DNA of 64,000 nucleotides, taken from positions 33,182-97,181 of the forward strand of contig CALXDC010000003.1 of the NCBI GenBank assembly GCA_944386975.1. Reading direction: 5' to 3'. Each line of letters begins with the position of its first letter. Within the stretch, counting starts at the first letter, position 1. This stretch comes from an uncultured Oscillospiraceae bacterium. Its GTDB lineage: Bacteria; Bacillota; Clostridia; Oscillospirales; Oscillospiraceae. A program made the position numbers and the translations under genes. Positions 1 through 64,000 of the stretch are shown here, piece by piece. Below the pieces are notes generated by a model, which had not been told where the DNA came from, did not search any database, and saw nothing but the letters and a program-made list of their open reading frames with translations.

Positions 1-1884
1 TTTCCCCTCGCTCTGGAGCTTGGCCACGCACTGCTCCTTGTCCTGGGGCAGGACCTCGGCGATGACGTGCCGGAGGCCCAGCTGGCCGCCGATGGCATCG
101 GCAGTGCGGCGGTTGTCGCCGGTGAGGAGCACCACGTCGATGCCCATGTCCTTCAGCGCCCCGATGGCTCCGGCGCTGGTGGGCTTCACCGTGTCCGCTA
201 CTGCCAGCATGCCGAGAAGAGCGCCGTCCGCCACAAAGTAGAGGGGCGTTTTCCCCTGGGCGGCCAGGGACTGGGCCTCTCCGTCCAGAGAGGAGACATC
301 CACCCCACGGCTCTCCATCATCCGCCGGTTCCCCGCCAGGAGGGTCCTGCCCTCCACCACGGCCTCCACGCCGCCGCCGGGGGTGGCGGAGAAGTTTTCG
401 GCGGCGGAGAGGGCGATCCCCTCCCCGGCGGCGTACTCTACCACGGCTTTCGCCAGAGGATGCTCACTGAGGGCCTCAGCGGAGGCGGCAAGATGGAGAA
501 AATCGGTCTCCGACACGCCGGCGGCGGGCCGCAGGTCCGTCACCCGGGGCTTGCCCTCGGTGACGGTGCCGGTCTTGTCCAGCACCACGGTGTCGATGTG
601 GTGGAGGATTTCCAGGGCCTCGGCGGACTTGATGAGGATGCCGTGCTGGGCGGCCTTGCCGGTGCCCACCATGATGGCCACCGGGGTGGCCAGCCCTAAG
701 GCGCAGGGGCAGGAGATCACCAGCACCGCGATGGCAATGGAGAGGGAGAAGCTGACGCTCTGATGCCCAAGGAAGTACCACAGCAGGCCCGCCGCCAGGG
801 CGATGGTGATGACCGTGGGGACGAAGATGCCGCTGACCTTGTCCGCCAGCTTGGCGATGGGGGCTTTGGAGGAGGCGGCCTCGTCCATGAGGGTGATGAT
901 CTGGGAGAGGGTGGTGTCCTTGCCCACCCGGGTGGCTTCAATCTCCAGATAGCCCGCCTTGTTGATGGTAGCGGCAATGACGCTGTCCCCCTCCTCCTTC
1001 TCCACCGGCAGGCTCTCGCCGGTGATGGCGCTCTCGTCCACGGCACCGTGGCCGGAGCGGACGGTGCCGTCCACGGGGATACGGCCTCCCTGGCGGACGA
1101 TGACGAGGTCCCCGGCCAGTACCTCCCCGATGGGGAGAGTCATTTCCTTGCCGTCCCGGAGGACCACGGCGGACTCCGGGGCCAGCGCGATCAGAGCGGC
1201 GATGGCCTCGCCGGTTTTGCCCTTGCTGCGGGCCTCCAGATACTTGCCCACAGTGACCAGGGAGAGGATCATCCCGGCGGACTCGAAGTAGAGCTCCGGC
1301 ATGTGGGAGACATGGCCCTGGACCACGGTGATGGCGCTATAGACAATCCCGGCGGCAGCCCCCAGGGCCACCAGGGAGTCCATGTTGGGGGCCCCCTGGA
1401 AAAGACGCTTGAAGCCCACGGAGAAGTAGGCCCAGTTGACCGCCAGAATGGGGATCAGCAACACCACCTGGGCGGCCACGAAGCGGTAGAACCCGGCGGC
1501 GCTGTCGGGGTAGAGAAAGCTGGGCAGGGGCCAGCCCATCATGTGGCCCATGGCGATATAGAAGAGAGGGATGAGGAAGACCACGGAGGTGATGAGCCGC
1601 TTTTTCATCCAGGCGATGTGCTTGGCCATGGCGTCCCGCTGGCCGTCCTTTTTGGATTGGGAGGCCAGCTCCGCGCCGTAGCCGCCTTCCACCACGGCGG
1701 CCACGATCTTGTCGGGGGAGGCGGTGTCGTCGTAGTCCACCACCATGCTGCCGTTTAAGAGGTTCACGCTGACGGCGCAGACGCCGTCCACGTGGCGGAC
1801 GGATTTCTCCACATGGGCAGAGCAGGCGGAACAGGTCATCCCTGTGACGATGAATTTTTCATGGTGCAAGTTTTTTTCACTCAT
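1..1884 (-). CDS. copA: Copper-translocating P-type ATPase (3' end outside window)
   Basis: Heavy-metal P1B-type ATPase that exports Cu(I) across the membrane. The 628 visible residues hold one N-terminal metal-binding domain with GMTCSACSAH (about residues 15-24), membrane segments, the TGES actuator motif, the CPC transmembrane metal site (about residue 392), the phosphorylation motif DKTGT (Asp about 436), SEHPLA of the nucleotide domain and GDNRRT. The hinge GDGxND and the last membrane helices lie beyond base 1. The start ATG at 1884 is preceded by AAGAAGG. Copper specificity follows from CPC, the single CxxC domain and the nearby csoR. No CsoR-type box is seen directly upstream, so read-through from csoR or an unseen promoter must drive it. 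Confidence 0.96.
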   Translation of the reverse strand, partial: MSEKNLHHEKFIVTGMTCSACSAHVEKSVRHVDGVCAVSVNLLNGSMVVDYDDTASPDKIVAAVVEGGYGAELASQSKKDGQRDAMAKHIAWMKKRLITSVVFLIPLFYIAMGHMMGWPLPSFLYPDSAAGFYRFVAAQVVLLIPILAVNWAYFSVGFKRLFQGAPNMDSLVALGAAAGIVYSAITVVQGHVSHMPELYFESAGMILSLVTVGKYLEARSKGKTGEAIAALIALAPESAVVLRDGKEMTLPIGEVLAGDLVIVRQGGRIPVDGTVRSGHGAVDESAITGESLPVEKEEGDSVIAATINKAGYLEIEATRVGKDTTLSQIITLMDEAASSKAPIAKLADKVSGIFVPTVITIALAAGLLWYFLGHQSVSFSLSIAIAVLVISCPCALGLATPVAIMVGTGKAAQHGILIKSAEALEILHHIDTVVLDKTGTVTEGKPRVTDLRPAAGVSETDFLHLAASAEALSEHPLAKAVVEYAAGEGIALSAAENFSATPGGGVEAVVEGRTLLAGNRRMMESRGVDVSSLDGEAQSLAAQGKTPLYFVADGALLGMLAVADTVKPTSAGAIGALKDMGIDVVLLTGDNRRTADAIGGQLGLRHVIAEVLPQDKEQCVAKLQSEGK

Positions 1885-1906
1885 AGAAACACCTTCTTTT
1901 TGCTCC

Positions 1907-2625
1907 CTGACGGGGCTGTCTTTTTTGCCGGTAGCCGACGCACGTCGGCAGGTGCTATGCCTCCGGCGGCCTACTTTTCTCGTCAAAGAAAAGTAGGCAA
2001 AAGTTGACTTAGAACCAAGGTTCTAAGGACTCCTTTTCTCCTATTATGGGAAATCTGTCCCGTTTTTTCGGCGCTTGGTTCGGCTGACCCTGCAAGGGGG
2101 CCGGAGTTCTTCTCTTTCCGCGCGACCGCGCGCTCCTCTGGTGGTTGTAGGGGCTTCTGCCTCGTTAGCCTTCCCCTGGGGGAAGGTGGCGCGAAGCGCT
2201 GGATGAGGGGAACGTCATCGAATTGCGTTAAGCCAACTCGGAGGAAAATCCAAGGATTCCGCTTGGTGTAAAATAGCTTCCGAATCAATTGGGTGCACTT
2301 CGATACCCTTTCCCTCATCCGCCCCCTTCGGGGGCACCTTCCCCCAGGGGAAGGCTTAATTAAGTCCATCGTCGCCCCAGCGCATCAGCGCGGAGCGCGG
2401 CGCTTAAAGCAGAAGACGACCCAAATCGGCGTCACCCGGACAAAGCCTCCGATCAAAAGCCTCTCTGACAATCCGGTCTTGGTAATAAACGAAGGGAGTT
2501 CTTAGAACCGCAGGTTCTAAGTCAACTTTTGCCTACTTTTCTTTGACGAGAAAAGTAGGCCGCCGGAGGCTAAACACCAGACAGTACCCCGTCGGGTACC
2601 GGCAAAAACACCTTGCCCTCGTCAG
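1907..2625. repeat. Element A: 719-bp non-coding inverted-repeat element with nested hairpins
   Basis: Both ends carry CTGACG followed by a G run. Inward come a GCCGG..CCGACG block and GCCTCCGGCGG, then hairpin GCCTACTTTTC / GAAAAGTAGGC (1969-1979 with 1988-1998; right copy 2531-2541 with 2550-2560). Next is the palindrome TTAGAACC-AA-GGTTCTAA (2009-2026; right copy 2502-2520). Arms 1960-2036 and 2492-2571 are near-perfect inverted copies. Inside lies a second inverted pair (about 2168-2216 and 2306-2355) built on CCTTCCCCTGGGGGAAGG plus a small hairpin. No convincing gene is inside. It fills almost the whole csoR-copA gap. Element B at 36.7 kb shares the design. It could be a MITE-like element or a structured RNA locus. 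Confidence 0.85.
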
Positions 2626-2678
2626 AGGGTAAACATAAATAAGCGCCGGTCCCGGCAATCGAGGGACAAAAAGCCCCC

Positions 2679-2981
2679 TCACTTCATCAGCTTCTGCAAA
2701 AGCCCCACCAGCTCGTCGATGACCGCATCGTCGCCGCCGCGGATGCCGTCCGCCACACAGGTTTTGATGTGGCTGGCCAGCAGCTCCTTGCTGAAGCTGT
2801 TCAGCGCCGCGTTGACGGCGGACACCTGAATCAGAATATCCGTGCAGTAGACGTCATGGTTCAGCATCTCCTTGATGCCCCGAATCTGACCCTCGATACG
2901 GCTGAGCCGGTTGTTCAGCCGCCGCAGCTCCTCCTCTTCCCGGTGCTTGTGCTTGCCGGAAGCGCAGCAGCACTCCTCCAT
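2679..2981 (-). CDS. csoR: CsoR/RcnR-family copper-sensing repressor
   Basis: A 100-residue all-helical DUF156 repressor. It starts with a cysteine-rich stretch (MEECCCASGKHKHREEE) and continues with RLNNRLSRIEGQIRGIKEML, the family signature. The Cu(I) ligands expected of CsoR are visible: Cys in HDVYCTDIL, then His and Cys in ASHIKTCV. Cu(I) binding releases the DNA in this family. I chose the ATG at 2981, which follows AGGAAGGAGG; a longer reading to 3080 would run through the promoter. Its own promoter carries a GC-rich palindrome (3020-3036), which indicates autoregulation. copA lies downstream in the same direction. Confidence 0.92.
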   Translation of the reverse strand: MEECCCASGKHKHREEEELRRLNNRLSRIEGQIRGIKEMLNHDVYCTDILIQVSAVNAALNSFSKELLASHIKTCVADGIRGGDDAVIDELVGLLQKLMK

Positions 2982-3014
2982 ATCTCCGTCCTCCTTCCTG
3001 GTTTGTCCGGACTT

Positions 3015-3044
3015 ACTATATACCCCGTGGGGGTATGTTGTCAA
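3015..3044 (-). promoter_or_regulatory. csoR promoter with overlapping CsoR operator
   Basis: Reading the minus strand: -35 TTGACA (3039-3044), 18-bp spacer, -10 TATAGT (3015-3020). The spacer is almost entirely the pseudo-palindrome ATACCCCCACGGGGTAT (3020-3036), the G/C-tract dyad typical of CsoR boxes. A repressor bound here would block polymerase directly. Confidence 0.85.
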
Positions 3045-3099
3045 GCAAAAAATTGCCGCTGGGAAAAAGTCCGGCGGCAATTTGCACGATGGGTACGAG

Positions 3100-4014
3100 T
3101 CAATTTTCTTTGCTATAAGGAATGCCCAGCTTGGCGGGGACGTTGAAGTTGCTCCGGGCCACGGTCAGCACGATGGTCAGGATGTAGGGCAGGGCGATGA
3201 CCAGCTCGTTGGGGAAGATGTTGATGCTGCTCATGGACTGGATGTAGATGGCCACAGCTTCCGCCAGACCGAACACGAAGGTGCCTACCACGGCGCCCTT
3301 GGGGTTCCAGTTGCCCAGGAAGCAGATGGCGAAGGCAATCCAGCCCCGGCCGCCGATGATGCCGGTGGTGAACATCCCGAGATACCCCAGGGTGTAGAAG
3401 GACCCGGCCAGGCCGCCCATGGCTCCGGCCACCAGCACCGTCAAAAACCGGATGCGATTCACGTTCAGACCGGCCACGTCCACCGCCTCCGGATTCTCGC
3501 CAGTGGAGCGGATGGTGAGGCCCAGAGAGGTCTTGAACAGGACGAAATAGGATACCGGAATTACCAGATAGGCGAAGTAGGTCAGCAGGTTCTGCTGGAA
3601 GAACATGGGCCCGATCACCGGGATGGCGGAGAGCAGGGGGATGGAGATGGGCTCCAGCACGTCGATCTGGAGGGGAGTGGTGGGGATGCCGAAGAGCACC
3701 CGCTGGAAGAAGGAGCAGAAGCCTCCCGCCAGAATGTTGATGGCGGTACCGGTGACGATCTGCTGCTGCTTCATGTGGATGGTGATGAAGCCGTAGAGCG
3801 CGGCCATGAGGGTGCCGCACAGAATGGCCACCAGAATACCGATTGCCAGACTGCCGCTGATGTAGGTTCCCACAAAGCCGCCCCAGGCGCCCAGGAGAAA
3901 GATGCCCTCGATGGCGGTGACCATCATGCCGGTGCGCTCGGCGTAGACCTCCGCGATGGACCCCAGCAGAAGGGGGGTGCTCATCATGATGGCACGGGTC
4001 AGGATGTTGGTCAT
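3100..4014 (-). CDS. nupQ: Nucleoside ABC transporter permease (NupQ/YufQ type)
   Basis: A 304-residue hydrophobic membrane protein of the BPD_transp_2 family, the second permease of a BmpA-type purine/deoxynucleoside importer. About eight to nine membrane segments are visible, and STGENPEAVDVAGLNVNRIR is the cytoplasmic loop that contacts the ATPase. The start overlaps the end of the other permease gene by four bases, so the two are translationally coupled. It is the last gene of the importer operon. Substrate class is inferred from the neighbouring BMP lipoprotein. Confidence 0.9.
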   Translation of the reverse strand: MTNILTRAIMMSTPLLLGSIAEVYAERTGMMVTAIEGIFLLGAWGGFVGTYISGSLAIGILVAILCGTLMAALYGFITIHMKQQQIVTGTAINILAGGFCSFFQRVLFGIPTTPLQIDVLEPISIPLLSAIPVIGPMFFQQNLLTYFAYLVIPVSYFVLFKTSLGLTIRSTGENPEAVDVAGLNVNRIRFLTVLVAGAMGGLAGSFYTLGYLGMFTTGIIGGRGWIAFAICFLGNWNPKGAVVGTFVFGLAEAVAIYIQSMSSINIFPNELVIALPYILTIVLTVARSNFNVPAKLGIPYSKEN

Positions 4015-5093
4015 TTCTGTGCACCTGCCTTTCTCAGCCGCTGCTTTTCACGGCGGTTGTGGACATAGCCGCGGAGGAAATAGGAGATGATCACGCAGAT
4101 CATCACAATTCCCTCAATGAGATCGATGATGCTGGAGGGAATGTTGAGCCCCGGCATCCGGCCCATGGTGGTGCCCATGATGTTCATAAAGCCGAAGAGA
4201 AGGGAGGCGAAGAGGATGCCCAGGGGGTGGCCGTTGGCCAGGATGGCGATGCCGATGCCGAAGGAGCCGATGGAGCTGTTGAAATTCTGCAGCAGCATGT
4301 GCTGCACGCCGTTGATCTCCGTAAGGCCCGCCATGCCGGCCAGACCGCCGCTGATGAGGAAGGCGACGACGTAAATCCGCTTGGAGCGGATGCCCGCCAG
4401 CTCCGCCGCGGTGGCGTTGCTGCCCACTGCCCGGATACGGAAGCCTAAAGGCGTCTTGTATAGCAGCACCCACACCAGAATGGCGGTGAGGATGGCCAGC
4501 ACCGTGCCCAGGTGCACCCGGGTGCCCGGCAGGACACTGGGCAGATAGGCGTTGGCGTCGATGGGGTCGGTCTGGAGGTACTCCCCCTTGGTCTCCCGCA
4601 GCACCGTGCGCAGCAGGTAGTCCATGACGGCGGAGACCACATAGGTGGACATCATGCTCACCAAAAACTCGTTGGCGTTGAAGCGGGCCTTGGCAAAGCC
4701 GATGAGGGCGCCTACCAAGCCGCCGGCCAGGAAGGAGCCCAGCAGCACCAGCAGAATGAGCAGGGGGGTGGGCAGCACGGTTCCCAGCTGCAGGGACAGG
4801 GTGACGGCCACGATGGACCCGGCATAGAACTGGCCCTGGGCGCCGATGTTGAAGAGGTTGGCCTTATAGGTGAAGGCAAAGGCCAGGGCGGTGAAGACCA
4901 GGGGCGTGGATTTCACCAGCACCTCGCCCATGGTGTACTTGTCGGTGACGATTTTCAGGAAGGCGGTGCTATACACCTCCACGGGGTTGAGCTTCATGAA
5001 CAGCAGCATGCAGGCGCTGAGGATGAGGCCCACCACCACGGCGCCGATGTTGAAGAGGAGTACCTCGCCGTAACGGTCCTTCAAGCGCTTCAT
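4011..5093 (-). CDS. nupP: Nucleoside ABC transporter permease (NupP/YufP type)
   Basis: A 360-residue BPD_transp_2 permease. An N-terminal helix (residues about 13-33) precedes a periplasm-type loop, then eight or so further membrane helices. The coupling loop reads IRAVGSNATAAELAGIRSKRIY. A charged C-terminal tail (HNRREKQRLRKAG) lies in the cytoplasm. It starts one base after the ATPase stop codon and overlaps nupQ, so all are one transcript. Pairs with NupQ to form the membrane channel. Confidence 0.9.
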   Translation of the reverse strand: MKRLKDRYGEVLLFNIGAVVVGLILSACMLLFMKLNPVEVYSTAFLKIVTDKYTMGEVLVKSTPLVFTALAFAFTYKANLFNIGAQGQFYAGSIVAVTLSLQLGTVLPTPLLILLVLLGSFLAGGLVGALIGFAKARFNANEFLVSMMSTYVVSAVMDYLLRTVLRETKGEYLQTDPIDANAYLPSVLPGTRVHLGTVLAILTAILVWVLLYKTPLGFRIRAVGSNATAAELAGIRSKRIYVVAFLISGGLAGMAGLTEINGVQHMLLQNFNSSIGSFGIGIAILANGHPLGILFASLLFGFMNIMGTTMGRMPGLNIPSSIIDLIEGIVMICVIISYFLRGYVHNRREKQRLRKAGAQK

Positions 5094-5094
5094 C

Positions 5095-6615
5095 TCACTG
5101 TCCCTCCTTCCCGGCGGTGACGCCCGCCATCATCAGGCCGATCTCCTGGGTGTCCAGCTCGCCGTTACGGTAGATGCCCATGATGCGGCCCTTGTACATG
5201 ATGGCGATGCGGTCGCACATCTCAAAGATCTCGCTGAGCTCCGTGGACACCAGCAGCACCGCCTTGCCCTTCTCCTTCTCCTGGAGGATGGAGTGGTGAA
5301 TGCGGTCCACCGCGCCCATGTCCAGGCCCCGGGTGGGCTGGTTGAAGATCAGCAGATGCTGTCCCACGTCAATCTCCCGGGCCAGCACCACCTTCTGCTG
5401 GTTGCCGCCGGAGAGGCTCCGGGCCAGATCGCTGGGACCGGTGGCCTTCACCTGGTGGTCCTTGATGATCTGGGCGGTGTAGTCGTTCAGCCGCTTCTGG
5501 GCGATGAAGCCCTTGCTGGTCCAGCGGCCGCCGTAGCTGTTTTTCAGCAGGATGTTCTCCGCCAGAGTCATGTCCATGATCATGCCGTCCCGATAGCGGT
5601 CCACCGGCACATAGCCGATGCCGCCGTCGATGCGCTGGCGGATGGTCTGCTGGGTGATGTCCTGGCCCCGGAAGAGAACCGCTCCCTCGGTGACGGGCCG
5701 GGACCCGCAAATCACTTCGCACACCTCATCCTGGCCGTTGCCGCTGACGCCGGCGATGCCGAAGATCTCCCCGGGCAGAACGGAGAAGGACACCTGCTGC
5801 AAAACCGGCGTTTTCTCCGGCCCCAGAGCGGACACGCCCTTCAGCTCCAGCACCGCCTCCCCGGTCTGCTGGGGGGCCTCGGTGCGGACGGGGGGCGTCA
5901 GCTCCTGGCCGATCATCAGCCGGGCCAGCTCCGCCTCGTCGGTGTCCTCCTTGCGCACGTCGCCGGCCACCACGCCGCTGCGCATGATGACGATGCGGTC
6001 CGCCGCCTCCATGACCTCCTTCATCTTGTGGGTGATGAAGATCACGCAGTTGCCCTTGGCGGCAAACTCCCGGATGAAGACCATCAGATTCTCCGACTCC
6101 TGGGGAGTCAGAACGGCGGTGGGCTCGTCCATGATGAGGATGTTGGCGTTGAGGTAGAGAGCCTTCAGAATCTCCACCTTCTGCTGCACGCCCACGGCCA
6201 GATCTCCCACCTTGGCGTCCACGGGCACATCAAAGCCGTAGCTCTCGGCGATGGCCTTGACCTTCTCCTCATACTCCTTGATGGCAATACGGCCGTGGAC
6301 GTTGCCCAGGATGATGTTTTCCGTCACCGTGTGGGTGGGGACCAGGGAGAAGTGCTGCTGGATCATGGCCACGCCCCGGGACATGGCGTCCTTGGGGGAT
6401 TTGATGTGGACGGCCTCGCCCCGGATGCGGATCTCTCCCTCGTCGGCTCCGTAGAGGCCGTAGAGGATTTTCATGATGGTGCTCTTTCCGGCGCCGTTCT
6501 CTCCCAGCAGGGCCACCACCTCGCCCTGATGGACGGTAAAGGACACGTCCTTGTTGGCGATGACCTTGGCGAAGTATTTGGATACGTGCCGGATTTCTAC
6601 AACTGGTTGTGCCAT
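5095..6615 (-). CDS. nupO: Nucleoside ABC transporter ATP-binding protein (NupO/YufO type)
   Basis: A 506-residue double-ATPase protein that energises the importer. Domain 1 has Walker A GENGAGKST (38-46), a degenerate signature VGVQQKVEI and Walker B ILIMDEPTAVL. Domain 2 has a degenerate P-loop (GVSGNGQDEV), signature LSGGNQQKVVLARE and the unusual LLIFNQPTRGLD where Walker B normally has DEP. This asymmetry, one competent and one degenerate site, is standard for sugar and nucleoside importers of this class. The ATG at 6615 follows GGAGGAGTCT. Confidence 0.93.
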   Translation of the reverse strand: MAQPVVEIRHVSKYFAKVIANKDVSFTVHQGEVVALLGENGAGKSTIMKILYGLYGADEGEIRIRGEAVHIKSPKDAMSRGVAMIQQHFSLVPTHTVTENIILGNVHGRIAIKEYEEKVKAIAESYGFDVPVDAKVGDLAVGVQQKVEILKALYLNANILIMDEPTAVLTPQESENLMVFIREFAAKGNCVIFITHKMKEVMEAADRIVIMRSGVVAGDVRKEDTDEAELARLMIGQELTPPVRTEAPQQTGEAVLELKGVSALGPEKTPVLQQVSFSVLPGEIFGIAGVSGNGQDEVCEVICGSRPVTEGAVLFRGQDITQQTIRQRIDGGIGYVPVDRYRDGMIMDMTLAENILLKNSYGGRWTSKGFIAQKRLNDYTAQIIKDHQVKATGPSDLARSLSGGNQQKVVLAREIDVGQHLLIFNQPTRGLDMGAVDRIHHSILQEKEKGKAVLLVSTELSEIFEMCDRIAIMYKGRIMGIYRNGELDTQEIGLMMAGVTAGKEGQ

Positions 6616-6665
6616 AGACTCCTCCTTCCGCTGCGGCGCCCGGGGCGGCGGTCTCTCTGGCAGAA

Positions 6666-6712
6666 GGCGCCTGCCGGGAGAGAGCCGCCTTCGGCCCGTC
6701 TCGGCAGACGCC
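6666..6712 (-). terminator. Intercistronic hairpin between BMP lipoprotein and ATPase genes
   Basis: GGCGCCTGCCG (6666-6676) pairs with CGGCAGACGCC (6702-6712), one mismatch in eleven. A T-run is lacking, so it is more likely an RNA-processing or stability hairpin than a full terminator. It could let the binding protein be made in excess over the membrane parts. Confidence 0.5.
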
Positions 6713-6747
6713 TTGCCGGATGTACCAAGCCCCGGGGGGCAGGTGAT

Positions 6748-7809
6748 TTATTCGTCGAACAGTGCCGTCAGATCCACGCCGCCGGCCTTGTACTCCTCAA
6801 TGGCGGCGTCCACACGGTCCTTCACCTCCTGGGTGATGTTCTCGGTGTAGATGGGGACGAAGATGTCCTCGGCGATGCCCACCTCGTGGAGGGTGCCGCC
6901 GGCCAGCTCGCCCTTCATGTAGCTCTCAATGGCCCACTTGTACATGGTGGAGAAGTCAAAGTCCACAGAGGCCACCACCACGTTGGGGTCGATGACGGTC
7001 TGGTCGGAGGAGTAGCCCACCACATACACGCCCTTGGAGATGGCGGCGTCGATGGCGCCGAGACCCAGCTCATTGGCGTAGGCGAAGACCACGTCGGCGC
7101 CCTCGTCGATCATGCTCTCACCCATCTGCTTGCCCAGAGCGATGTCGCTCCAGCTGTTGGCGTAGGCCAGGTTGTAGGAGGCATCGCTGATGCCCCGCTC
7201 CTGGGCGATCGCCACAGCGGTCTTGCCGTAGACGGCCATCAGGTTCTCCATGGCCTGGTTGGACTCGCCGCCGATCATGGCGAACTTGCCGGTCTCGGTG
7301 ATGCTGCCGGCCACGATGGCCGCCAGATAGCTGGCCTCATACTCCTTGGGGAACAGGGGAGAGAGGTTCTCCAGCTCCGCGTTGGCGCCGTTGACGATCA
7401 TGAAGCGGGTGTTGGGATAGGAGGCGGCCACGGTGACGGCGGCCTCATCAAACTGGGAGCCGGCGGCCATAATGATGTCGTAGCCCCGCTCGCAGTACTC
7501 CCGGAAGGTGGACTCGAAGTCGGCGGACTGGACGTTCTCCACATACTCCATGTTGGTGCCCAGCTCCTCGTTGCAGGTGAGCAGACCGGCGTAGTTGGAG
7601 GCGTTCCAGCCCTGGTCGTTGACCTCGCCGGGCAGGATCAGCACGATCTTGTAGTCCGCGGCGCTCTTCTCACCGCCGGCGTCGCCACCGCCCGCATTGC
7701 CGGAGCCGCCGCCGTTGTTGCCGGCGTTGTTGCCGCCGCAGGCGCTGAGCAGCACCGCCGTCATGGCCAGGACCAGTGCAAGAGATAACAGTTTCCGAAT
7801 TCTTTTCAT
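6748..7809 (-). CDS. nupN: BMP-family nucleoside-binding lipoprotein
   Basis: A 353-residue substrate-binding lipoprotein. The signal peptide ends in a lipobox LLSAC (Cys24), followed by a Gly/Asn linker and the BMP fold. KIVLILPGEVNDQGWNASNYAGL is the conserved first strand and loop that holds the nucleoside base. It delivers purine or other nucleosides to NupOPQ. ATG at 7809 follows AGGAGGATAT. It has its own promoter, separate from the upstream two-component genes. Confidence 0.92.
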   Translation of the reverse strand: MKRIRKLLSLALVLAMTAVLLSACGGNNAGNNGGGSGNAGGGDAGGEKSAADYKIVLILPGEVNDQGWNASNYAGLLTCNEELGTNMEYVENVQSADFESTFREYCERGYDIIMAAGSQFDEAAVTVAASYPNTRFMIVNGANAELENLSPLFPKEYEASYLAAIVAGSITETGKFAMIGGESNQAMENLMAVYGKTAVAIAQERGISDASYNLAYANSWSDIALGKQMGESMIDEGADVVFAYANELGLGAIDAAISKGVYVVGYSSDQTVIDPNVVVASVDFDFSTMYKWAIESYMKGELAGGTLHEVGIAEDIFVPIYTENITQEVKDRVDAAIEEYKAGGVDLTALFDE

Positions 7810-7868
7810 CGCATATCCTCCTTTGTTTCAGTCGGGTGGATGGAATGGGCCCCATGGCCTTATTTCTT

Positions 7869-7896
7869 ATTATAGAGAAGACGCACAAGAAAACAA
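7869..7896 (-). promoter_or_regulatory. Promoter of nucleoside importer operon
   Basis: Minus strand: -35 TTGTTT (7891-7896), 16-bp spacer, -10 TATAAT (7869-7874), about 60 bp before the BMP gene. The -35 is poor while the -10 is perfect, which suits an activated promoter. The response regulator encoded just upstream is the obvious candidate activator (inference). Confidence 0.65.
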
Positions 7897-7926
7897 GGAC
7901 AGACAGATACGATTTTGTGGAAGATT

Positions 7927-8682
7927 TTACGGTTCTTCCTCCCGCACCGCCAGGGAGTTGCGGTAGTCCAGGGGGCGCATGCCGTAGAGCTTTTTGAAGG
8001 AGCTGCTGAAGTAGCGGGAGTCGGTGAAGCCCACAAGCCGGGCGATGTCGGAGACCTTGTAGCGCACATCTCCCAGGTACCGGCGGGCCTTCTCCATCCG
8101 CAGGCGCTGCAGGTAATCCGAGAGGGTTTGGCCGGTGTGGCGGCGGAAGAGCTCCGAGAGGTAGTTGGGGGAGATGTACAGGGCGGCGGCCACCTCCCTG
8201 AGGCTGATCTTCTCCTGGTAGTGGGCCTCCAGATAGTCGATGGCCCGGGCTACTAGGAGGTTCGCCACCTCGCCGCCCTCCTGACGGGGCGCCTCCGAAA
8301 CAGTCCGGCCGGTCTCCAGCCGTCCCTCCAGCTGGGAGAGGAAGGCCAGCAGCTCCCGGGGGTTGGTAGGCTTGGTCATATATTTGGCTACCCCCAGCTC
8401 GATGGCCCGCTGGGCGTAGTGGAAGTCGGCGTAGCCGCTGAGAATGATGATGGGCACCTCTCCGCCGCTGCCGTCCCGCAGGCGCTGGATCAGATCCAGT
8501 CCGCTCATGCCGGGCATGCGGATGTCGGTGATGATCACGTCCACGGTATTCTCCGCCAGATAGGCCAGAGCGGCGCCGGCGTCGGGGCAGAGGGCGCTGA
8601 CGGTCCAGCGGGGCTGGGAGGAGATGAGGCGGCTGAGCCCCTGGCGGATGCGCTCTTCGTCGTCAATGATCAGAATTCTCAC
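7927..8682 (-). CDS. Response regulator, AraC-type output (YesN-like)
   Basis: A 251-residue regulator. The receiver domain (about 1-120) has the acidic pair IIDDEE, the phosphoacceptor Asp in DVIITDIRMPG (about residue 53) and the conserved Lys in YMTKP. The C-terminal AraC/XylS domain (about 150-245) has two helix-turn-helices: ISLREVAAALYISPNYLSEL and KVSDIARLVGFTDSRYFSSS. The gene overlaps the kinase gene by 20 bp. YesN-type regulators usually activate an adjacent transporter operon, here the nucleoside importer. Confidence 0.93.
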   Translation of the reverse strand: MRILIIDDEERIRQGLSRLISSQPRWTVSALCPDAGAALAYLAENTVDVIITDIRMPGMSGLDLIQRLRDGSGGEVPIIILSGYADFHYAQRAIELGVAKYMTKPTNPRELLAFLSQLEGRLETGRTVSEAPRQEGGEVANLLVARAIDYLEAHYQEKISLREVAAALYISPNYLSELFRRHTGQTLSDYLQRLRMEKARRYLGDVRYKVSDIARLVGFTDSRYFSSSFKKLYGMRPLDYRNSLAVREEEP

Positions 8683-10360
8683 GGTGGTCTTCCTCCTCTC
8701 TCTCTGTGCTTGCCGCGATGGAGATGAGAATTTCGGTGCCCTGATCCGGGGCGCTTCGAATCTCGAAACGGCAGCGGCTGCCGAAGTACAGCTTCAGCCG
8801 CCGTTCCACGTTGCGCACGCCGATGCCGGTGGAGCCGGAGGGGGCGCCGTCCGGGTCCAGAAGCTGCCGCCGCTGGGATTCGGATATGCCGGGACCGTTG
8901 TCCCGCACCCGCAGCTGCGCCCAGTCCCCCTCCCGGCGGGAGCAGATCTCCACCCGGCCGCCGTCGGACCGGGATTCCACCCCGTGCCGGATGGCGTTTT
9001 CCACCAGGGGCTGGAGAATGAGCTTGGGCACCTCCAGCTCCCGCAGAGATTCGTCCAGCAGCAGGCTGTACTCCAGCCTGTGGGTCAGGCGGCACTTCTG
9101 AATCCGCAGGTAGTCCTCAATATAGGCGTACTCCAGGTGGAGGGGCACCGTGGCGGTGCGGGTGTTCATGGTGTACTGCATGAGATTTCCCAGAGCCACT
9201 ACGATGTCACTGATGTCCCAGGCGTCCCGCTCAATGAGCATCCAGTTGATGGCGTCCAGGGTGTTGTAGAGAAAGTGGGGGTTGATCTGGGCCTGGAGAG
9301 CCTCCATCTCCGCCGTCTTCTGGGCCAGCTCCCGCTGGTAGACCTCGTTGACCAGCAGGTCGATGCGATCCACCATCTCATTGAAGGTGTGGGAGAGGTA
9401 GCCGATCTCGTCCTCCTGACCGGGGGGAAGGCGGACGGCGAAATTGCCGCCCTGAGCGGTCTTCATGGCGTCGGCCAGCTGCTTGAGGGGGCGGGTGATG
9501 GAGCGGTAGAGGATGAGGATGAACAGCACCATCAGCGTCATGGCTACCGCCACCACCAGGGAGATGTAGCTGCGCAGCGTCTCGGACCCGGGAAAGAGGT
9601 CGTCCACGGCGATGGCGGAGAAGGTCCGCCAGCCGGTCAGGCCGTTGTACCGGCCGCAGGCGTAATACTCCCGGCCGTTCCAGGAGAAAAAGAACTTCTG
9701 CCGTCCGGAGCGGAAGGCGGCGGTGATCTCCGCCTTCATCCCCTCCTCCACGTATTTGCCGCTGCAGATGAGGGCGTCCTCCCGGTCCAGAAGGAAGGTA
9801 TACTGGTAGGGGAGAATGTTCTGGTTGGCCAGGATGAAATTGTTGAAGATGGCGGGCTGGAACTCCACCGCCAGGATGGCCGCCAGGGTTCCCTCCTCCG
9901 ACAGAAGGCCCCGGTAGACCTGGAGGGTATCCCCCTCCCGGGCCAGGCCCACCCGGAGGTCGGCCCAGAAGATCTTCTCCGGGGCGCTCCGGACGTCCTC
10001 CAGCATCTCCGAGGGGGGCGCGCCGTCGACGGAGAGGATGTATACCGAGGAGGGCAGCCCCACCTCCTCCAGCATCCCCTGTACCTCCAGACGCAGGGCC
10101 ATGGCGGCGGCGCCGCTCCATCCTCCGGCGGGCAGGCGGACCGGCTGGGCGGCGTCCTGAATGGTCTGGTTGATATACCGGACCCGGGTGTTCAGGTTGA
10201 TATCAATACGGTTGATGGTGTCGGCGATGACTCCCCGCTGGGACTCGGAGACAATGGTTCTGGCCCGGGTATAGGCCAGAGCGCCGATGACGGAGCCCAG
10301 AATCAGCACCAGAATCAGGGCGAAAAGCAGCAGCGTCTGGCGGATGGACAGTCGATTCAT
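8663..10360 (-). CDS. Sensor histidine kinase (YesM-like, HAMP/His_kinase/HATPase)
   Basis: A 565-residue membrane kinase. Helix 1 is at residues 9-30; a long extracellular region (about 31-265) with dCache-like character follows; then comes helix 2 (LVVAVAMTLMVLFILILY), a HAMP segment, QAQINPHFLYNTLDAINWML with the phosphorylated His, and an ATPase domain with VENAIRHG and DNGPGI. YesM-type kinases usually sense extracellular carbohydrate; the neighbour here is a nucleoside importer. It partners the overlapping AraC-type regulator. Confidence 0.92.
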   Translation of the reverse strand: MNRLSIRQTLLLFALILVLILGSVIGALAYTRARTIVSESQRGVIADTINRIDINLNTRVRYINQTIQDAAQPVRLPAGGWSGAAAMALRLEVQGMLEEVGLPSSVYILSVDGAPPSEMLEDVRSAPEKIFWADLRVGLAREGDTLQVYRGLLSEEGTLAAILAVEFQPAIFNNFILANQNILPYQYTFLLDREDALICSGKYVEEGMKAEITAAFRSGRQKFFFSWNGREYYACGRYNGLTGWRTFSAIAVDDLFPGSETLRSYISLVVAVAMTLMVLFILILYRSITRPLKQLADAMKTAQGGNFAVRLPPGQEDEIGYLSHTFNEMVDRIDLLVNEVYQRELAQKTAEMEALQAQINPHFLYNTLDAINWMLIERDAWDISDIVVALGNLMQYTMNTRTATVPLHLEYAYIEDYLRIQKCRLTHRLEYSLLLDESLRELEVPKLILQPLVENAIRHGVESRSDGGRVEICSRREGDWAQLRVRDNGPGISESQRRQLLDPDGAPSGSTGIGVRNVERRLKLYFGSRCRFEIRSAPDQGTEILISIAASTEREEEDHRENSDH

Positions 10361-10458
10361 AGCGGCGGAACCTCCTTGTACGGGGGAGTGGGTAGGACCA
10401 TTTTACCAAAAGGCCGCCGGGTTTTCAATTTGATCTTCCCTGCGGCGGGGCATGGAGG

Positions 10459-10501
10459 CAAAAAGAGAGGGCCCGCCGGGGACATTGTCCCCGGCGGGCC
10501 C
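10459..10501 (-). terminator. Intrinsic terminator after spoVAE
   Basis: Fifteen-base perfect stem (arms at the ends of 10469-10501, loop about three bases) followed on the minus strand by CTCTCTTTTT. It ends the spoVA transcript before the kinase gene. Confidence 0.85.
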
Positions 10502-10506
10502 GCGCC

Positions 10507-10863
10507 CTATCGTTTTTCTCCCGGCTTGCAGAGAAGGGAGGCCAGAAAGCTGAACAGCACCGCGGCGCCCACCCCGGCGGCGGAGGCGGCGAGGCCGCCG
10601 GTGAAGATCCCCAGCCACCCCTGCTGTCCCACCGCCTGCTGGACCCCCTTAGCCAAGTTCGCCCCAAATCCCGTCAGGGGCACCGTAGCGCCCGCACCTC
10701 CCCAGTCCGCAATGGGTCCGTATACACCGACAGCCTGTAAGATCACGCCGGCCACCACATAGCCTACCAGAATCCTTGCGGGAGTCAGCTGGGTCTTGTC
10801 GATGAGAATCTGGCCGATGGCACAGAAAATGCCGCCGCAGAGGAAGGCCCTGAGAAATTCCAT
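10507..10863 (-). CDS. spoVAE: Stage V sporulation protein AE (short SpoVAEb form)
   Basis: A 118-residue membrane protein with three to four helices. The family pattern is clear: FLCGGIFCAIGQILIDKT at the start and GVYGPI..GGAGATVPLTGFG in the middle. SpoVA proteins form the inner-membrane channel that loads dipicolinic acid into the spore and releases it at germination. ATG at 10863 follows AAAGGATGG. It lies 24 bp after spoVAD, in the same transcript. Confidence 0.93.
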   Translation of the reverse strand: MEFLRAFLCGGIFCAIGQILIDKTQLTPARILVGYVVAGVILQAVGVYGPIADWGGAGATVPLTGFGANLAKGVQQAVGQQGWLGIFTGGLAASAAGVGAAVLFSFLASLLCKPGEKR

Positions 10864-10887
10864 TCACGTGTTCCATCCTTTCCACAT

Positions 10888-11895
10888 TCAAGCCTCCACG
10901 CACACCGCGTGGCAGATGCCGGGGATACTCTCCCCCTGGAAGGAGGAGGTGGGGGAGAGCAGGGCTCCGGTAGGGGCGAACAGCAGCCGCTTGAGGCGGC
11001 CCGCCGCCATCTCCCCCAGGAGGTAGCCGTTGAACACCGCCGCGCTGCACCCGCAGCCGCTGGCCCCGCAGTGCATGTCCTGACCATCCAGGTCAAAGAG
11101 CAGCAGGCCGCAGTCGGTGTAATTCTCCCCAAGAGGGACCCCCTCCTTTGCCATCAGATCCCGGAGGAGCTGGCTGCCCAGCTTCCCCAGGTCCCCGGTG
11201 GCGATGAGATCGAAGTCCGACGGCGAGGCCCCTGTGTCCCGGAAAAAGGCGCTGAGGGTGTCCGCTGCCGCCGGGGCCATGGCGGCTCCCATGTTGTTTA
11301 CATCCCGGATTCCGAGATCCACCACCTTGCCGCAGGTGACGTGGGTGATCCGGGGGCCCTCTCCCTGGACGGAGAGAATGGAGCACCCGGAAGCGGTGGC
11401 GGTCCACTGGGCCGTGGGGGGACGCTGGGAGCCGTAGGGCACCGGCATGCGGTACTGCCGCTCGGCGGTGCAGAAGTGGGAGGAGGTCATGGCCGCCACC
11501 ACGGAGGCAAAGCCGCCGTCAATGAGCATGGCCCCCAGGGACAGGCTCTCTCCCATGGTGGAGCAGGCGCCGTAGAGTCCATAGAAAGGCACCGGGAAGT
11601 CCCGGAGGCTGAAGGCGGAGCCGATGCACTGGTTGAGAAGGTCACCCGCCAGAATATAGTCCAGGTCCTCCGGTCCCATCCCTGCCCGCTCCAGGCAGCG
11701 GCGGAGCACCCGCTTCTGCATGGTGCTCTCCGCCTTCTCCCAGGTCTTCTCCCCGAAAAAGCTGTCGGCGCTGAGCTCGTCAAAGGTATGGGCCAGGGGG
11801 CCTTTTCCCTCCTGCCGTCCGCCGATGTTGGCGTGGGAAATGATGATGGGGGGACGGTCCATGCGGACTGTCCGCCGTCCCAATCGCTTGTTCAA
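10888..11895 (-). CDS. spoVAD: Stage V sporulation protein AD
   Basis: A 335-residue thiolase-fold protein, the DPA-binding cytoplasmic partner of the SpoVA channel. Seen: YGACSTMGESLSLGAMLIDGG around the thiolase active-site region, NNMGAAMAPAAADTL, and HCGASGCGCSAAV near the C-terminus. I chose the TTG start at 11895, after AGAAGGGATCGCA, because the length then matches the family (about 338) and the N-terminus reads NKRLGRRTVRM. A longer open frame up to 12765 is only the shadow of the gene on the other strand. spoVAC, normally just upstream, is not here. Confidence 0.92.
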   Translation of the reverse strand: MNKRLGRRTVRMDRPPIIISHANIGGRQEGKGPLAHTFDELSADSFFGEKTWEKAESTMQKRVLRRCLERAGMGPEDLDYILAGDLLNQCIGSAFSLRDFPVPFYGLYGACSTMGESLSLGAMLIDGGFASVVAAMTSSHFCTAERQYRMPVPYGSQRPPTAQWTATASGCSILSVQGEGPRITHVTCGKVVDLGIRDVNNMGAAMAPAAADTLSAFFRDTGASPSDFDLIATGDLGKLGSQLLRDLMAKEGVPLGENYTDCGLLLFDLDGQDMHCGASGCGCSAAVFNGYLLGEMAAGRLKRLLFAPTGALLSPTSSFQGESIPGICHAVCVEA

Positions 11896-11924
11896 TGCGA
11901 TCCCTTCTCTCCTGACTTTGGCGG

Positions 11925-11953
11925 TAGTGTGTCCGGTGGGCCGGGATTTATGC
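11925..11953 (-). promoter_or_regulatory. Candidate forespore (SigG/SigF) promoter of spoVAD-spoVAE
   Basis: Minus strand: GCATA (11949-11953), 17-bp spacer, CACACTA (11925-11931). This fits the SigG pattern gHATR-N17/18-CATnnTA with one mismatch in the -10. The -10 lies 30 bp before the TTG start, and spoVA operons are known SigG targets. Confidence 0.6.
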
Positions 11954-11972
11954 GGCCCTCGGCAAAAAATGG

Positions 11973-12001
11973 TGGAAAAACCGGCAGGGGTATCGTATAA
12001 T
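11973..12001 (+). promoter_or_regulatory. Vegetative promoter of cysteine-rich protein/CDF operon
   Basis: -35 TGGAAA (11973-11978), 17-bp spacer, perfect -10 TATAAT (11996-12001). The leader to the ATG at 12109 is about 100 nt. It is divergent from the candidate spoVA promoter. Confidence 0.6.
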
Positions 12002-12108
12002 GGGGGCGGACGGGAAAAGACCGTTCCAAAAGAACAAAAGCGGGCGGCGCTGCCGCCGGGCTCCGGGCCCGGCAAAGGGCCGCCCGAGATCATAGGAGGC
12101 CATGCAAT

Positions 12109-12717
12109 ATGGAAGAGAAGCGAACCATCGGATACCTCTGCCCCAAGTGCGGGGCGGCGGTGATTGCCGAGCGCAGCGTCTTCGCTCTGTCGGCAGGAAC
12201 GGCGGCGGTGATCTGCGACTGCGGAAAATCGAAGCTGGTGCTGGACTACGAGGGGGACGCTTTCCACGTCACCGTCCCCTGCGGCATCTGCGGCGGGGAG
12301 CACACCGCCCGGGTGGACGCCAAGGCGGTGCTCACCGGCCGGGGGGTGGCCCTCACCTGTCCGGAGACCCGGCAGTACTGCTGCCTCATGGGGGAGGACG
12401 GCCGGGTCAGCGCCGGTATGCGGGAGCTGGCCATCACGGCGGACAAGATCAAGGCCCAGCAGGAGAACCCCCAGGCCTTTGTGGACAATGTGATCATGTA
12501 CGAGATTCTCTCGGAGCTGAAGGACATCGCCGGGCGTGGAGGCATCTCCTGTGCCTGTGGCTGCAAGGAGTACACGGTGGAGGTGCGGCCCGGGGCGGTG
12601 GACCTGATCTGCGCCTCCTGCGGGGCGAAGCTGCGGCTGGACGCCGCCACCGACGACGACCTGGACCGGCTGTGCTGCCGGGACCGGCTGGAGATCCCGG
12701 GAAAGAGCCGGCAGTGA
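12109..12717 (+). CDS. Cysteine-rich zinc-ribbon-like protein of unknown function
   Basis: Not recognised as a named family. The 202 residues contain repeated knuckle pairs: CPKCG (about 11-15), CDCG (36-39), CGICGG (58-63), CACGC (about 149-153) and CASCG (about 168-172), plus two CC pairs. This suggests two four-cysteine metal ribbons flanking a helical centre (about 100-140). There are no membrane segments or signal peptide. It is 16 bp upstream of a cation exporter and certainly co-transcribed, so metal handling is a reasonable guess but unproved. Confidence 0.75.
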   Translation: MEEKRTIGYLCPKCGAAVIAERSVFALSAGTAAVICDCGKSKLVLDYEGDAFHVTVPCGICGGEHTARVDAKAVLTGRGVALTCPETRQYCCLMGEDGRVSAGMRELAITADKIKAQQENPQAFVDNVIMYEILSELKDIAGRGGISCACGCKEYTVEVRPGAVDLICASCGAKLRLDAATDDDLDRLCCRDRLEIPGKSRQ

Positions 12718-12733
12718 ACCGAGGGAGGGCAGT

Positions 12734-13897
12734 ATGATCCAATTTCTGGCAAAGCGCTTCATCAAGGATTACCAGCAGGTGGGACGGCCGGAGGTGCGGC
12801 AGCGGTACGGCATCCTCTGCGGCACGGTGGGGGTCTGCCTCAACATCCTACTGTTCGCCGGGAAGGCTCTGGCCGGGGTTCTCAGCGGCTCCGTGGCCGT
12901 TACCGCCGACGCCTTCAACAACCTGTCCGACGCGGGCTCCTCGGTGGTATCCATGCTGGGGTTCAAGCTGGCGGGGCAGAAACCGGACAGCGATCACCCC
13001 TTCGGCCACGGGCGGCTGGAGTACGTCTCCGGCCTGGTGGTGGCCATGCTCATCATCCTCATGGGGGTGGAGCTTCTCAAGAGCAGCGTGGAGAAGATCC
13101 GCAGTCCGGAGGAGGTTACCCTCAGCCTTCTGACAGTGGGGATTCTGGCGGCCTCCATTGCGGTGAAGCTGTACATGAGCGCCTATAACCGTGCGGTGGG
13201 GAAGAAGATCGACTCCGCCGCCATGGCGGCCACCGCCACCGACAGCCTCAGCGACGTCTGCGCCACCACGGTGGTGCTGGCGGCCACCCTCGTCGGCCAC
13301 TTTACCGGTCTCGCCATCGACGGCTGGTGCGGCCTTCTGGTGGCCCTCTTCATCCTCTACGCCGGGTACCGGGCGGCCTGGGACACCATCAGTCCCCTCT
13401 TGGGCCAGCCTCCCGCCCCGGAGTTTGTGGCGGAGGTGGAGCGGCGGGTGCTGGCCCACCCGGAGATTGTGGGGATCCACGACCTGATCGTCCACGACTA
13501 CGGCCCCGGCCGCCTGATGATCACCCTCCATGCGGAGGTGCCCGCCGACGGGGATCTCCTGGCGCTCCACGACGCGGTGGACACGGTGGAGAACGAGCTG
13601 GAAGAGACCATGCACTGCATGGCCACCATCCACATGGACCCCATCGTCTGTGACGAGGCCACCCAGGAAATGCGCCGGCAGGTGGCGGAGATGGTGCGGC
13701 AGATCGACCCGCGCATCACCATCCACGACTTCCGCATGGTCCGGGGCACCACCCATACCAACCTGATCTTCGACGCCCTGGTGCCCTTTGGGCTGGAGCG
13801 GACGGATAAGGAGCTGGCCCGGCAGATCAAGGCAATGGTCCGGGGGATGAAGGGGAACTATTACGCTGTGGTCCGGGTGGAAAAGAGCTACGTATAA
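12734..13897 (+). CDS. Cation diffusion facilitator family metal exporter
   Basis: A 387-residue CDF transporter exchanging divalent metal (Zn, Mn, Fe, Co or Cd) for protons. Membrane helices occupy about residues 30-210. Helix 2 carries DAFNNLSDAGSS, which begins the metal site; SDHPFGHGRLEYVSGL is the helix 2-3 loop; ATATDSLSDV in helix 5 supplies the second half of the site. A cytoplasmic ferredoxin-like domain (about 215-300) follows, and a further C-terminal extension of about 85 residues makes it longer than the usual 300. ATG after GAGGGAGGGCAGT. Confidence 0.92.
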   Translation: MIQFLAKRFIKDYQQVGRPEVRQRYGILCGTVGVCLNILLFAGKALAGVLSGSVAVTADAFNNLSDAGSSVVSMLGFKLAGQKPDSDHPFGHGRLEYVSGLVVAMLIILMGVELLKSSVEKIRSPEEVTLSLLTVGILAASIAVKLYMSAYNRAVGKKIDSAAMAATATDSLSDVCATTVVLAATLVGHFTGLAIDGWCGLLVALFILYAGYRAAWDTISPLLGQPPAPEFVAEVERRVLAHPEIVGIHDLIVHDYGPGRLMITLHAEVPADGDLLALHDAVDTVENELEETMHCMATIHMDPIVCDEATQEMRRQVAEMVRQIDPRITIHDFRMVRGTTHTNLIFDALVPFGLERTDKELARQIKAMVRGMKGNYYAVVRVEKSYV

Positions 13898-13904
13898 AAG
13901 AAAA

Positions 13905-13924
13905 GCCGCCCTTTGCAGGGCGGC
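13905..13924 (-). terminator. Terminator of ArsC/Spx-like gene
   Basis: GCCGCCC (13905-13911) pairs with GGGCGGC (13918-13924). On the minus strand it is followed by TTTTCTTTTA, so it mainly ends the gene at 13936; the CDF gene converges on it. Confidence 0.7.
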
Positions 13925-13935
13925 AGGCGGCGGGA

Positions 13936-14271
13936 TTATTCCCAGCGCTCCCAGATCTCGGGATGGTAGCCTACGGTGGCCTCCTTCCCGTTGCGGACAA
14001 TAGGGGTGTGGAAGAGCTGGGGGTTCTCGAAGAGCTTCTCCTCGGCGGCGTCGGGGGTGATGTAGGCCATATACAGGTCCTGATAGGCCCGGCACTTGGT
14101 GTTCACTAGGTCCTCGAAGGAGAGCTTGTTCCGGATGGAGCGGTACTCCCCGGGGGAGAAGCCCTTCTTGAAGAGGTCGATGTACTGGTATTTGATGCGC
14201 CGCTCCTTGAACCAGCGTTCCGCCTTTTTGGTGTCGAAGCACTTGGAGGAGCCGAAAATCTGAATATTCAT
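13936..14271 (-). CDS. ArsC/Spx-family thioredoxin-fold protein
   Basis: A 111-residue protein of the arsenate reductase/Spx/YffB family. MNIQIFGSSKCFDTKKAERWF gives the redox Cys10 with Thr in the CxxT arrangement rather than CxxC. The C-terminal TPIVRNGKEATVGY is the usual cis-Pro and Arg region. The ATG at 14271 follows AAAGGAG; a longer frame overlaps the divergent sirtuin gene. Without the Spx RPI signature and CxxC switch, and with no ars genes nearby, the substrate is unknown. Confidence 0.88.
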   Translation of the reverse strand: MNIQIFGSSKCFDTKKAERWFKERRIKYQYIDLFKKGFSPGEYRSIRNKLSFEDLVNTKCRAYQDLYMAYITPDAAEEKLFENPQLFHTPIVRNGKEATVGYHPEIWERWE

Positions 14272-14301
14272 GGGTGAAAATTCTCCTTTGGAGGTGGAAG
14301 T

Positions 14302-15012
14302 ATGAAGGAATTGGAGCAATTGAAGCAGTGGGTGGAGGAGAGCCATCGGATCGTCTTTTTCGGCGGGGCCGGGGTCAGCACGGAGAGCGGCATCCCGGAC
14401 TTCCGCAGCACCGACGGGCTCTACCACCAGCAGTATGCTTATCCGCCCGAGACCATTTTAAGCCATACCTTCTACAAAAGCAACAGGGAAGAGTTCTGGC
14501 GGTTCTACCGGGACAAGATGTTGTACCTGGACGCCCAGCCCAACGCCGCCCACAGGAAGCTTGCGGAATGGGAGGCGGCGGGGAAGCTCACCGCAGTGGT
14601 GACCCAGAACATCGACGGCCTCCACCAGAAGGCGGGGAGCAGGAAGGTGCTGGAGCTCCACGGCAGCGTCCTCAGGAACTACTGTGAGAAGTGCGGAAAG
14701 TTCCACGGCGTGGAGGAGATTGCCCAGGGAACCGGGGTGCCCAGGTGCAGCTGCGGGGGGTATATCAAGCCGGACGTGGTGCTCTACGAGGAGGGGCTCG
14801 ACCAGGGGATTCTGGAGGAGTCGGTGCGGCAGATCGCCCAGGCGGACATGCTGATCATCGGGGGGACCTCTCTGGTGGTGTACCCGGCGGCGGGGCTGGT
14901 CCGCTACTACCGGGGAAAGCGGCTGGTGGTCATCAACAAGACGGCCCTTCCCGGCGCCGGAGCGGATCTGACCATCCAGGGGGCCATCGGCCAGGTGCTG
15001 GGGGCCCTGTAA
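14302..15012 (+). CDS. cobB: Sir2-family NAD-dependent protein deacylase
   Basis: A 236-residue sirtuin. The NAD pocket GAGVSTESGIPDFR is at 22-35, TQNIDGLH follows, the catalytic His is in LHGS, and a zinc ribbon is formed by CEKC and CSCG. GGTSLVVYPAAGL and NKTALPGAGADL close the Rossmann fold. It removes acyl groups from lysines, giving nicotinamide and O-acyl-ADP-ribose. The divergent ArsC-like gene starts 30 bp away. ATG after TTGGAGGTGGAAGT. Confidence 0.95.
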   Translation: MKELEQLKQWVEESHRIVFFGGAGVSTESGIPDFRSTDGLYHQQYAYPPETILSHTFYKSNREEFWRFYRDKMLYLDAQPNAAHRKLAEWEAAGKLTAVVTQNIDGLHQKAGSRKVLELHGSVLRNYCEKCGKFHGVEEIAQGTGVPRCSCGGYIKPDVVLYEEGLDQGILEESVRQIAQADMLIIGGTSLVVYPAAGLVRYYRGKRLVVINKTALPGAGADLTIQGAIGQVLGAL

Positions 15013-15040
15013 AAAATTGGCGGGAAGAGAAAAAAGGTGG

Positions 15041-15069
15041 TTGACAAAAGCGGGAATAGCCGCTATAAT
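15041..15069 (+). promoter_or_regulatory. Consensus promoter of the tRNA-Leu pair
   Basis: TTGACA (15041-15046), exactly 17 bp, TATAAT (15064-15069). A perfect vegetative promoter 33 bp before the first tRNA, as expected for strong stable-RNA transcription. Confidence 0.92.
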
Positions 15070-15101
15070 AACCCTGCTGTCCATTTGAGGGGAGCAGAGA
15101 T

Positions 15102-15186
15102 GCGAGTGTGCTGGAACTGGTAGACAGGCACGTTTGAGGGGCGTGTGACAACCGTCGTACGGGTTCAAGTCCCGTCACTCGCACCA
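15102..15186 (+). tRNA. tRNA-Leu (GAG)
   Basis: Acceptor stem GCGAGTG / CACTCGC with encoded CCA. Anticodon stem CACGT/GCGTG encloses the loop TTGAGGG, giving anticodon GAG (reads CUU/CUC). The T-arm GGGTTCAAGTCCC and a long variable arm, as in class II leucine tRNAs, are present. Length 85 nt. Confidence 0.96.
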
Positions 15187-15217
15187 CCTTTTCTCTCTGA
15201 AAGTGAGCAGTCCATAC

Positions 15218-15305
15218 GCGCGAGTGGTGGAATTGGCAGACTCGCTAGATTCAGGTTCTAGTGTTCATTACGGACGTGCGGGTTCAAGTCCCGCCTCGCG
15301 CACCA
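15218..15305 (+). tRNA. tRNA-Leu (CAG)
   Basis: Acceptor stem GCGCGAG / CTCGCGC with encoded CCA. Anticodon arm CTAGA-TTCAGGT-TCTAG gives anticodon CAG (reads CUG). Long variable arm, T-arm GGGTTCAAGTCCC. Length 88 nt. Co-transcribed with the GAG isoacceptor 31 bp upstream. Confidence 0.96.
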
Positions 15306-15344
15306 AAAACAAAAGGACATCCGGAAGGATGTCCTTTTGTTTTT
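15306..15344 (+). terminator. Terminator of the tRNA transcript
   Basis: An 18-base stem (AAAACAAAAGGACATCC with its complement) closed by a GGAA tetraloop, ending in TTTTGTTTTT. It begins directly after the CCA of the second tRNA. Confidence 0.93.
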
Positions 15345-15353
15345 GGGTTCCGC

Positions 15354-15480
15354 CGCCCAAAGGGCGTCTCCACCCGACCGTGATGGAAATGCTCGGGCGA
15401 AATGAATTCGCCCTCCACCGAGGTTTTGCCTGCGGCAAAACGCTCGTACGGCGCAAAAGCGCCGCCGGCCAGAAGGCCGG
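15354..15480. repeat. Array of five short perfect hairpins downstream of the tRNAs
   Basis: In order: CGCCC-AAA-GGGCG (15354-15366), GGGCGAA-ATGAA-TTCGCCC (15395-15413), GTTTTGCC-TGC-GGCAAAAC (15423-15441), CGGCGC-AAAA-GCGCCG (15449-15464) and CCGGCC-AGAA-GGCCGG (15465-15480). The last four occupy 86 nt almost without gaps. It lies beyond the tRNA terminator and before the bidirectional terminator of the next gene. No coding frame explains it. Confidence 0.8.
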
Positions 15481-15542
15481 TTGTTCAGGATGTATGCAGT
15501 CGTTCCGGAATTTCAAAATATCGATTTTAACCGTCCTTTCCC

Positions 15543-15586
15543 AAAAAAGAAAGACATCTGCTGCAAGCAGATGCCTTTCTTTTTTT
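15543..15586. terminator. Bidirectional terminator between hairpin array and DUF4914-like gene
   Basis: A/T-rich outer stem (AAAAAAGAAAG with CTTTCTTTTTT) enclosing CATCTGCT-GCA-AGCAGATG, one A/C mismatch between the two stems. T-runs are available on both strands. It serves the minus-strand gene ending at 15603. Confidence 0.88.
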
Positions 15587-15602
15587 GCCCTGCGGAGCCG
15601 CC

Positions 15603-17495
15603 TTACCGCAGCTTCATGGGGGTGAGGGCCAGGTAGTCCTCCAGGGTGCCGTCGTTGAGGCAGCACTCGATGATCTTCCGGCCCAGGGGGTGCAGGTCGT
15701 CGGTGAGGAACTGCTGAATCTCCTCCTTGAAAAAGTCGGTGAGAATTTTGGCTCCTGCGTCATAGCCCTCGATGCCCAGCTTGGACTGGGTCTCCGGCCG
15801 GAGGAAGGTCTGGCGGATGTACTGGTTATCCAGCTTCATATCCAGAAGGGCGTAGCCGAACAGGGGGCACCGGGCGGGGGTCAGGTGCTTGGCCTTGATG
15901 TTGCCGTCATGACGGGCCAGATATTCCCGGCACAGCCACTCGGACATGAAGCCGATGTTGTAGGCCCCGATATGCTGGTTGGGGATCAGCACGTTGAGGG
16001 TCTTGGGGCAGGAGAGGATCTGCTGGAGCAGCAGGTTGGCCTGGGTTACCTTCTTGCCGGTGGCGAAGGGCCAATAGCTGCCCACCCCCTCGCTCTTCAT
16101 CTTGCTGCCGCCGTCCACCACACTGGGGTTCTTGAAGCCCCGGGGGGCCACCAGCCGCCACAGCCAGGCCAGGGAGGGCGGGATGATGTGCAGCATCCCC
16201 ATGACCCCGTAATTGGGCTCTGCGGCGGTGGAGGGGGGCATCCGGACGCCGAAGCTCCGCACGCTCACCTCCTGGGGCTCCGGGGGTACGATGTGCTCGA
16301 TCATGTCCCGGGGAATGATGACCCGGGGGTTGGAGCAGGGCTTGCCGGTGGAGTCCATCACATGCTCCCAGATGAGACAGGTGGAGCCGGGGACGCTGTC
16401 CATGTTGAAAAACAGCAGGGGCCGGGGCGGGTGGATGGATACCTTCTCATAGATGGGGTTGTTGCCGTAGGCATGCATGCTGTCCATCCGGAGGAACCAC
16501 CCCGCCTCCGCGTCCACGATCATCAGCTTGCCCCCCTCCGGATCCTGGTAGGCGGCGTGGCAGAGGGCCATGTCGTCGGCAATGGGGTAGATGGTGCAGC
16601 TCTCCTTCAGGTTGAGGTAGTATTGCTCGCCGGTGATGATGTGGGTACCCAGCAGAAGCCGGTCGTCGTCCTCCCGGTGGAAGTCCTCCAGCATCTCGCT
16701 CTTGCCGCCGCCGCTGGCTCCCTCGTGCATGAACACCGTCTCATTCTCATAAGGGGTTTCCACCATGGCCGCGCTGGCGTGGCAGCAGACCCACCCCTCC
16801 TGCTCACCGATGTCCAGCAGCACGGAGTAGACCCCTTTCTTGGCGGAGGGGCCGGGGTAGAGGTTGTAGGCGAAGACCTCATGAAGGGTTTCGCTGCGGT
16901 TGTGGACCACCACCTGCTTGCCGTCGAAGTGGGTGTGGCGGAAGGGTGGGGCCACGTAGATGATGGCCCGGGGGGTGTAGCCCTGGGGGATGTCGTTGAT
17001 GCTGACAAAGCCCTGGATGTTGGCGATGGCCAGGGCAAAAAAGGCGGCGTTCACCGGACAGATGACCAGGCTGTCGTAGCCGTAGGGGTCCGGCCCCGCC
17101 TGGAAGGGAAGCAGCAGCAGGCGCTGGCGGGAGAACCAGTCCAGGGTCTCCTGACGGAGCTTTGAGAAGGGGTAGCCGAAGCGGTCGGGAAAGCGGGGCT
17201 TGTCGCTGGGCAGCTCGTCGCCGATGACCATGGAGTTGGGGTCCCGGCGGCGCATGTAGTCCTCCATGAAGTTGACCACCGCGCCGTTTTTGCAGCGGAT
17301 CACCTCCGCCTCCTTCAACGCGCCCCGCCCCTCGATGTTGTACACCACGTCGTAACGGGAGGTGTGGGCCGGGCCGAAGACCAGCTCGTCCAGCTCCTCC
17401 GGAGTCTCCATGTAGGCGATGGACCGGCATTTGCGCAGGGCCTCGTCCACCTCCGGCGGCAGGTTGAATAGGTTGTAATAGTTGTCGTAAAACAT
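15603..17495 (-). CDS. DUF4914-like protein with PEPCK/HPr-kinase-type P-loop
   Basis: A 630-residue soluble protein I associate with the uncharacterised DUF4914 family. The firm motif is a P-loop HEGASGGGKSEM (GASGGGKSE at 259-267). Its GxSGxGKSE form resembles HPr kinase and the phosphoenolpyruvate carboxykinase superfamily more than ordinary ATPases. Acidic DDDRLL (about 277) and DGGSKMKSEG follow. There are no signal peptide or membrane segments. ATG at 17495 after AGAGAGGGACAG. It is a single-gene transcript with its own promoter and terminator. A nucleotide-dependent phosphotransfer role is plausible, but the substrate is unknown. Confidence 0.8.
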   Translation of the reverse strand: MFYDNYYNLFNLPPEVDEALRKCRSIAYMETPEELDELVFGPAHTSRYDVVYNIEGRGALKEAEVIRCKNGAVVNFMEDYMRRRDPNSMVIGDELPSDKPRFPDRFGYPFSKLRQETLDWFSRQRLLLLPFQAGPDPYGYDSLVICPVNAAFFALAIANIQGFVSINDIPQGYTPRAIIYVAPPFRHTHFDGKQVVVHNRSETLHEVFAYNLYPGPSAKKGVYSVLLDIGEQEGWVCCHASAAMVETPYENETVFMHEGASGGGKSEMLEDFHREDDDRLLLGTHIITGEQYYLNLKESCTIYPIADDMALCHAAYQDPEGGKLMIVDAEAGWFLRMDSMHAYGNNPIYEKVSIHPPRPLLFFNMDSVPGSTCLIWEHVMDSTGKPCSNPRVIIPRDMIEHIVPPEPQEVSVRSFGVRMPPSTAAEPNYGVMGMLHIIPPSLAWLWRLVAPRGFKNPSVVDGGSKMKSEGVGSYWPFATGKKVTQANLLLQQILSCPKTLNVLIPNQHIGAYNIGFMSEWLCREYLARHDGNIKAKHLTPARCPLFGYALLDMKLDNQYIRQTFLRPETQSKLGIEGYDAGAKILTDFFKEEIQQFLTDDLHPLGRKIIECCLNDGTLEDYLALTPMKLR

Positions 17496-17629
17496 GTCTG
17501 TCCCTCTCTGTCCGGCGGCGGAATCTGCGGAATTCCGCCTGGGCCTGTTCCTGCGGCGCGGGGAAAGGGCGGACGCTCCGCCTCTGTAAAAAATAACGGA
17601 TACAGTGGGAGTAAAACATTTCTGATTGT

Positions 17630-17658
17630 ATTATATAGACAAAACAACTCCGGCACAA
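17630..17658 (-). promoter_or_regulatory. Promoter of DUF4914-like gene
   Basis: Minus strand: TTGTGC (17653-17658), 17-bp spacer, TATAAT (17630-17635). The leader is about 130 nt. Confidence 0.7.
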
Positions 17659-17841
17659 CCTGGGAAAACGCCGATTTTTTTCCGGCTTTCGGCGCAGGCG
17701 GCAAAGCGCCCCCTCCTGTAGAACGGCGCAGCTTTCCTGAAATAAGGCGGAAGGAAGAGTTGAGTATTTTACGGCGATTTTACAGAGGAACGAGAAAATA
17801 ATGAACCTTTTTTTCAAAAGTATTCCACAAAATCACCAAGG

Positions 17842-17877
17842 GCGGCGGAATCCTCCGGCGGGATTCCGCCGCTTTTT
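17842..17877 (+). terminator. Terminator-like hairpin upstream of the sugar importer
   Basis: GCGGCGGAATCC (17842-17853) pairs with GGATTCCGCCGC (17861-17872) and is followed by TTTTT. No plus-strand gene precedes it, so it may block stray transcription or act as an attenuator in a long ytfQ leader. Confidence 0.65.
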
Positions 17878-18209
17878 CTGCCGGTTGCCCGGCTTTTGTT
17901 CAATTGACCGGAAAGTTATTTTTCTCTAAGACCGACCGGATTTGGCCCAAAATGTCGAAATCATTTCGAAAATCGTAAAATATCAAACCAATTTTCAATT
18001 GATTTTAACTTTTTCAAAAAATTGGTTCTCTTTTGATGGTTTTGCCATAAATTTGTATTGTGCGTCAGTACGAATTTGTGGTGTTTATACAATGTTGTAT
18101 TGACTTTCGAGAAAAACGGGAGTTAAATTTGAAGCGGAAACTCCCAGGGGCGCAAACCGGAGAGGGGGAGGCCCCGGGAGAATTTGAAAAGAAAGCAGAG
18201 GATATGAGC

Positions 18210-19235
18210 ATGAAGAAGTTATTGACCCTGATCCTGGCTCTGGCCATGGTGCTGGCTCTGGTTGCCTGCGGCAACACCGCCAACAACGGCGGCACCGGCA
18301 ACAACGGCGGCAGCGCCAACAACGGCGGCAGCGCCGACGAGGGCGGCGAGGCCGATCTCATCACCGTGGGCATCATCAACAACGATCCCAACGAGTCCGG
18401 CTACCGCACCGCCAACGACAAGGACATGAAGGAGACCTTCACCGAGGAGAACGGCTACAAGGCCACCTTCGCCTACAGCCTGAAGAACGACGAGCAGATT
18501 GCCGCCGCCCAGAAGTTCGTGCAGGATGAGGTGGACTACCTGCTGATCTCCGCCGCCGGCACCGCCGGCTGGGACTCCGTCCTGCAGGACGCTCAGGACG
18601 CCGGTATCCAGGTCATCCTCTTTGACCGTACCATCGACGCCGACCCCAGCCTGTATGTGGCCTCCATCGTCTCCGACATGGCCCAGGAGGGCAAGACCGC
18701 CGTTGATTGGCTGGCTTCCCAGGGCCTTGAGGAGTACAACATCATCCACATCCAGGGCGTGATGGGCTCCGCCGCCCAGATCGGCCGTACCGGCGCTCTG
18801 GACGACATGGTGGCCGCCAATGAGAATTGGAACCTGGTGGACCAGCAGACCGCCGAGTGGAACGCTGAGACCGCCCAGCAGATCGTCCAGGCTGCCATCG
18901 ACTCCGGCAAGGAGTTCAACGTGATTTACGCCGAGAACGACGACATGGCCAAGGGTGCTGTGGCCGCTCTGGACAAGGCCAACATCTCCCACGGCGTGAA
19001 CGGCGACGTGATCATCATGGGCTTTGACTGCAACAAGTGGGCTCTTGAGGAGCTGCTGGCCGGCAACTGGAACTACGACGGCCAGTGCAACCCCTTCCAG
19101 GCCTCCTACATCGACGAGATCATCAAGGGCCTTGAGAACGGCCAGGCTCCCGCCGAGCAGGTGGTCATCCTGGAGGAGAAGGGCTTTGACGCCGCCACTA
19201 TCACCCAGGAGGACGTGGACACCTACGGCATCTGA
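18210..19235 (+). CDS. ytfQ: Sugar ABC transporter substrate-binding lipoprotein (YtfQ type)
   Basis: A 341-residue periplasmic-binding-protein-1-like lipoprotein. Lipobox ALVAC (Cys20), then an Asn/Gly linker. The pentose/galactofuranose-binding fold shows ITVGIINNDPNESGYR, ILFDRTIDADP, HIQGVMGSAAQIGRTGALDD and IYAENDDMAKGAV, which resemble E. coli YtfQ (galactofuranose). ATG at 18210 (MKKLLTL) is eight bases from GAGG; an ATG six bases earlier is too close. Codon choice is strongly biased (nearly all AAC, ATC, GGC), suggesting high expression. Confidence 0.92.
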   Translation: MKKLLTLILALAMVLALVACGNTANNGGTGNNGGSANNGGSADEGGEADLITVGIINNDPNESGYRTANDKDMKETFTEENGYKATFAYSLKNDEQIAAAQKFVQDEVDYLLISAAGTAGWDSVLQDAQDAGIQVILFDRTIDADPSLYVASIVSDMAQEGKTAVDWLASQGLEEYNIIHIQGVMGSAAQIGRTGALDDMVAANENWNLVDQQTAEWNAETAQQIVQAAIDSGKEFNVIYAENDDMAKGAVAALDKANISHGVNGDVIIMGFDCNKWALEELLAGNWNYDGQCNPFQASYIDEIIKGLENGQAPAEQVVILEEKGFDAATITQEDVDTYGI

Positions 19236-19270
19236 TGCTGCGGTGATTCTGAGAATTTGAACTGAGCACC

Positions 19271-19334
19271 GGGACATGCGGTACGGAATATAGGGATGAT
19301 ATATTCTTATATCCGCATCGTATGTCCCCTTTTT
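19271..19334 (+). terminator. Attenuator-like hairpin between ytfQ and ytfR
   Basis: GGGACAT (19271-19277) pairs with ATGTCCC (19322-19328); inside, GGAATATA can pair with TATATCC; then CTTTTT follows. A leaky terminator here would allow more binding protein than ATPase and permeases. A small CCCG/CGGG hairpin follows at 19335-19348. Confidence 0.7.
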
Positions 19335-19378
19335 CCCGCGAAAACGGGCCAATTGACTGAAATGGAGGCGAGAGACAC

Positions 19379-20899
19379 ATGCAAGAGGGCGCGGTATTGG
19401 AAATGCGCGGCATCTGCAAATATTTTCCCGGTGTCCGAGCCCTTCAGGACGTGGATTTCACCCTTCGGGAGGGTGAGATCCACGCGCTGATGGGAGAGAA
19501 CGGCGCGGGCAAATCCACGCTGATCAAGGTGCTGACCGGCGTGCACGTCAAGGACGGCGGTGAAATCTTCCTGAAGGGGACGGAGGGCCCCGTCCACATC
19601 AAGTCCCCCCAGGACGCCCAGAACGCCGGTATCAGCACGGTGTATCAGGAGATTACCCTCTGCCCCAACCTGACGGTGGCGGAGAATATGTTCATCGGCC
19701 GCACCAAGGGCGGCTTCACCAACTGGCGGTACATCAACAAGCGGGCGGGGGAGATTCTCCGTTCCCTGGAGATTCCCGCCGCCCCCACCCAGCAGCTGGG
19801 CAGCTGCTCTATCGCGGTGCAGCAGATGGTGGCCATTGCCCGTGCGGTGGATATGGAGTGCAAGGTACTGATTCTGGATGAGCCCACCTCCTCCCTGGAC
19901 GAGCAGGAGGTGGCCAAGCTCTTCAAGCTGATGCTGGATCTGAAGGCCAAGGGCGTGGGCATCATCTTCGTCACCCACTTCTTAGAGCAGGTCTATGAGG
20001 TCTGCGACCGGATCACCGTTCTCCGGGACGGGGGCCTTGTGGGCGAGTACGTCATTGAGGACCTGCCGCGGGTCCAGCTGGTGGCCAAGATGCTGGGCAA
20101 GGAGCTGGATGATCTGGCGGACATCAAGGGCGACCAGCCCGCCTACACGGAGGAGGACCGGGGAGAGCCGGTGCTGGAGGCCCACCAGCTGGCCAGCACC
20201 GCCGGCATCAAGCCCTTCGACTTCGCCATCTACAAGGGCGAGGTCAACGGCTTCACCGGCCTTTTAGGCTCCGGCCGCAGCGAGTGTGTCCGGGCCATCT
20301 TCGGCGCGGACCGGACCACCGGCGGCACCGTTCGGATGGACGGCAAGGAGGTCCGCATCCGCAAGCCGCTGGATGCCATGAAGCTGGGCATCGGCTATCT
20401 GCCGGAGGACCGCAAGCAGGACGGCATCGTGGGGGACCTCTCCGTCCGGGAGAACATCATTCTGGCCCTCCAGGTGATGAAGGGCTTCTTCCATCCCTTC
20501 TCCAGAGCCCAGGCGGAGGCCTTTGCCGACGAGTACATCAAGCTTCTGGAGATCAAGACCGCCTCCTCCGACACCCCCATCAAGTCCCTCTCCGGCGGCA
20601 ACCAGCAGAAGGTGATCCTGGCCCGGTGGCTCCTCACCAACCCCAAGTACCTCATTCTGGACGAGCCCACCCGGGGCATCGACATCGGCACCAAGATCGA
20701 GATTCAAAAGCTGGTTTTGAAGCTGGCCGCCGAGGGCAAGAGCGTCACCTTCATCTCCTCGGAGATCGACGAGATGCTCCGCACCTGCTCCCGCCTCATT
20801 GTCATGCGGGACCGCAAGGTGGTGGGCGAGCTGGGCGGCAGCGACCTTGCCCAGGATAAAATCATGCAGACCATTGCCGGAGGTGAAAGCGCGTCATGA
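19379..20899 (+). CDS. ytfR: Sugar ABC transporter double ATPase (YtfR type)
   Basis: A 506-residue protein with two ATPase halves. Half 1: Walker A GENGAGKST (39-47), Walker B VLILDEPTSSLD. Half 2: degenerate P-loop GLLGSGRSECV, intact signature LSGGNQQKVILARWL and Walker B YLILDEPTRGID. This is the RbsA/MglA/YtfR class. ATG at 19379 follows TGGAGGCGAGAGACAC. It overlaps the permease gene by four bases. Confidence 0.94.
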   Translation: MQEGAVLEMRGICKYFPGVRALQDVDFTLREGEIHALMGENGAGKSTLIKVLTGVHVKDGGEIFLKGTEGPVHIKSPQDAQNAGISTVYQEITLCPNLTVAENMFIGRTKGGFTNWRYINKRAGEILRSLEIPAAPTQQLGSCSIAVQQMVAIARAVDMECKVLILDEPTSSLDEQEVAKLFKLMLDLKAKGVGIIFVTHFLEQVYEVCDRITVLRDGGLVGEYVIEDLPRVQLVAKMLGKELDDLADIKGDQPAYTEEDRGEPVLEAHQLASTAGIKPFDFAIYKGEVNGFTGLLGSGRSECVRAIFGADRTTGGTVRMDGKEVRIRKPLDAMKLGIGYLPEDRKQDGIVGDLSVRENIILALQVMKGFFHPFSRAQAEAFADEYIKLLEIKTASSDTPIKSLSGGNQQKVILARWLLTNPKYLILDEPTRGIDIGTKIEIQKLVLKLAAEGKSVTFISSEIDEMLRTCSRLIVMRDRKVVGELGGSDLAQDKIMQTIAGGESAS

Positions 20900-22005
20900 G
20901 TTCCGTGAAAACTTCTCTGAAGGAAAAGAAGGGCCTGAAGGGGACCCTGCTGGGTCTGGTGCGCCAGCAGATTTTCATCCCCATCGCCGCCCTTTTGCTC
21001 CTGGTTCTCTTCAACCTTATTGTAGACCCCAGCTTCTTTGCCATCAGCCTCTCGGAGAACAGCGCCGGGGACCCGGTGCTGTCCGGCTACCTCATCACCA
21101 TCCTGGATAACGCCTCGGAGCTGGCCATCCTGGCCATCGGCATGACTCTGGTCACCGCCGCCTCCGGCGGACAGGACATCAGCGTGGGCGCCACCATCGC
21201 CATTGCCGGCAGCGTGGTGCTGCGGGTCCTCTGCGGCACCAACTCCCGGCCTGAGACTCTCCAGGCCCCCATCATCGTGGCCTTCCTGGTCTGCTGCGTG
21301 GTGGCCATGCTCTTCGGCGCCTTCAACGGCGTGCTGGTGGCCTACTTCAAGATTCAGCCCATGGTGGCCACCCTGATCCTCTACACCGCCGGCCGCTCCA
21401 TCGCCGCCTGGATCAACAACAACGAGCTGCCCATCATCAGCGAGCCCTCCTTCGGCTACTTCGGCAACTTCATCCCCGGCATCCCTGTGCCTACCCCGGT
21501 GTTCATCGCTATTGCGTGCATGGTGGTCATCGCCCTGGCGCTGAAGTTCACCAATCTGGGTCTCTACTCCCAGAGCGTGGGCATCAACCCCCACTCCTCC
21601 CGCCTCAACGGTATCGACCCCGCCTTCATCAAGTTCATCACCTATGTGATCCTGGGCCTGTGCGTGGCAGTGGCCGGCTTCATCAAGGTCAGCCGCTTTT
21701 CCACCATCAACTACTCCGTGGTGGCCAAGGATATCGAGATGGACGCCATTCTGGCGGTGGCTCTGGGCGGCAACGCCCTCAGCGGCGGCAAGTTCAACAT
21801 GGGCGCTTCCATTCTGGGCGCCTACGTGATCCAATTTTTGACCACCACCCTCTTCAAATTCAACGTGGACTCCAGCGCCCTGCCTGCCTACAAGGCGGTG
21901 GTGGTGATTCTGCTGGTGGTGCTCAGCGCTCCCGTGGCCCGGGAGAAGCTGTCCAACTTCTGGAAGAAGCTGGCGCCCGCCAAGGCTGCAAAGGAGGCGA
22001 ACTGA
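20896..22005 (+). CDS. ytfT: Sugar ABC transporter permease (YtfT type)
   Basis: A 369-residue BPD_transp_2 permease. A basic N-terminus precedes about nine to ten helices. AIGMTLVTAASGGQDISVGATIAIAG is the conserved N-terminal signature and GGNALSGGKFNMGASILGAY the C-terminal one. It is coupled by a four-base overlap to ytfR and is followed after one base by the second permease. Confidence 0.93.
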   Translation: MSSVKTSLKEKKGLKGTLLGLVRQQIFIPIAALLLLVLFNLIVDPSFFAISLSENSAGDPVLSGYLITILDNASELAILAIGMTLVTAASGGQDISVGATIAIAGSVVLRVLCGTNSRPETLQAPIIVAFLVCCVVAMLFGAFNGVLVAYFKIQPMVATLILYTAGRSIAAWINNNELPIISEPSFGYFGNFIPGIPVPTPVFIAIACMVVIALALKFTNLGLYSQSVGINPHSSRLNGIDPAFIKFITYVILGLCVAVAGFIKVSRFSTINYSVVAKDIEMDAILAVALGGNALSGGKFNMGASILGAYVIQFLTTTLFKFNVDSSALPAYKAVVVILLVVLSAPVAREKLSNFWKKLAPAKAAKEAN

Positions 22006-22006
22006 G

Positions 22007-23059
22007 ATGGCATTTTCCAAGACAACCACAAAGGAAGGCCGTCTGGCCCCCCGGCACAGCATGTCGGACACCAACATTCTGCTGTGCATCACCATCCTGG
22101 TGTTCCTGGTGATGTACGCTGCCGCCATGATCTTCTTAGGCTCCGGCTTTTTGAAGCCCCAGACCTTCTTCAACATTCTCAATGAGAATGCCGCCCTCAT
22201 CATCCTCTCCTGCGGTATGAGCATCGTGATGATCACCGGGGGCATCGACATTTCCGTGGGCACCATGACCGCCCTGATCAGTATGAGCTGTGCCGTTCAC
22301 CTGGACTATCAGGGCGGCAGCGTAGCCAGCGCCGCCGGTCTGGCCCTCCTCATCGGCGTCCTCTTCGGACTGGTCCAGGGCTACATCATCGCCTACCTGG
22401 AGATCCAGCCCTTCATCGTCACCCTGGCGGGCATGTTCTTCGCCAAGGGCATGACCACCATCGTCAACTCCACCCAGTTCAACGTGGAGCACGAGGGCTT
22501 CCAGGCCCTGAAGGCCACCCGAATTTATGTGCCGGGCATGGGCTCCGTCAACAAGCTGGGCAAGTATGTCCCCGCCTATGTGGAGATCGGCGTCATCGTG
22601 GCGGTGCTGGTGGTCATCCTCCTCTTCGTCTTCCTCCGCTGGAGCAAGCTGGGCCGGGCCTTCTACGCCGTGGGCGGCAACCGGCAGAGCGCCAACATGC
22701 TGGGCATCAACGTGAGGCGCACCCGCTTTTTGGCCCACTTCCTCTGCAGCGTGCTGGCGGGCATCGGCGGCTTCGTCTACTTCCTCCATGTGGGCTCCGG
22801 CTCCCCCTCCCACGCAAGCGGCGCGGAGATGAACGCCATTGCCTCCTCCATCATCGGCGGCACCATGCTGACCGGCGGCGTAGGCAACATCGTGGGCACC
22901 TTCTTCGGCGTCCTCTCCCTGAGCACCATCAAGAACATCGTCTCCTCCCTGGGTCTGGACGAGGCATGGTGGACCAACATCACCGTGGCCGCCATGATCT
23001 GCCTCTTCCTCCTCATCCAGAGCGTGGTGCTGATCCGCAAGAACAAGAGCAGCAAGTAA
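22007..23059 (+). CDS. yjfF: Sugar ABC transporter permease (YjfF type)
   Basis: A 350-residue partner permease. LSCGMSIVMITGGIDISVGTM, AVGGNRQSANMLGINVRRTR (coupling loop) and GGTMLTGGVGNIVGT place it in the same superfamily, closest in arrangement to YjfF. With YtfT it forms the pore of the galactofuranose/pentose-type importer. Last gene of the operon, ended by a strong terminator. Confidence 0.92.
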   Translation: MAFSKTTTKEGRLAPRHSMSDTNILLCITILVFLVMYAAAMIFLGSGFLKPQTFFNILNENAALIILSCGMSIVMITGGIDISVGTMTALISMSCAVHLDYQGGSVASAAGLALLIGVLFGLVQGYIIAYLEIQPFIVTLAGMFFAKGMTTIVNSTQFNVEHEGFQALKATRIYVPGMGSVNKLGKYVPAYVEIGVIVAVLVVILLFVFLRWSKLGRAFYAVGGNRQSANMLGINVRRTRFLAHFLCSVLAGIGGFVYFLHVGSGSPSHASGAEMNAIASSIIGGTMLTGGVGNIVGTFFGVLSLSTIKNIVSSLGLDEAWWTNITVAAMICLFLLIQSVVLIRKNKSSK

Positions 23060-23082
23060 AACCGGCGGACCAAACTGCAGAA

Positions 23083-23118
23083 GGGTCCTCTCTCCCCCGG
23101 GAGAGAGGACCCTTTTTT
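23083..23118 (+). terminator. Terminator of the ytfQRT-yjfF operon
   Basis: GGGTCCTCTCTC (23083-23094) pairs with GAGAGAGGACCC (23101-23112), then six T. Confidence 0.94.
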
Positions 23119-23232
23119 GCCGTTGGTCCCCGATGCCCTTTATGGTAGAATAAAAAACAGAAAGATTCCCGTCACGGCGGACCGTCCTTTCCGTCAAGAG
23201 GGGTGAAGGAAGAGAAGAAAGGAGGGAGGACC

Positions 23233-23790
23233 GTGGAGGATGGGCATATCGTGGCGCTATACTGGGCGCGAAGTCAGACGGCCATCGCCGCCTCGGAGGA
23301 GAAGTACGGTCCCCTGTGCCGGGGGATCTCCTACAACATCCTCCGCAGCCATGAGGACGCGGAGGAGTGCGTCAACGACACCTGGCACCGGGCCTGGGAC
23401 ACCATGCCGCCCCAGCGGCCTCAGTCCCTGGGGGCTTACCTCTGCCGGATCGTCCGCAATCTCTCTATCGACCGCTGGCGGGCCCGGAAGAGCCTGAAGC
23501 GGGGAGAGGGGCTGGAGTCTCTGGTGCTGGAGCTGGAGGAGTGTGTCCCCGCCGTCCCCAGCGCCGAGGAGCAGTGGGAGACGGAGGAGATTGCCGCTGC
23601 GGTGGAGCGGTGGCTGGACACCCTGGAGGACCGGGACCGGGGACTGTTCCTCCGGCGGTACTGGTACGGCGACAGCGTGAAGGAGCTGGCGGGGCGTCTC
23701 GGCTGGTCCCCCAACCGGCTGGCCCAGCGGCTGGGTCGGCTGCGGAAAGGGCTCCGCCGGGCCTTGGAGGAGGAAGGAGTGAGCTTATGA
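23233..23790 (+). CDS. ECF-type RNA polymerase sigma factor
   Basis: A 185-residue sigma-70 family protein. Region 2: YGPLCRGISYNILRSHEDAEECVNDTWHRAW and RNLSIDRWRARK. Region 4: LDTLEDRDRGLFLRRYWYGDSVKELAGRLGWSPNRLAQRLGRLR. I chose the GTG at 23233 because AAAGGAGG sits seven bases ahead; an in-frame GTG at 23203 lacks such a site. The next gene overlaps by four bases and encodes a membrane protein in the usual anti-sigma position. Confidence 0.92.
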   Translation: MEDGHIVALYWARSQTAIAASEEKYGPLCRGISYNILRSHEDAEECVNDTWHRAWDTMPPQRPQSLGAYLCRIVRNLSIDRWRARKSLKRGEGLESLVLELEECVPAVPSAEEQWETEEIAAAVERWLDTLEDRDRGLFLRRYWYGDSVKELAGRLGWSPNRLAQRLGRLRKGLRRALEEEGVSL

Positions 23791-25409
23791 GCAGGGAAAG
23801 TCAGCGGCTGTGGGAGGCAATGAGCAGCCTCTCCGACGAGAAGATCGACCAGGGGGCCGCCTTCGCCACCCAAAAGCGGCTCCACCGCCGCCGGTGGATG
23901 GCCCTGGCCGCCTGCCTGGTGCTGGTGCTGGGGATCGGTGCGGCCTGGCGGTTTGTCCGCTTCGGAGCCAGTGCCGGGGGGACCGGCAGCGAGGACGGCG
24001 TGACCTTCCAGGTCTACGCCGGTCCCGTGTTCCCGCTGGCCCTGGGAGCGGCGGACGACGCCGTCACCGCCTTTCGGACCGTCACGTTGGACTTCGCCCC
24101 CTGGGAGCCGGTGTGGATCTCCAACGAGGCGGAGGCCGCCAGCCGCACCTACCTTACGGAGGCGGAGCGGCAGGAGGTGCTGGAGCAGTATGACCAGTGG
24201 TTCCCCGAGGGGGGCTACTACCAGGAGTCCGACGATATCCGGGTCACCGACGAATATGTCCTCACCAACGCCTCATCAGAGGACCGGACGGTGACGGTGC
24301 GCTACCCCTTCGCCGCACCACTCTACAACCTCCAAAAGCTGCAGCCGTCGCTGACGGCGGAGGGGGAGGCCCTGGAGACCGTCCTCCGGGTAGGAGCATA
24401 TTCCGGCGGCTTTACCGGAGTCTGGGGGGCAAACGACCCCGAGGGCAGCGCCAACCTCAGCCAGCCCGCCGGCTGGGAGGACTACCGGGACCTCCTCTCC
24501 GACGGCAGCTATCTGGAAAACGCTCTGGGTCCGGCTCCGTCGGTGGACAACATCCCCGTCATCGTCTACCGCTTCACGGATCCCTACGGCCCGGAGGCGG
24601 ACGAGGCGGCAGGCGTGCCCAATCCAACCCTCCGGGTGTCCATGGACCTCGACTACGGGGAGACCACGGTGCTGTCCTACGGCTTCCACGCCGGGGCCTA
24701 TGACGCCCAGGCGGGGACCATGATGAAGGGCTTCTCCATCCCCGACCCGGAGGACGGCGGGACCTATTACCTCCTGGTGCTGGGGGAGGATGTGGCAAAC
24801 ATGGCGATCCAGGGCTATGTCACCGGCGGGACGGACTCCGATACCATGGAGCTGGATGGCTGCGGCGTGACGGTGGAGCGGTACGAGAGTGATCTGGATA
24901 CCATGCTGCGGACCATCCTGGCTTCGGATGTGAGCTGGCAGGACTATCTGACGGAGACCGGCCTCGGCTTTGAGACCTGCTACCGGGCCTTTCTGGAGCT
25001 GTTTCTCCAATACGGGGTCCTCTCCGACAGCGGCGTGGAGCGGTACGCCTTCGGCAATCTGGAGGACTTCACCGGCGAGACCTTCCGCATCGACCGGGTG
25101 TGCTGGCTGGAGGGGACGGTGACCATCCCCGCTGGGGGCAGCCTCACAGTGACGGCGGAGATGACCAAGTCTCCCAGCTTCGACTACGCCTGCACCCGCA
25201 CGGAGAACCGCGGGATCTACGGCTACGATATGGTGACGGCCCTGGGGTCCCAGCTCACCTTCACTGGACAGGAGGCAGTGATCGAGGACCGGGGCCTGGT
25301 GGAGATCGCCTTCCAGAACTTCGGCTTTGACCTGGAGACCGGGGTCCGCCGGGTGGCGCTGGATGTGGGTCAGGACCACTACTATCTGGGCGTGCAGCGC
25401 AGGACGTAA
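23787..25409 (+). CDS. Membrane-anchored regulator, probable anti-sigma factor
   Basis: A 540-residue protein starting in the ATGA overlap with the sigma gene. A short cytoplasmic N-terminus (1-35, MSRESQRLWEAMSSLSDEKID) resembles the helical sigma-binding segment of Clostridia anti-sigma factors. One helix follows (about 37-52, MALAACLVLVLGIGAAW), then about 480 extracellular residues rich in Asp, Glu, Gly and Tyr. No named domain is recognised in the outer part; it may be the sensory region. Function is inferred from position and topology. Confidence 0.8.
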   Translation: MSRESQRLWEAMSSLSDEKIDQGAAFATQKRLHRRRWMALAACLVLVLGIGAAWRFVRFGASAGGTGSEDGVTFQVYAGPVFPLALGAADDAVTAFRTVTLDFAPWEPVWISNEAEAASRTYLTEAERQEVLEQYDQWFPEGGYYQESDDIRVTDEYVLTNASSEDRTVTVRYPFAAPLYNLQKLQPSLTAEGEALETVLRVGAYSGGFTGVWGANDPEGSANLSQPAGWEDYRDLLSDGSYLENALGPAPSVDNIPVIVYRFTDPYGPEADEAAGVPNPTLRVSMDLDYGETTVLSYGFHAGAYDAQAGTMMKGFSIPDPEDGGTYYLLVLGEDVANMAIQGYVTGGTDSDTMELDGCGVTVERYESDLDTMLRTILASDVSWQDYLTETGLGFETCYRAFLELFLQYGVLSDSGVERYAFGNLEDFTGETFRIDRVCWLEGTVTIPAGGSLTVTAEMTKSPSFDYACTRTENRGIYGYDMVTALGSQLTFTGQEAVIEDRGLVEIAFQNFGFDLETGVRRVALDVGQDHYYLGVQRRT

Positions 25410-25417
25410 ACAAAGAA

Positions 25418-25450
25418 AGGTCCTCTGCAGGGGAACCCTGCAGAGGACCT
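25418..25450 (-). terminator. Terminator between convergent anti-sigma and MATE genes
   Basis: A perfect 15-base stem (AGGTCCTCTGCAGGG with its complement, GAA loop). On the minus strand TTCTTTGTTT follows; on the plus strand the T-run is poor. Confidence 0.85.
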
Positions 25451-25462
25451 TGCCTGTTTGGT

Positions 25463-26830
25463 TCATCCAATGACGTGGAATTCCTTCCATTTGCCCCGGC
25501 GGTAGCGGACCAGGAAGAGCACCGCCCGGACCACCCAGTCGCCGAACATGGCCAACCACACGCCCATCAGCCCCATGCCGAGGCCCCAGCTGCTGGCCAG
25601 CACGTAGCTCAGCGCCACCCGGCAGGCGAACATGGAGCACAGGGACACCACCATGGTGAACACCGCGTCTCCCGCTGCCCGGAGGGAGTTGGGCAGGGTG
25701 AAGGCCATGGGCCAGAAGATCACATTGGCCACCGCGCACACCCGCAGCACCTGGGCCGCCAGTTCCATGGCCTGGGGGCTGAGATTGAAGAGCGTCACCA
25801 GATATCCGGCGGCAAAAAACTGCACGGCGCTCATGGCCAGCATGCACAGGTAGCTGGCCGTCACCAGCTGCCGGGTATACCGCTGGGCCTGCCGGACCTC
25901 TCCCGCGCCCATGCACCGGCCGATCACGGTGATGATGGCGAGGCCCAAGGCCATCCCCGGCACGTTGACCACCCCCGCCACGCTGTTGGCGATGGCGTTG
26001 GCGGCCACGGCGGAGGTGCCAAAGGTGGTGATCAGGTTCAGCACCAGCAGCTTGCCCGCCTGAAACATCCCGTTTTCCATGCCGTTGGGGATGCCGATGA
26101 ACAAAATCCGCTTGACCATATCCCAGCGGAACTGGAAGCGCAGGATGCCCTCCACCCGCACCGTGTTCCGGGGGTGGCCCAGCATGGCCATGATGATGAT
26201 TGCCGCGGCGATCCGGGAGACCAGGGTGCCGATGCCGGCGCCGGCGGCCCCCATCTGGAAGCCGTAGATCAAGATGGCGTTGACGGCGATGTTGATGATG
26301 TTGATGATCAGGGAGCAGAGCATGGACACCTTGCTGTTGCCCATGGCCCGGAAGAGGGCGGCTCCGGCGTTATACACTCCCATGAAGGGATAGGCTGCCG
26401 CCGTCAGCAGGAAGTAGACGAGGGCGCTGGCCATCACATCCGGCTCCACCTTGCCGAAAATCAGGGCCAGGATATGCTGCCGGAATACCAGGGCCACCGC
26501 CATCAGAAAGAGGGACACGGCGGTCATGGCGTATAGGAGCTGGTTGGCCGCCGTCCGGGCGTTGTGCGGCTCCCGCCGCCCCAGATACTGGGAGACGACC
26601 ACCGCGCCGCCGGTGCTGAGGGCGGAGAAGATCTGAATGATGAGCGTATTGATGTTGTCCACCAGGGAGACGCCGGACACAGCGGCTTCTCCGGCAGTGG
26701 TGACCATGACGGTGTCCGCCATGCCCACTGTCATCAGCAGCAGCTGTTCGATCACCAGGGGGACGATCAGCCGCAGCAGGTCGTCGCGGGTAAAGAGGGG
26801 GGTGGATGTCTGCAGGGTCTTCTCCGGCAC
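25463..26830 (-). CDS. MATE family efflux transporter
   Basis: A 455-residue exporter with twelve helices in two MatE halves, driven by Na+ or H+. Seen: MADTVMVTTAGEAAVSGVSLVDNINTLIIQIFSALSTGGAVVVSQYLG in the first half and GMENGMFQAGKLLVLNLI in the second. The start is GTG at 26830, seven bases after AAGGAGG. Drug or metabolite substrate unknown; there is no linked regulator. Confidence 0.93.
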   Translation of the reverse strand: MPEKTLQTSTPLFTRDDLLRLIVPLVIEQLLLMTVGMADTVMVTTAGEAAVSGVSLVDNINTLIIQIFSALSTGGAVVVSQYLGRREPHNARTAANQLLYAMTAVSLFLMAVALVFRQHILALIFGKVEPDVMASALVYFLLTAAAYPFMGVYNAGAALFRAMGNSKVSMLCSLIINIINIAVNAILIYGFQMGAAGAGIGTLVSRIAAAIIIMAMLGHPRNTVRVEGILRFQFRWDMVKRILFIGIPNGMENGMFQAGKLLVLNLITTFGTSAVAANAIANSVAGVVNVPGMALGLAIITVIGRCMGAGEVRQAQRYTRQLVTASYLCMLAMSAVQFFAAGYLVTLFNLSPQAMELAAQVLRVCAVANVIFWPMAFTLPNSLRAAGDAVFTMVVSLCSMFACRVALSYVLASSWGLGMGLMGVWLAMFGDWVVRAVLFLVRYRRGKWKEFHVIG

Positions 26831-27000
26831 GGGTCTGCCTCCTTTTTGCTACACACAGGATGAAAGGAATTGCCTCCGATTGGCAGACCCCATTGTACTC
26901 CCGCCCCCAGGAAAAACAATTGGCAAATGTTACAAATTGTGCCTGTTTTCTCCGCCCTTCTCTCCAACAGGGCACTGTGTGCGCCAAATTTTCCGAACGC

Positions 27001-27771
27001 CTATAGCCGCGCCAGCACCTCCTCCACCCGGCGGCAGCGGCGGGGGAACCGGGCCTTCAGCTCCTCCGCGGCGCTCTCCATGAGGTGCGCCTCCCCCACC
27101 GCCTCCAGCATGGGGACGTCGTTGTAGTTGTCCCCGATGGCCAGCACCTCTTCCGGCGAGACACCCAGCGTGCGGCAGAGGGCGGCGATGCCCGTGCCCT
27201 TGTCCGCTACGGTGAAATCCACCCACCGCTCCCCGGCTACCGCAACGGAAAACCGGTCCGACCAGCGGGGGATCATCTCCGCCGCCACCGGCTTTGCGCC
27301 GCCGGGGCAGTAGGCCGACAGCTTCACCACCGGCTCCGGGATGTCCTCCCAGCGGTCCGCCCGGGCGCAGCGGTTGCCCAGCGCCTGAATCGGAGCAACC
27401 ACCAGTCCGCCGTCGGCAGGGCAGGTATAGCTCACGTTTTCCCCCGAGACCATGATCTCACAGTCGGCCCTTTCCCGGATCTCACACCACAGCGCCCGGC
27501 CTGTCTCCGGCGCCACCGTCACCTTTTCCAGCAGGGGACCGGGGTTCCCGGGGCCGAAGAGCAGGGCGCCGTTTTCACAGAGGTACATGAGCTGATCGGC
27601 TACCGGGGCGAACAGGCGGCGGAGACTGGCGTACTGCCGACCGCTGGCGGGGCAGAAGAGGATGCCCCGCTCCCTGAGGCGGCGGATCTCCCGGAAGATC
27701 ACCGGGTCGATCTCGCAGCCCCCCTCCTGGAGCAGCGTGCCGTCAATGTCACAGGCGATCACTTTGATCAT
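27001..27771 (-). CDS. HAD-superfamily phosphatase, Cof type
   Basis: A 256-residue hydrolase. Motif I DIDGTLLQ has the nucleophile and acid Asp; motif II is in CPASGRQYASL; motif III Lys is in VADKGTGI; motif IV is IGDNYNDVPML. The inserted cap (about 85-185) is of the Cof C2B kind found in sugar and nucleotide phosphate phosphatases. ATG after AGGAGATGCGAT. Followed by the HAD-ArsR intergenic hairpin. Confidence 0.92.
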   Translation of the reverse strand: MIKVIACDIDGTLLQEGGCEIDPVIFREIRRLRERGILFCPASGRQYASLRRLFAPVADQLMYLCENGALLFGPGNPGPLLEKVTVAPETGRALWCEIRERADCEIMVSGENVSYTCPADGGLVVAPIQALGNRCARADRWEDIPEPVVKLSAYCPGGAKPVAAEMIPRWSDRFSVAVAGERWVDFTVADKGTGIAALCRTLGVSPEEVLAIGDNYNDVPMLEAVGEAHLMESAAEELKARFPRRCRRVEEVLARL

Positions 27772-27795
27772 ATCGCATCTCCTCTCTATATCGGG

Positions 27796-27827
27796 AACAA
27801 GCCCGCAGACACGGCTGCGGGCTTGTT
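27796..27827 (-). terminator. Hairpin between arsR-like and HAD genes
   Basis: AACAAGCCCGCAG (27796-27808) pairs with CTGCGGGCTTGTT (27815-27827). T-runs are short on both sides. It follows the arsR-like stop directly and would partly separate the two minus-strand genes. Confidence 0.7.
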
Positions 27828-27837
27828 TGGTACAGGG

Positions 27838-28305
27838 TTATTTGGCACGTTTGCGGGGGGTCTTGGCCGCCGGCTTCTTCCCGACGCTCTTGGGGGCGGC
27901 GGGAGCCGTCTCCGCCGGAGTTTCGGCCTCCGCAGGGGCGCTGGCGGCCGCAGGGACCTCCACCGTCACCGCCGCTTTGGCGGCGGTCTCGGCGTTTTCC
28001 GCCAGTACCTGGGCGGGATTCCAGGGCCAATAGTCCTTGCTGCTGATGGTATCCAGCACCAGCATAAACTCGTCCCAGGTTCTGCGGTCGATACTGTAAT
28101 AGGTCCGTTTCCCGGTCTTTTTCTCCTGGAGAAGCTTGCTGTCCGTCATAGCCTTCATGTGGTGGGACAGGGTGGGCTGGCTGATGGTAAACTCGCCCAG
28201 CAGCTCGCTGGCGCATTTTTCGCCGTCCACCAGCAGCTGCAGAATCCGGATGCGGTGGGGGTCGCCGAGGACCTTGCACAGCTCCGACACTTCATTGATG
28301 TTCAT
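27838..28305 (-). CDS. ArsR-family transcriptional repressor with Ala/Pro/Lys tail
   Basis: A 155-residue regulator. Residues 1-90 form the winged helix: LGDPHRIRILQLLVDGEKCASELLGEF, then recognition helix ISQPTLSHHMKAM and wing KKTGKRTYYSI. Cys31 is the only clear candidate ligand. The odd part is residues about 104-155, an Ala/Pro/Glu stretch ending in a basic KKPAAKTPRKRAK that resembles histone-H1 tails. Start ATG at 28305 after GGGAGG. A palindrome overlaps its transcription start, pointing to autorepression. Confidence 0.9.
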   Translation of the reverse strand: MNINEVSELCKVLGDPHRIRILQLLVDGEKCASELLGEFTISQPTLSHHMKAMTDSKLLQEKKTGKRTYYSIDRRTWDEFMLVLDTISSKDYWPWNPAQVLAENAETAAKAAVTVEVPAAASAPAEAETPAETAPAAPKSVGKKPAAKTPRKRAK

Positions 28306-28318
28306 ACGTACCTCCCAT

Positions 28319-28370
28319 AGACAGGATTCTATCTGTCTCATAGCATACGGCAGGACAGACTGCCTGTCAA
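28319..28370 (-). promoter_or_regulatory. arsR-like promoter and candidate operator
   Basis: Minus strand: TTGACA (28365-28370), 17-bp spacer, TATGCT (28342-28347). Just downstream lies the interrupted palindrome AGACAG-N8-CTGTCT (28319-28338), covering the start site. The spacer itself carries a second GGCAG..CTGCC-like dyad. Confidence 0.82.
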
Positions 28371-28397
28371 GGAAAATTTTGCAAAAAAACTCCAGTT

Positions 28398-28859
28398 TTA
28401 TGACCTACCGCGGCGCAGCTGTGCCAGAAGGGCGGAGCAGCCGGCCAGCACGTCCCGGTAGGTCTCGTCAAAGTTGCCGGTGTACCAGGGATCGGCAATG
28501 TCCCGTTGTTCGCCGGTGAAGGAGAGGAGGAGGTGAATTTTGTGCTGGCGGTCGTCGCCCAAGATCCGCTCCATGCCGCGGAGATTGTACCGGTCCATGC
28601 AGATAAGGTAGTCAAAGCGGGCGTAATCCCCCTTTTCCAGTCTGCGGGCGGTTTTGCCGGAGCAGTCGATGCCGTGCTCCCGGAGCTTCCGGCGGGCGGG
28701 GGGATAAACAGGGTTTCCCAGTTCCTCGCAGCTGGTGGCGGCGGAAGCAATTTCAAATTCTCCCGCCAGCCCTGCTTTTTGTACGAGATCCTTCATGATA
28801 AATTCCGCCATAGGGCTGCGGCAGATATTGCCGTGGCACACGAAAAGTATTTTTATCAT
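28398..28859 (-). CDS. Low-molecular-weight protein-tyrosine phosphatase
   Basis: A 153-residue phosphatase. The P-loop is CHGNICRS (Cys8, Arg14, Ser15), right at the N-terminus as the family requires; the acid loop is DPWYTGNFDETY, with Asp-Pro. It hydrolyses phosphotyrosine. In Gram-positives these genes are often tied to capsule kinases, but none is nearby. ATG after GGAAGGGATATAGGAAAG. Confidence 0.95.
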   Translation of the reverse strand: MIKILFVCHGNICRSPMAEFIMKDLVQKAGLAGEFEIASAATSCEELGNPVYPPARRKLREHGIDCSGKTARRLEKGDYARFDYLICMDRYNLRGMERILGDDRQHKIHLLLSFTGEQRDIADPWYTGNFDETYRDVLAGCSALLAQLRRGRS

Positions 28860-29578
28860 CTTTCCTATATCCCTTCCTAAATCGTTTCTCCCTTGCCGCT
28901 ACGGGCTTCCCTGGGGATTTCTCCTGGAAAATTTCTCTGTGTCTGTACATCACTGCGGTTTTTCATATAAATTTCCGGGCAAGGGGGGCGGCACAGTGCT
29001 TGAGACAGTAGGAATCAAGCAGCTGCAGCCGGTTTTCAACCCCCCAAATCGCCTCTGTGATGAAAAGAGCATTTGCAGGACAAAGAAAGTATAGCATAAC
29101 AAGCCGCCCTTTTCACCACCAAGTTCAGGTAGCGTACCGTGCTTTCGCAATTTGTTCTGCAGGCAGCGTTTGATTCGGCCTGTGGTCCCAATTCATCATG
29201 CCGATGGGGAGCCGGTCTCATTCGGCAGTCTGCGCAGCGCAGGGATGACGGAAATGGAGCGGTCTTCCGCAGTCCGGCAGCCCGTTCACGGGGTGGAGCT
29301 GCCTGTAACCGCCTGCCGCATCATCGTGCGCTCCATCAATTTATGGAGCTTGACGGTCCTGTTTTTCCCACGTGGGGACATATAGAAAAGAAGAAAGGGT
29401 CTTGCTGCAATTTTCAGACGGCGATGACCGGTGGGACTCGGCGGGATCCATACAGGCGCAGGCAGTCCAACCGGCGAGCGTGCTGTAAAAGACGATCAAG
29501 AAGGGGGAACAGTGATGGAATATTGAGGCCCTTTCCCTGCTGGGGCAGCCGCCGTCAAAAGAAGAAGGAGGTTCTATC
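28860..29578. other. 719-bp region without a recognisable gene
   Basis: Lower GC than the flanks up to about 29100. The longest frame (29139-29627) has no ribosome site and a composition unlike a protein. I see no hairpin array, tRNA or riboswitch. It may be decayed coding sequence at the edge of the lipoprotein-rich stretch. Confidence 0.55.
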
Positions 29579-30271
29579 ATGTACAAGCGATATGGATGCA
29601 TACTGGCTTTGTTGGGCGTTATACTGACATTATCCGGTTGTAAGGACCCGGCAGACGGACAATCCGTACAACAGGACCAGACATCCGGCTTCTCCTATGC
29701 CCAGGTTCTTGAGAGCGTGGAGGAAAAAATTCTTTACACAGGGAGAGACGACGGAGATAGTCAGGCGCTGCTATACGATTTGAACGGCGATGGCGTGGAA
29801 GAGCTGCTGCTATGCTACCTGTATGGAGGCGGTTGGACTGCCTTTGAGGTCTGGACCACTGCCGATGAGATTCCGGTCCAGCTCTGCGCCGTTTCCGACA
29901 TGGGCAATGTTGCAGGGAATGGGTCCTACGGAATGAGTCTGGCTGCCGGCGATGGCGGCGAGCTCCTCTGCTTCTGGTATCAAAACAGCGAGTCGAGCCC
30001 TCCGGGCAGCACGAGCAGATACTGTGCCTGCCTGTGGGAAATTGGAGATTCTGTTTTTCCTTATGGTCCGCAGCGCCTGGGGTGGACCATTTACCGGACC
30101 GAGAGCGATTCCGAACTCAAGGCTTCTTATGGAATGGGAAGCGGAAACTATGTGCTTGCGGACTATGAGAATATGATGGAAAAGTGGATGGACGCGCCGG
30201 AGGAGCAGCTGGCGGGAACAAATGCTGCGGATGGCCTGACCGTTGGGGAGTTGCTGGGGCAGCTTCAATAG
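29579..30271 (+). CDS. Lipoprotein with EF-hand-like repeat motif
   Basis: A 230-residue predicted lipoprotein: signal peptide with lipobox LSGC (Cys21), then a globular part. LLYDLNGDGVEELLLCY matches the DxNxDG calcium-loop motif of FG-GAP/VCBS-like proteins. ATG is eight bases from AAGGAGG. No family name recognised. Codon use is less GC-rich than neighbouring operons, and it stands alone in the disordered 29-34 kb stretch. Confidence 0.78.
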   Translation: MYKRYGCILALLGVILTLSGCKDPADGQSVQQDQTSGFSYAQVLESVEEKILYTGRDDGDSQALLYDLNGDGVEELLLCYLYGGGWTAFEVWTTADEIPVQLCAVSDMGNVAGNGSYGMSLAAGDGGELLCFWYQNSESSPPGSTSRYCACLWEIGDSVFPYGPQRLGWTIYRTESDSELKASYGMGSGNYVLADYENMMEKWMDAPEEQLAGTNAADGLTVGELLGQLQ

Positions 30272-30482
30272 GTACGCAGAAGAATGCTGCGGATGGACAA
30301 ATGCTTCCGGCGCTGCGCTGCGTCCTCGTTTCCCTGTTACCGATAAGAAGACCGCCGCATGAGGAACATGCCGTTCTGTCCGTCATCTTCGCACGGACCG
30401 GCTGCTGCAGAGACGGGGCTATGCTTTACACCGGCCGCTAAGTGTCGGTATCCCGCTGGGTGTGAGGATTGCCCACAGAAAA

Positions 30483-30518
30483 ACCGCCGTCTCCAGGCCT
30501 GTGCGCCGGGACGGCGGT
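30483..30518. terminator. Hairpin between lipoprotein and frameshifted anti-sigma gene
   Basis: ACCGCCGTC (30483-30491) pairs with GACGGCGGT (30510-30518); CTTTGTTTT follows on the plus strand and a short TTTTT lies on the minus side. It can serve both converging transcripts. Confidence 0.7.
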
Positions 30519-30598
30519 CTTTGTTTTCGCTGAGATACGGAATTGCCCCATTCCTGGGGCGCATCCGCGAAAGGGCTGTTTTCTGCCGGGGCGGCGTG

Positions 30599-31467
30599 TC
30601 ATGGAAACATGGAGTCCGCCATTTTCTTCAGATCATCCGGGCCTACGCATCCGGTAATCGAAAATACCGTATCCTCATACTGCCAGACGACCACATGGCG
30701 GGAATTGTTGGTGAAAAGATAGTGGCGCACCCCATTGCTGTAGAACTCCTCAACGGGATTTTCGTCCTTTACAAACTGAGGCGTGGAGATCGTGTCTATA
30801 TTTACTGTCACCATCAGGTACTCCTCATCCGCACAGTAAGCGGCGGTAAGGTTCCGACCGGACTCATGAAAGTAGGCGATGGTGTCCAGATATTCGTAGC
30901 CCTCCGGGACCCACTGGGGCGCCTGGACGCCCGTAATGCCGCAGGCGTCGAAGGCGGCCTGCACGGAGTCAAAGTGTGCTTCCACCGGCTGGAGAACCTC
31001 CGGGAGCTCCTCGGTGGAGGCTTCCGTCTGTGCGGACTCCTCCGCTTCGAGGCCTGCCGTCTCCAACCTGTCCCGTCCCAGGGCGGCGGGGATAATGACG
31101 GCGAGAAGCACGGCGGCCGTTGCTGCGGCGGCGAGGCCGCGCCGCAGTCTGCGGGATTTCCCGCGGGGCCGTCCGGGCGTTTTCCCGCCCCAGGGGGCCT
31201 CAGCAGGGGGGAAGAGGCACAGACCCTCGCCCTCCGGGGTGTTGTACTTTGTCTGAAAGTCCTGCAGCGCCTGGGACACGTCGCTGAGGCGGCAGTCCTC
31301 CCCGGCCCGGGCCGCTCCTCCAGCACCGCCATGATCAACGCCGCGTCGGCGCCGTCGGCGGAAAGACTGCCGCCCAGAGCGTCCTGACGCAGCAAATCCA
31401 GCAGCTGCGCTTCGCTCAGCTGCCGCAGCATGTCCCGCTTTCTATGATACGTTGACGAATCCGCCAT
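30599..31467 (-). pseudogene. Anti-sigma-like DUF4367 protein gene broken by a frameshift
   Basis: The N-terminal part starts at the ATG at 31467 (MADSSTYHRKRDMLRQLSEA) and is in one frame to about 31315. The sequence then makes protein sense only one frame over: EDCRLSDVSQALQDFQTKY, a helix (AAAATAAVLLAVIIPAALG) and a C-terminal DUF4367-like domain (about the last 110 residues, QWVPEGYEYLDTIAYF). One extra G in the G-rich run near 31305 would restore a protein of about 290 residues. It sits 30 bp after a sigma gene, the usual place for the anti-sigma. It could be a real mutation, a phase-variable tract or an assembly error. Confidence 0.78.
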
Positions 31468-31497
31468 AGGGAGGCCTCCTGTTGTGGGAAATGGATA

Positions 31498-31968
31498 TCA
31501 CAGGGATTGGGGTGCAAACTGGCTTTGCAGCTTCTTCATCAGCTGCTGCATGCGCTTTTGACAGGACCACAGGGTAACGCCCCGTTCCTCGGCCATTTCC
31601 GCATAGGTTGCCCGCTCCAGAACCGAGCGGCGCAGCATGCCATACTCCTCCGCCGAGAGAAAGGACGCGCAGCGCTCCGCTCCGCCGGGGCCGTCCTGGG
31701 AATCGGACAGCGCCATGAAATACGCCGTCCGGGCGGCGTCTGCGTTCCGTATGTTTTCCAAAATGCCCTTCAGCTCCTCCGTCAGCCATTTGACCGGGCT
31801 GGGAGCAGCCTCCAGCGCGTCCCGGTTCCGAAAGGCGGAGAGGAACACCGCCTGGGTTGCCTCCTCCGCCTGTCCCCAGCTTCCCAGGACGGCGTAGGCG
31901 TAGAATTTCAGCTGATTGAAATAGGTGGAGTAGCACTCGGCAAAGAACGCGTTCTTTTCCTCCGTCAT
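31498..31968 (-). CDS. ECF-like sigma factor
   Basis: A 156-residue sigma-70-like protein. Region 2 analogue: YSTYFNQLKFYAYAVLGSWGQAEEATQAVFLSAF; region 4 analogue: LSAEEYGMLRRSVLERATYAEMAEERGVTLWSCQKRMQQLMKKL, a helix-turn-helix. Divergent from textbook ECF but with the same layout. ATG after GGGAGGGAGGACC. Its partner downstream is frameshifted, so if both are real the sigma factor may be unrestrained. Confidence 0.82.
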   Translation of the reverse strand: MTEEKNAFFAECYSTYFNQLKFYAYAVLGSWGQAEEATQAVFLSAFRNRDALEAAPSPVKWLTEELKGILENIRNADAARTAYFMALSDSQDGPGGAERCASFLSAEEYGMLRRSVLERATYAEMAEERGVTLWSCQKRMQQLMKKLQSQFAPQSL

Positions 31969-32049
31969 GGCTCGGTCCTCCCTCCCGCGCCCCTGAAGGG
32001 GGCGTCATGGCGGCGTTCCGTCCAGGGGAACGGTCCCGCCGTTTTCTTG

Positions 32050-32078
32050 ACTATACACAATTTGAACGCAAAGATCAA
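32050..32078 (-). promoter_or_regulatory. Promoter of the sigma/anti-sigma pair
   Basis: Minus strand: TTGATC (32073-32078), 17-bp spacer, TATAGT (32050-32055), about 80 bp before the sigma start. Confidence 0.65.
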
Positions 32079-32222
32079 CCGCCGGGAGGAATCTGTTTTA
32101 CATGACAAAAATTCCGGTAAAAAATTGTGAAAGCCGCCTGTCCGTTTGGCGTGAGCGGGCGACATATACCTGATAAGGAGTAGAACAACCTCGCACCAAG
32201 AGTGAATCAGGGGAGGAGAAGC

Positions 32223-33365
32223 ATGCGGTATCTTGGAATATTTTGTATGGCGTGGTGTCTCCTGCTGGCGGGCTGCGGGCAGAAGCCGCCGGAGGAGCTT
32301 CTGACGGAGGAGGAGGTCTTCGAGATCACGGCGGCGGCCCTGGACCGGGCGGAGGCGGCCAATCTCTTGTACCTGGGAGATTTCAGTTGGTACTCCGACC
32401 GGGTATCCGGCGGGTACCTTGCCATCAAAGAATCCTACAACTTCGATCCCCCGTTCCCCTACACCATCGACCTTGGCGCCATGCTCTCCTCCTTTGACAC
32501 CGCGGAGGACGTCCGGGCACTGTTTACGGACACCTTTGTGCCGGAGCTGGCGGAGCGCTATACGGAGCCGTTGTTCTCCGGGGAGGAGCCTCTCTATACG
32601 GTGGTGGACGGGTGGCTCTACCAGATGGAGGTGCTTTCCTCCGGCCGTGCCCCCCTCTCCCTGGTGCTGTGGGAGCGGGAGGGGATGTCCCTTCTGGAAC
32701 AGACGGAGGACCGGCTGGTGGTGGAGGTGCCGGGGCGCTACATGCTCACCGGTCACGAGGCCCTGCTGCCGCTGACCCTGACCAAGGTGGAAGGAAAATG
32801 GCTGCTGGACGAGAGCTACAACCCCCGGGAGTATCCCGAGGAGGGCTTCTACTCCCGGGAGGAGCTCACGGAGATTCTGGAGACCGCTCTCTCCCGGGCG
32901 GAATTGGCCGGTCAGCTGTACGTCGCCAACATCAGAGCGGTACCGGGCACCGCAAGGGACGGGTTCGGCCTGGTGGATCTGGACGAAGCCCCGGAAGAAC
33001 TGCGCCCCTACCTTCAGAGCGTGGACACGGTGAAGGAGCTGTTTCCCGAGATGTTTGTCTCCCCGGCGGCGGAGAAGTACGCCGAGGAGGCGGCCTTTTT
33101 CTACCGGGATACGGACCGGGGGCTCGCGGTGAATCTGGAGATCGCCGCCGCGCCCCTGTCTATGAAAACCTGGGACACGGAACATTACACCGTGTACCAG
33201 AATGAGGAGGACGCCCTTCTGTTCCTGATTCCCACCGACTTTGAGGGGATCTCTTTCGACTGGTGTCCCCTCCGCCTGTGGCGGGATGAGGGAGTCTGGA
33301 AGCTGGACGAGACCTATGCCGCCTCCTCCCGCAACATCGTCCCCTGGTCCTGGGGGGAGGCATAA
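32223..33365 (+). CDS. Lipoprotein with two repeated extracytoplasmic domains
   Basis: A 380-residue lipoprotein; lipobox LLAGC (Cys18). The mature part is an internal duplication: LTEEEVFEITAAALDRAEAA..(about 27-46) matches YSREELTEILETALSRAELA (about 213-232). VDTVKELFPEMFVSPAAEKYAEEA in copy two matches AEDVRALFTDTFVPELAERY in copy one. Each copy ends with a strand ending in KW.LDE / VWKLDE. No named family recognised. ATG at 32223 after GGGAGGAGAAGC. Confidence 0.82.
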   Translation: MRYLGIFCMAWCLLLAGCGQKPPEELLTEEEVFEITAAALDRAEAANLLYLGDFSWYSDRVSGGYLAIKESYNFDPPFPYTIDLGAMLSSFDTAEDVRALFTDTFVPELAERYTEPLFSGEEPLYTVVDGWLYQMEVLSSGRAPLSLVLWEREGMSLLEQTEDRLVVEVPGRYMLTGHEALLPLTLTKVEGKWLLDESYNPREYPEEGFYSREELTEILETALSRAELAGQLYVANIRAVPGTARDGFGLVDLDEAPEELRPYLQSVDTVKELFPEMFVSPAAEKYAEEAAFFYRDTDRGLAVNLEIAAAPLSMKTWDTEHYTVYQNEEDALLFLIPTDFEGISFDWCPLRLWRDEGVWKLDETYAASSRNIVPWSWGEA

Positions 33366-33421
33366 GAGGCAGGAACGGAAAAATTTGGACCATATGACGA
33401 CGAAGGGAGAGGAAGGAATTG

Positions 33422-34285
33422 ATGAGACGGATACTGACGGCAGCGGCCTTTTTGCTGCTGTGTGTGTTGTTTCTCACAGGCTGCCGGACCAACCTGACGG
33501 ACAACCCGGACGGCACGGCGGCGCCGGACGGGAATCGGGGCGCGGAAACGGGACAGCAGGAGACGTCCCAGACGGAGGAGCCCCCATCGGCGTCTCCCCG
33601 CTTTGTCCTGGCGGAATTCGGGGCGCCTATTACATACCAGGGGCGCTTTCCTGTGGATGAGGCGGCGTCGGCGGAGCTGAACCGTCAGATTCCTTTGGAC
33701 AGGGCGGCGCTGGAGTCCCGCGCCGTGGACCGGGTCCCCGACAATCGTCCCATCGTGTGGCTGCAGACAGAGGACGGACGGCAGGCGTGCGTGTACAGGG
33801 ACAACGGACAGTGCCTGCTGGAGTGGGACGGTCTGCTCTGCGACGGCACGGATCTGGTGGATGTGGACGCGCTGTGCGCCTTTTTGGAGGAAGCGCAGCT
33901 GGAGGCGGTGCTGGCGGACTTCCCGGGGGTGACCGAGCTGGCGCTGGAGCAGTTTGACTACTATGACGATCCCGAAAACACCTCCCGCCGCAGCGGGGTG
34001 GAACTGGATGAAGCCCAGTCCCGGGAGGTGCTCGCCCTGCTTCAGACGGACCGGTGGAGCGTGGCGGATATGTTTACCGCTCAGGAGCTGTCCCGGGGTT
34101 GGGCGGATATCCTCTCTCTTCGCTATAACGGCGAATTGTATGGAAAGGTTACCAGCGGGGAGGTTGCGGGGGAGATGCGGACGGTTATCTTTTATTACAT
34201 AGGCGGAGACGCGGACCAGTGCGCCAATCTCCTGGCTCCTGCGGAGGTCTTCGACGATCTGTACGCCTATATTGGCAGCGGCTGA
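33422..34285 (+). CDS. Lipoprotein of unknown function
   Basis: A 287-residue lipoprotein: lipobox LFLTGC (Cys21), a disordered Thr/Glu/Pro linker to about residue 60, then a globular domain. ATG at 33422 after GGAAGGAATTG. It follows the duplicated-domain lipoprotein by 56 bp, probably on one transcript. Its last four codons lie in sequence belonging, in another frame, to a sugar permease remnant, so the natural C-terminus may have been replaced. Confidence 0.8.
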   Translation: MRRILTAAAFLLLCVLFLTGCRTNLTDNPDGTAAPDGNRGAETGQQETSQTEEPPSASPRFVLAEFGAPITYQGRFPVDEAASAELNRQIPLDRAALESRAVDRVPDNRPIVWLQTEDGRQACVYRDNGQCLLEWDGLLCDGTDLVDVDALCAFLEEAQLEAVLADFPGVTELALEQFDYYDDPENTSRRSGVELDEAQSREVLALLQTDRWSVADMFTAQELSRGWADILSLRYNGELYGKVTSGEVAGEMRTVIFYYIGGDADQCANLLAPAEVFDDLYAYIGSG

Positions 34286-34572
34286 CCCATGTGATCCTGC
34301 CCTTCATCAAGCCGGTGATCGGCGCCACGCTGATCACCTCCGTGCTGTCCTCCTTCCAGCAGTTCACCATCATCTACAACATGACCGACGGCGGCCCCAT
34401 TGACGCCACCACCACCCTCTCCATCGCCACCTACAAGCAGGCATTTACCGGGTACGATCTGGGAGCGGGCTCCGCGCTGGCCGTCATTGCGGCGCTGCCC
34501 ATTGTGCTGGTGTTCATCGCCTTCCAGCGCTTCCTGGTTTCCGGTATGACCGCGGGGGCGGTCAAGGAGTGA
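34273..34572 (+). pseudogene. Remnant: C-terminal part of a sugar ABC transporter permease (MalF/UgpA type)
   Basis: From Trp at 34273 the frame reads WQRLTHVILPFIKPVIGATL, the second half of the EAA loop of carbohydrate permeases. SFQQFTIIYNMTDGGPIDATTTLSI and the last helix follow, ending normally at 34572. About two thirds of the gene, including the start, is missing. A ribosome site GGGAGGTGATCCC for the next permease survives after the stop, but that gene is absent. It is the footprint of a deleted sugar-transport operon. Confidence 0.85.
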
Positions 34573-34625
34573 GGGAGGTGATCCCGCTCCTGTCTGAAGA
34601 ATTGTAAAGGCCTGTTATCTGCCCC

Positions 34626-34654
34626 TTGTAATTTTTGACAAAATGCGATACAAT
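34626..34654 (+). promoter_or_regulatory. Promoter of zinc-ribbon/DUF2085 genes
   Basis: TTGTAA (34626-34631), 17-bp spacer, TACAAT (34649-34654), about 50 bp before the ATG at 34709. Confidence 0.7.
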
Positions 34655-34708
34655 AGCTCACGAAATGGCACCATTGCCATTGCCTACGGAAAAGAAGGGA
34701 GAACTGAC

Positions 34709-35101
34709 ATGGCATTTTGCAAGAACTGCGGTGCGCAGATTGCGGACGGTACGACCACCTGCCCCTCCTGCGGCGCCCCTCAGGACAACTACAACCCCAA
34801 TCCCGCACCCAATTACAACAACAATTACAACCCCAACTACAACAACTACAACCCCAACTACAACAACTACAACCCCAACTACAATCCCAATCCTCCCGCC
34901 CCTGACAACGGCGGCTTCCTGTGGGGCCTGCTGGGCTGCTGCATTCCCCTGGTGGGTCTGATCCTCTTCCTGGTGTGGAAGGATCAGAAGCCCCGGACTG
35001 CCAAGGCTGCCGGCATCGGCGCTCTGGTGGGCGTGGGTCTGGTCGTTGTGTGGTATATTCTGGTCTTCGCCATCGGCATCGGCAGCAGCCTGATGTATTG
35101 A
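34709..35101 (+). CDS. Zinc-ribbon protein with Asn/Tyr/Pro repeats and membrane tail
   Basis: A 130-residue protein in three parts: an N-terminal zinc ribbon (CKNCG..CPSCG, residues 4-22), a low-complexity linker of PNYNNYN repeats (about 25-65) and a C-terminal hairpin of two hydrophobic segments (FLWGLLGCCIPLVGLILFLVW and IGALVGVGLVVVWYILVFAIGIG). The linker DNA repeats with a 21-bp period and is prone to slippage. ATG after GAAGGGAGAACTGAC. Zinc-ribbon membrane proteins of this layout are common in Clostridia, without a known job. Confidence 0.85.
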   Translation: MAFCKNCGAQIADGTTTCPSCGAPQDNYNPNPAPNYNNNYNPNYNNYNPNYNNYNPNYNPNPPAPDNGGFLWGLLGCCIPLVGLILFLVWKDQKPRTAKAAGIGALVGVGLVVVWYILVFAIGIGSSLMY

Positions 35102-35103
35102 CG

Positions 35104-35466
35104 ATGGTTGCCTGGCTCTACAAGTGGCTGCCCATCTTCTTTGGCTGCCACTGCATGGACAGCCGGTCCTTTCACTACCGGAATACCCGGTTTCCCATCT
35201 GTGCCCGCTGCACCGGCGAGCTGGTGGGGATTCTGGCGGCGGCGATGCTTTTTGCCTTCGTCCATCCGGGGGTTCTCTGGTCGGCGCTGCTGCTGGTCCC
35301 GCTGGTGATTGACGGCGGCGTCCAGGCGCTGACCCGGTATGAGAGCAACAACGGCAAGCGCCTTGTTACCGGCATTCTGTTCGGCTATGGCCTTGTCAAT
35401 CTGTTTCTTCTCACCACCGCCGCCACCTTTCGGTGGGGGGTGGAGATGGGAAACCGGCTCCACTGA
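35104..35466 (+). CDS. DUF2085-like small membrane protein
   Basis: A 120-residue membrane protein. The family pattern is clear: FGCHCMDSRSFHYRNTRFPICARCTGELVGI, with paired Cys/His before the first helix, then two or three more helices with a VIDGGVQ turn. It starts two bases after the zinc-ribbon protein stop, so the two are co-translated. DUF2085 has no known function; the Cys/His set suggests metal or redox binding at the membrane face. Confidence 0.85.
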   Translation: MVAWLYKWLPIFFGCHCMDSRSFHYRNTRFPICARCTGELVGILAAAMLFAFVHPGVLWSALLLVPLVIDGGVQALTRYESNNGKRLVTGILFGYGLVNLFLLTTAATFRWGVEMGNRLH

Positions 35467-35494
35467 GCCAGATTACCGCATCCGCACGGCAGGG

Positions 35495-35524
35495 AAGCGC
35501 CGCGGGAACTCTCCCGCGGCGCTT
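35495..35524 (+). terminator. Hairpin after the DUF2085-like gene
   Basis: Perfect 13-base stem AAGCGCCGCGGGA / TCCCGCGGCGCTT with an ACTC loop. The tail CCTCTCTTCC is only pyrimidine-rich, so termination may be partial. Confidence 0.65.
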
Positions 35525-35570
35525 CCTCTCTTCCCCGGCGGCCAGATTGCAAAAGGAGGAACTCCATAGG

Positions 35571-36593
35571 ATGGAAGCCTATTACCGTCAGCACATGGAC
35601 AAAAACCGGCAGAGCGTGTACCACGCCATGAAAGCCGGCTTCACCGCGCTGTCCCCCTCGTTTCCGGTGCTCCGGCTGGAGGATGCGGCTCTCAACGACG
35701 TGTTCTTTCAGCTGCGGCTGGACTGTCCGGAGATTTTCTACGTTTCCGGCTTTTCCTACCGCTTCTATCGGGACGCCGACCACGTGGAGCTGATTCCCCA
35801 ATATCTTTTTGACAAGGGAAAGATCCGGGACCATCAGCAGGCCATGTCCGCCCGGGTGACCAAGCTGTGCCGGGCTGTGCAGAGCAAGAGTGAAGCGGAA
35901 AAGGAGCAGTACATTCACGATTTTCTCTGCGAAAACGTGCGGTATGACAAGCTGAAAAAGCCCTACTCCCACGAGATCATCGGCCCGCTGGGACAGGGGG
36001 TGGGGGTGTGCGAGGGGATTGCCAAATCGGCCAAAATTCTCTGCGACAATCTGGGGATCTGGTGTGCCATTGCCATCTCCGACGCCGCACCGGATAAGGG
36101 CATCAAATATCGCCACGCCTGGAACGTGGTGAAGATCGGCGGGGCATACCGCCATCTGGATGTGACCTTTGATCTCAGTCTCAGCCGGGAGGGACTTGTC
36201 CGCCACGACTACTACAACCTCTCCGACCAGCAGATTCTCCGGGATCACCAGCCTCTGTTGTATCCCATGCCCGCCTGTCCCGCCGGGGACGGCAGCTTTT
36301 ACCGGCAGAAGAAGCTGTCCTTTACCAAGATGGAGGAAGTGGAAAACCGTACCCGGCAGGCGGTGCGGAAGAAGAAGCCCCTCCTCTTTCAGTGGCGGGG
36401 TGGTTATCTCACCCGGGAGATTCTGAAGGAACTGATGGATCTGATGGAGCGGACCGCCCAGGAGAAGGGCCGCCATGTCCGGGTATCCCTCAACTGGCCC
36501 CAGGCGGTGCTGCTGGCGGATTTTCCGGAGGAACTGCCGGCCCAGACGGTGGTCTCCGAGGAGGCCAACGAGGGCGAGCTGCTGGATGTCTGA
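35571..36593 (+). CDS. Transglutaminase-like (cysteine protease fold) protein
   Basis: A 340-residue cytoplasmic protein. The Cys-His-Asp triad is visible: GVGVCEGIAKS (Cys147), KYRHAWNVV (His182) and RHLDVTFD (Asp197), the TGc/COG5279 arrangement. YIHDFLCENVRYD (about 114-126) is the helix that normally precedes it. The C-terminal 100 residues are basic and of unknown fold. No signal peptide, unlike many transglutaminase-like proteins of cell walls. ATG ten bases after AAAGGAGG. Substrate unknown. Confidence 0.85.
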   Translation: MEAYYRQHMDKNRQSVYHAMKAGFTALSPSFPVLRLEDAALNDVFFQLRLDCPEIFYVSGFSYRFYRDADHVELIPQYLFDKGKIRDHQQAMSARVTKLCRAVQSKSEAEKEQYIHDFLCENVRYDKLKKPYSHEIIGPLGQGVGVCEGIAKSAKILCDNLGIWCAIAISDAAPDKGIKYRHAWNVVKIGGAYRHLDVTFDLSLSREGLVRHDYYNLSDQQILRDHQPLLYPMPACPAGDGSFYRQKKLSFTKMEEVENRTRQAVRKKKPLLFQWRGGYLTREILKELMDLMERTAQEKGRHVRVSLNWPQAVLLADFPEELPAQTVVSEEANEGELLDV

Positions 36594-36606
36594 TTCTTTT
36601 ATTTTT

Positions 36607-36650
36607 CCCCTGCGGGATGCTGCGATCCTGCGGGGGATTTCTTATTTTTT
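36607..36650 (+). terminator. Terminator of the transglutaminase-like gene
   Basis: CCCC-T-GCGGGAT pairs with ATCCTGC-GGGG (one bulge, one G-U), then ATTTCTTATTTTTT. The last T of the run touches the conserved end of element B. Confidence 0.75.
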
Positions 36651-37252
36651 GATATTCTGACGTGGGGGTGTCTGTTCTCTTTTGGCCGACGGTGTACTGC
36701 TTGGTGTTAAGCCTCCGGCGGCCTACTTTTGTCGCTGAACAAAAGTAGGCAAAAATCAGCTTAGAACCAATGGTTCTAAGAACTCCTTTTCCTGACGTGG
36801 AACGAAAATCCCCCCTGGCTATCGTTACTCCTGTTGCCTCCGACGCTCCGTGGACGTGTCCGGTACAGTCTAATACCGCGCTTCGGCGCGCTCATCTGGT
36901 GGGTAGACGATGGTCCCTTCGTCTACCGTTTCTTCCCTATCTGAGCTGCTGCGGCGTTGGCAAGTCTGTCAGTTGAGGCTATTGCAGAAACCTCTGCAAG
37001 TACCAGGGCAGCGCGCCGAAGCGCGGAAACAGGGGAACCCGGTCACCCCGCTGCTGCGTCAGAGGTACCAAGCCCCCAATAGTACATCAGGACAACCAGT
37101 ACAAGGAAACAAAGGAGTTCTTAGAACCATTGGTTCTAAGTCAACTTTTGCCTACTTTTCTTTGATGAGAAAAGTAGGCCGCCGGAGGCTTAACACCAAG
37201 CAGTACACCGTCGGGTATCGATCAAAAGCAGCTCATCCCACGTCAGAACATC
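36651..37252. repeat. Element B: about 600-bp inverted-repeat element, relative of element A
   Basis: Ends are GATATTCTGACGTGGG (36651-36666) and the inverted GATGTTCTGACGTGGG (37237-37252). Next come CCGACGGTGTACTGCTTGGT and GCCTCCGGCGG on both sides, then hairpins GCCTACTTTTG/CAAAAGTAGGC (left, 36720-36750) and GCCTACTTTTC/GAAAAGTAGGC (right). The palindrome TTAGAACCAATGGTTCTAA follows (36761-36779; right copy 37121-37139). About 100 bp further in is CCGCGCTTCGGCGCGCT (36876-36892) with a perfect inverted copy at 37010-37026. No gene is inside. Outer parts match element A; the centre does not. Confidence 0.87.
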
Positions 37253-37300
37253 AAAAAACCAGGGCCCGGTAAGGAAACCGCCATTTCCCTACCGGACCCT
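37253..37300 (-). terminator. Terminator of the LytTR-system kinase gene
   Basis: A 17-base stem (arms 37261-37277 and 37284-37300, two G-U pairs) that begins inside the kinase stop codon region, followed on the minus strand by GGTTTTTT. The T-run is directly followed by the end of element B. Confidence 0.85.
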
Positions 37301-38560
37301 GATTCGTTTTTCATGGAGCGGCAGACACAGGATGCAGGAGAACTGTCCCTGAGAGGGGACGAACTCCACCGTGCCGCCCCGGCGGCGGACGATATCCCGT
37401 ACCGTCTCCGTACCGAGGCCGTGACCCGGTTCTCCCTTGGAGGAGAGGAATTTTCCCTCCCGCTCCTCCGGAGCCGCCGCCGCGGCATTGACGCACCGCA
37501 GCGCCAGAAGCCCCCGGTCCGCCCGAACCGTGAGGCGCACCCACCGGCTGCCGGGAGGCAGCTTCCGGCAGGCCTCCAGGGCGTTGTCCAGGAGATTTCC
37601 CAGGAGCGCTCCCAGCTCCGGCCCCGGCAGGGGCAGCTCCTCCGGCAGCGCCGTGTCGGCGCTGAAGTCCACCTCCTCCGCCGCCAGCACCGCCGCTTTG
37701 GCGCACAACACCGTATTGGCCACCCGGTTCTCACAGAACTGCCGCCCCTTCAAAAGCCCGGGGGACTGCTGGAGACTGTGGAGATAGGCGGCGGCGTCCC
37801 CAGCCCGGTCCGCCTCCAGGAGCCCGTCTAAAACAGTGAAGTGGTTCGCCATATCATGGCGCAGCCGCCGCACCTGTTGCTGCTGCTCCTCCAATTGTTT
37901 GTAGTAGGTCCGGCTCATGGCGAGAAGGCTGGCCTCCTGCTCCAGTCGCTCCTGGTCCGCCAGCACCGCGGCGGTGTAGAGAATGGACAGGGCGGAGAGG
38001 AGGAGAAAGGGCAGCAGCACATAGGCCAGCAGAGGATTTTCGATATAGTAAGGGGAGAGAGACACCGCCGCCACGATCCCCGCCAGGGGCAGCAGGGCCA
38101 GAAGCCCCACCAGCCGGGCCATCCGGGTGGAAAGGGGATACTGTTCCCGGGGCAGCAGGCGGCGGACCGCCAGCCAGATCAGTACCCATGCCGCCATCCG
38201 GCAGAAATCCGGAATGGTCCCCCAGTAGTCCAGCCGCCGGGGGAAGGCGTCCATCACGGCGGAGAGAGTGGAGGCCAGGGAGTAGAACACCATGGAGAAG
38301 GCCAGCCGCTCTGTAGGGCTGCCCCGATAGGAGAAAAAGAGGGCGGCGAACACCGGCGGCAGGGCAAAGCAGATGTTCACCGGGTCCCCGATGTAGATGA
38401 CATTGCCGATGGCCACCATCATGGCAAAGTACCGCAGAATTCGCCACCCCCAGCCGGGCCGGGGGGTGAGGAACTTGCGCAGCACCTGCCCGGCGGCCAG
38501 GGCGGAGAGCACCGTATACACCAGGAGGAGGCTCCTCCACACAATGTCCGGCAGACTCAT
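37289..38560 (-). CDS. GHKL sensor histidine kinase (AgrC/NatK-like)
   Basis: A 423-residue kinase with six to seven N-terminal helices (about 5-205), a coiled-coil linker with the phospho-acceptor in RRLRHDMANHFTVLDGLL, and a GHKL ATPase domain with LGNLLDNALEACRKL and GHGLGTETVRDIV. The G1 box is reduced. It is coupled by a four-base overlap to the LytTR regulator upstream. This arrangement next to a BceAB-like transporter suggests sensing of a peptide or envelope stress. Confidence 0.92.
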   Translation of the reverse strand: MSLPDIVWRSLLLVYTVLSALAAGQVLRKFLTPRPGWGWRILRYFAMMVAIGNVIYIGDPVNICFALPPVFAALFFSYRGSPTERLAFSMVFYSLASTLSAVMDAFPRRLDYWGTIPDFCRMAAWVLIWLAVRRLLPREQYPLSTRMARLVGLLALLPLAGIVAAVSLSPYYIENPLLAYVLLPFLLLSALSILYTAAVLADQERLEQEASLLAMSRTYYKQLEEQQQQVRRLRHDMANHFTVLDGLLEADRAGDAAAYLHSLQQSPGLLKGRQFCENRVANTVLCAKAAVLAAEEVDFSADTALPEELPLPGPELGALLGNLLDNALEACRKLPPGSRWVRLTVRADRGLLALRCVNAAAAAPEEREGKFLSSKGEPGHGLGTETVRDIVRRRGGTVEFVPSQGQFSCILCLPLHEKRIRVR

Positions 38561-39312
38561 GGCAGTTCCTCCTCTCCCAGCATGTGTCGGGCCAGGGCCA
38601 TGGATACGCTCTGGCGGAGGGACCGGCTCACCGGCAGCGCCGCCCCGCCAATGTACAGGGTGCTGCCCTCCAGGGCCTCCACCCGGTCCGTCTGCACCAG
38701 ATAGCGCTGATGGATGCGGAGGAAGTCCGGTCCCAGCTGACGGGCCACATCGTCCAGCTTGGCGTAAAAGGCGTAGGTCCGGTCCGCCGTCACCACCGAC
38801 ACCAGCCGTCGGTCGCTGCAGGCGTAGAGGATCTCCCGTTTGGGGATGCGGTAGAGGCCCTCGCTGTTGCGGATCACATAGTAGTCCGGAGCCTTCCGCC
38901 GCTGCTCCTCCTCCACCCGGCCCAGGAGGGCATACAGGGCTTTCCGGTCCACCGGTTTGATGAGATATCCCATGGCCCCCACCTCATAGCCCTGGTAGAC
39001 GTAGTCGGCGTAGCCGGTGACGAACACCAGGGGCAGCTCCCGGTCCATGGTCCGGAGCTTCCGGGCGGTGTCCATGCCGGAGAGACCGGGCATCTCGATG
39101 TCCAAAAAGAGAAGGTCCAGCTCCCGCCGGTGGCGCTCCTGCCAGCCTAAAAACCCCTGTCCCCCGGAGAATGCAAAGAACGTCGGCTCCTCCTCCCGGA
39201 AGTACCCCAGGCACAAAAGCCGCAGGCTCTCCCGGGCCGCCGCCGCGTCGTCACAGATCCCGATGCGCAGAAAAGCCCCTCCCTTCCCTTCAAGTCCTCC
39301 CCAGTGTAGCAC
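38557..39312 (-). CDS. LytTR-family response regulator
   Basis: Receiver: IGICDDAAAARESL, phospho-Asp in LLFLDIEMPGLSGMD, Lys in YLIKPVD. LytTR DNA-binding domain (about 150-245): YYVIRNSEGLYRIPKREILYACSD, FLRIHQRYLVQTDRVEAL. The start is uncertain. The GTG at 39312 gives 251 residues but has a poor ribosome site; a CTG at 39270, just before RIGICDD, would fit family length better. It is the likely reader of the direct repeats at 39343-39425. Confidence 0.9.
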   Translation of the reverse strand: MLHWGGLEGKGGAFLRIGICDDAAAARESLRLLCLGYFREEEPTFFAFSGGQGFLGWQERHRRELDLLFLDIEMPGLSGMDTARKLRTMDRELPLVFVTGYADYVYQGYEVGAMGYLIKPVDRKALYALLGRVEEEQRRKAPDYYVIRNSEGLYRIPKREILYACSDRRLVSVVTADRTYAFYAKLDDVARQLGPDFLRIHQRYLVQTDRVEALEGSTLYIGGAALPVSRSLRQSVSMALARHMLGEEELP

Positions 39313-39342
39313 ATCCCCTGCCGCCCCTCAATCCCCGCCGCC

Positions 39343-39425
39343 GCCAAACTTGACGGGAGAACAGCCAAACTTGACAAGCCGGTTTTCCCCCCGCCAAACC
39401 TTCCATTTTCCCTCCCGAACTTGAC
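39343..39425. promoter_or_regulatory. Two pairs of direct repeats, candidate LytTR operator sites
   Basis: GCCAAACTTGAC at 39343 and 39364, GCCAAACCTTCC at 39393 and CCCGAACTTGAC at 39414. Within each pair the spacing is exactly 21 bp; between pairs it is 29. Read on the other strand, each box resembles the LytTR consensus [TA][AC][CA]GTTN[AG][TG] (for example CAAGTTTGG). The last box ends about ten bases before the expected -35 of the ABC operon (TGTACGCT -10 near 39455-39462), typical of activator sites. Confidence 0.75.
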
Positions 39426-39491
39426 GGCCCCTTTCCCAGAAAGAAAGCAGATGGTGTACGCTGGAGCTACCAAGGAAAGGAGCGAACACCC

Positions 39492-40256
39492 ATGTTATAT
39501 GTGGAAAACCTGAAAAAATCCTACATGGTGGGCGGCCAGCCGGTGGAGGTGCTGAAGGGCGTCAGCCTCCAGCTGGCCCAGGGAGAGTTTGTGGCAGTGA
39601 TGGGTCCCTCCGGGTCCGGCAAGACCACTCTCCTCAACGGCATCTCCTGCTACATCGCCGCCGACAGCGGTCAGATCACCCTGGGCGGAGAGAAGCTGGC
39701 GGATCTGGGAGAGGAGGCATTGGCCAAGGTCCGCAACGAAAAGCTGGGCTTTGTGTTCCAGGACTTCATGCTCTTAGACGGCCTCACCGTCCGGGACAAC
39801 ATCCTCCTGCCCCGGATCATCGCCGGCGGCGTGGACGACGAGGGGGAGCGGTACGCCGACCAGCTGTGCGAGGCCTTTGGGATCGGCCACATCAAGGGCA
39901 AGTTCCCGGCGGAGATCTCCGGCGGAGAGAAGCAGCGCTGCGCGGTGGCCCGGGCCCTGATGAATCACCCCCTGCTGATTCTGGCCGACGAACCCACGGG
40001 GAATCTGGACTCCAAGTCCAGCCGCACGGTGATCGAGACCTTTCTCCAGGCCCGGCGGGAGTTGGGGGCCACCATCTTCATGGTGACCCACGACTCCTTT
40101 GCCGCCTCCTTCTGCGACCGGGTGGTCCTGCTGAAGGATGGGACGGTATCCAACCAGCTGAGCCGGGGCGGAGACAGCCGGGGCGCCTTCCAGGACCGGC
40201 TTCTGGGGGCCATCCGGGAGATGAGCGGAGGTGACGGCGATGCGGTCCTGGCGTGA
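39492..40256 (+). CDS. ABC transporter ATPase (BceA/MacB type)
   Basis: A 254-residue ATPase: Walker A GPSGSGKT (38-45), Q-loop [16 protein letters not shown], signature [15 protein letters not shown], Walker [14 protein letters not shown] and switch His in VTHDSF. This is the lipoprotein-release/bacitracin-export subfamily that pairs with FtsX-type permeases. ATG 13 bases after GGAAAGGAG. It overlaps the permease gene by 17 bp. In BceAB systems the transporter itself takes part in sensing antimicrobial peptides. Confidence 0.93.
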
Positions 40257-42366
40257 CTTGGACCGGACCCTGGGCCGCCAGGGCCGGAAAAACGACCTGC
40301 TTTTGCTGCTGTGCTGCTTTGGCTCGGTGCTGCTCATCACCGCCTACGTCACCATAATGCGCTCCCCCACGGTACTGACGGTGCTGCCGGAGGGGGGCGA
40401 CAGCCGCAAGCAGGTGATGATGATTTTCATTCTGGCGGTCATCGGCTGCGGGGCCTTCACCACCTACGCCTCCGGTCTCTACTTCCGGGCAAAATCCCGG
40501 CAGACCGGCATCCTCATGGCCCTGGGGGCCTCCCGGTTCCAGCTTCGGCGGATGCTCTACCGGGACGTGGGGCGCATCACCCTTATCGCCTGCGCCGCCG
40601 GGGCTCTGCTGGGAACGCCGCTGGCCTGGGGGCTGTGGCAGCTGTTCCGCCTTCTCGTGGTGGACTCTGAGCAGATGCGCCTGACCCTGGATCCTCAGGC
40701 CTACCTCTTCGCCCTGGCCTTCTCCCTCTTTGTCATCGTCATGGTGTTTCTCATGGCCCGGCGGTTCCTCCGCCGCGCCAACATCATCGACATCGTCAAT
40801 GAGGCCCGGCGCAGCGAGCCCATCCGGGAGGTGAAGGGCTGGTACGGCTGGGCAGGGCTTCTCCTGATGGCCGTTGGAGGATTCCTGGGCTATATGGCCC
40901 CCGGCTTCTTTGTCACGCAGCTCCACTGGTATCCCCCGGAGGGCCTCACCGCCATCTTTTACGCCCCCCTGTTCGTGGGGCTCTATATGGTGCTTCTCCA
41001 CACCGTGGTCAACGGCTGGCGGCGGGGCCGGAGCCGGTACCATAACCTGATCCCCAACAGCATGATGAAGTTCCAGGGCCGCCAGACGGTGCGGAATATG
41101 CTGGTGATCACCGTGCTGCTGGCGGGGGCTTATTTCGCCTCCTTCTACGCCCCCATGCTGGGCACAGGAAACGCCCTGTCCATGGAGGAGCGTCCCGTGG
41201 ACTACGCCTACCACTACCGCGCCGACCAGGACATTCCCCAGGAGGGGGAGGTCCGGGCGCTGGCGGAGGACTGCGGCGTCACCATCACCTCCTGGGCGGA
41301 GGCTCCTATGGCCCGGCTGGCAGTGGACGGCATGGAGCATGTGGAGACGGAGGGAACCCTGGGCACCACCTGGGAGGCGGTGTACCAGGAGCGCCAGCGC
41401 AGCGAGCTGTTTCTCTCCGAGAGCGCGTGGAACACCCTCGCCGGGGATCACCTGGACCTTGCCCCCGGCACGGTCTCCGGTATCTTTGACCGCAACGGAA
41501 ACGGCAACGGAGTGTTCACCGACCAGATCACCCTGGTGACCAATGTGGTCACCGGAGAGACCCTCTCCGTCACACCGGCGGAGGGCCAGAAGCACGACAT
41601 GCTTTTCGGTCGCTTCATCCTGGACGACGGCGACTACGCCGCCATCACCCAGGGCCTCCCGGAGATCTGGCGGGAGGAGATGATTTTCTTCAACGTGGAG
41701 AACTGTGAGGATACCTACTACTTCGCCAAGGCCCTCTTCCATGAGATCGTGGACCGGTCCGGCGAGGAGGTGGAGGTCTACGACGCCTGGGACCCGGTGG
41801 TCCGTCAGCGGGATTTAGAGGAGGAGGGATACTATTTCCTGGACCCCGACCAGCTGGAGCGGTTTGGTTTCACCACCATCGACTACGACCAGCGGGACAG
41901 CTCGGAGTTTCGGAACTACTGGGCCTATATGCCCCAGTTCCGGGTGCTGGATCAAAACGACTTCATCCGCACCATGGCGGTGTTTCTGATGCTGTTTCTC
42001 TTTATCGCCATCATCTGCTTTGCCGCCGTGCTGGTCATCGCCTACACCCGCAGTCTCACCGTGGCCCTGACGGGACGGCAGATGTATGAGGATCTGGGGC
42101 GTCTCGGCGCCTCGAAGCGGTATCTCCGGAAAACGGTCCGCAGCCAGATCAGACGGGTGTTTTTCACCCCCTCCCTGGTAGGAACTGCGGCCATATACGC
42201 CCTCTACGCCATGATCATGTACTTCAACGGCGACCCCCTGGGATGGACTCCCGACGAGTTTGCGGGAATGGGGGCCTGCCTTCTGGTGGTGGCCGCCGGC
42301 AGCGGCGTACTCTACGGGTTTTACCGCTTCACCCGTCGGAAGGTATACGCCATGCTGGGGATCTGA
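40240..42366 (+). CDS. FtsX-like ABC permease (BceB type)
   Basis: A 708-residue permease. An N-terminal helix (about 17-40), helices around 65-85, 110-135 and 150-180, then two helices about 205-255 and a further one near 290, a large extracellular domain (about 310-570) and three C-terminal helices. The ten-helix layout with one big loop is that of BceB/YtsD. ATG at 40240 after GGAGGTGACGGCG; the GTG at 40231 lacks a site. The large loop is where bacitracin-like peptides are recognised in studied members; here the ligand is unknown. Confidence 0.9.
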   Translation: MRSWRDLDRTLGRQGRKNDLLLLLCCFGSVLLITAYVTIMRSPTVLTVLPEGGDSRKQVMMIFILAVIGCGAFTTYASGLYFRAKSRQTGILMALGASRFQLRRMLYRDVGRITLIACAAGALLGTPLAWGLWQLFRLLVVDSEQMRLTLDPQAYLFALAFSLFVIVMVFLMARRFLRRANIIDIVNEARRSEPIREVKGWYGWAGLLLMAVGGFLGYMAPGFFVTQLHWYPPEGLTAIFYAPLFVGLYMVLLHTVVNGWRRGRSRYHNLIPNSMMKFQGRQTVRNMLVITVLLAGAYFASFYAPMLGTGNALSMEERPVDYAYHYRADQDIPQEGEVRALAEDCGVTITSWAEAPMARLAVDGMEHVETEGTLGTTWEAVYQERQRSELFLSESAWNTLAGDHLDLAPGTVSGIFDRNGNGNGVFTDQITLVTNVVTGETLSVTPAEGQKHDMLFGRFILDDGDYAAITQGLPEIWREEMIFFNVENCEDTYYFAKALFHEIVDRSGEEVEVYDAWDPVVRQRDLEEEGYYFLDPDQLERFGFTTIDYDQRDSSEFRNYWAYMPQFRVLDQNDFIRTMAVFLMLFLFIAIICFAAVLVIAYTRSLTVALTGRQMYEDLGRLGASKRYLRKTVRSQIRRVFFTPSLVGTAAIYALYAMIMYFNGDPLGWTPDEFAGMGACLLVVAAGSGVLYGFYRFTRRKVYAMLGI

Positions 42367-42368
42367 GG

Positions 42369-42397
42369 TTGCGCCCATGCATACCCTCTGCTATACT
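42369..42397 (+). promoter_or_regulatory. Promoter of ogt
   Basis: TTGCGC (42369-42374), 17-bp spacer, TATACT (42392-42397), 33 bp before the ATG. It starts three bases after the permease stop codon. Confidence 0.7.
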
Positions 42398-42429
42398 GAT
42401 AGAGAGCGTATGGAAAGGGAGGAATTGCC

Positions 42430-42882
42430 ATGGCCATTCGTGTGATGACAACCCCGGTGGGACCGCTGACCCTTCAGAGCCGCGGGGACGCGGTGTGCGC
42501 GGTGCTCTTCGGCCGCCGGGGCGAGCCGGCGGAGGCGGACGCGGCGGTGCTCCGTCAGTGCGAGGAGGAGCTGACGGCCTATTTTGCCGGGACGCTGCGG
42601 ACCTTCACGGTGCCCCTCCAGCCTGTGGGGACCCCCTTCCAGCTGTCGGTGTGGGGAGCCCTGCGGCAGATCCCCTACGGGGAGACCAGGACCTACGCCC
42701 AGATCGCGGAGGCCATTGGAAACCCCAAGGCATGCCGGGCGGTGGGGATGGCCAACAACAGAAATCCCATCTCTATTCTCATCCCCTGCCACCGGGTTAT
42801 CGGAGCGGGCGGCGCCCTGGTGGGCTATGGCGGAGGGCTGGAGGCGAAGAAGTTCCTTCTCTCCCTGGAGGGGGCCTTGTAA
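42430..42882 (+). CDS. ogt: Methylated-DNA--protein-cysteine methyltransferase
   Basis: A 150-residue suicide repair protein. The active site IPCHRV has Cys120, the arginine-finger helix is RAVGMANNRNP, and VWGALRQIPYGETRTYAQIA is the DNA-binding helix-turn-helix. It transfers the methyl from O6-methylguanine to its own cysteine. The N-terminal ribonuclease-like domain is short. ATG after AAAGGGAGGAATTGCC. Confidence 0.96.
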   Translation: MAIRVMTTPVGPLTLQSRGDAVCAVLFGRRGEPAEADAAVLRQCEEELTAYFAGTLRTFTVPLQPVGTPFQLSVWGALRQIPYGETRTYAQIAEAIGNPKACRAVGMANNRNPISILIPCHRVIGAGGALVGYGGGLEAKKFLLSLEGAL

Positions 42883-42884
42883 CG

Positions 42885-42925
42885 AAAAAAGCGTCTGCGC
42901 AAAAGGATGCGCAGACGCTTTTTTT
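42885..42925. terminator. Bidirectional terminator between ogt and lipoprotein gene
   Basis: AAAAAAGCGTCTGCGC (42885-42900) pairs with GCGCAGACGCTTTTTT; T-runs on both strands. Confidence 0.94.
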
Positions 42926-42946
42926 GCTGTCAATCCACAAGATTCC

Positions 42947-43516
42947 TTACATCGCGGTCTGTTCCTCCGCGGTGAAGAACACAAAGAACACGTCTCCCGA
43001 GGTGCCGTCGTCAAAGAACTCCAGATAGGAGATGGAAAAATCCTTCTCCCCCTGGGGGACCTCAAACACCAGAAGTCCTGTGCGGCTCTCGTCCACCGTC
43101 AGCTCATACTCCGTGGGCAGCTGCCGGTCGGAGACCGCTTCCGTGTAATACGTGATGGGCACGTCGTAGGCGTCCTCATCCTCATTGTCTCCCCACTGGA
43201 CCTGGAAGTCCTCGTCGTACATGGGAATGCTCTTCTGGAAGGTGTTCTGCACCGTCACCTCCGCCACCAGCAGCCGGAAGCCGTCCTGAGTAGGAAAATA
43301 CCCCTCAAAGCTGTCGCAGAGGTAGGCGCTGTTCACGGTGTAATCAAAAAATGCGGTGTGAAGGGTGTCTCCGATCCGCCCCTCGGCGTAGCCGTCCTGG
43401 GCGTAGCCCGTCTGGGGGTCGCCGTCGCCCAGCAGCCTTCCCAGAATGCTGCCGCAGCCGCTCAGCGCCGCCGCGCACAGCGTCAGGACCAGAATCAACG
43501 AAACTGCCTTCTTCAT
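42947..43516 (-). CDS. DUF4352-like lipoprotein
   Basis: A 189-residue lipoprotein with lipobox ALSGC (Cys21). The mature part is an immunoglobulin-like beta fold of DUF4352/Telomeric-repeat-like type: AFFDYTVNSAYLCDSF, FRLLVAEVTVQNTF, and TGLLVFEVPQGEKDFSISY near the end. ATG at 43516 after AGAGGAGAGAAACAG; the longer frame to 43711 has no ribosome site. Such proteins are often secreted accessory or immunity-like factors; the role here is unknown. Confidence 0.85.
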   Translation of the reverse strand: MKKAVSLILVLTLCAAALSGCGSILGRLLGDGDPQTGYAQDGYAEGRIGDTLHTAFFDYTVNSAYLCDSFEGYFPTQDGFRLLVAEVTVQNTFQKSIPMYDEDFQVQWGDNEDEDAYDVPITYYTEAVSDRQLPTEYELTVDESRTGLLVFEVPQGEKDFSISYLEFFDDGTSGDVFFVFFTAEEQTAM

Positions 43517-43772
43517 CTGTTTCTCTCCTCTTCCTTCGGGCAGACGCCGCGACCGGTCGCAGCAGGAGACTGCCGGTATCCCTGTTCCATCATCCGTATT
43601 GTAGGGCACAGCCTCTCTCCTGTCAAGGTGGGGTAGGGACCCGGAAAGTTCCGTGGGGAATTTTTCCCCTTTCCCTTGCCTAATTCCGCTTTGGGCGGTA
43701 TGATAGAACAACAGGCGGCCCGCCGGTTTCTGGCCGAAAGAAAAAAGGGCCGCTGCGATCGGAGGACCGCTT

Positions 43773-44324
43773 ATGAGACGAACTCGTTTGAGCAGGGAGC
43801 TGCAGGCATGGTACCTGTACTTTGTGCTCTATTCCGTCATCGGCTGGTGCTACGAGGTGTTCCTGGAGGTGGTGGTTTACCGGTGGGGCTTCTCCAACCG
43901 GGGCGTCCTCTTTGGACCCTGGTGTGTGGTCTATGGCTTCGGGGCTCTGCTGCTGCTGTGGACCTTGGGCCCTCTCCAGCAAAAAAAGCTCCGCCTGGGG
44001 CCTGTTCCCATCACCCCGGTACTGGTATTCCTGGGCATCATAGCCGTATCCACGGCGGTGGAGCTGCTGGCCAGCTATGTGATGGAGTGGACCGCCGGAG
44101 GCTGGATGTGGGACTACACCCGCTTCGCCTTCAACTTCCAGGGCCGTATCGCCCTGAATCCCAGTGTCCGCTTCGGCGTCGGGGGCATGGTGTTTCTCTA
44201 CGTGCTCCAGCCCCTCTTCCGCCGCCTCACCCGGAGCATGGACGACCGGGTGCTCGCCGCCGTGACGGCGGCCCTGGGACTGCTGATGGCCGGGGATGTG
44301 ATCTACACCTTCCTGCTGAAATGA
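43773..44324 (+). CDS. CmpB-like (DUF1113) putative ABC transporter permease
   Basis: A 183-residue protein with four to five helices. WYLYFVLYSVIGWCYEVFLEVVVYRWGFSNRGVLFGPWCVVYGFGAL is the characteristic first half of the family labelled 'putative ABC transporter permease'. ELLASYVMEWTAGGWMWDYTRFAFNFQGRI is the second half. ATG after GGAGGACCGCTT. No ATPase partner is adjacent, so real transport function is doubtful. Confidence 0.88.
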   Translation: MRRTRLSRELQAWYLYFVLYSVIGWCYEVFLEVVVYRWGFSNRGVLFGPWCVVYGFGALLLLWTLGPLQQKKLRLGPVPITPVLVFLGIIAVSTAVELLASYVMEWTAGGWMWDYTRFAFNFQGRIALNPSVRFGVGGMVFLYVLQPLFRRLTRSMDDRVLAAVTAALGLLMAGDVIYTFLLK

Positions 44325-44359
44325 AAACCATTATGGATAGAAACAAAGGAGGAATTGCC

Positions 44360-45112
44360 ATGTACGAACTCTGGAACGCCCTGGAGCGGGCAAAGGACTG
44401 CCGCTGGGTGGAGCTGTCCCACCCCTTGGACAACAACAGCCCCTACTGGGCCGGGATCCCCGAGGGCTCTGTGGAGCTGGGGAAGACGGTGTACGACTGG
44501 GGGAATCCCATGCTGGACTGCCTCATTCAGACCTTCCAATTCCCCGGTCAGTTCGGCACCCACATCGACTTTCCCAGCCACTTCATCAAGGACGGCGTCT
44601 CCTCAGAGGCCTTCGGCGTCCGGGATCTGGTGTTCCCCCTGTGCGTGGTGGACATCAGCGAGAAGGTGGCCCAGGATGTCCACTACGCCGTGACCGTGGA
44701 GGATATCCAGGCCTATGAGGCCCAGTACGGCCCCATTCCCGATGGGGCTTTCGTAGCCCTGCGCACCGACTGGAGCCGCCGCTGGCCCAGCATGGACGCC
44801 CTCTCCAACTTCGACGCCGAGGGCGGCGAGCACTGCCCCGGCTGGTCCATGGAGGCGCTGCGGTATCTCTACGAGGTTCGCTCCGCCGCCGCCAACGGAC
44901 ACGAGACCATCGACACCGACGCCTCTGCCCTGGCTGCCGCCGCGGGCGATCTGGCCTGTGAGCGATATGTGCTGAGCAAAGGCAAGCTCCAGGTGGAGCT
45001 GCTGTGCAACCTGGATCAGGTGGCCCCCGCGGGGGCGGTGGTGCTGGTGTCCTATCCCCGGATCACCGGCGCCACGGGCCTTCCCGCCCGGGTGTGGGCC
45101 ATTACCAGGTAA
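44360..45112 (+). CDS. Cyclase-family (metal-dependent) hydrolase
   Basis: A 250-residue protein of the kynurenine-formamidase/isatin-hydrolase superfamily. The metal motif is QFGTHIDFPSHF (HxDxPxH); an upstream Asp lies in HPLDNNSPYW. These enzymes hydrolyse amide or lactam bonds with Mn or Zn. ATG ten bases after AAAGGAGG; frames extending upstream to 43676 are shadows of the membrane-protein gene. Substrate is not evident; no tryptophan-degradation genes are near. Confidence 0.88.
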   Translation: MYELWNALERAKDCRWVELSHPLDNNSPYWAGIPEGSVELGKTVYDWGNPMLDCLIQTFQFPGQFGTHIDFPSHFIKDGVSSEAFGVRDLVFPLCVVDISEKVAQDVHYAVTVEDIQAYEAQYGPIPDGAFVALRTDWSRRWPSMDALSNFDAEGGEHCPGWSMEALRYLYEVRSAAANGHETIDTDASALAAAAGDLACERYVLSKGKLQVELLCNLDQVAPAGAVVLVSYPRITGATGLPARVWAITR

Positions 45113-45124
45113 CGAGGCCGCCGT

Positions 45125-45164
45125 GCCCCGGCACGCCCCTGCTGGGCGGGCCGGGGCCTTTTTT
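45125..45164 (+). terminator. Terminator of the cyclase-family gene
   Basis: GCCCCGGC (45125-45132) pairs with GCCGGGGC (45150-45157), inner loop partly paired, then CTTTTTT. Confidence 0.9.
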
Positions 45165-45226
45165 CGTCTTGCGGCGGGACGGGCGGCGGTGGTATACTGG
45201 CGAAAAGCGGGAGAGGAGGCGGCCAA

Positions 45227-46120
45227 GTGGAACAGTATGAGATCCGGCCCGGCGGGGCGCTGCGGCGGACGGAGAGGCCCGGGGAGGGAGTTTGCCTGGT
45301 GCGGATGACGGAGGCGGAGTTTGCCGCCCTTGCCGAGCGAATGCCCCACAAGCGGCGGTTGGAGCGGAGCCTGGAGACGGTGCGCTACTGCAAGGCGGAG
45401 TCCTTTGGGGACAATGCCCAGGGGGTGCTGTGGCTGCCGGGCCGGGGAGGGGAGACGCCCCTCACCTTCGGCTTCTACCTGTGGCGGCAGGAGCTGCTGC
45501 TCATCGGCGGCGGCGAGGCTCTGGAACGGCGGCTGGAGGACCTGCGGGACACACTGCCCGGGGACGGCTCCCCACGACATCTGCTGCTGGTGCTGCTGGA
45601 ACACCTCATCGGCGAGGACCTCCCCTATCTCCAGGAGGTGGAGGAGCGGCTGGAGGACATTGAGGAGGGGCTTTTGCAGAAGGTGCCGGAGCACTTTTAC
45701 CAAACGGTCATCGGCCAGGGGAAGGAGCTGTCTGCCCTTCACGCCTACTACGAGCAACTCATCGACATGGGCGACCACCTCGGGGAGGAGGCCGCCGGGG
45801 AGGAGGCCCGGTTCTGGCAGCTGTTTACCAACCGGGCGGAGCGGCTGCACAACCATGTGGAGATGCTGCGGGAGTATCTGCTGCAGATCCGGGAGTTGTA
45901 CCAGACCCAGATCGACGTCCAGCAAAACCGGGTGATGACCATTCTCACGGTGGTGACCACCCTCTTTCTGCCCTTGTCTCTCATCGCCGGGTGGTACGGC
46001 ATGAACTTCCCCAACATCCCCATCCTCCACTGGCGCTATGGCTACGCCGCTGTTGCGGCGGTGAGCGCCGGGATTGTGGCGGCGGAGATCCTCTATTTCA
46101 AACGAAAGAAAATGTTGTAA
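45227..46120 (+). CDS. CorA-like magnesium/divalent metal channel
   Basis: A 297-residue member of the 2-TM-GxN family. A long cytoplasmic helical domain (EHLIGEDLPYLQEVEERLEDIEEGLL onward) leads to pore helix 1 (about 238-258), the GMN filter in YGMNFPN, helix 2 (AAVAAVSAGIVAAEILYF) and a basic tail. The start is GTG at 45227 after GGAGAGGAGG. The next gene starts 15 bp downstream and is probably co-transcribed, though an amylase is an odd partner. Confidence 0.92.
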   Translation: MEQYEIRPGGALRRTERPGEGVCLVRMTEAEFAALAERMPHKRRLERSLETVRYCKAESFGDNAQGVLWLPGRGGETPLTFGFYLWRQELLLIGGGEALERRLEDLRDTLPGDGSPRHLLLVLLEHLIGEDLPYLQEVEERLEDIEEGLLQKVPEHFYQTVIGQGKELSALHAYYEQLIDMGDHLGEEAAGEEARFWQLFTNRAERLHNHVEMLREYLLQIRELYQTQIDVQQNRVMTILTVVTTLFLPLSLIAGWYGMNFPNIPILHWRYGYAAVAAVSAGIVAAEILYFKRKKML

Positions 46121-46135
46121 GGAGCGAACAGACAG

Positions 46136-47419
46136 ATGGCAAAGGATACCAATGTTTCCCTGCGCAATCAGGTCATGTACTGCGTCTATGTGCGAAACCA
46201 CACGGAGGAGGGAACCTTTCGAGCCCTCATGGCGGACCTGCCCCGCATCAAGTCCCTGGGGACCGACGTGATTTGGCTTATGCCCATTCACCCCATCGGG
46301 GTGGCGGGGAAAAAGGGGAGCCTGGGCTGCCCTTACGCCGTGCGGGACTACCGGGCGGTGAACCCGGCCTACGGCACCATGGAGGACTTCCGCTGCCTGG
46401 TGGAGGAGATCCACCGGCTGGGCATGCGGTGCATCATCGACGTGGTGTACAACCATACCGCTCCGGACTCCTGGTTGGCGGAGCACCACCCGGAGTGGTT
46501 TTTCCGCCGCCCGGACGGGTCCCTCGGCAACCGGGTGGCGGACTGGTCCGACGTGGTGGATCTGGACTATGGCAACCGGGCGCTGTGGGACTACCAGATC
46601 GAGACCCTCTGCCTGTGGGCGGAACTGGTGGACGGCTTCCGCTGCGACGCGGCCTCCATGGTGCCGGTGGACTTCTGGCGGGAGGCCCGGGCGGCCTGCG
46701 CCCGGGTGAAGGGGGACCTTCTGTGGCTGGCGGAGTCGGTTCACGCCGACTTTGTCCGGGAGCTGCGGAGCCTGGGGGTGCCCTGCTGGTCCGACGGGGA
46801 GCTGTACCCGGTGTTCGATGTGACCTACGATTACGACATCTGGGCGTGGTATGAGGGCTATCTCCGGGGGGAGGTACCCCTTTCCACCTATGTAGACATT
46901 CTCCGGCTCCAGGACGGACTGTATCCCGACAACTATGTGAAGCTTCGGTGCCTGGAGAACCACGACCGAACCCGAATCGCAAAGCTGGTGAGGGACAGAC
47001 GGCGGCTGGAGAATCTTACCGCCTTCCAGCTGTTCCAGAAGGGCATGGCCCTGGTATACGCCGGGCAGGAGTGGGCCAACGTCCACACCCCCAGCCTCTT
47101 TGAGAAGGACGTGGTGGACCGGGAGACGGGGACGGATTTGTCGCCCCTGCTCCGGCGGCTGGCGGAGATCAAGAGGGATGAGGTCCCGGCTCTGGGCAGC
47201 TGGGAGCTGTCGGCGGCGGAGGGGCTGGTGTACGGCCGCTACCGCCTGGGGGACCGGCTCCTCTGCGGTATTTTCTGCCTGGAGGGGGAGGGGGGCCGCG
47301 CTGCCGTGGAGCTCCCCGACGGGGAATACCCGGAGCTCCTTGGGGGCGGCACGGTGACGGTGTCCGGCGGCGGAGTTGTCTGTGAAGGGCAGCCTCTCAT
47401 TTTCCGGGGAACGCGATAA
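46136..47419 (+). CDS. Intracellular alpha-amylase family (GH13) glycosidase
   Basis: A 427-residue (beta/alpha)8 enzyme without signal peptide. GH13 regions: I DVVYNHT, II GFRCDAAS (nucleophile Asp), III LLWLAESVH (acid/base Glu) and IV ENHDRTR (transition-state Asp). An N-terminal sequence (NQVMYCVYVRNHTEEGTF) enters the barrel directly, and a small beta domain closes it. It probably acts on short alpha-glucans taken up by the cell; exact specificity is not visible. ATG after AAGGAGCGAACAGACAG. Confidence 0.92.
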   Translation: MAKDTNVSLRNQVMYCVYVRNHTEEGTFRALMADLPRIKSLGTDVIWLMPIHPIGVAGKKGSLGCPYAVRDYRAVNPAYGTMEDFRCLVEEIHRLGMRCIIDVVYNHTAPDSWLAEHHPEWFFRRPDGSLGNRVADWSDVVDLDYGNRALWDYQIETLCLWAELVDGFRCDAASMVPVDFWREARAACARVKGDLLWLAESVHADFVRELRSLGVPCWSDGELYPVFDVTYDYDIWAWYEGYLRGEVPLSTYVDILRLQDGLYPDNYVKLRCLENHDRTRIAKLVRDRRRLENLTAFQLFQKGMALVYAGQEWANVHTPSLFEKDVVDRETGTDLSPLLRRLAEIKRDEVPALGSWELSAAEGLVYGRYRLGDRLLCGIFCLEGEGGRAAVELPDGEYPELLGGGTVTVSGGGVVCEGQPLIFRGTR

Positions 47420-47458
47420 AAAAAGAGGGCCGTCAGGGATCGTTCCCTGACGGCCCTC
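47418..47458 (-). terminator. Terminator between amylase and mocA-like genes
   Basis: GAGGGCCGTCAGGGA (47425-47439) pairs with its complement (47444-47458). Seven T follow on the minus strand, so it mainly ends the mocA transcript. Confidence 0.9.
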
Positions 47459-47483
47459 TCCTTGCCGCTCCATTCCGTCGCTC

Positions 47484-48068
47484 CTATTGTTCTGCGAGGC
47501 GGGCGAGGGTTTCCCGGTCGTCCACGTCCAGCAGCTCCTCCTCCGTCGCCTCCAGGGTCAGAAGATCCTCCGGGTGGGACCGGATCACCCTGCCGCCTCC
47601 GGTGTCTCCTTCCAGCTGCAGAAGCTCTCGGAAAAAGCGGTGGGGAAAGAGACAGGGGTTGCCCCGGATGCCCCGGAAGCTGAGCCCCACAATCCGGTCC
47701 GGGTGTGCCCGCCACAGCTCGGTCAGGGCCGCCACCGTCTCCCGCCGGAGCCGGGGCTGGTCCGCCACCTGGAAGAGGACCCCGTCCATATCCAAAAGCC
47801 GCTCCAGCCCCAGCCGCACGGTGCGGCTGAGTCCCTCCTCCGGCCGGTCATTCTCCACAGCCTCAAAGCCCCGCTTTGCCGCCTGCTCCAGAACGGTCCC
47901 CCGGCCTACCACGACCACACGGCAAAATTCCTCCGCCGGTACCGCCTCCAGCGCCCGCTCCAGCAGGGTTTCCCCCTCCAGCACGGCTCCCAGCTTGTCC
48001 CCACCGAACCGCCGGGACTGTCCCGCCGCCATCACCACACAGCCGATCCGCAGCGCCTTCTGCTCCAT
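47484..48068 (-). CDS. mocA: Molybdenum cofactor cytidylyltransferase-like protein
   Basis: A 194-residue nucleotidyltransferase. The N-terminal loop is VVMAAGQSRRFGGDKL (the usual LAAGxSxRMGxxK), the metal site FQVADQPRL, and GNPCLFPHRFFRELLQLEGDTGGGRV is the C-terminal signature of the MocA/PucB/YgfJ group. It attaches CMP (or GMP) to molybdopterin for xanthine-dehydrogenase-type enzymes, matching the divergent xdh genes. Confidence 0.88.
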   Translation of the reverse strand: MEQKALRIGCVVMAAGQSRRFGGDKLGAVLEGETLLERALEAVPAEEFCRVVVVGRGTVLEQAAKRGFEAVENDRPEEGLSRTVRLGLERLLDMDGVLFQVADQPRLRRETVAALTELWRAHPDRIVGLSFRGIRGNPCLFPHRFFRELLQLEGDTGGGRVIRSHPEDLLTLEATEEELLDVDDRETLARLAEQ

Positions 48069-48089
48069 CCCATCGCCCCCTTTTTCTGT

Positions 48090-48118
48090 AGTATACCCAA
48101 TCTTTCCGCCCTTGACAA
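48090..48118 (-). promoter_or_regulatory. Promoter of mocA-like gene
   Basis: Minus strand: TTGTCA (48113-48118), 17-bp spacer, TATACT (48090-48095), just upstream of the start. Confidence 0.7.
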
Positions 48119-48167
48119 CGGTCCTTCCGATGTTCTGAAAATAATACTACGATCCACACTATTCTTC

Positions 48168-48196
48168 TGTACACCTAAAAATTTTTGTGCTATAAT
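48168..48196 (+). promoter_or_regulatory. Candidate xdhA promoter
   Basis: TGTACA (48168-48173), 17-bp spacer, perfect TATAAT (48191-48196). The weak -35 could point to activator dependence. The leader is about 75 nt; I see no riboswitch fold in it. Confidence 0.55.
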
Positions 48197-48277
48197 AACA
48201 ACAACAAAACGGAAAGAGCGGCAATTCTTGCCTAAAACCACAACCCCTCACATACTCAGCGAAAAGGAGGAGTCGCC

Positions 48278-50566
48278 ATGAGCAAACAGGTCGGCCAGAG
48301 CAAGATCCGGGTAGACGCCTTTGACAAGGCCACCGGACGGGCCAAATATACCGACGATCTCTGCGGCCGGGAGGCCCTGGTCACCCATATGGTCCGCTCC
48401 ACGGTGGCCCATGGCCTTGTGACCGCCGTGGATACGGAGGAGGCCCTGAAGGTTCCCGGTGTGGTGAAGATCTTCACCTGCTTCGACGTGCCGGACATTC
48501 CCTTCCCCACCGCAGGACACCCCTGGTCCACGGACCCCGCCCATCAGGACATCGCCGACCGGCTGCTTTTGAACCGGCACGTCCGCTACTACGGGGACGA
48601 CGTGGCCGTAGTGGTGGCGGAGGACGAGGTGGCCGCCGCCCGGGCGGCAAGGCTTGTGAAGGTGACCTACGAGGAGTACCCCTTTGTGCTGGATGTGCAG
48701 AAGGCCATGGAGCCCGGCGCCCCCCAGATCCATGAGGAGTTCCCCGGCAACATCCTGGGCCACACGGAGATCCGCCGGGGCGACTACCAGAAGGCCATTC
48801 AGGAGCCGGGGCTCATCAAGGTGGAGGGCTGGTACGACACCCCCACCGTCCAGCACTGCCACATTGAAAACCACGTCTGCACCGCCTATATGGAGGCGGG
48901 CCGGGTGGTGGTCACCAGCTCCACCCAGATCCCCCACATTGTCCGCCGTGTCTGCGGACAGGCCCTGGGGATTCCCTGGGGCAAGGTGCGGCTTATCAAG
49001 CCCTACATCGGCGGCGGCTTCGGCAACAAGCAGGACGCCCTCTATGAGCCCCTGTGCGCCTGGCTTACCACCCAGCTGGGGGGCCGCCTGGTGAAGATCG
49101 ACTGCAGCCGGGAGGAGACCTTTGTCAGCAACCGGGTCCGCCACGCCATCCGCACCCACATCATCTCCTGGGTCCGGCCCGACGGCACCTTTGCCGCCCG
49201 GAAGATTGAGGCCTTCTCCAACCAGGGGGCCTACGCCTCCCACGGCCACGGCGTCAACGCCAAGGGGGTCAACGCCTTCCCCCAGCTCTACCCCTGTGAC
49301 AACATCGAGGGGGACGGCTGGACCGTCTATACCAACCTGCCCGCCGCCGGAGCCATGCGGGGCTACGGCATCCCCCAGGCCATGTGGGCCGGGGAGTCCC
49401 ACCTGGACGACGTGGCAAAGGCCCTGGGCCGGGATCCGGTGGAGTACCGCCGCCAGGTGGTGATGCCGGTGGGCTACAGGGACGCCTTCAGCAAAAATGA
49501 GAACTACTTCGACACCTTCAACCAGATCATGGACAAGGGGATGGAGGCCATCGGCTACGCCGAGAAGCGAAAGGCCTATGAAAATCAGACCGGTCCGGTG
49601 CGCCGTGGGGTGGGCATGGCCCTCTTCTGGTACAACACCGCCGTCTGGCCCATCTCCCTGGAGAGCAGCTCCTGCCGCATGGTTTTGAACCAGGACGGCT
49701 CCATCCAGGTCCAGACCGGCGAGACGGAGATCGGCCAGGGCTGTGACACCGCCTATGCCCAGATGGCCGCCGACGCCGTGGGCATCCCCTTTGAGGACGT
49801 CCACATAGTGTCTACCCAGGATACGGACATCACTCCTTTCGGCCTTGGCGCCTACGCCTCCCGCCAGACCTACATCGGCGGCTTCTCCATCCGTCAGACG
49901 GGGCAGCTCCTCAAGGAGCGGATCCTTACTTACGCCGTGGAGCTGACCCGCCAGACCCGGGCCAATCTGGACCTCATTGACGGGAAGATCGTCCGCGTCA
50001 GCGACGGCCGGGTGCTGATGACCCTGGGGGAGCTTGCCACCGAGGCCCTCTACAGCCTCACCCACAGCGAGCACCTCACCGCCGAGAGCACCTATCAGAT
50101 CAAGAACAACGCCTACTCCTTCGGCTGCACCTTTGCCGAGGTGGAGGTGGATATCCCCATGTGCAAGGTAAAGTTGCTGAACATTGTCAACGTCCACGAC
50201 TGCGGCGCCCTCATCAACCCCGCCCTGGCGGAGGCCCAGGTCCACGGCGGCATGTCCATGGCCATCGGCTACGGCCTCAGCGAGGAGCTGAAGTTCGATC
50301 CCAAGACCGGGAAGCCTCTGAACAACAACCTGTTGGACTACAAGCTCTCCACCTTTATGGATCACCCCCATCTCCAGGCGGCTTTCGTGGAGAACCCGGA
50401 GCCCACCAGTCCCTACGGCACCAAGGCCCTGGGCGAGCCTCCGGCCTGCAGCCCCGCCCCCGCCATCCGAAACGCCGTTTTGCAGGCCACCGGCGTGGCC
50501 ATGTACAAGGCTCCCATGAGCCCTCAGGCTCTCTTCGCCCGGTTCTGCGAAGAGGGGCTCCTGTGA
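48278..50566 (+). CDS. xdhA: Xanthine dehydrogenase-type molybdenum-binding subunit
   Basis: A 762-residue molybdenum hydroxylase large subunit. Two domains: the hammerhead aldehyde-oxidase domain (about 1-120, RVDAFDKATGRAKYTDDL) and the molybdopterin-binding domain. GGGFGNKQD, GAMRGYG, ETEIGQG and the catalytic Glu in TKALGEPPACSPAPA are present. It hydroxylates purines such as hypoxanthine or xanthine with water oxygen. ATG nine bases after AAGGAGGAG. Substrate is assigned by resemblance to XdhA; related aldehyde or nicotinate enzymes share these motifs. Confidence 0.9.
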   Translation: MSKQVGQSKIRVDAFDKATGRAKYTDDLCGREALVTHMVRSTVAHGLVTAVDTEEALKVPGVVKIFTCFDVPDIPFPTAGHPWSTDPAHQDIADRLLLNRHVRYYGDDVAVVVAEDEVAAARAARLVKVTYEEYPFVLDVQKAMEPGAPQIHEEFPGNILGHTEIRRGDYQKAIQEPGLIKVEGWYDTPTVQHCHIENHVCTAYMEAGRVVVTSSTQIPHIVRRVCGQALGIPWGKVRLIKPYIGGGFGNKQDALYEPLCAWLTTQLGGRLVKIDCSREETFVSNRVRHAIRTHIISWVRPDGTFAARKIEAFSNQGAYASHGHGVNAKGVNAFPQLYPCDNIEGDGWTVYTNLPAAGAMRGYGIPQAMWAGESHLDDVAKALGRDPVEYRRQVVMPVGYRDAFSKNENYFDTFNQIMDKGMEAIGYAEKRKAYENQTGPVRRGVGMALFWYNTAVWPISLESSSCRMVLNQDGSIQVQTGETEIGQGCDTAYAQMAADAVGIPFEDVHIVSTQDTDITPFGLGAYASRQTYIGGFSIRQTGQLLKERILTYAVELTRQTRANLDLIDGKIVRVSDGRVLMTLGELATEALYSLTHSEHLTAESTYQIKNNAYSFGCTFAEVEVDIPMCKVKLLNIVNVHDCGALINPALAEAQVHGGMSMAIGYGLSEELKFDPKTGKPLNNNLLDYKLSTFMDHPHLQAAFVENPEPTSPYGTKALGEPPACSPAPAIRNAVLQATGVAMYKAPMSPQALFARFCEEGLL

Positions 50567-50584
50567 GAAAGGAGGGACAAGACC

Positions 50585-51469
50585 ATGTATGATTTGAAAG
50601 CGCTATATGAGGCCAAGACCGTGGAGGAGGCCGTGGCCCTCCGGTTAGAGCATCCCGAGGCCCAGATTATTGCCGGCGGCACCGACGTGCTGGTCCAGAT
50701 GCGGGAGGGCAAGCGGGCCGGGAAGGAGCTCATCTCCATCTACGGCATCGACGCCATGCGGGGCGTCTCCCTGGACGGGGAGGAGAACATCCGCATCGGC
50801 TCCCTCACCAGCTTCAGCCACATCACCAAGGACCCCATCATTCAAAAGTACATCAACGTGCTGGGGGAGGCGGTGGACACCATCGGCGGTCCCCAGATCC
50901 GAAACGCCGGCACCATTGGCGGCAACACCTGCAACGGCGTCACCAGCGCCGACAGTGCCTCCACCCTCTTCGCCTGGGACGCGATCATCGAGCTCACCGG
51001 GAAGAACGGCGTCCGGCGGCTGCCCATCCAGGAGTTCTACCTGGGGGCGGGGAAGGTAGACGTCCGTCCCGACGAGATTCAGACCGCCATCCTCATCCCC
51101 AAGGCAAGCTACGAGAACTGCTTTGGCCACTATATCAAGTACGCCATGCGCAACGCCATGGATATCGCCACCACCGGCTGCAGCGTCAACGTGGTGCTGA
51201 GCGGGGACAAGAAGACCATCGCCAGAGCCCGCATCGGCTACGGCGTGGCGGGCCCCATCCCCATGCGCGCCCCCACCGCCGAGGCGGCGGCTCTCGGAAA
51301 GCCCCTGACGGCGGAGACGGTGGACGCTTTTGCCGCGGCGGTGCTGGAGGACATCCACCCCCGTGACAGCTGGCGGGCCGGCAAGGCCTTCCGGCAGCAC
51401 ATCGCCGTGGAGATGGCCCGGCGGTGCCTCATCGAATCCATCAAGCTGGCGGGAGGTGTGATGGCATGA
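50585..51469 (+). CDS. xdhB: Xanthine dehydrogenase-type FAD-binding subunit
   Basis: A 294-residue flavoprotein. IIAGGTDVLVQMREGKR binds the FAD pyrophosphate, TIGGNTCNGVTSADSAS is the second FAD motif, and a CO-dehydrogenase-flavoprotein C-terminal domain follows (about 180-290). It passes electrons from the Fe-S subunit to the acceptor. It lies 18 bp after xdhA and overlaps xdhC by four bases. Confidence 0.93.
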   Translation: MYDLKALYEAKTVEEAVALRLEHPEAQIIAGGTDVLVQMREGKRAGKELISIYGIDAMRGVSLDGEENIRIGSLTSFSHITKDPIIQKYINVLGEAVDTIGGPQIRNAGTIGGNTCNGVTSADSASTLFAWDAIIELTGKNGVRRLPIQEFYLGAGKVDVRPDEIQTAILIPKASYENCFGHYIKYAMRNAMDIATTGCSVNVVLSGDKKTIARARIGYGVAGPIPMRAPTAEAAALGKPLTAETVDAFAAAVLEDIHPRDSWRAGKAFRQHIAVEMARRCLIESIKLAGGVMA

Positions 51470-51954
51470 GTACCCAGTTCAAATTGATCCGCTGCACCAT
51501 CAACGGCAAGGAAGTGGAGAAGATGGTGGACGTGCGGGCGAGCCTCACCGACATGCTCCGCAACGACTTCCGCCTCACCAGCGTGAAGAAGGGCTGCGAG
51601 GTGGGGGAGTGCGGCGCCTGCAACGTCATCATCGACGGGGAGTGCTACAACTCCTGCCTGTACCTGGCGGCCTGGGCCGACGGGAAGCACATCCGTACCC
51701 TGGAGGGCCTTATGGGGCCGGACGGAGAGCTCAGCGATATCCAGCAGGCTTTCATCGACGAGGCCGCCATCCAGTGCGGCTTCTGCACCCCCGGCTTCAT
51801 CATGACCGCCGTGGAGATTCTGGAAAGCGGGAAGGAGTACACCGACGACGAGCTTCGAAAGCTCCTCTCCGGCCACCTCTGCCGCTGCACCGGCTATGAG
51901 AACATTCTCCGGGCGGTAAAGAAGACCATGCGGAAGCGGCTGGGGAAGGCCTGA
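51466..51954 (+). CDS. xdhC: Xanthine dehydrogenase-type 2Fe-2S subunit
   Basis: A 162-residue protein with two iron-sulfur clusters. The plant-type ferredoxin site is CEVGECGAC (Cys44, 49, 52) plus Cys64; the helical domain carries QCGFCTPG and HLCRCTGYENI. ATG at 51466 sits in the ATGA overlap with xdhB. It connects the molybdenum centre to FAD. Named xdhC in the E. coli sense (Fe-S subunit), not the maturation factor. Confidence 0.94.
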   Translation: MSTQFKLIRCTINGKEVEKMVDVRASLTDMLRNDFRLTSVKKGCEVGECGACNVIIDGECYNSCLYLAAWADGKHIRTLEGLMGPDGELSDIQQAFIDEAAIQCGFCTPGFIMTAVEILESGKEYTDDELRKLLSGHLCRCTGYENILRAVKKTMRKRLGKA

Positions 51955-51981
51955 GGGCTTTTCCGAAACAAGGGAAACTAC

Positions 51982-52012
51982 ACCGGGAGGGCGATGCCCT
52001 CCCGGTATTTTT
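51982..52012 (+). terminator. Terminator of the xdh operon
   Basis: ACCGGGAGGGC-GAT-GCCCTCCCGGT followed by ATTTTT. Confidence 0.93.
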
Positions 52013-52046
52013 CACAACTTTTCTCCATGTGTCGAAGGATTTTTTG

Positions 52047-52075
52047 TTGTACCCAGAAAAAGGCTATGGTATAAT
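52047..52075 (+). promoter_or_regulatory. Promoter of the phosphofructokinase gene
   Basis: TTGTAC (52047-52052), 17-bp spacer, TATAAT (52070-52075). Confidence 0.82.
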
Positions 52076-52088
52076 AGCAAAAAGCACA

Positions 52089-52115
52089 GGGGACCGGAGG
52101 CACATTCCGGTCCCC
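52089..52115 (+). promoter_or_regulatory. 5' leader hairpin of the phosphofructokinase mRNA
   Basis: GGGGACCGGA pairs perfectly with TCCGGTCCCC (seven-base loop). It would lie within about ten bases of the transcript 5' end and lacks a T-run, so it probably protects the RNA rather than stops transcription. Confidence 0.65.
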
Positions 52116-52189
52116 GTTATAGAAGGGAACACATTGCCGCCCCGGGGGCGGCGATTATGGATCATCAAAAAAACAGGAGGGTTTTTGGC

Positions 52190-53266
52190 ATGAAAAAGCG
52201 CATTGGGATTCTGACTTCCGGCGGCGACTGCCCGGGCCTCAACGCCACCATCCGCGGCGCCGCCAAGGCGCTGTACCAGCGGTTCGGCAACGATGTGGAG
52301 ATCATCGGCATCTCCCACGGCTACTCCGGCCTCATCAACGGGGAGTGGCGGCTGATGGATCAGTCGGAGTTCTCCGGTATCCTCACCATGGGCGGCACCA
52401 TCCTGGGTACCAAGCGGACCCCCTTCAAGATGATGAAGGTGGTGGAGGAGGACCAGGTGGACAAGGTGGCGGCCATGAAGAAGACCTACAAGGACGCCAA
52501 GCTGGACTGCCTGCTCTGCCTGGGCGGCAACGGCACCCACAAGACCGCCAACCTCCTCAGCGAGGAGGGCCTCAACATCATCGGCCTGCCCAAGACCATT
52601 GACAACGACATCTACGGCACCGACGTGACCTTCGGCTTCCACACCGCCGTGGACATCGCCACCGAGGTCATCGACCGGATCCACACCACCGCCTCCAGTC
52701 ACCGCCGCTGCATGGTGATTGAGATCATGGGCAACAAGGCGGGCTGGCTGACCCTCTACGCCGGTATTGCCGGCGGTGCGGATATCATCCTCATCCCGGA
52801 GCTGCCCTACAATATTGAGACTGTCTGCGCCGCCATCCAAAAGCGCAACGACCAGGGGAAGACCTTCTCCATTCTGGCGGTGGCGGAGGGCGTCTACGAC
52901 GTGAAGGAGTCCGCCATGAAGAAGAAGGAGCGGGCGGCCCTCCGGGCGGAGAGCGGCGAGACCACCGCCACCAACCGCATTGCCCGGCAGATTCAGGAGA
53001 TGACCGGTTTTGAGACCCGGGTCTGCGTTCCCGGCCACATGCAGCGGGGCGGCAGCCCCTCCGCCTACGACCGGGTGCTGGCCACGGAGTTCGGCACCCA
53101 CGCTGCCAAGCTGGTGGAGGCGGACCACTACGGGGTGGCCGTGGCCATGAAGAACAACATCGTCACCGAGAACCCCCTGAAGGACATTGCCGGAAAGACC
53201 AAGCTGGTGCCGGAGACCTGCGACATGCTGATGGTGGCCCGCCGTATGGGCCTGTGCCTGGGCTGA
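52190..53266 (+). CDS. pfkA: 6-phosphofructokinase
   Basis: A 358-residue PFK of the long A-type clade. N-terminal LTSGGDCPGLNA, active site PKTIDNDIYGTD (134-145) with the catalytic Asp, and MQRGGSPSAYDR binding fructose-6-phosphate. The phosphoryl-donor region reads GGNGT (112-116) where E. coli has GGDGS, and Lys135 replaces the Gly of ATP enzymes. Gly104/Lys124-type enzymes (E. coli numbering) may use ATP, while PPi enzymes have Asp104/Lys124. The donor is thus not certain. ATG at 52190 after ACAGGAGGG. Confidence 0.92.
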   Translation: MKKRIGILTSGGDCPGLNATIRGAAKALYQRFGNDVEIIGISHGYSGLINGEWRLMDQSEFSGILTMGGTILGTKRTPFKMMKVVEEDQVDKVAAMKKTYKDAKLDCLLCLGGNGTHKTANLLSEEGLNIIGLPKTIDNDIYGTDVTFGFHTAVDIATEVIDRIHTTASSHRRCMVIEIMGNKAGWLTLYAGIAGGADIILIPELPYNIETVCAAIQKRNDQGKTFSILAVAEGVYDVKESAMKKKERAALRAESGETTATNRIARQIQEMTGFETRVCVPGHMQRGGSPSAYDRVLATEFGTHAAKLVEADHYGVAVAMKNNIVTENPLKDIAGKTKLVPETCDMLMVARRMGLCLG

Positions 53267-53293
53267 CGCCTGTTGGAGCGGAAGAAGCTTTTT

Positions 53294-53329
53294 GGGCCGC
53301 CGTGGAAATTTTTCCACGGCGGCCCTTTT
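53294..53329 (+). terminator. Terminator of the phosphofructokinase gene
   Basis: A 15-base perfect stem beginning GGGCCGCCGTGGAAA, then TTTTG. Confidence 0.9.
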
Positions 53330-53351
53330 GCGTGCGCTTTTCCGGATGAGG

Positions 53352-53387
53352 GAGAAAAAACCAGCGCGGCTCATGCCGCGCTGGTTT
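53352..53387 (-). terminator. Terminator of the ModE-like gene
   Basis: AAACCAGCGCGGC pairs with GCCGCGCTGGTTT (53358-53387); the minus-strand tail is TTTTTTCTCC. Confidence 0.88.
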
Positions 53388-53405
53388 TGGGTTGAAGCAA
53401 GCCCT

Positions 53406-53753
53406 TCAGGAGAGAGAGCCGAAGTACTGGTCGTAGAGGGCGTCGGCCTCCCGCCGCAGGGCGGCGCAGTAGCCGTCATAGGCCTCCAGAAGAGCACGGC
53501 CCTCCGCCGTCAGCACCGCGCCGCCGCCGTGACGGCCGCCGGTGGTGGAGTCCAGCAGCTTGAAGCCCAGCTCCCGCTCCGCGTTTTTCACAATGGTCCA
53601 GGCCTTGGAGTAGGCCATGCTCATATCCATGGCCGCCGAGCGCAGGGAGTGGAGCTGGTTTACCCGGTGGAGAAGGGCAGCCACCCCGGGGCCAAAGCAC
53701 TTCTCGTCGGTGAACAGCCGCACAGACAGCACGATCTTCAGCCTTCGGTCCAT
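53406..53753 (-). CDS. ModE-like winged-helix regulator
   Basis: A 115-residue protein corresponding to the N-terminal DNA-binding domain of ModE: FGPGVAALLHRVNQLHSLRSAAMDMSMAYSKAWTIVKNAERELGFKLLDSTTGGRHGGGAVLTAEG. The C-terminal molybdate-binding (MOP) domains are absent, as in many Clostridia. ATG after GAAAGGAGACCTC. It follows the phosphomutase gene by 33 bp. The molybdenum enzyme cluster lies 1.5 kb away on the other strand, so control of xdh is possible but unproved. Confidence 0.86.
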   Translation of the reverse strand: MDRRLKIVLSVRLFTDEKCFGPGVAALLHRVNQLHSLRSAAMDMSMAYSKAWTIVKNAERELGFKLLDSTTGGRHGGGAVLTAEGRALLEAYDGYCAALRREADALYDQYFGSLS

Positions 53754-53786
53754 GAGGTCTCCTTTCCTGTGGAAGGTGAAAGCGGA

Positions 53787-55514
53787 TTATTTCTTCAGTG
53801 TGTCCACCCAGGCGCCGTACTTCTTCAGGTTCTCGTCCCGCTGGGCCATGTCGTCGCCCTTGGTGAGGACGTAGACCTTTACCTTGGGCTCGGTGCCGGA
53901 GGGACGGACGATGAGGGAGGTGCCGTCGGCCATTTCAAAGCGCAGCACGTTGGAGCCGCTGAGCTCCATAGCGCTCTTCTCGCCGGTGGCGCAGTCCACC
54001 ACGGTGCCGTCGCTGTAGTCCTTGAACTGGGCCACCTTCACCCCGGCGATCTCCGCCGGCGGAGTCTCCCGCAGGCCCTTCATCAGCTTGGCCATGTCCG
54101 CAAGGCCCTCCAGGCCGGGCATCACCAGATTGAAGGTCTTCTCGCCGTAGCAGCCGAACTTCTCATAGAGCTTCTTCAGAGCGTCCAGCACGGTCATGCC
54201 CCGGGCGGCGTAGTAGGCGGCCATCTCCGCCAGCAGAAGGGAGGCGGTGACAGCGTCCTTGTCCCGGACGTAGTCGCCCACCATGTAGCCGTAGCTCTCC
54301 TCGAAGGAGAAGACCACCTTGCCCTCGCCGGTTTCCTCCAGCTGGTTCTTCTTCTCCGCCAGGAACTTGAAGCCGGTGAAGGTGTCGTAGCACTTGGCGC
54401 CGTAGCTCTCCGCCACGGCCTTGGCCATGTTGGTGGAGACGATGGACTTCAGGGCCACCGCATTCTTCGGCAGCTTGCCGGTGCGCTCCATGGCGCCCAG
54501 CAGGTAGTCCAGCAGCAAAACGCCGGTCTGGTTGCCGGTGACCACCTGGTACTCGCCCTGGGGATCCCGGACCATGATGCCCACCCGGTCGCTGTCCGGG
54601 TCGGTGCCCACGATGAAGCTGACGTCATTTTTCTTGGCCAGCTCCACCGCCAGATAGAAGCCCTCCGGATTCTCCGGGTTGGGGGAGACCACGGTGGGGA
54701 AGTTTCCGTCAATGACCATCTGCTCCGGGACGCAGAGGATGTGCTTCATGCCCGCCCGCTTCAGGGCCTCGGGCACCAGCTTGTGGCCGCAGCCGTGGAA
54801 GGGGGTGTACACCAGCTTGAAGGTGTCGGCCACGGCGGGGATGGCGTCGGGGTCGGTGACCATGGCCATGACCTCCTTGAGGAAGGCCTCGTCGGTCTCT
54901 TCACCGATGACCTCGATGAGACCCTGGGCCACGGCTTCGTCATAGTCCATCCGCTTGATGCCGGTAAAGATGTCGATCTTGGTCAGCTCGTCGGCGATGG
55001 CGGAGGCGTGGTGGGGGGGCAGCTGGGCGCCGTCCTCCCAGTAGACCTTGTAGCCGTTGTACTCCTTGGGGTTATGGCTGGCGGTGACGTTGATGCCCGC
55101 CTGGCAGCCGTAGTAGCGGACGGCAAAGCTCAGCTCGGGGGTGGGGCGCAGGGCGTCAAAGATCCGCACGTGGATGCCGTTGGCGGCGCAGACCTCGGCG
55201 GCGGCCTTGGAGAAGGCCTCGCCGTTGAGGCGGCAGTCCATGGCGATGGCCACGCCCCGGCGCTTGGCCTCCTCGCCCTCGGCGCAGATCACGTTGGCGA
55301 AGGCCTGAGTGGCGTGGCGCACCACGTAGATGTTCATGTGGTGCAATCCCATCTTCATGGTGCCCCGCAGTCCGGCGGTGCCGAACTCCAGGGGGCCGTA
55401 GAACCGGCTCTCAATCTCCTTGGAATCGCCGGCAATGTCCTTCAGCTCCTGAAGCTCCGCCTCGGTGAGAGCGCCGCTGCTGAGCCACTTCTGGTATTCC
55501 TTCATGTAGTCCAT
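53787..55514 (-). CDS. Phosphoglucomutase/phosphomannomutase (PgcA type)
   Basis: A 575-residue alpha-D-phosphohexomutase. Phosphoserine loop TASHNPKEYNGYK, metal loop DPDSDRVGI, sugar loop SFEESYGYM, phosphate loop RPSGTEPKVKVY. The length and GLRGTMKMGLHHMN start match the Firmicute PgcA group interconverting glucose-1- and 6-phosphate. I chose ATG at 55514: AAGGAGGAG lies inside the longer reading from 55535 and is correctly spaced for the inner start. Confidence 0.94.
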   Translation of the reverse strand: MDYMKEYQKWLSSGALTEAELQELKDIAGDSKEIESRFYGPLEFGTAGLRGTMKMGLHHMNIYVVRHATQAFANVICAEGEEAKRRGVAIAMDCRLNGEAFSKAAAEVCAANGIHVRIFDALRPTPELSFAVRYYGCQAGINVTASHNPKEYNGYKVYWEDGAQLPPHHASAIADELTKIDIFTGIKRMDYDEAVAQGLIEVIGEETDEAFLKEVMAMVTDPDAIPAVADTFKLVYTPFHGCGHKLVPEALKRAGMKHILCVPEQMVIDGNFPTVVSPNPENPEGFYLAVELAKKNDVSFIVGTDPDSDRVGIMVRDPQGEYQVVTGNQTGVLLLDYLLGAMERTGKLPKNAVALKSIVSTNMAKAVAESYGAKCYDTFTGFKFLAEKKNQLEETGEGKVVFSFEESYGYMVGDYVRDKDAVTASLLLAEMAAYYAARGMTVLDALKKLYEKFGCYGEKTFNLVMPGLEGLADMAKLMKGLRETPPAEIAGVKVAQFKDYSDGTVVDCATGEKSAMELSGSNVLRFEMADGTSLIVRPSGTEPKVKVYVLTKGDDMAQRDENLKKYGAWVDTLKK

Positions 55515-55559
55515 ATCCAAAAACTCCTCCTTCATAATGTGGGGAATATACGCGCAAGA

Positions 55560-55886
55560 TCAAAAGACCGCCTGGACCAGCAGCATGTACACGGCGGTGC
55601 TGCCGGCGATGCTGAGAAGGGTGTTGCGCCGCCACACGTGGAGCCCCACGCAGACAGCCACGGCAATGGCCTCCGGCGCGCCGTAGGGGGCGGCGGTGAG
55701 GCTTACGCTGCGGAGACAGTAGACCACCAGCATCCCCATGACGGCGCAGGGGAGGGCTCGTCCCAGCTCTAAAATCAGCTGGGGGGGCTCCCGCTTCCCG
55801 CCGAAGAGCAGGAAGGGCAGCAGCCGGGTCAAAAGGGTGACGGCGGTGATGACGGCCACCAGGGCCAGGGAGTGGAGGGTGTTCAT
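55560..55886 (-). CDS. azlD: AzlD-family branched-chain amino acid exporter subunit
   Basis: A 108-residue protein with four hydrophobic segments. VAVITAVTLLTRLLPFLLFGGKREPP and GRALPCAVMGMLVVYCLRSV are typical of AzlD/YgaH. ATG at 55886 overlaps azlC by four bases. It is the small partner in branched-chain amino acid (or azaleucine) export. Confidence 0.92.
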   Translation of the reverse strand: MNTLHSLALVAVITAVTLLTRLLPFLLFGGKREPPQLILELGRALPCAVMGMLVVYCLRSVSLTAAPYGAPEAIAVAVCVGLHVWRRNTLLSIAGSTAVYMLLVQAVF

Positions 55887-56581
55887 GCCTGGGCCTCCTG
55901 TTCCCCCAGCCGCCGCCGGAACACCGTCAGCAGCAGGGCAATGCCCGCCATGGCGGGGATAAGGAAGCGGTCGGGCCCGAAGGCAAGGAGGCTCAGCAGG
56001 GAGACGCCGATGCCGATGAGGGCGCTGAGGTGGTTTTTCCGGGTGAGCCACTGCTCGGTGAAGATCACCACGAACAGGGCGGTCATGGCGAAGTCGATGC
56101 CGGTGGTGTCAAAGGGGATCACCTGGCCCAGAAGGCCGCCGATGACGCTGCCCGCCAGCCAGTAGCTCTGGTCTAAAAGGGAGATCCAGAAGTAGAAGGC
56201 GGCGGAGGACACCCCCTCGGGGGGCTTGGCGGAGCAGACCAGGGAGTAGGTCTCGTCAGTGAGACCGTGGATGAGATAGGCCTTCCGGCCCCCGCGGATG
56301 GGGCGGTACTGTTCCAGCATGGACAGGCCGTAGAAGAGGTGGCGGGCGTTGAGGATCAGGGTCATGAGGGCGGCGGAGAGGAGGGAGGCCCCTGCGCTGA
56401 GGAGGTCCACCGCCACATACTGCATGGAGCCGGCGTAAATGGTGAGGCTCATGAGTCCCGCCCACCAGAAGCCGAAGCCCTTGCTCTCCAGCAGAATGCC
56501 GAAGCCCATGCCCAGAACCAGATAGCCCGCCATCACCGGCACCGTCAGGGGGAAGGCCGCGCGGATGGCGTTTCTGTTCAC
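55883..56581 (-). CDS. azlC: AzlC-family branched-chain amino acid exporter subunit
   Basis: A 232-residue membrane protein. AAFPLTVPVMAGYLVLGMGFGILLESKGF and NARHLFYGLSML are AzlC/YgaZ signatures; LTDETYSLV follows. The start is GTG at 56581 with a poor ribosome site (AGAAAGAGAA); an in-frame stop lies not far upstream, so no better start exists. azlC, azlD, the phosphomutase and the ModE-like gene are close enough for one transcript. Confidence 0.92.
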   Translation of the reverse strand: MNRNAIRAAFPLTVPVMAGYLVLGMGFGILLESKGFGFWWAGLMSLTIYAGSMQYVAVDLLSAGASLLSAALMTLILNARHLFYGLSMLEQYRPIRGGRKAYLIHGLTDETYSLVCSAKPPEGVSSAAFYFWISLLDQSYWLAGSVIGGLLGQVIPFDTTGIDFAMTALFVVIFTEQWLTRKNHLSALIGIGVSLLSLLAFGPDRFLIPAMAGIALLLTVFRRRLGEQEAQA

Positions 56582-56696
56582 GTATGGATGGTTCTCTTTC
56601 TGATGAAATCACGAAAAACGTCGAAGACATGCTTCGATGAATGTCGTCCTGATACTATATTGTACCAAGTCTTGGCCTGGGGTTCAAGAGGAAAAG

Positions 56697-56734
56697 ACAA
56701 AAAGCCGGCGGAAAGTCAGGGGACCTTCCGCCGG
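56697..56734 (-). terminator. Terminator of rlmH
   Basis: CCGGCGGAA on the minus strand pairs with TTCCGCCGG across 56704-56734, followed by CTTTTTG. Confidence 0.85.
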
Positions 56735-56741
56735 GGTGCAT

Positions 56742-57224
56742 TCACTTGTGATAGCGGCTGCCCTCCTGGATCTGGTAAGCCCGGTAGATCTGCTCCAGCA
56801 GCATCACCCGGGCCAGATGGTGGGGGAAGGTCATGGGGGACATGCTCAGCCGCAGTGCCGCCTGCTCCTTCAAAGAGGAGTGGAGCCCCACGCTGCCGCC
56901 GATGAGGAAGACCAGGTGGCTGCCGCCGCCCCCGGCCCACCGGCCCATTTGCTCCGCCAGGGCCTCGCTGGACATGGGTTTCCCTTCAATGCACAGGGCA
57001 ATGAGGACCGCCCCGGCAGGGAGCTTTCCCCGGATGGCCTCCGCTTCCCGGCGGAGAGCCTGGTCCATCTGGGCAGGGGAAGGGTCCTCCGGCAGCCGCT
57101 GCTCCGGCAGCTCCAGGATCTCCAGCTTGCAGCAGCGCTGCAGCCGCTTCTGGTACTCTGCCGCCGCCTCCGTGTAGAACCGTTCCTTCAGCTTCCCCAC
57201 ACACAGAATGGTTATCCTCTGCAC
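56742..57224 (-). CDS. rlmH: 23S rRNA pseudouridine-1915 N3-methyltransferase
   Basis: A 160-residue SPOUT methyltransferase. MQRITILCVGKLKERFY at the start, FLIGGSVGLHSSLKE for the SAM knot, and LSMSPMTFPHHLARVMLLEQIYRAYQIQEGSRYHK at the end are diagnostic. Its place after the walJ gene, overlapping by 13 bp, is the classical end of the wal cluster. Confidence 0.97.
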   Translation of the reverse strand: MQRITILCVGKLKERFYTEAAAEYQKRLQRCCKLEILELPEQRLPEDPSPAQMDQALRREAEAIRGKLPAGAVLIALCIEGKPMSSEALAEQMGRWAGGGGSHLVFLIGGSVGLHSSLKEQAALRLSMSPMTFPHHLARVMLLEQIYRAYQIQEGSRYHK

Positions 57225-58006
57225 GCCGCCGCCTCCCTTCCGCTGTGGACCGGGCTGAGACCGGCCCGGGGGGCCACCGACAGAAGTCCGCGGTAGTCCG
57301 TCCCTCGGAGGGCGGTTCCCACGGCGTTCAGAGCCATCTGGGGGGTGTTGTTCTCCTGACTCAGGTGGGCCAGGATGATGTCGCCGGTGCCCTGGAGGGC
57401 CGCCTCACGGGCAAAGGCCGCGGCGGCGTCGTTGCTGAGGTGGCCGTAGGCCCCCAGCACCCGGTCCTTTAAGTAGTAGGGGTAGGGGCCGGACCGGAGA
57501 GTCTCCACGTCGTGATTGGCCTCCAGAAAGAGAATGTCCGTGCCCAGAAGGCACTCCGCCTGGGGCGGGATCACGCCGGTGTCGGTGAGGTACCCCAGAG
57601 AGCAGCCGTCCCAGTCAAAGCGAAAGCCGGTGGAGCCGGGGATGTCGTGGCTGGTAGGGACGGAGGTGAGGAGGCAGCCCGCTATCTCCGCCTGTCCCCC
57701 CAGGGGGAAGGGCCGCAGCCGTCCCTCCAGTCCCGCCATGCGGTAGCACAGCTGCCGCCCCGTCTCCTCCGAGCAGAGGATGGGGGCGTCACACCGCTTG
57801 AGGAGAGTGGCGAGACCGGCGGTGTGGTCGTTGTGGGCGTGGGTGATGACCACGGCGGTGAGGTCCGCCAGGGAGACCCCCAGCTCCTCCAACCCCTTTC
57901 GGAGCCGCAGGCAGCTGATACCGGCGTCGATGAGAAAACAGGTCTCTCCGCAGGAGAGCAGGGCGGCGTTGCCGGCGGAGGAGCTGGCCAGAGTCTGAAA
58001 GCGCAT
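57212..58006 (-). CDS. walJ: MBL-fold hydrolase (WalJ/YycJ)
   Basis: A 264-residue metallo-beta-lactamase fold protein. SSSAGNAALLSCGETCFLIDAG is the first strand pair, HAHNDH (56-61) is the metal motif, and NHDVETL follows later. YycJ-type proteins act as 5'-3' DNA exonucleases in mismatch repair in some Firmicutes. ATG at 58006 after GGTGAGG; the ATG at 58021 has no site. Confidence 0.92.
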   Translation of the reverse strand: MRFQTLASSSAGNAALLSCGETCFLIDAGISCLRLRKGLEELGVSLADLTAVVITHAHNDHTAGLATLLKRCDAPILCSEETGRQLCYRMAGLEGRLRPFPLGGQAEIAGCLLTSVPTSHDIPGSTGFRFDWDGCSLGYLTDTGVIPPQAECLLGTDILFLEANHDVETLRSGPYPYYLKDRVLGAYGHLSNDAAAAFAREAALQGTGDIILAHLSQENNTPQMALNAVGTALRGTDYRGLLSVAPRAGLSPVHSGREAAACRG

Positions 58007-58135
58007 AGGGAACCTCACCATTCAAATAAGATCAAAGGAACCGGGCGGAACCTGTCCGGTGGGCGGATAGAAAAGGGCGCAAAAACCACGCCCCTTTTCC
58101 AAAAAAGGGACGCGGCAAAACGCGATGGAAACGGC

Positions 58136-59434
58136 TCAGCCGGCGCTGAGCACCTCGTCCTCGTCGGGCACCTCCACAGAGGTGATGTTGCCCCCCAGCT
58201 TGCGGAATTTCTCGATGACGCTCTCATAGCCCCGCTCGATGTACTGCACACCGGTGATCTCACTGGTGCCGTAGGCGGCCAGAGCGGCGATGATCATGGC
58301 GGCGCCTGCCCGCAGGTCGCAGGCCTCAATCTGGGCCCCGGAGAGGTGGTCTACCCCCTCGATGATAGCCAGATTTCCGTCCACCTGGATCTGAGCGCCC
58401 ATGCGCTTGAACTCGTCGGTATAGCGGAAGCGGCTGCTCCACACGCTCTCGGTGATGATGCTGGTGCCGTGGGCCAGGCACAGCGCCGCAGCCAGCTGGG
58501 GCTGCATGTCGGTGGGGAAGCCGGGATAGGGCATGGTTTTGATGTTGGTCTTGGTGAGAGGGCCGATGCGGCGGACCAGGAGACTGTCCTCAATCTCCTC
58601 CACCTCCACCCCCATCTCCAGGAGCTTGGCGGTGATGCAGTCCATGTGCTTGGGAATAATGTTGCACACCTTGATCTGGCCCCCACAGGCGGCCACCGCC
58701 GCCATATAGGTGCCCGCCTCGATCTGGTCGGGGATGATGGAGTAGGTGCCGCCGTGGAGCCGCTCCACGCCGCGGATCTTGATGATGTCGGTGCCGGCGC
58801 CCCGGATGTTGGCGCCCATGGAGTTGAGGAAGTTGGCCACGTCCACAATGTGGGGCTCCTTGGCCACATTCTCAATCACGGTGTTGCCCTCCGCCAGGGC
58901 GGCGGCCAGCATGATGTTGATGGTGGCGCCCACGGAGACCTTGTCCAGGAAGATATTGGCCCCCTTCAGCCGACCCGTCTCTCCGGCCCGGGCGTTGATA
59001 AAGCCGCTCTGGACCTCCACATGGGCCCCCAGAGCATGGAAGCCCTTCAGATGCTGGTCGATGGGGCGGGTGCCGCCGAAGTCGCAGCCCCCGGGCAGCG
59101 CCACGTCTGCCAGACCAAACCGGCCCAGCAGGGCGCCGATGAGGTAGTAGCTGGCCCGGCAGCGGCGGGCGGAGTCGTAGGGCACCCGGGCGTTGTGGGC
59201 CGTGGAGCAGTCGATCTCCACGGTGCTCTTGTTGAGAAAACGGATATTGGCGCCCATGTCCTGGAGAATGGACAGGAGCAGGGTTACATCGCTGATCTGG
59301 GGAATATTCTCGATCCGGCACACGCCGTCAACCATCAAAGCGGCGGGAATAATCGCCACCGCGGCATTTTTCGCGCCGCTGATGTGGACCTCGCCAAAGA
59401 GCGGATTTCCGCCCTCCACAATATACTTTGTCAA
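58136..59434 (-). CDS. murA: UDP-N-acetylglucosamine 1-carboxyvinyltransferase
   Basis: A 432-residue enolpyruvyl transferase, the first committed step of peptidoglycan synthesis. SGAKNAAVAI holds Lys22-Asn23; the catalytic cysteine loop LPGGCDFGGTRPID has Cys114, so the fosfomycin target is intact. The start codon is TTG at 59434, nine bases after AAGGAG. It sits between the yycI-like gene and walJ, where most Firmicutes have no murA, and has its own promoter. Confidence 0.96.
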   Translation of the reverse strand: MTKYIVEGGNPLFGEVHISGAKNAAVAIIPAALMVDGVCRIENIPQISDVTLLLSILQDMGANIRFLNKSTVEIDCSTAHNARVPYDSARRCRASYYLIGALLGRFGLADVALPGGCDFGGTRPIDQHLKGFHALGAHVEVQSGFINARAGETGRLKGANIFLDKVSVGATINIMLAAALAEGNTVIENVAKEPHIVDVANFLNSMGANIRGAGTDIIKIRGVERLHGGTYSIIPDQIEAGTYMAAVAACGGQIKVCNIIPKHMDCITAKLLEMGVEVEEIEDSLLVRRIGPLTKTNIKTMPYPGFPTDMQPQLAAALCLAHGTSIITESVWSSRFRYTDEFKRMGAQIQVDGNLAIIEGVDHLSGAQIEACDLRAGAAMIIAALAAYGTSEITGVQYIERGYESVIEKFRKLGGNITSVEVPDEDEVLSAG

Positions 59435-59560
59435 AAGAACACGCTCCTTATATACTCAAGCAGGACAGTACGCCACACAGTCAGTCTGTCCTGAGAAAAC
59501 GGCAACATACATCCTTCCCACAGGAAGGAGGGAGACATAATCTGGAATTATGCCAAGGAT

Positions 59561-59588
59561 AGTATATCAAATATTCCCGCAAAATCAA
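59561..59588 (-). promoter_or_regulatory. Promoter of murA
   Basis: Minus strand: TTGATT (59583-59588), 16-bp spacer, TATACT (59561-59566). The leader is about 120 nt and contains the small hairpin CCTTCC-TGTG-GGAAGG. Confidence 0.7.
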
Positions 59589-59654
59589 TAATCAATTGAA
59601 AAAAACAAACCATGTTTTTTTCGGAGAATTGGTGCATTTTTGGGGAAAGTGCGC

Positions 59655-60464
59655 CTATGCCCGCTGTACTTCCCCAGTGGCGCAGTCGACATAATACAGG
59701 TAAGTGTCCGTCTCAATCTGCCACTGAGGGGACAACTGGAAGGCGCTGGGACTGGGTGTCTGGAGCGCATAGACGCACTGGACGGAGGTGACGGCATTGC
59801 ACACCGCGCCGGATTCGCTGCGGTAGCCGAGAAAACGATTCAGGGCGTCGGCGGCGGTAAAAGCGGGCTGGGGAAGGGCAGTGGTAACGGCGGTGGACAC
59901 CCAGGTGCCGGAGGCGGAGATCAGCTTCCCGTCGGAGAAGTGGAGGGAGACGGTGCAGTTATACACGTCGCTGCCCGCCGCCTGCCGCACCGCCTGAAAG
60001 GTGCCGCTGCCTTTGGAGAGGGCGGAGGACAGGGTTCGATAGCCGAAGGTTTCCAGAAACTCCTCGCAGAAGGCCTCCGGATCCTTGACACTGGGAGGAA
60101 TGGAGGGGGCAAAGTCAAAGGCGCCGCTGCTGCGGAACTGGACAGTGCCGTGGATGCCGGTGTAGGTGTAGATGCCGCCGCCCTGATCCTCCTCCTCCAC
60201 CGCCTGATCCAGCAGGAACGCGGCCAGGGAGCCCTCCTCGTTGAGATTGCGGGAGGCGGTCATAGGGGTGAGAGAGGGAGCACCGGTCTCCAGCTCCTCG
60301 GGCAGAGAGATGCCGTTGTTCTCATAGAGGCGGACCAGCTGCTGCTCCAGAGCAAGAGCGGTGTGGCGCTGCTGCAGGCGCAGATGGACAATAAGGCCCA
60401 GAAGAAAGAGATTCAGCAGCAGCAAAATCAGAATCACAATGTTTTTCAGCCGGTAGGTTTCCAC
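59655..60464 (-). CDS. YycI-like membrane-anchored regulator
   Basis: A 269-residue protein with one N-terminal helix (about 8-28, NIVILILLLLNLFLLGLIV) and an extracytoplasmic beta-rich domain. The order walR-walK-yycH-yycI and the topology identify it; the sequence is diverged. YycH and YycI control WalK activity through membrane contact in Bacillus and Staphylococcus. ATG after AAAGGAGCTTCGTCTGTGG. Confidence 0.78.
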   Translation of the reverse strand: METYRLKNIVILILLLLNLFLLGLIVHLRLQQRHTALALEQQLVRLYENNGISLPEELETGAPSLTPMTASRNLNEEGSLAAFLLDQAVEEEDQGGGIYTYTGIHGTVQFRSSGAFDFAPSIPPSVKDPEAFCEEFLETFGYRTLSSALSKGSGTFQAVRQAAGSDVYNCTVSLHFSDGKLISASGTWVSTAVTTALPQPAFTAADALNRFLGYRSESGAVCNAVTSVQCVYALQTPSPSAFQLSPQWQIETDTYLYYVDCATGEVQRA

Positions 60465-60480
60465 AGACGAAGCTCCTTTC

Positions 60481-61779
60481 TCACTCCCGTGTCAGCCATG
60501 TGGGATGCAGCTGGTCGCTTCCCTGGTCCACATACCCCGCCGTGAGGAAGCCTCCCTCGTAGGAGGAGGCCATGGCCACCGCCTGCTCCAGAGGCAGCAG
60601 GGGATAGAGGGTCTCCTGAGCGGTATACTGCCGGAAACGGCAGTGAAAGGCGGTGATGGCGGTACCGGTGATCTCCACGGACACAGCGCTCTCCCCGTCG
60701 GCAAAATACACGGGGATGCCGCCGTACTGGTAGTCCAGCGTGACAAGGAAACCGTCCTCCGTCTCGGTGATGCCGGACAGCCACAGGGATTCCGCGTCAA
60801 TTCCGGCGTAGGACAACAGCGTTTCCGCCAGCTGCAGGGCGGACAGGGCCGCCTCCGTCTGGGTAGGCGTCTCCCCCTCGGCGGTCACCTGGTAGAGTGC
60901 GCTGACCGGTTCGGTTCCGCCGGTATAGAAGACGGTGCCGTCGGTCTGGACCCCCAGGGTCCGGGGGTACTCTACCACCATCTCCGTACCGTTGGAGAGG
61001 GGGTAGCGGGAGTTGGTGTGGGGGTTGAAATCCAACAGGGCCAGCAGGTCGTCGGTGGACTGGGTCCCCACCGGAGAGACGGCCTGGAGAAGCGGCGCCT
61101 GAATGCGCTGGCCCACCAGAAGGGTGTAGGGAGACAGGGCGGCGTAGTCCTCCCCGGCCTCGAAGGCAAAGAGGGCGTCGTTGCTCTCGAAGGCTCCCAG
61201 CACCTGGGCCAGGGCGGAGAGATCCAGAGCGGTGTCATAACGTCGGATGGCGCCCTGACCATCCCACAGGTAGAGGCTGACAGAGGCGTCACCGTCGTCG
61301 GCAATGAGGCAATAGCGGGCGCTGCCGCCGGGATCAAAGTCTGCCTGCAGCCGTCCGGAGAGAAGGGACACCGGAAGAGACAGCAGAAAATCGAAACACA
61401 CCCCTCGTCTGGTCACAAGGCCACGGAAAAGATCGGCGGAGAGAGTTTCGCCGCCGCCGGCAGAACCAAGAGCCTCGCGAAGCAGCGTCAGGGCTCCGTC
61501 CACTCCGGCGGCGGAGGAGGAGGCCAGCAGGCTTCCATAGCGGCCGTACTCCCCGGTGACCACCAGGTTCATGGGGGCGGAGAGGGAGGAGAGGCCGGAG
61601 GCCTGGGCACCCTCCGTGCCGCCTGGGGAGATGGTATCGCTGAACTGGGCGGAAAGGGAGGAGAGGGTGCCGTCCAGTCCCATCTCGAAGGAGACCACCT
61701 GACCCAGCAGGGCCAGAGCGGAGAGACTGAGGGCGGTAATGGCCAGATTCTGCCGCAGGCGGGTGTGTTTACCCCTCAT
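60481..61779 (-). CDS. YycH-like WalK regulator
   Basis: A 432-residue protein: helix at about 12-32 (LAITALSLSALALLGQVVSF), then a large extracytoplasmic part. The start is ATG at 61779, overlapping the end of walK by 11 bp; a longer frame has no ribosome site. Identified by position and topology rather than by a strong motif. Ser/Ala-rich near residue 60-85. Confidence 0.78.
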   Translation of the reverse strand: MRGKHTRLRQNLAITALSLSALALLGQVVSFEMGLDGTLSSLSAQFSDTISPGGTEGAQASGLSSLSAPMNLVVTGEYGRYGSLLASSSAAGVDGALTLLREALGSAGGGETLSADLFRGLVTRRGVCFDFLLSLPVSLLSGRLQADFDPGGSARYCLIADDGDASVSLYLWDGQGAIRRYDTALDLSALAQVLGAFESNDALFAFEAGEDYAALSPYTLLVGQRIQAPLLQAVSPVGTQSTDDLLALLDFNPHTNSRYPLSNGTEMVVEYPRTLGVQTDGTVFYTGGTEPVSALYQVTAEGETPTQTEAALSALQLAETLLSYAGIDAESLWLSGITETEDGFLVTLDYQYGGIPVYFADGESAVSVEITGTAITAFHCRFRQYTAQETLYPLLPLEQAVAMASSYEGGFLTAGYVDQGSDQLHPTWLTRE

Positions 61780-63559
61780 GGCCGACCTCCTCCGGGCGTC
61801 CGTCCTGTCGGATGGGCAGCACAATGCGCACGGTGGTGCCGGGGCCCTGGTGCTCCGTCAGGCCGATGGTACCGCCGTGGCGCTGCACGATCTCCCGGGC
61901 AATGGAGAGCCCCAGACCGGTGCCGCCGCTCTCCCGGCTGCGCGCCTTGTCCACCCGGTAGAAGCGGTCAAAGATCCGGTTCCAGTCGCTCTTGGGGATG
62001 CCGATGCCGTTGTCGGACACCTCCATCCATACCTTGTCCCCGGCGGTACCGGCGCTGACCCGGATTTCTCCGCCGTCGGGGGTGTACTTGATGGCGTTGC
62101 CGATGACGTTCATCATCACCTGCTCCAACCGGTCCCGGTCACCGGAGATCATGGGAAGATCACGGTGGACAAAGGCCCGGCAGAGGGTGTGGCGGTGGCG
62201 CTGGGCCTCCAGATCCACCGCCCGGCACACGTTCTCGATGGCGTCGCCGAAGTGGAAGCGGGTCATCTTCAGCTCCGCCCGGCCGGACTCCAGCCGGCTG
62301 AGGGTGAGAAGATCCTGAACAATGTGGGTCATGCGGTCGGTCTCCCCGATGATAATGTCAAGGAAGCTGTTGGCGGTATCCTTGGGGATGTCGTCGCTGT
62401 CCCGGAGGGTCTCGGCGTAGCTGCGGACGTTGGTGAGGGGGGTGCGCAGCTCGTGGGACACATTGGCTACAAACTCCTTGCGCATCTCCTCGTTTTTCCG
62501 CTGGGCGGTGACGTCGTGGAGCACGGTGAGAACCCCCGGCCCTCCCTCCTGGGCGAAGGGGGCGAAGTAGACCTCCAGGAACTTGCCGTGGATGTGGAGC
62601 TCCGCCTCCTTGTAATTGGGCCGCTGGAGCTGCACCAGCTCCTCCAGGGGGTAGAGGGCTCCGAAGAGACTCTGGTAGTCCATGATTTCCACGTCGTTTT
62701 CCAGCATGTCGCTGGCGGCGGGGTTGCAGTGGACGATGGAGCCGTCGGCAGCGAAGGCTACCACGCCGTCGGTCATGTGGAGGAAGAGGGTGTCCAGCTT
62801 GTTGCGCTCATTTTCCACGGTGTGGAGGGTCTCCTCCAGAACCGAGGCCATCTCATTGAAGGTGGTGGTGAGCACGCCGATTTCGTCGCTGGACTCCACC
62901 TGGATGGCGTTGCCAAAGTCCCCGGCGGCCACCCGCTCGGCGCCCTCAGTGAGCTTCTCAATGGGGTTGATCATGGTCTTGCTGAGGAGGAAGCTCAGAA
63001 GGACGGAGATGAGGAGGCCCACCAGCAGGGCCTGGACGATGATGAGGAAGAGCTGGCTATTGAGCTGGCTGACGGTCTCCCGGTTGTCGTAGATATAGAT
63101 GATGAAGAAGTTGTCGCCTCCCTGGATGGGGTAGGCCAGATCCATATAGCTGGCGGTGATGTCGCTGCTGTCCCCCACCTGGCCGTTGCGGGCGGCCAGA
63201 ATATTGGTGGTGACGGCAAGCTGCTTTCCGCCCTCCTCGTCGGAGCCGGTGAGGAATTCCCCGGTGACGCCGTCCAGAATGTAGTAGTTGCGGGTGAGAT
63301 AGTCGATGCCCAGGGCGCCGGCGTTGCCCTCCAGAATGCCCCGCACCTGCTCCAGGCCGTCCTCCTGGGCGGCCTCGGAGCGGAGGTTGCGTAAAAAGGC
63401 CTCGTTGTCCGCCCCGAAGATGTTTGCCATCTGCTGGTAGAATTCGTCCACATAGAAGCTGGTGACGCTGGTCATGAGGAAAGCCCCCACGATGGTCATG
63501 AGGGAGGTGATCAGCAGCAGCATGATGAGCATCAGCTTGATATGGAGGCTGCGAAACAT
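61769..63559 (-). CDS. walK: Cell-wall sensor histidine kinase WalK
   Basis: A 596-residue kinase. Helix 1 (about 6-30), extracellular Cache-like region (31-165), helix 2 (about 166-190), HAMP (TKTM-like INPIEKLTEGAERVAAGDFGN), PAS domain (about 245-345), HisKA with VSHELRTPLTNVRSYAETL, and HATPase with NVIGNAIKYTP, DNGIGI and GGTGLGLSIA. It governs peptidoglycan turnover together with WalR. ATG after GAGAGGAGCTTGCC. Confidence 0.95.
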   Translation of the reverse strand: MFRSLHIKLMLIMLLLITSLMTIVGAFLMTSVTSFYVDEFYQQMANIFGADNEAFLRNLRSEAAQEDGLEQVRGILEGNAGALGIDYLTRNYYILDGVTGEFLTGSDEEGGKQLAVTTNILAARNGQVGDSSDITASYMDLAYPIQGGDNFFIIYIYDNRETVSQLNSQLFLIIVQALLVGLLISVLLSFLLSKTMINPIEKLTEGAERVAAGDFGNAIQVESSDEIGVLTTTFNEMASVLEETLHTVENERNKLDTLFLHMTDGVVAFAADGSIVHCNPAASDMLENDVEIMDYQSLFGALYPLEELVQLQRPNYKEAELHIHGKFLEVYFAPFAQEGGPGVLTVLHDVTAQRKNEEMRKEFVANVSHELRTPLTNVRSYAETLRDSDDIPKDTANSFLDIIIGETDRMTHIVQDLLTLSRLESGRAELKMTRFHFGDAIENVCRAVDLEAQRHRHTLCRAFVHRDLPMISGDRDRLEQVMMNVIGNAIKYTPDGGEIRVSAGTAGDKVWMEVSDNGIGIPKSDWNRIFDRFYRVDKARSRESGGTGLGLSIAREIVQRHGGTIGLTEHQGPGTTVRIVLPIRQDGRPEEVGHEG

Positions 63560-63583
63560 GGCAAGCTCCTCTCTCCCGGCGAC

Positions 63584-64000
63584 TCAGGCCTGGTCCGCAA
63601 AATAATAGCCCATCCCCCGGCGGGTGAGAATGTAGGCCGGGGAGGCGGGGTCGTCCTCAATTTTTTCCCGAAGCCGCCGCACCGTCACATCCACGGTGCG
63701 CACGTCGTCCCCCACATAGCCGTAGTTCCACACCTGCTCCATCAGGTCGATGCGGCTATACACCTTTCCGGGGTGGCTGGCCAGGAAGGTCAGCAGCTCA
63801 TACTCCCGTTGGGTGAGGTCGATCACCTTGCCGCCCTTGGTCACCTGATAGGTCTCGGTGTTCACCACCAGACCGCTGCCGGTGTCCATGGTGCTGGCGG
63901 CGGTGTCCATCTTCATGGAGGTACGGCGGATGTTGGCCTTCACCCGGGCCATCAGCTCCCGCATGGAGAAGGGCTTGGTGATGTAGTCGTCGGCCCCGAT
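63584..64000 (-). CDS. walR: Response regulator WalR (5' end outside window)
   Basis: The last 138 residues of an OmpR-type regulator. The visible part starts at GADDYITKPFSMRELMARVKANIRR, the end of the receiver domain with its conserved Lys, and continues to the winged helix: DLTQREYELLTFLASHPGKVYSRIDLMEQVWNYGYVGDDVRTVDVTVRRLREKIE and GMGYYF. The phosphoacceptor Asp is beyond the window. An in-frame ATG at 63964 is internal, not the start. Confidence 0.95.
   Translation of the reverse strand: MGADDYITKPFSMRELMARVKANIRRTSMKMDTAASTMDTGSGLVVNTETYQVTKGGKVIDLTQREYELLTFLASHPGKVYSRIDLMEQVWNYGYVGDDVRTVDVTVRRLREKIEDDPASPAYILTRRGMGYYFADQA

Follow-up and report, generated by a model that had tools for sequence, protein, structure and literature searches.

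Elements A and B, which lie in the 64,000-nucleotide stretch of Oscillospiraceae DNA analysed here (the window), belong to a family of interspersed repeats with paired, inward-facing arms, and selection on the folded single strand of these arms is well supported. The reading that we prefer, tentatively and with less than even confidence, is that A and B represent an old family of large bipartite interspersed repeats working like REP dimers (BIME/REPIN); the elements of Oscillospiraceae and some related families suggest that the small REP repeats have a relative not yet described. The source assembly is a draft of 2.66 Mb in 96 contigs and is 90% complete; the nearest database matches of a neighbouring protein come from uncultured Oscillospiraceae.

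Element B has outer inverted ends of 22 bp (36645-36666 and 37237-37258), which are 95% complementary, and two inward-facing arms of 104 nt each, which are 90% mutually complementary and separated by 321 nt. The plan of element A, also with two inward-facing arms, is that of B. The features, in window positions, are as follows.

36645..37258, no strand: element B, whole, bounded by outer inverted ends TTTTTTGATATTCTGACGTGGG / CCCACGTCAGAACATCAAAAAA
36686..36789, + strand: B left arm, read inward
36711..36719, + strand: B left H4, small hairpin GCC-TCC-GGC within the end motif, below significance against the tree-based null
36721..36750, + strand: B left H5 hairpin, top pair G-C (36731/36740)
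36734..36738, + strand: B left pseudoknot strand 1, GCTGA, within the H5 loop
36756..36760, + strand: B left pseudoknot strand 2, TCAGC
36760..36780, + strand: B left H6, the TTAGAACC palindrome
36781..37119, no strand: B centre, a piece of a genome-wide mosaic family
37111..37214, - strand: B right arm, read inward on the - strand
37120..37140, - strand: B right H6, the TTAGAACC palindrome
37140..37144, - strand: second strand of the B right pseudoknot, reading TTGAC on that DNA strand
37150..37179, - strand: B right H5 hairpin, top pair C-G
37162..37166, - strand: first strand of the B right pseudoknot, reading ATCAA on that DNA strand
36606..36637, + strand: terminator-like hairpin and T tail, next to B and directed into it; by eye kept at the G006 locus without B
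37257..37304, - strand: terminator-like hairpin and T tail, next to B and directed into it; by eye kept at the G006 locus as well
1943..2039, + strand: element A left arm
2489..2595, - strand: element A right arm

The strands of the left H5 of B, GCCTACTTTTG..CAAAAGTAGGC, occupy 36721-36731 and 36740-36750, and the right pseudoknot of B has four Watson-Crick pairs and, read inward, an A-C end pair. B is flanked by convergent genes (35433-36593 on the + strand and 37289-38560 on the - strand), with a terminator-like hairpin after each. Nested in the centre of A, at window positions 2150-2200 and 2310-2360, is a second inverted repeat, CCTTCCCCTGGGGGAAGG ... CCTTCCCCCAGGGGAAGG, which seems to represent a different type of repeat. 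Elsewhere in the window, at 15102-15305, there is a tandem pair of tRNA-Leu genes with anticodons GAG and CAG.

An earlier note on this DNA had stated that A and B share an end motif, a hairpin and a palindrome, and all three are indeed common to them. The end motif GCCTCCGGCGG occurs exactly six times in the window, four of these at arms of A and B; with at most one mismatch there are 20 matches, against 6.0 expected. The palindrome TTAGAACC has eight matches over both strands, all of them in A and B (0.65 expected), and the exact hairpin pattern is found at 56 places in the source genome, whereas the reversed control pattern gave none. The top pair of the left hairpin of B is G-C as described, with C..G at that position in the right arm of B and in both arms of A. 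The change is an allele present in many copies; because of this, and because template switching could make such a change, one double change in one copy is weak proof of selection on the fold.

Read from outside to inside, the arm consists of variable outer hairpins (one of them around CTGACG), H4 (GCC-TCC-GGC), H5 (the long hairpin that contains the pair singled out earlier), a linker of AAAA, a strand whose letters complement those of the H5 loop, and finally the TTAGAACC palindrome (H6). Pairing of the H5 loop with the strand that precedes the palindrome makes an H-type pseudoknot, which was absent from the earlier note. Loop and downstream strand occur in matching classes, namely GTCAA/TTGAC, GCTGA/TCAGC, GCGGA/TCCGC, GCCAA/TTGGC and CGAG/CTCG. 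In nine of the 84 halves in the source genome, a segment ATCTCCGCGC.. replaces the downstream strand of the pseudoknot. In these nine of 84 halves, which belong to L044, L047, L052, L053, L057, L061, L064, L069 and L074, a segment ATCTCCGCGCTAAGAGCC.. takes the position of linker and pseudoknot strand together; it was also seen at G006 loci, and the palindrome side returns further inward. The outermost hairpins of many arms are of recurring types (GTCCC..GGGAC and GCCC..GGGC), which may constitute an additional module. Compared with shuffled sequence, the fold of three arms of A and B is much stronger (z -4.7 to -5.9), as is that of the other strand of one of them (z -4.3), and the outer segment of B at 36651-36720 folds no better than shuffled sequence (z -0.2).

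For the covariation analysis, hairpins were collected at all loci by the presence of CTTTT/AAAAG and pairing at no fewer than nine of ten outer-stem positions; since a paired stem was thus the criterion for an arm, the pairing of the ten outer H5 pairs is partly a product of selection by us. The top pair (columns 32-41), the pseudoknot, H4 and H6 played no part in the criteria. Among the inward arms, 172 had an A-rich linker; a diverse set of 60 was retained, and 52 of these together with the four window arms make up the alignment A1 (56 arms). The arms left out are four that lack the H6 palindrome (two from L173, and those of L134 and L136), L087 and L101, which have an enlarged H6, L090, which is diverged, and L011, which duplicates a window arm. 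In A1, 95.5% of the 1568 pair cells are paired (81.4% in shuffles and 31-54% in slid versions), and 222 cells are changed on both sides, against 60 in shuffles. The pseudoknot taken alone is paired in 91.8% of its cells (65.9% when shuffled, at most 43% when slid) and has 91 double-changed cells against 26, with its outermost pair, 35-61, unpaired in 19 of the 56 arms.

Because shuffles ignore relatedness, we also used a tree-based null, in which the parsimony changes of each column were re-placed on a FastTree tree in 60 null alignments (our own script, not R-scape). Eleven column pairs reached E <=0.05: seven are pairs of the fold, and each of the remaining four connects neighbouring columns within the H5 stem. 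The seven, which are the strongest covarying pairs, comprise 23-50, 24-49, 25-48 and 32-41 in H5, and 37-59, 38-58 and 39-57 in the pseudoknot; H4, H6 and the pseudoknot pairs 36-60 and 35-61 stayed below significance in this test. The proposal that the fold itself is selected, together with the covariation check on the stems suggested alongside it, is thereby upheld in our home-made version, with the noted pair 32-41 among the seven, and this pair is not freely broken: it is intact in 56 of 56 aligned arms (C-G in 26, G-C in 24, U-A in 6). The crossing helix indicates that a folded single strand, and not a mere palindrome, is under selection.

G-U pairs are absent from the pseudoknot in all 56 arms and were found once in 616 H5 cells. 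In the strand comparison of G-U with A-C cells, most of the A-C cells are in columns that are also able to pair in H4 or H6. The absence of G-U and the presence of the pseudoknot would fit a need for folding on either strand, or folding as single-stranded DNA. The nearly complete Watson-Crick pairing of H5 could be expected if the compensating changes had arisen by template switching of replication within hairpins, a mechanism documented in PMC8794818, and not by selection on the fold. However, the covariation of the pseudoknot helix, which crosses the hairpin, is of the same strength and extends across genera; this is not readily explained by template switching in hairpins, and we regard that origin as highly improbable.

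The source genome contains 39 complete inverted pairs of 488-848 bp and six single arms, as judged from 45 fetched sites (40 stretches around blastn or pattern matches, plus the window). A blastn search of the genome with one arm matched at least 40 places, which are the best 40 of 101 candidates. One solo hairpin, at about 1481-1545 of L041, seemingly consists of a left-arm H5 fused to a right-arm H5 and end motif, and looks like a deletion derivative of an element. In the drafts compared here, several contigs end inside or near an element (L056, L075, L078, L081, L095, L126 and others), so that counts of intact copies may be biased; the elements seem to interrupt draft assemblies of these bacteria. 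All 39 centres in the source genome match other centres of the same genome at E 2.4e-37 or better, in either orientation. The statement of the earlier note that the centres of A and B are unrelated except for a short GCGC module has to be corrected accordingly: the two have in common, in inverted orientation, a 97-bp stretch of 73% identity (E 1e-11).

Twenty-one elements of the source genome share their flanks with elements of the related genomes G006 or G004, giving 25 locus pairs (22 of them shared on both sides) with 79-94% identity; as all compared loci were fetched for carrying an element, these pairs demonstrate that loci are shared and not how often. The interiors at the 25 pairs are no more alike than random ones (median rank 21 and mean 22 among 42), with three of the five G004 pairs ranking 2 to 6. 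The best paralogue within a genome beats the best match between genomes for 37 of 39 source-genome elements and 30 of 33 G006 elements, a comparison that slightly favours the within-genome side because just 33 fetched G006 elements entered it. These comparisons show concerted evolution of the interiors within each genome. At 10 shared loci where arms were aligned, the class has been kept in some arms and changed in others, as gradual gene conversion would give. The identity profile of the outer flanks has a weak excess outside the arm, blurred by indels, and a translated comparison of flanks against the G001-G010 loci gave noise among the matches listed.

At the B locus, G006 has 38 bp where the source genome has 578, and both neighbouring genes are kept. 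By eye, these 38 bp are what a deletion has left of the element ends and of the GCCTCCGGCGG motif, and the site does not resemble a clean empty one. The neighbours of B are elsewhere in G004 and G008, and no arm was seen in the stretches examined. We saw no sign of transposition or of a target-site duplication; the outer ends of B are inverted and not direct, and the G006 site is a remnant.

MITEs have terminal inverted repeats and are hundreds of base pairs long. The present elements resemble them in both respects and in that B has no evident gene; they differ in that their ends conserve the fold more than the sequence and in that loci are shared between species. We know of no parental transposon for them, and as MITEs they are candidates at most. 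That A and B are non-autonomous, MITE-like mobile elements, with folded ends cut by a still active single-strand transposase and with fold-competent copies moving, would suit the high copy number, the inverted ends in many genera, the presence or absence of B between species, the tandem duplicated arms in the genome G157 and the inward-pointing terminators described below. Against this, the 25 locus pairs keep the element in place, the one site lacking B is a remnant by eye, the longest ORF mostly inside B has just 120 aa, one arm pattern had no match in viral contigs and blastn of B had none in phage and plasmid records. Nor is Y1_Tnp (RAYT) required: it is present in 13 of the 36 genomes searched, and none was found in the source draft (90% complete) or in seven of ten same-genus relatives. 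We therefore judge mobility of this kind unlikely, though still a serious competitor.

To place the elements among genes, neighbouring genes were called by codon scoring; a naive context based on ORFs had been spoiled by antisense ORFs and was discarded. Where both genes were callable, divergent neighbours flank two of 31 source-genome elements (out of 39) and three of 36 others (out of 42); the window itself has 48 adjacent gene pairs, seven divergent and seven convergent. Avoidance of divergent pairs is not significant (5/67 elements against 7/48 window pairs, P 0.23). Convergent neighbours were found for 11 of 31 elements in the source genome (P 0.05 against the 7/48 window pairs), for 7 of 36 in other genomes (P 0.57), and give P 0.17 over all 67. 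As a location preference failed against the gene order of the window, our confidence in the preferred reading is lowered.

Terminator-like hairpins pointing inward were found in the outer region of 41 of the 140 arms that had enough flank (of 162), and pointing outward in six of 140; shuffled sequence has 0.03 per arm. The inward ones are equally frequent where the arm faces the 5' side of a gene (16/51) and where it faces a 3' end (20/76), so that at many loci they seem to be part of the element. It might be supposed that the elements are maintained by the host as RNA, namely as bidirectional gene-end modules that end transcription and whose pseudoknot shields 3' ends. The stable loci, the inward terminators, the strong single-strand fold (z -4.3 to -5.9) and the convergent neighbours in the source genome favour such a module, but the excess of convergent neighbours is not repeated in the other genomes. 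Moreover, since the terminators lie outside the pseudoknot and are equally frequent on 5'-side arms, little RNA should reach the pseudoknot from outside; the pseudoknot has no G-U pairs, and B was lost in G006 with both neighbouring genes kept. A host RNA module is thus distinctly unlikely. The least probable of the explanations weighed here, one that we would hardly expect to hold, is a gene family for a trans-acting structured RNA of about 0.5-0.85 kb, with all elements as copies of one ncRNA. The fold does recur across the order sample, and the centres do form a mosaic family. However, a search with Rfam at gathering score found only two tRNAs in the whole window and nothing at A or B; near B there was a single match, at chance level; a sigma-70 scan found no promoter-like site in 36550-37330; and the element is symmetric, without a defined strand, and exists in 39 paired copies in the source genome.

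A covariance model of the arm (R1), from which the pseudoknot was left out, has matches at E 0.01 in 98 of 250 family genomes (57 of 106 genera), at 0.001 in 40 of 245 genomes of an order sample (11 of the 40 in the same family) and at 0.0001 in eight of 291 of a class sample, six of the eight outside the order. With a single arm as blastn query, matches came from 13 of 60 genomes, namely the 11 of the same genus and two others. Arm pairs facing inward were also seen in further genera and in a second family of the order. The arms of G157, a genome of another genus, are duplicated in tandem, and at about 700-1540 of L215, in the same genome, a longer tandem unit joins an arm to another dispersed repeat, GTCATTCCGAGACC..GTGGGAATCC. 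From 134 model matches in 65 loci we took the 50 stronger ones outside the source genus and could parse 46. A first parse over-extended the stem and was dropped (at least 4 bp of pseudoknot in 12 of 50 arms; shuffled mean 2.8, maximum 8); the parse finally used has a fixed 10-bp stem. With genus g60 set apart, at least 4 bp of the pseudoknot can form in 23 of 28 distant arms from 17 genera, with new letters (shuffled mean 6.7, maximum 16 in 3000). In g60, whose loops are mostly longer, a 4-bp loop match was found in just one of 18 arms, and no pseudoknot is claimed there.

If A and B do work like REP dimers, the arms would fold as single strands, either of DNA in replication or repair or of RNA, and a protein would recognise the folded arms. 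Recognition or processing of the arms in pairs, as folded single strands, is suggested by the layout and by a heterotypic pairing like that of REP dimers. The shared loci speak against brisk mobility and the concerted evolution for exchange between copies, and the copies may now be renewed mainly through recombination with one another. The terminators would keep passing RNA polymerase out of the element, and a benefit to the host, if any, might be a boundary at gene ends. The lack of the H6 palindrome in four of the 60 diverse arms counts against this scheme, and no arm-recognising protein was found, Y1_Tnp being the sole candidate searched for. It is possible, though rather doubtful, that the elements form an undescribed class of bipartite nucleic-acid elements in many families of one order, with paired pseudoknotted ends, dedicated machinery other than Y1, fixed loci, and contents exchanged between copies.

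In the Pistol ribozyme and other H-type pseudoknot RNAs, a hairpin loop pairs with the linker to the following hairpin. The arm is likened to Pistol on topology alone, and differs in that H6 is a plain palindrome and in that there is no evidence of cleavage. Among the top-ranked open-licence papers we found no description of these elements; the main text of PMC3733652 contains neither 'Firmicutes' nor 'Clostridi', and that of PMC12306157, a 2025 survey of REPs, neither 'Oscillospir' nor 'pseudoknot'.

Both arms are of the same loop class in eight of 79 elements, against 17.9 expected (P about 0.003; two of 81 were unparsed), namely in 5/39 in the source genome (P 0.03), 3/31 in G006 (P 0.07) and 0/9 in G004 (P 0.19); the strength of this heterotypic pairing is uncertain because orthologous elements are non-independent and identical arms may break draft assemblies. 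Many REP families likewise prefer heterodimers, for which escape from SbcCD cleavage of long hairpins has been suggested (PMC3733652). REP dimers, BIMEs and REPINs of the GTAG and CGTC superfamilies, as described in the same paper, resemble the present elements in being many-copy, intergenic, arranged as inverted pairs and often heterotypic. The differences are of size and content: the arm here measures at least about 105 nt and combines two to three hairpins with a pseudoknot, whereas a REP is one palindrome of 20-40 bp; the centre is about 300-650 bp in the source genome, whereas that of REP dimers is mostly 20-100; and inward terminators belong to these elements and not to REP dimers. The unpaired GTAG tag of REPs is absent at the foot of H5, which in A1 is flanked by H4 and AAA; a GTAG lies inside the stem and varies, and the CTGACG motif further out could correspond to the CGTC tag. 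Given the absence of an unpaired GTAG tag, and of Y1_Tnp in the source draft and in most same-genus drafts as noted above, the elements are not to be filed as REP or REPIN. In short, our analysis presents them as REP-like in their apparent working plan, though not as REPs or REPINs. With them, REP-like repeats would reach into a large group of gut bacteria, and how REP-like dimers persist can be tested on their heterotypic arms and on their concerted evolution at shared loci.
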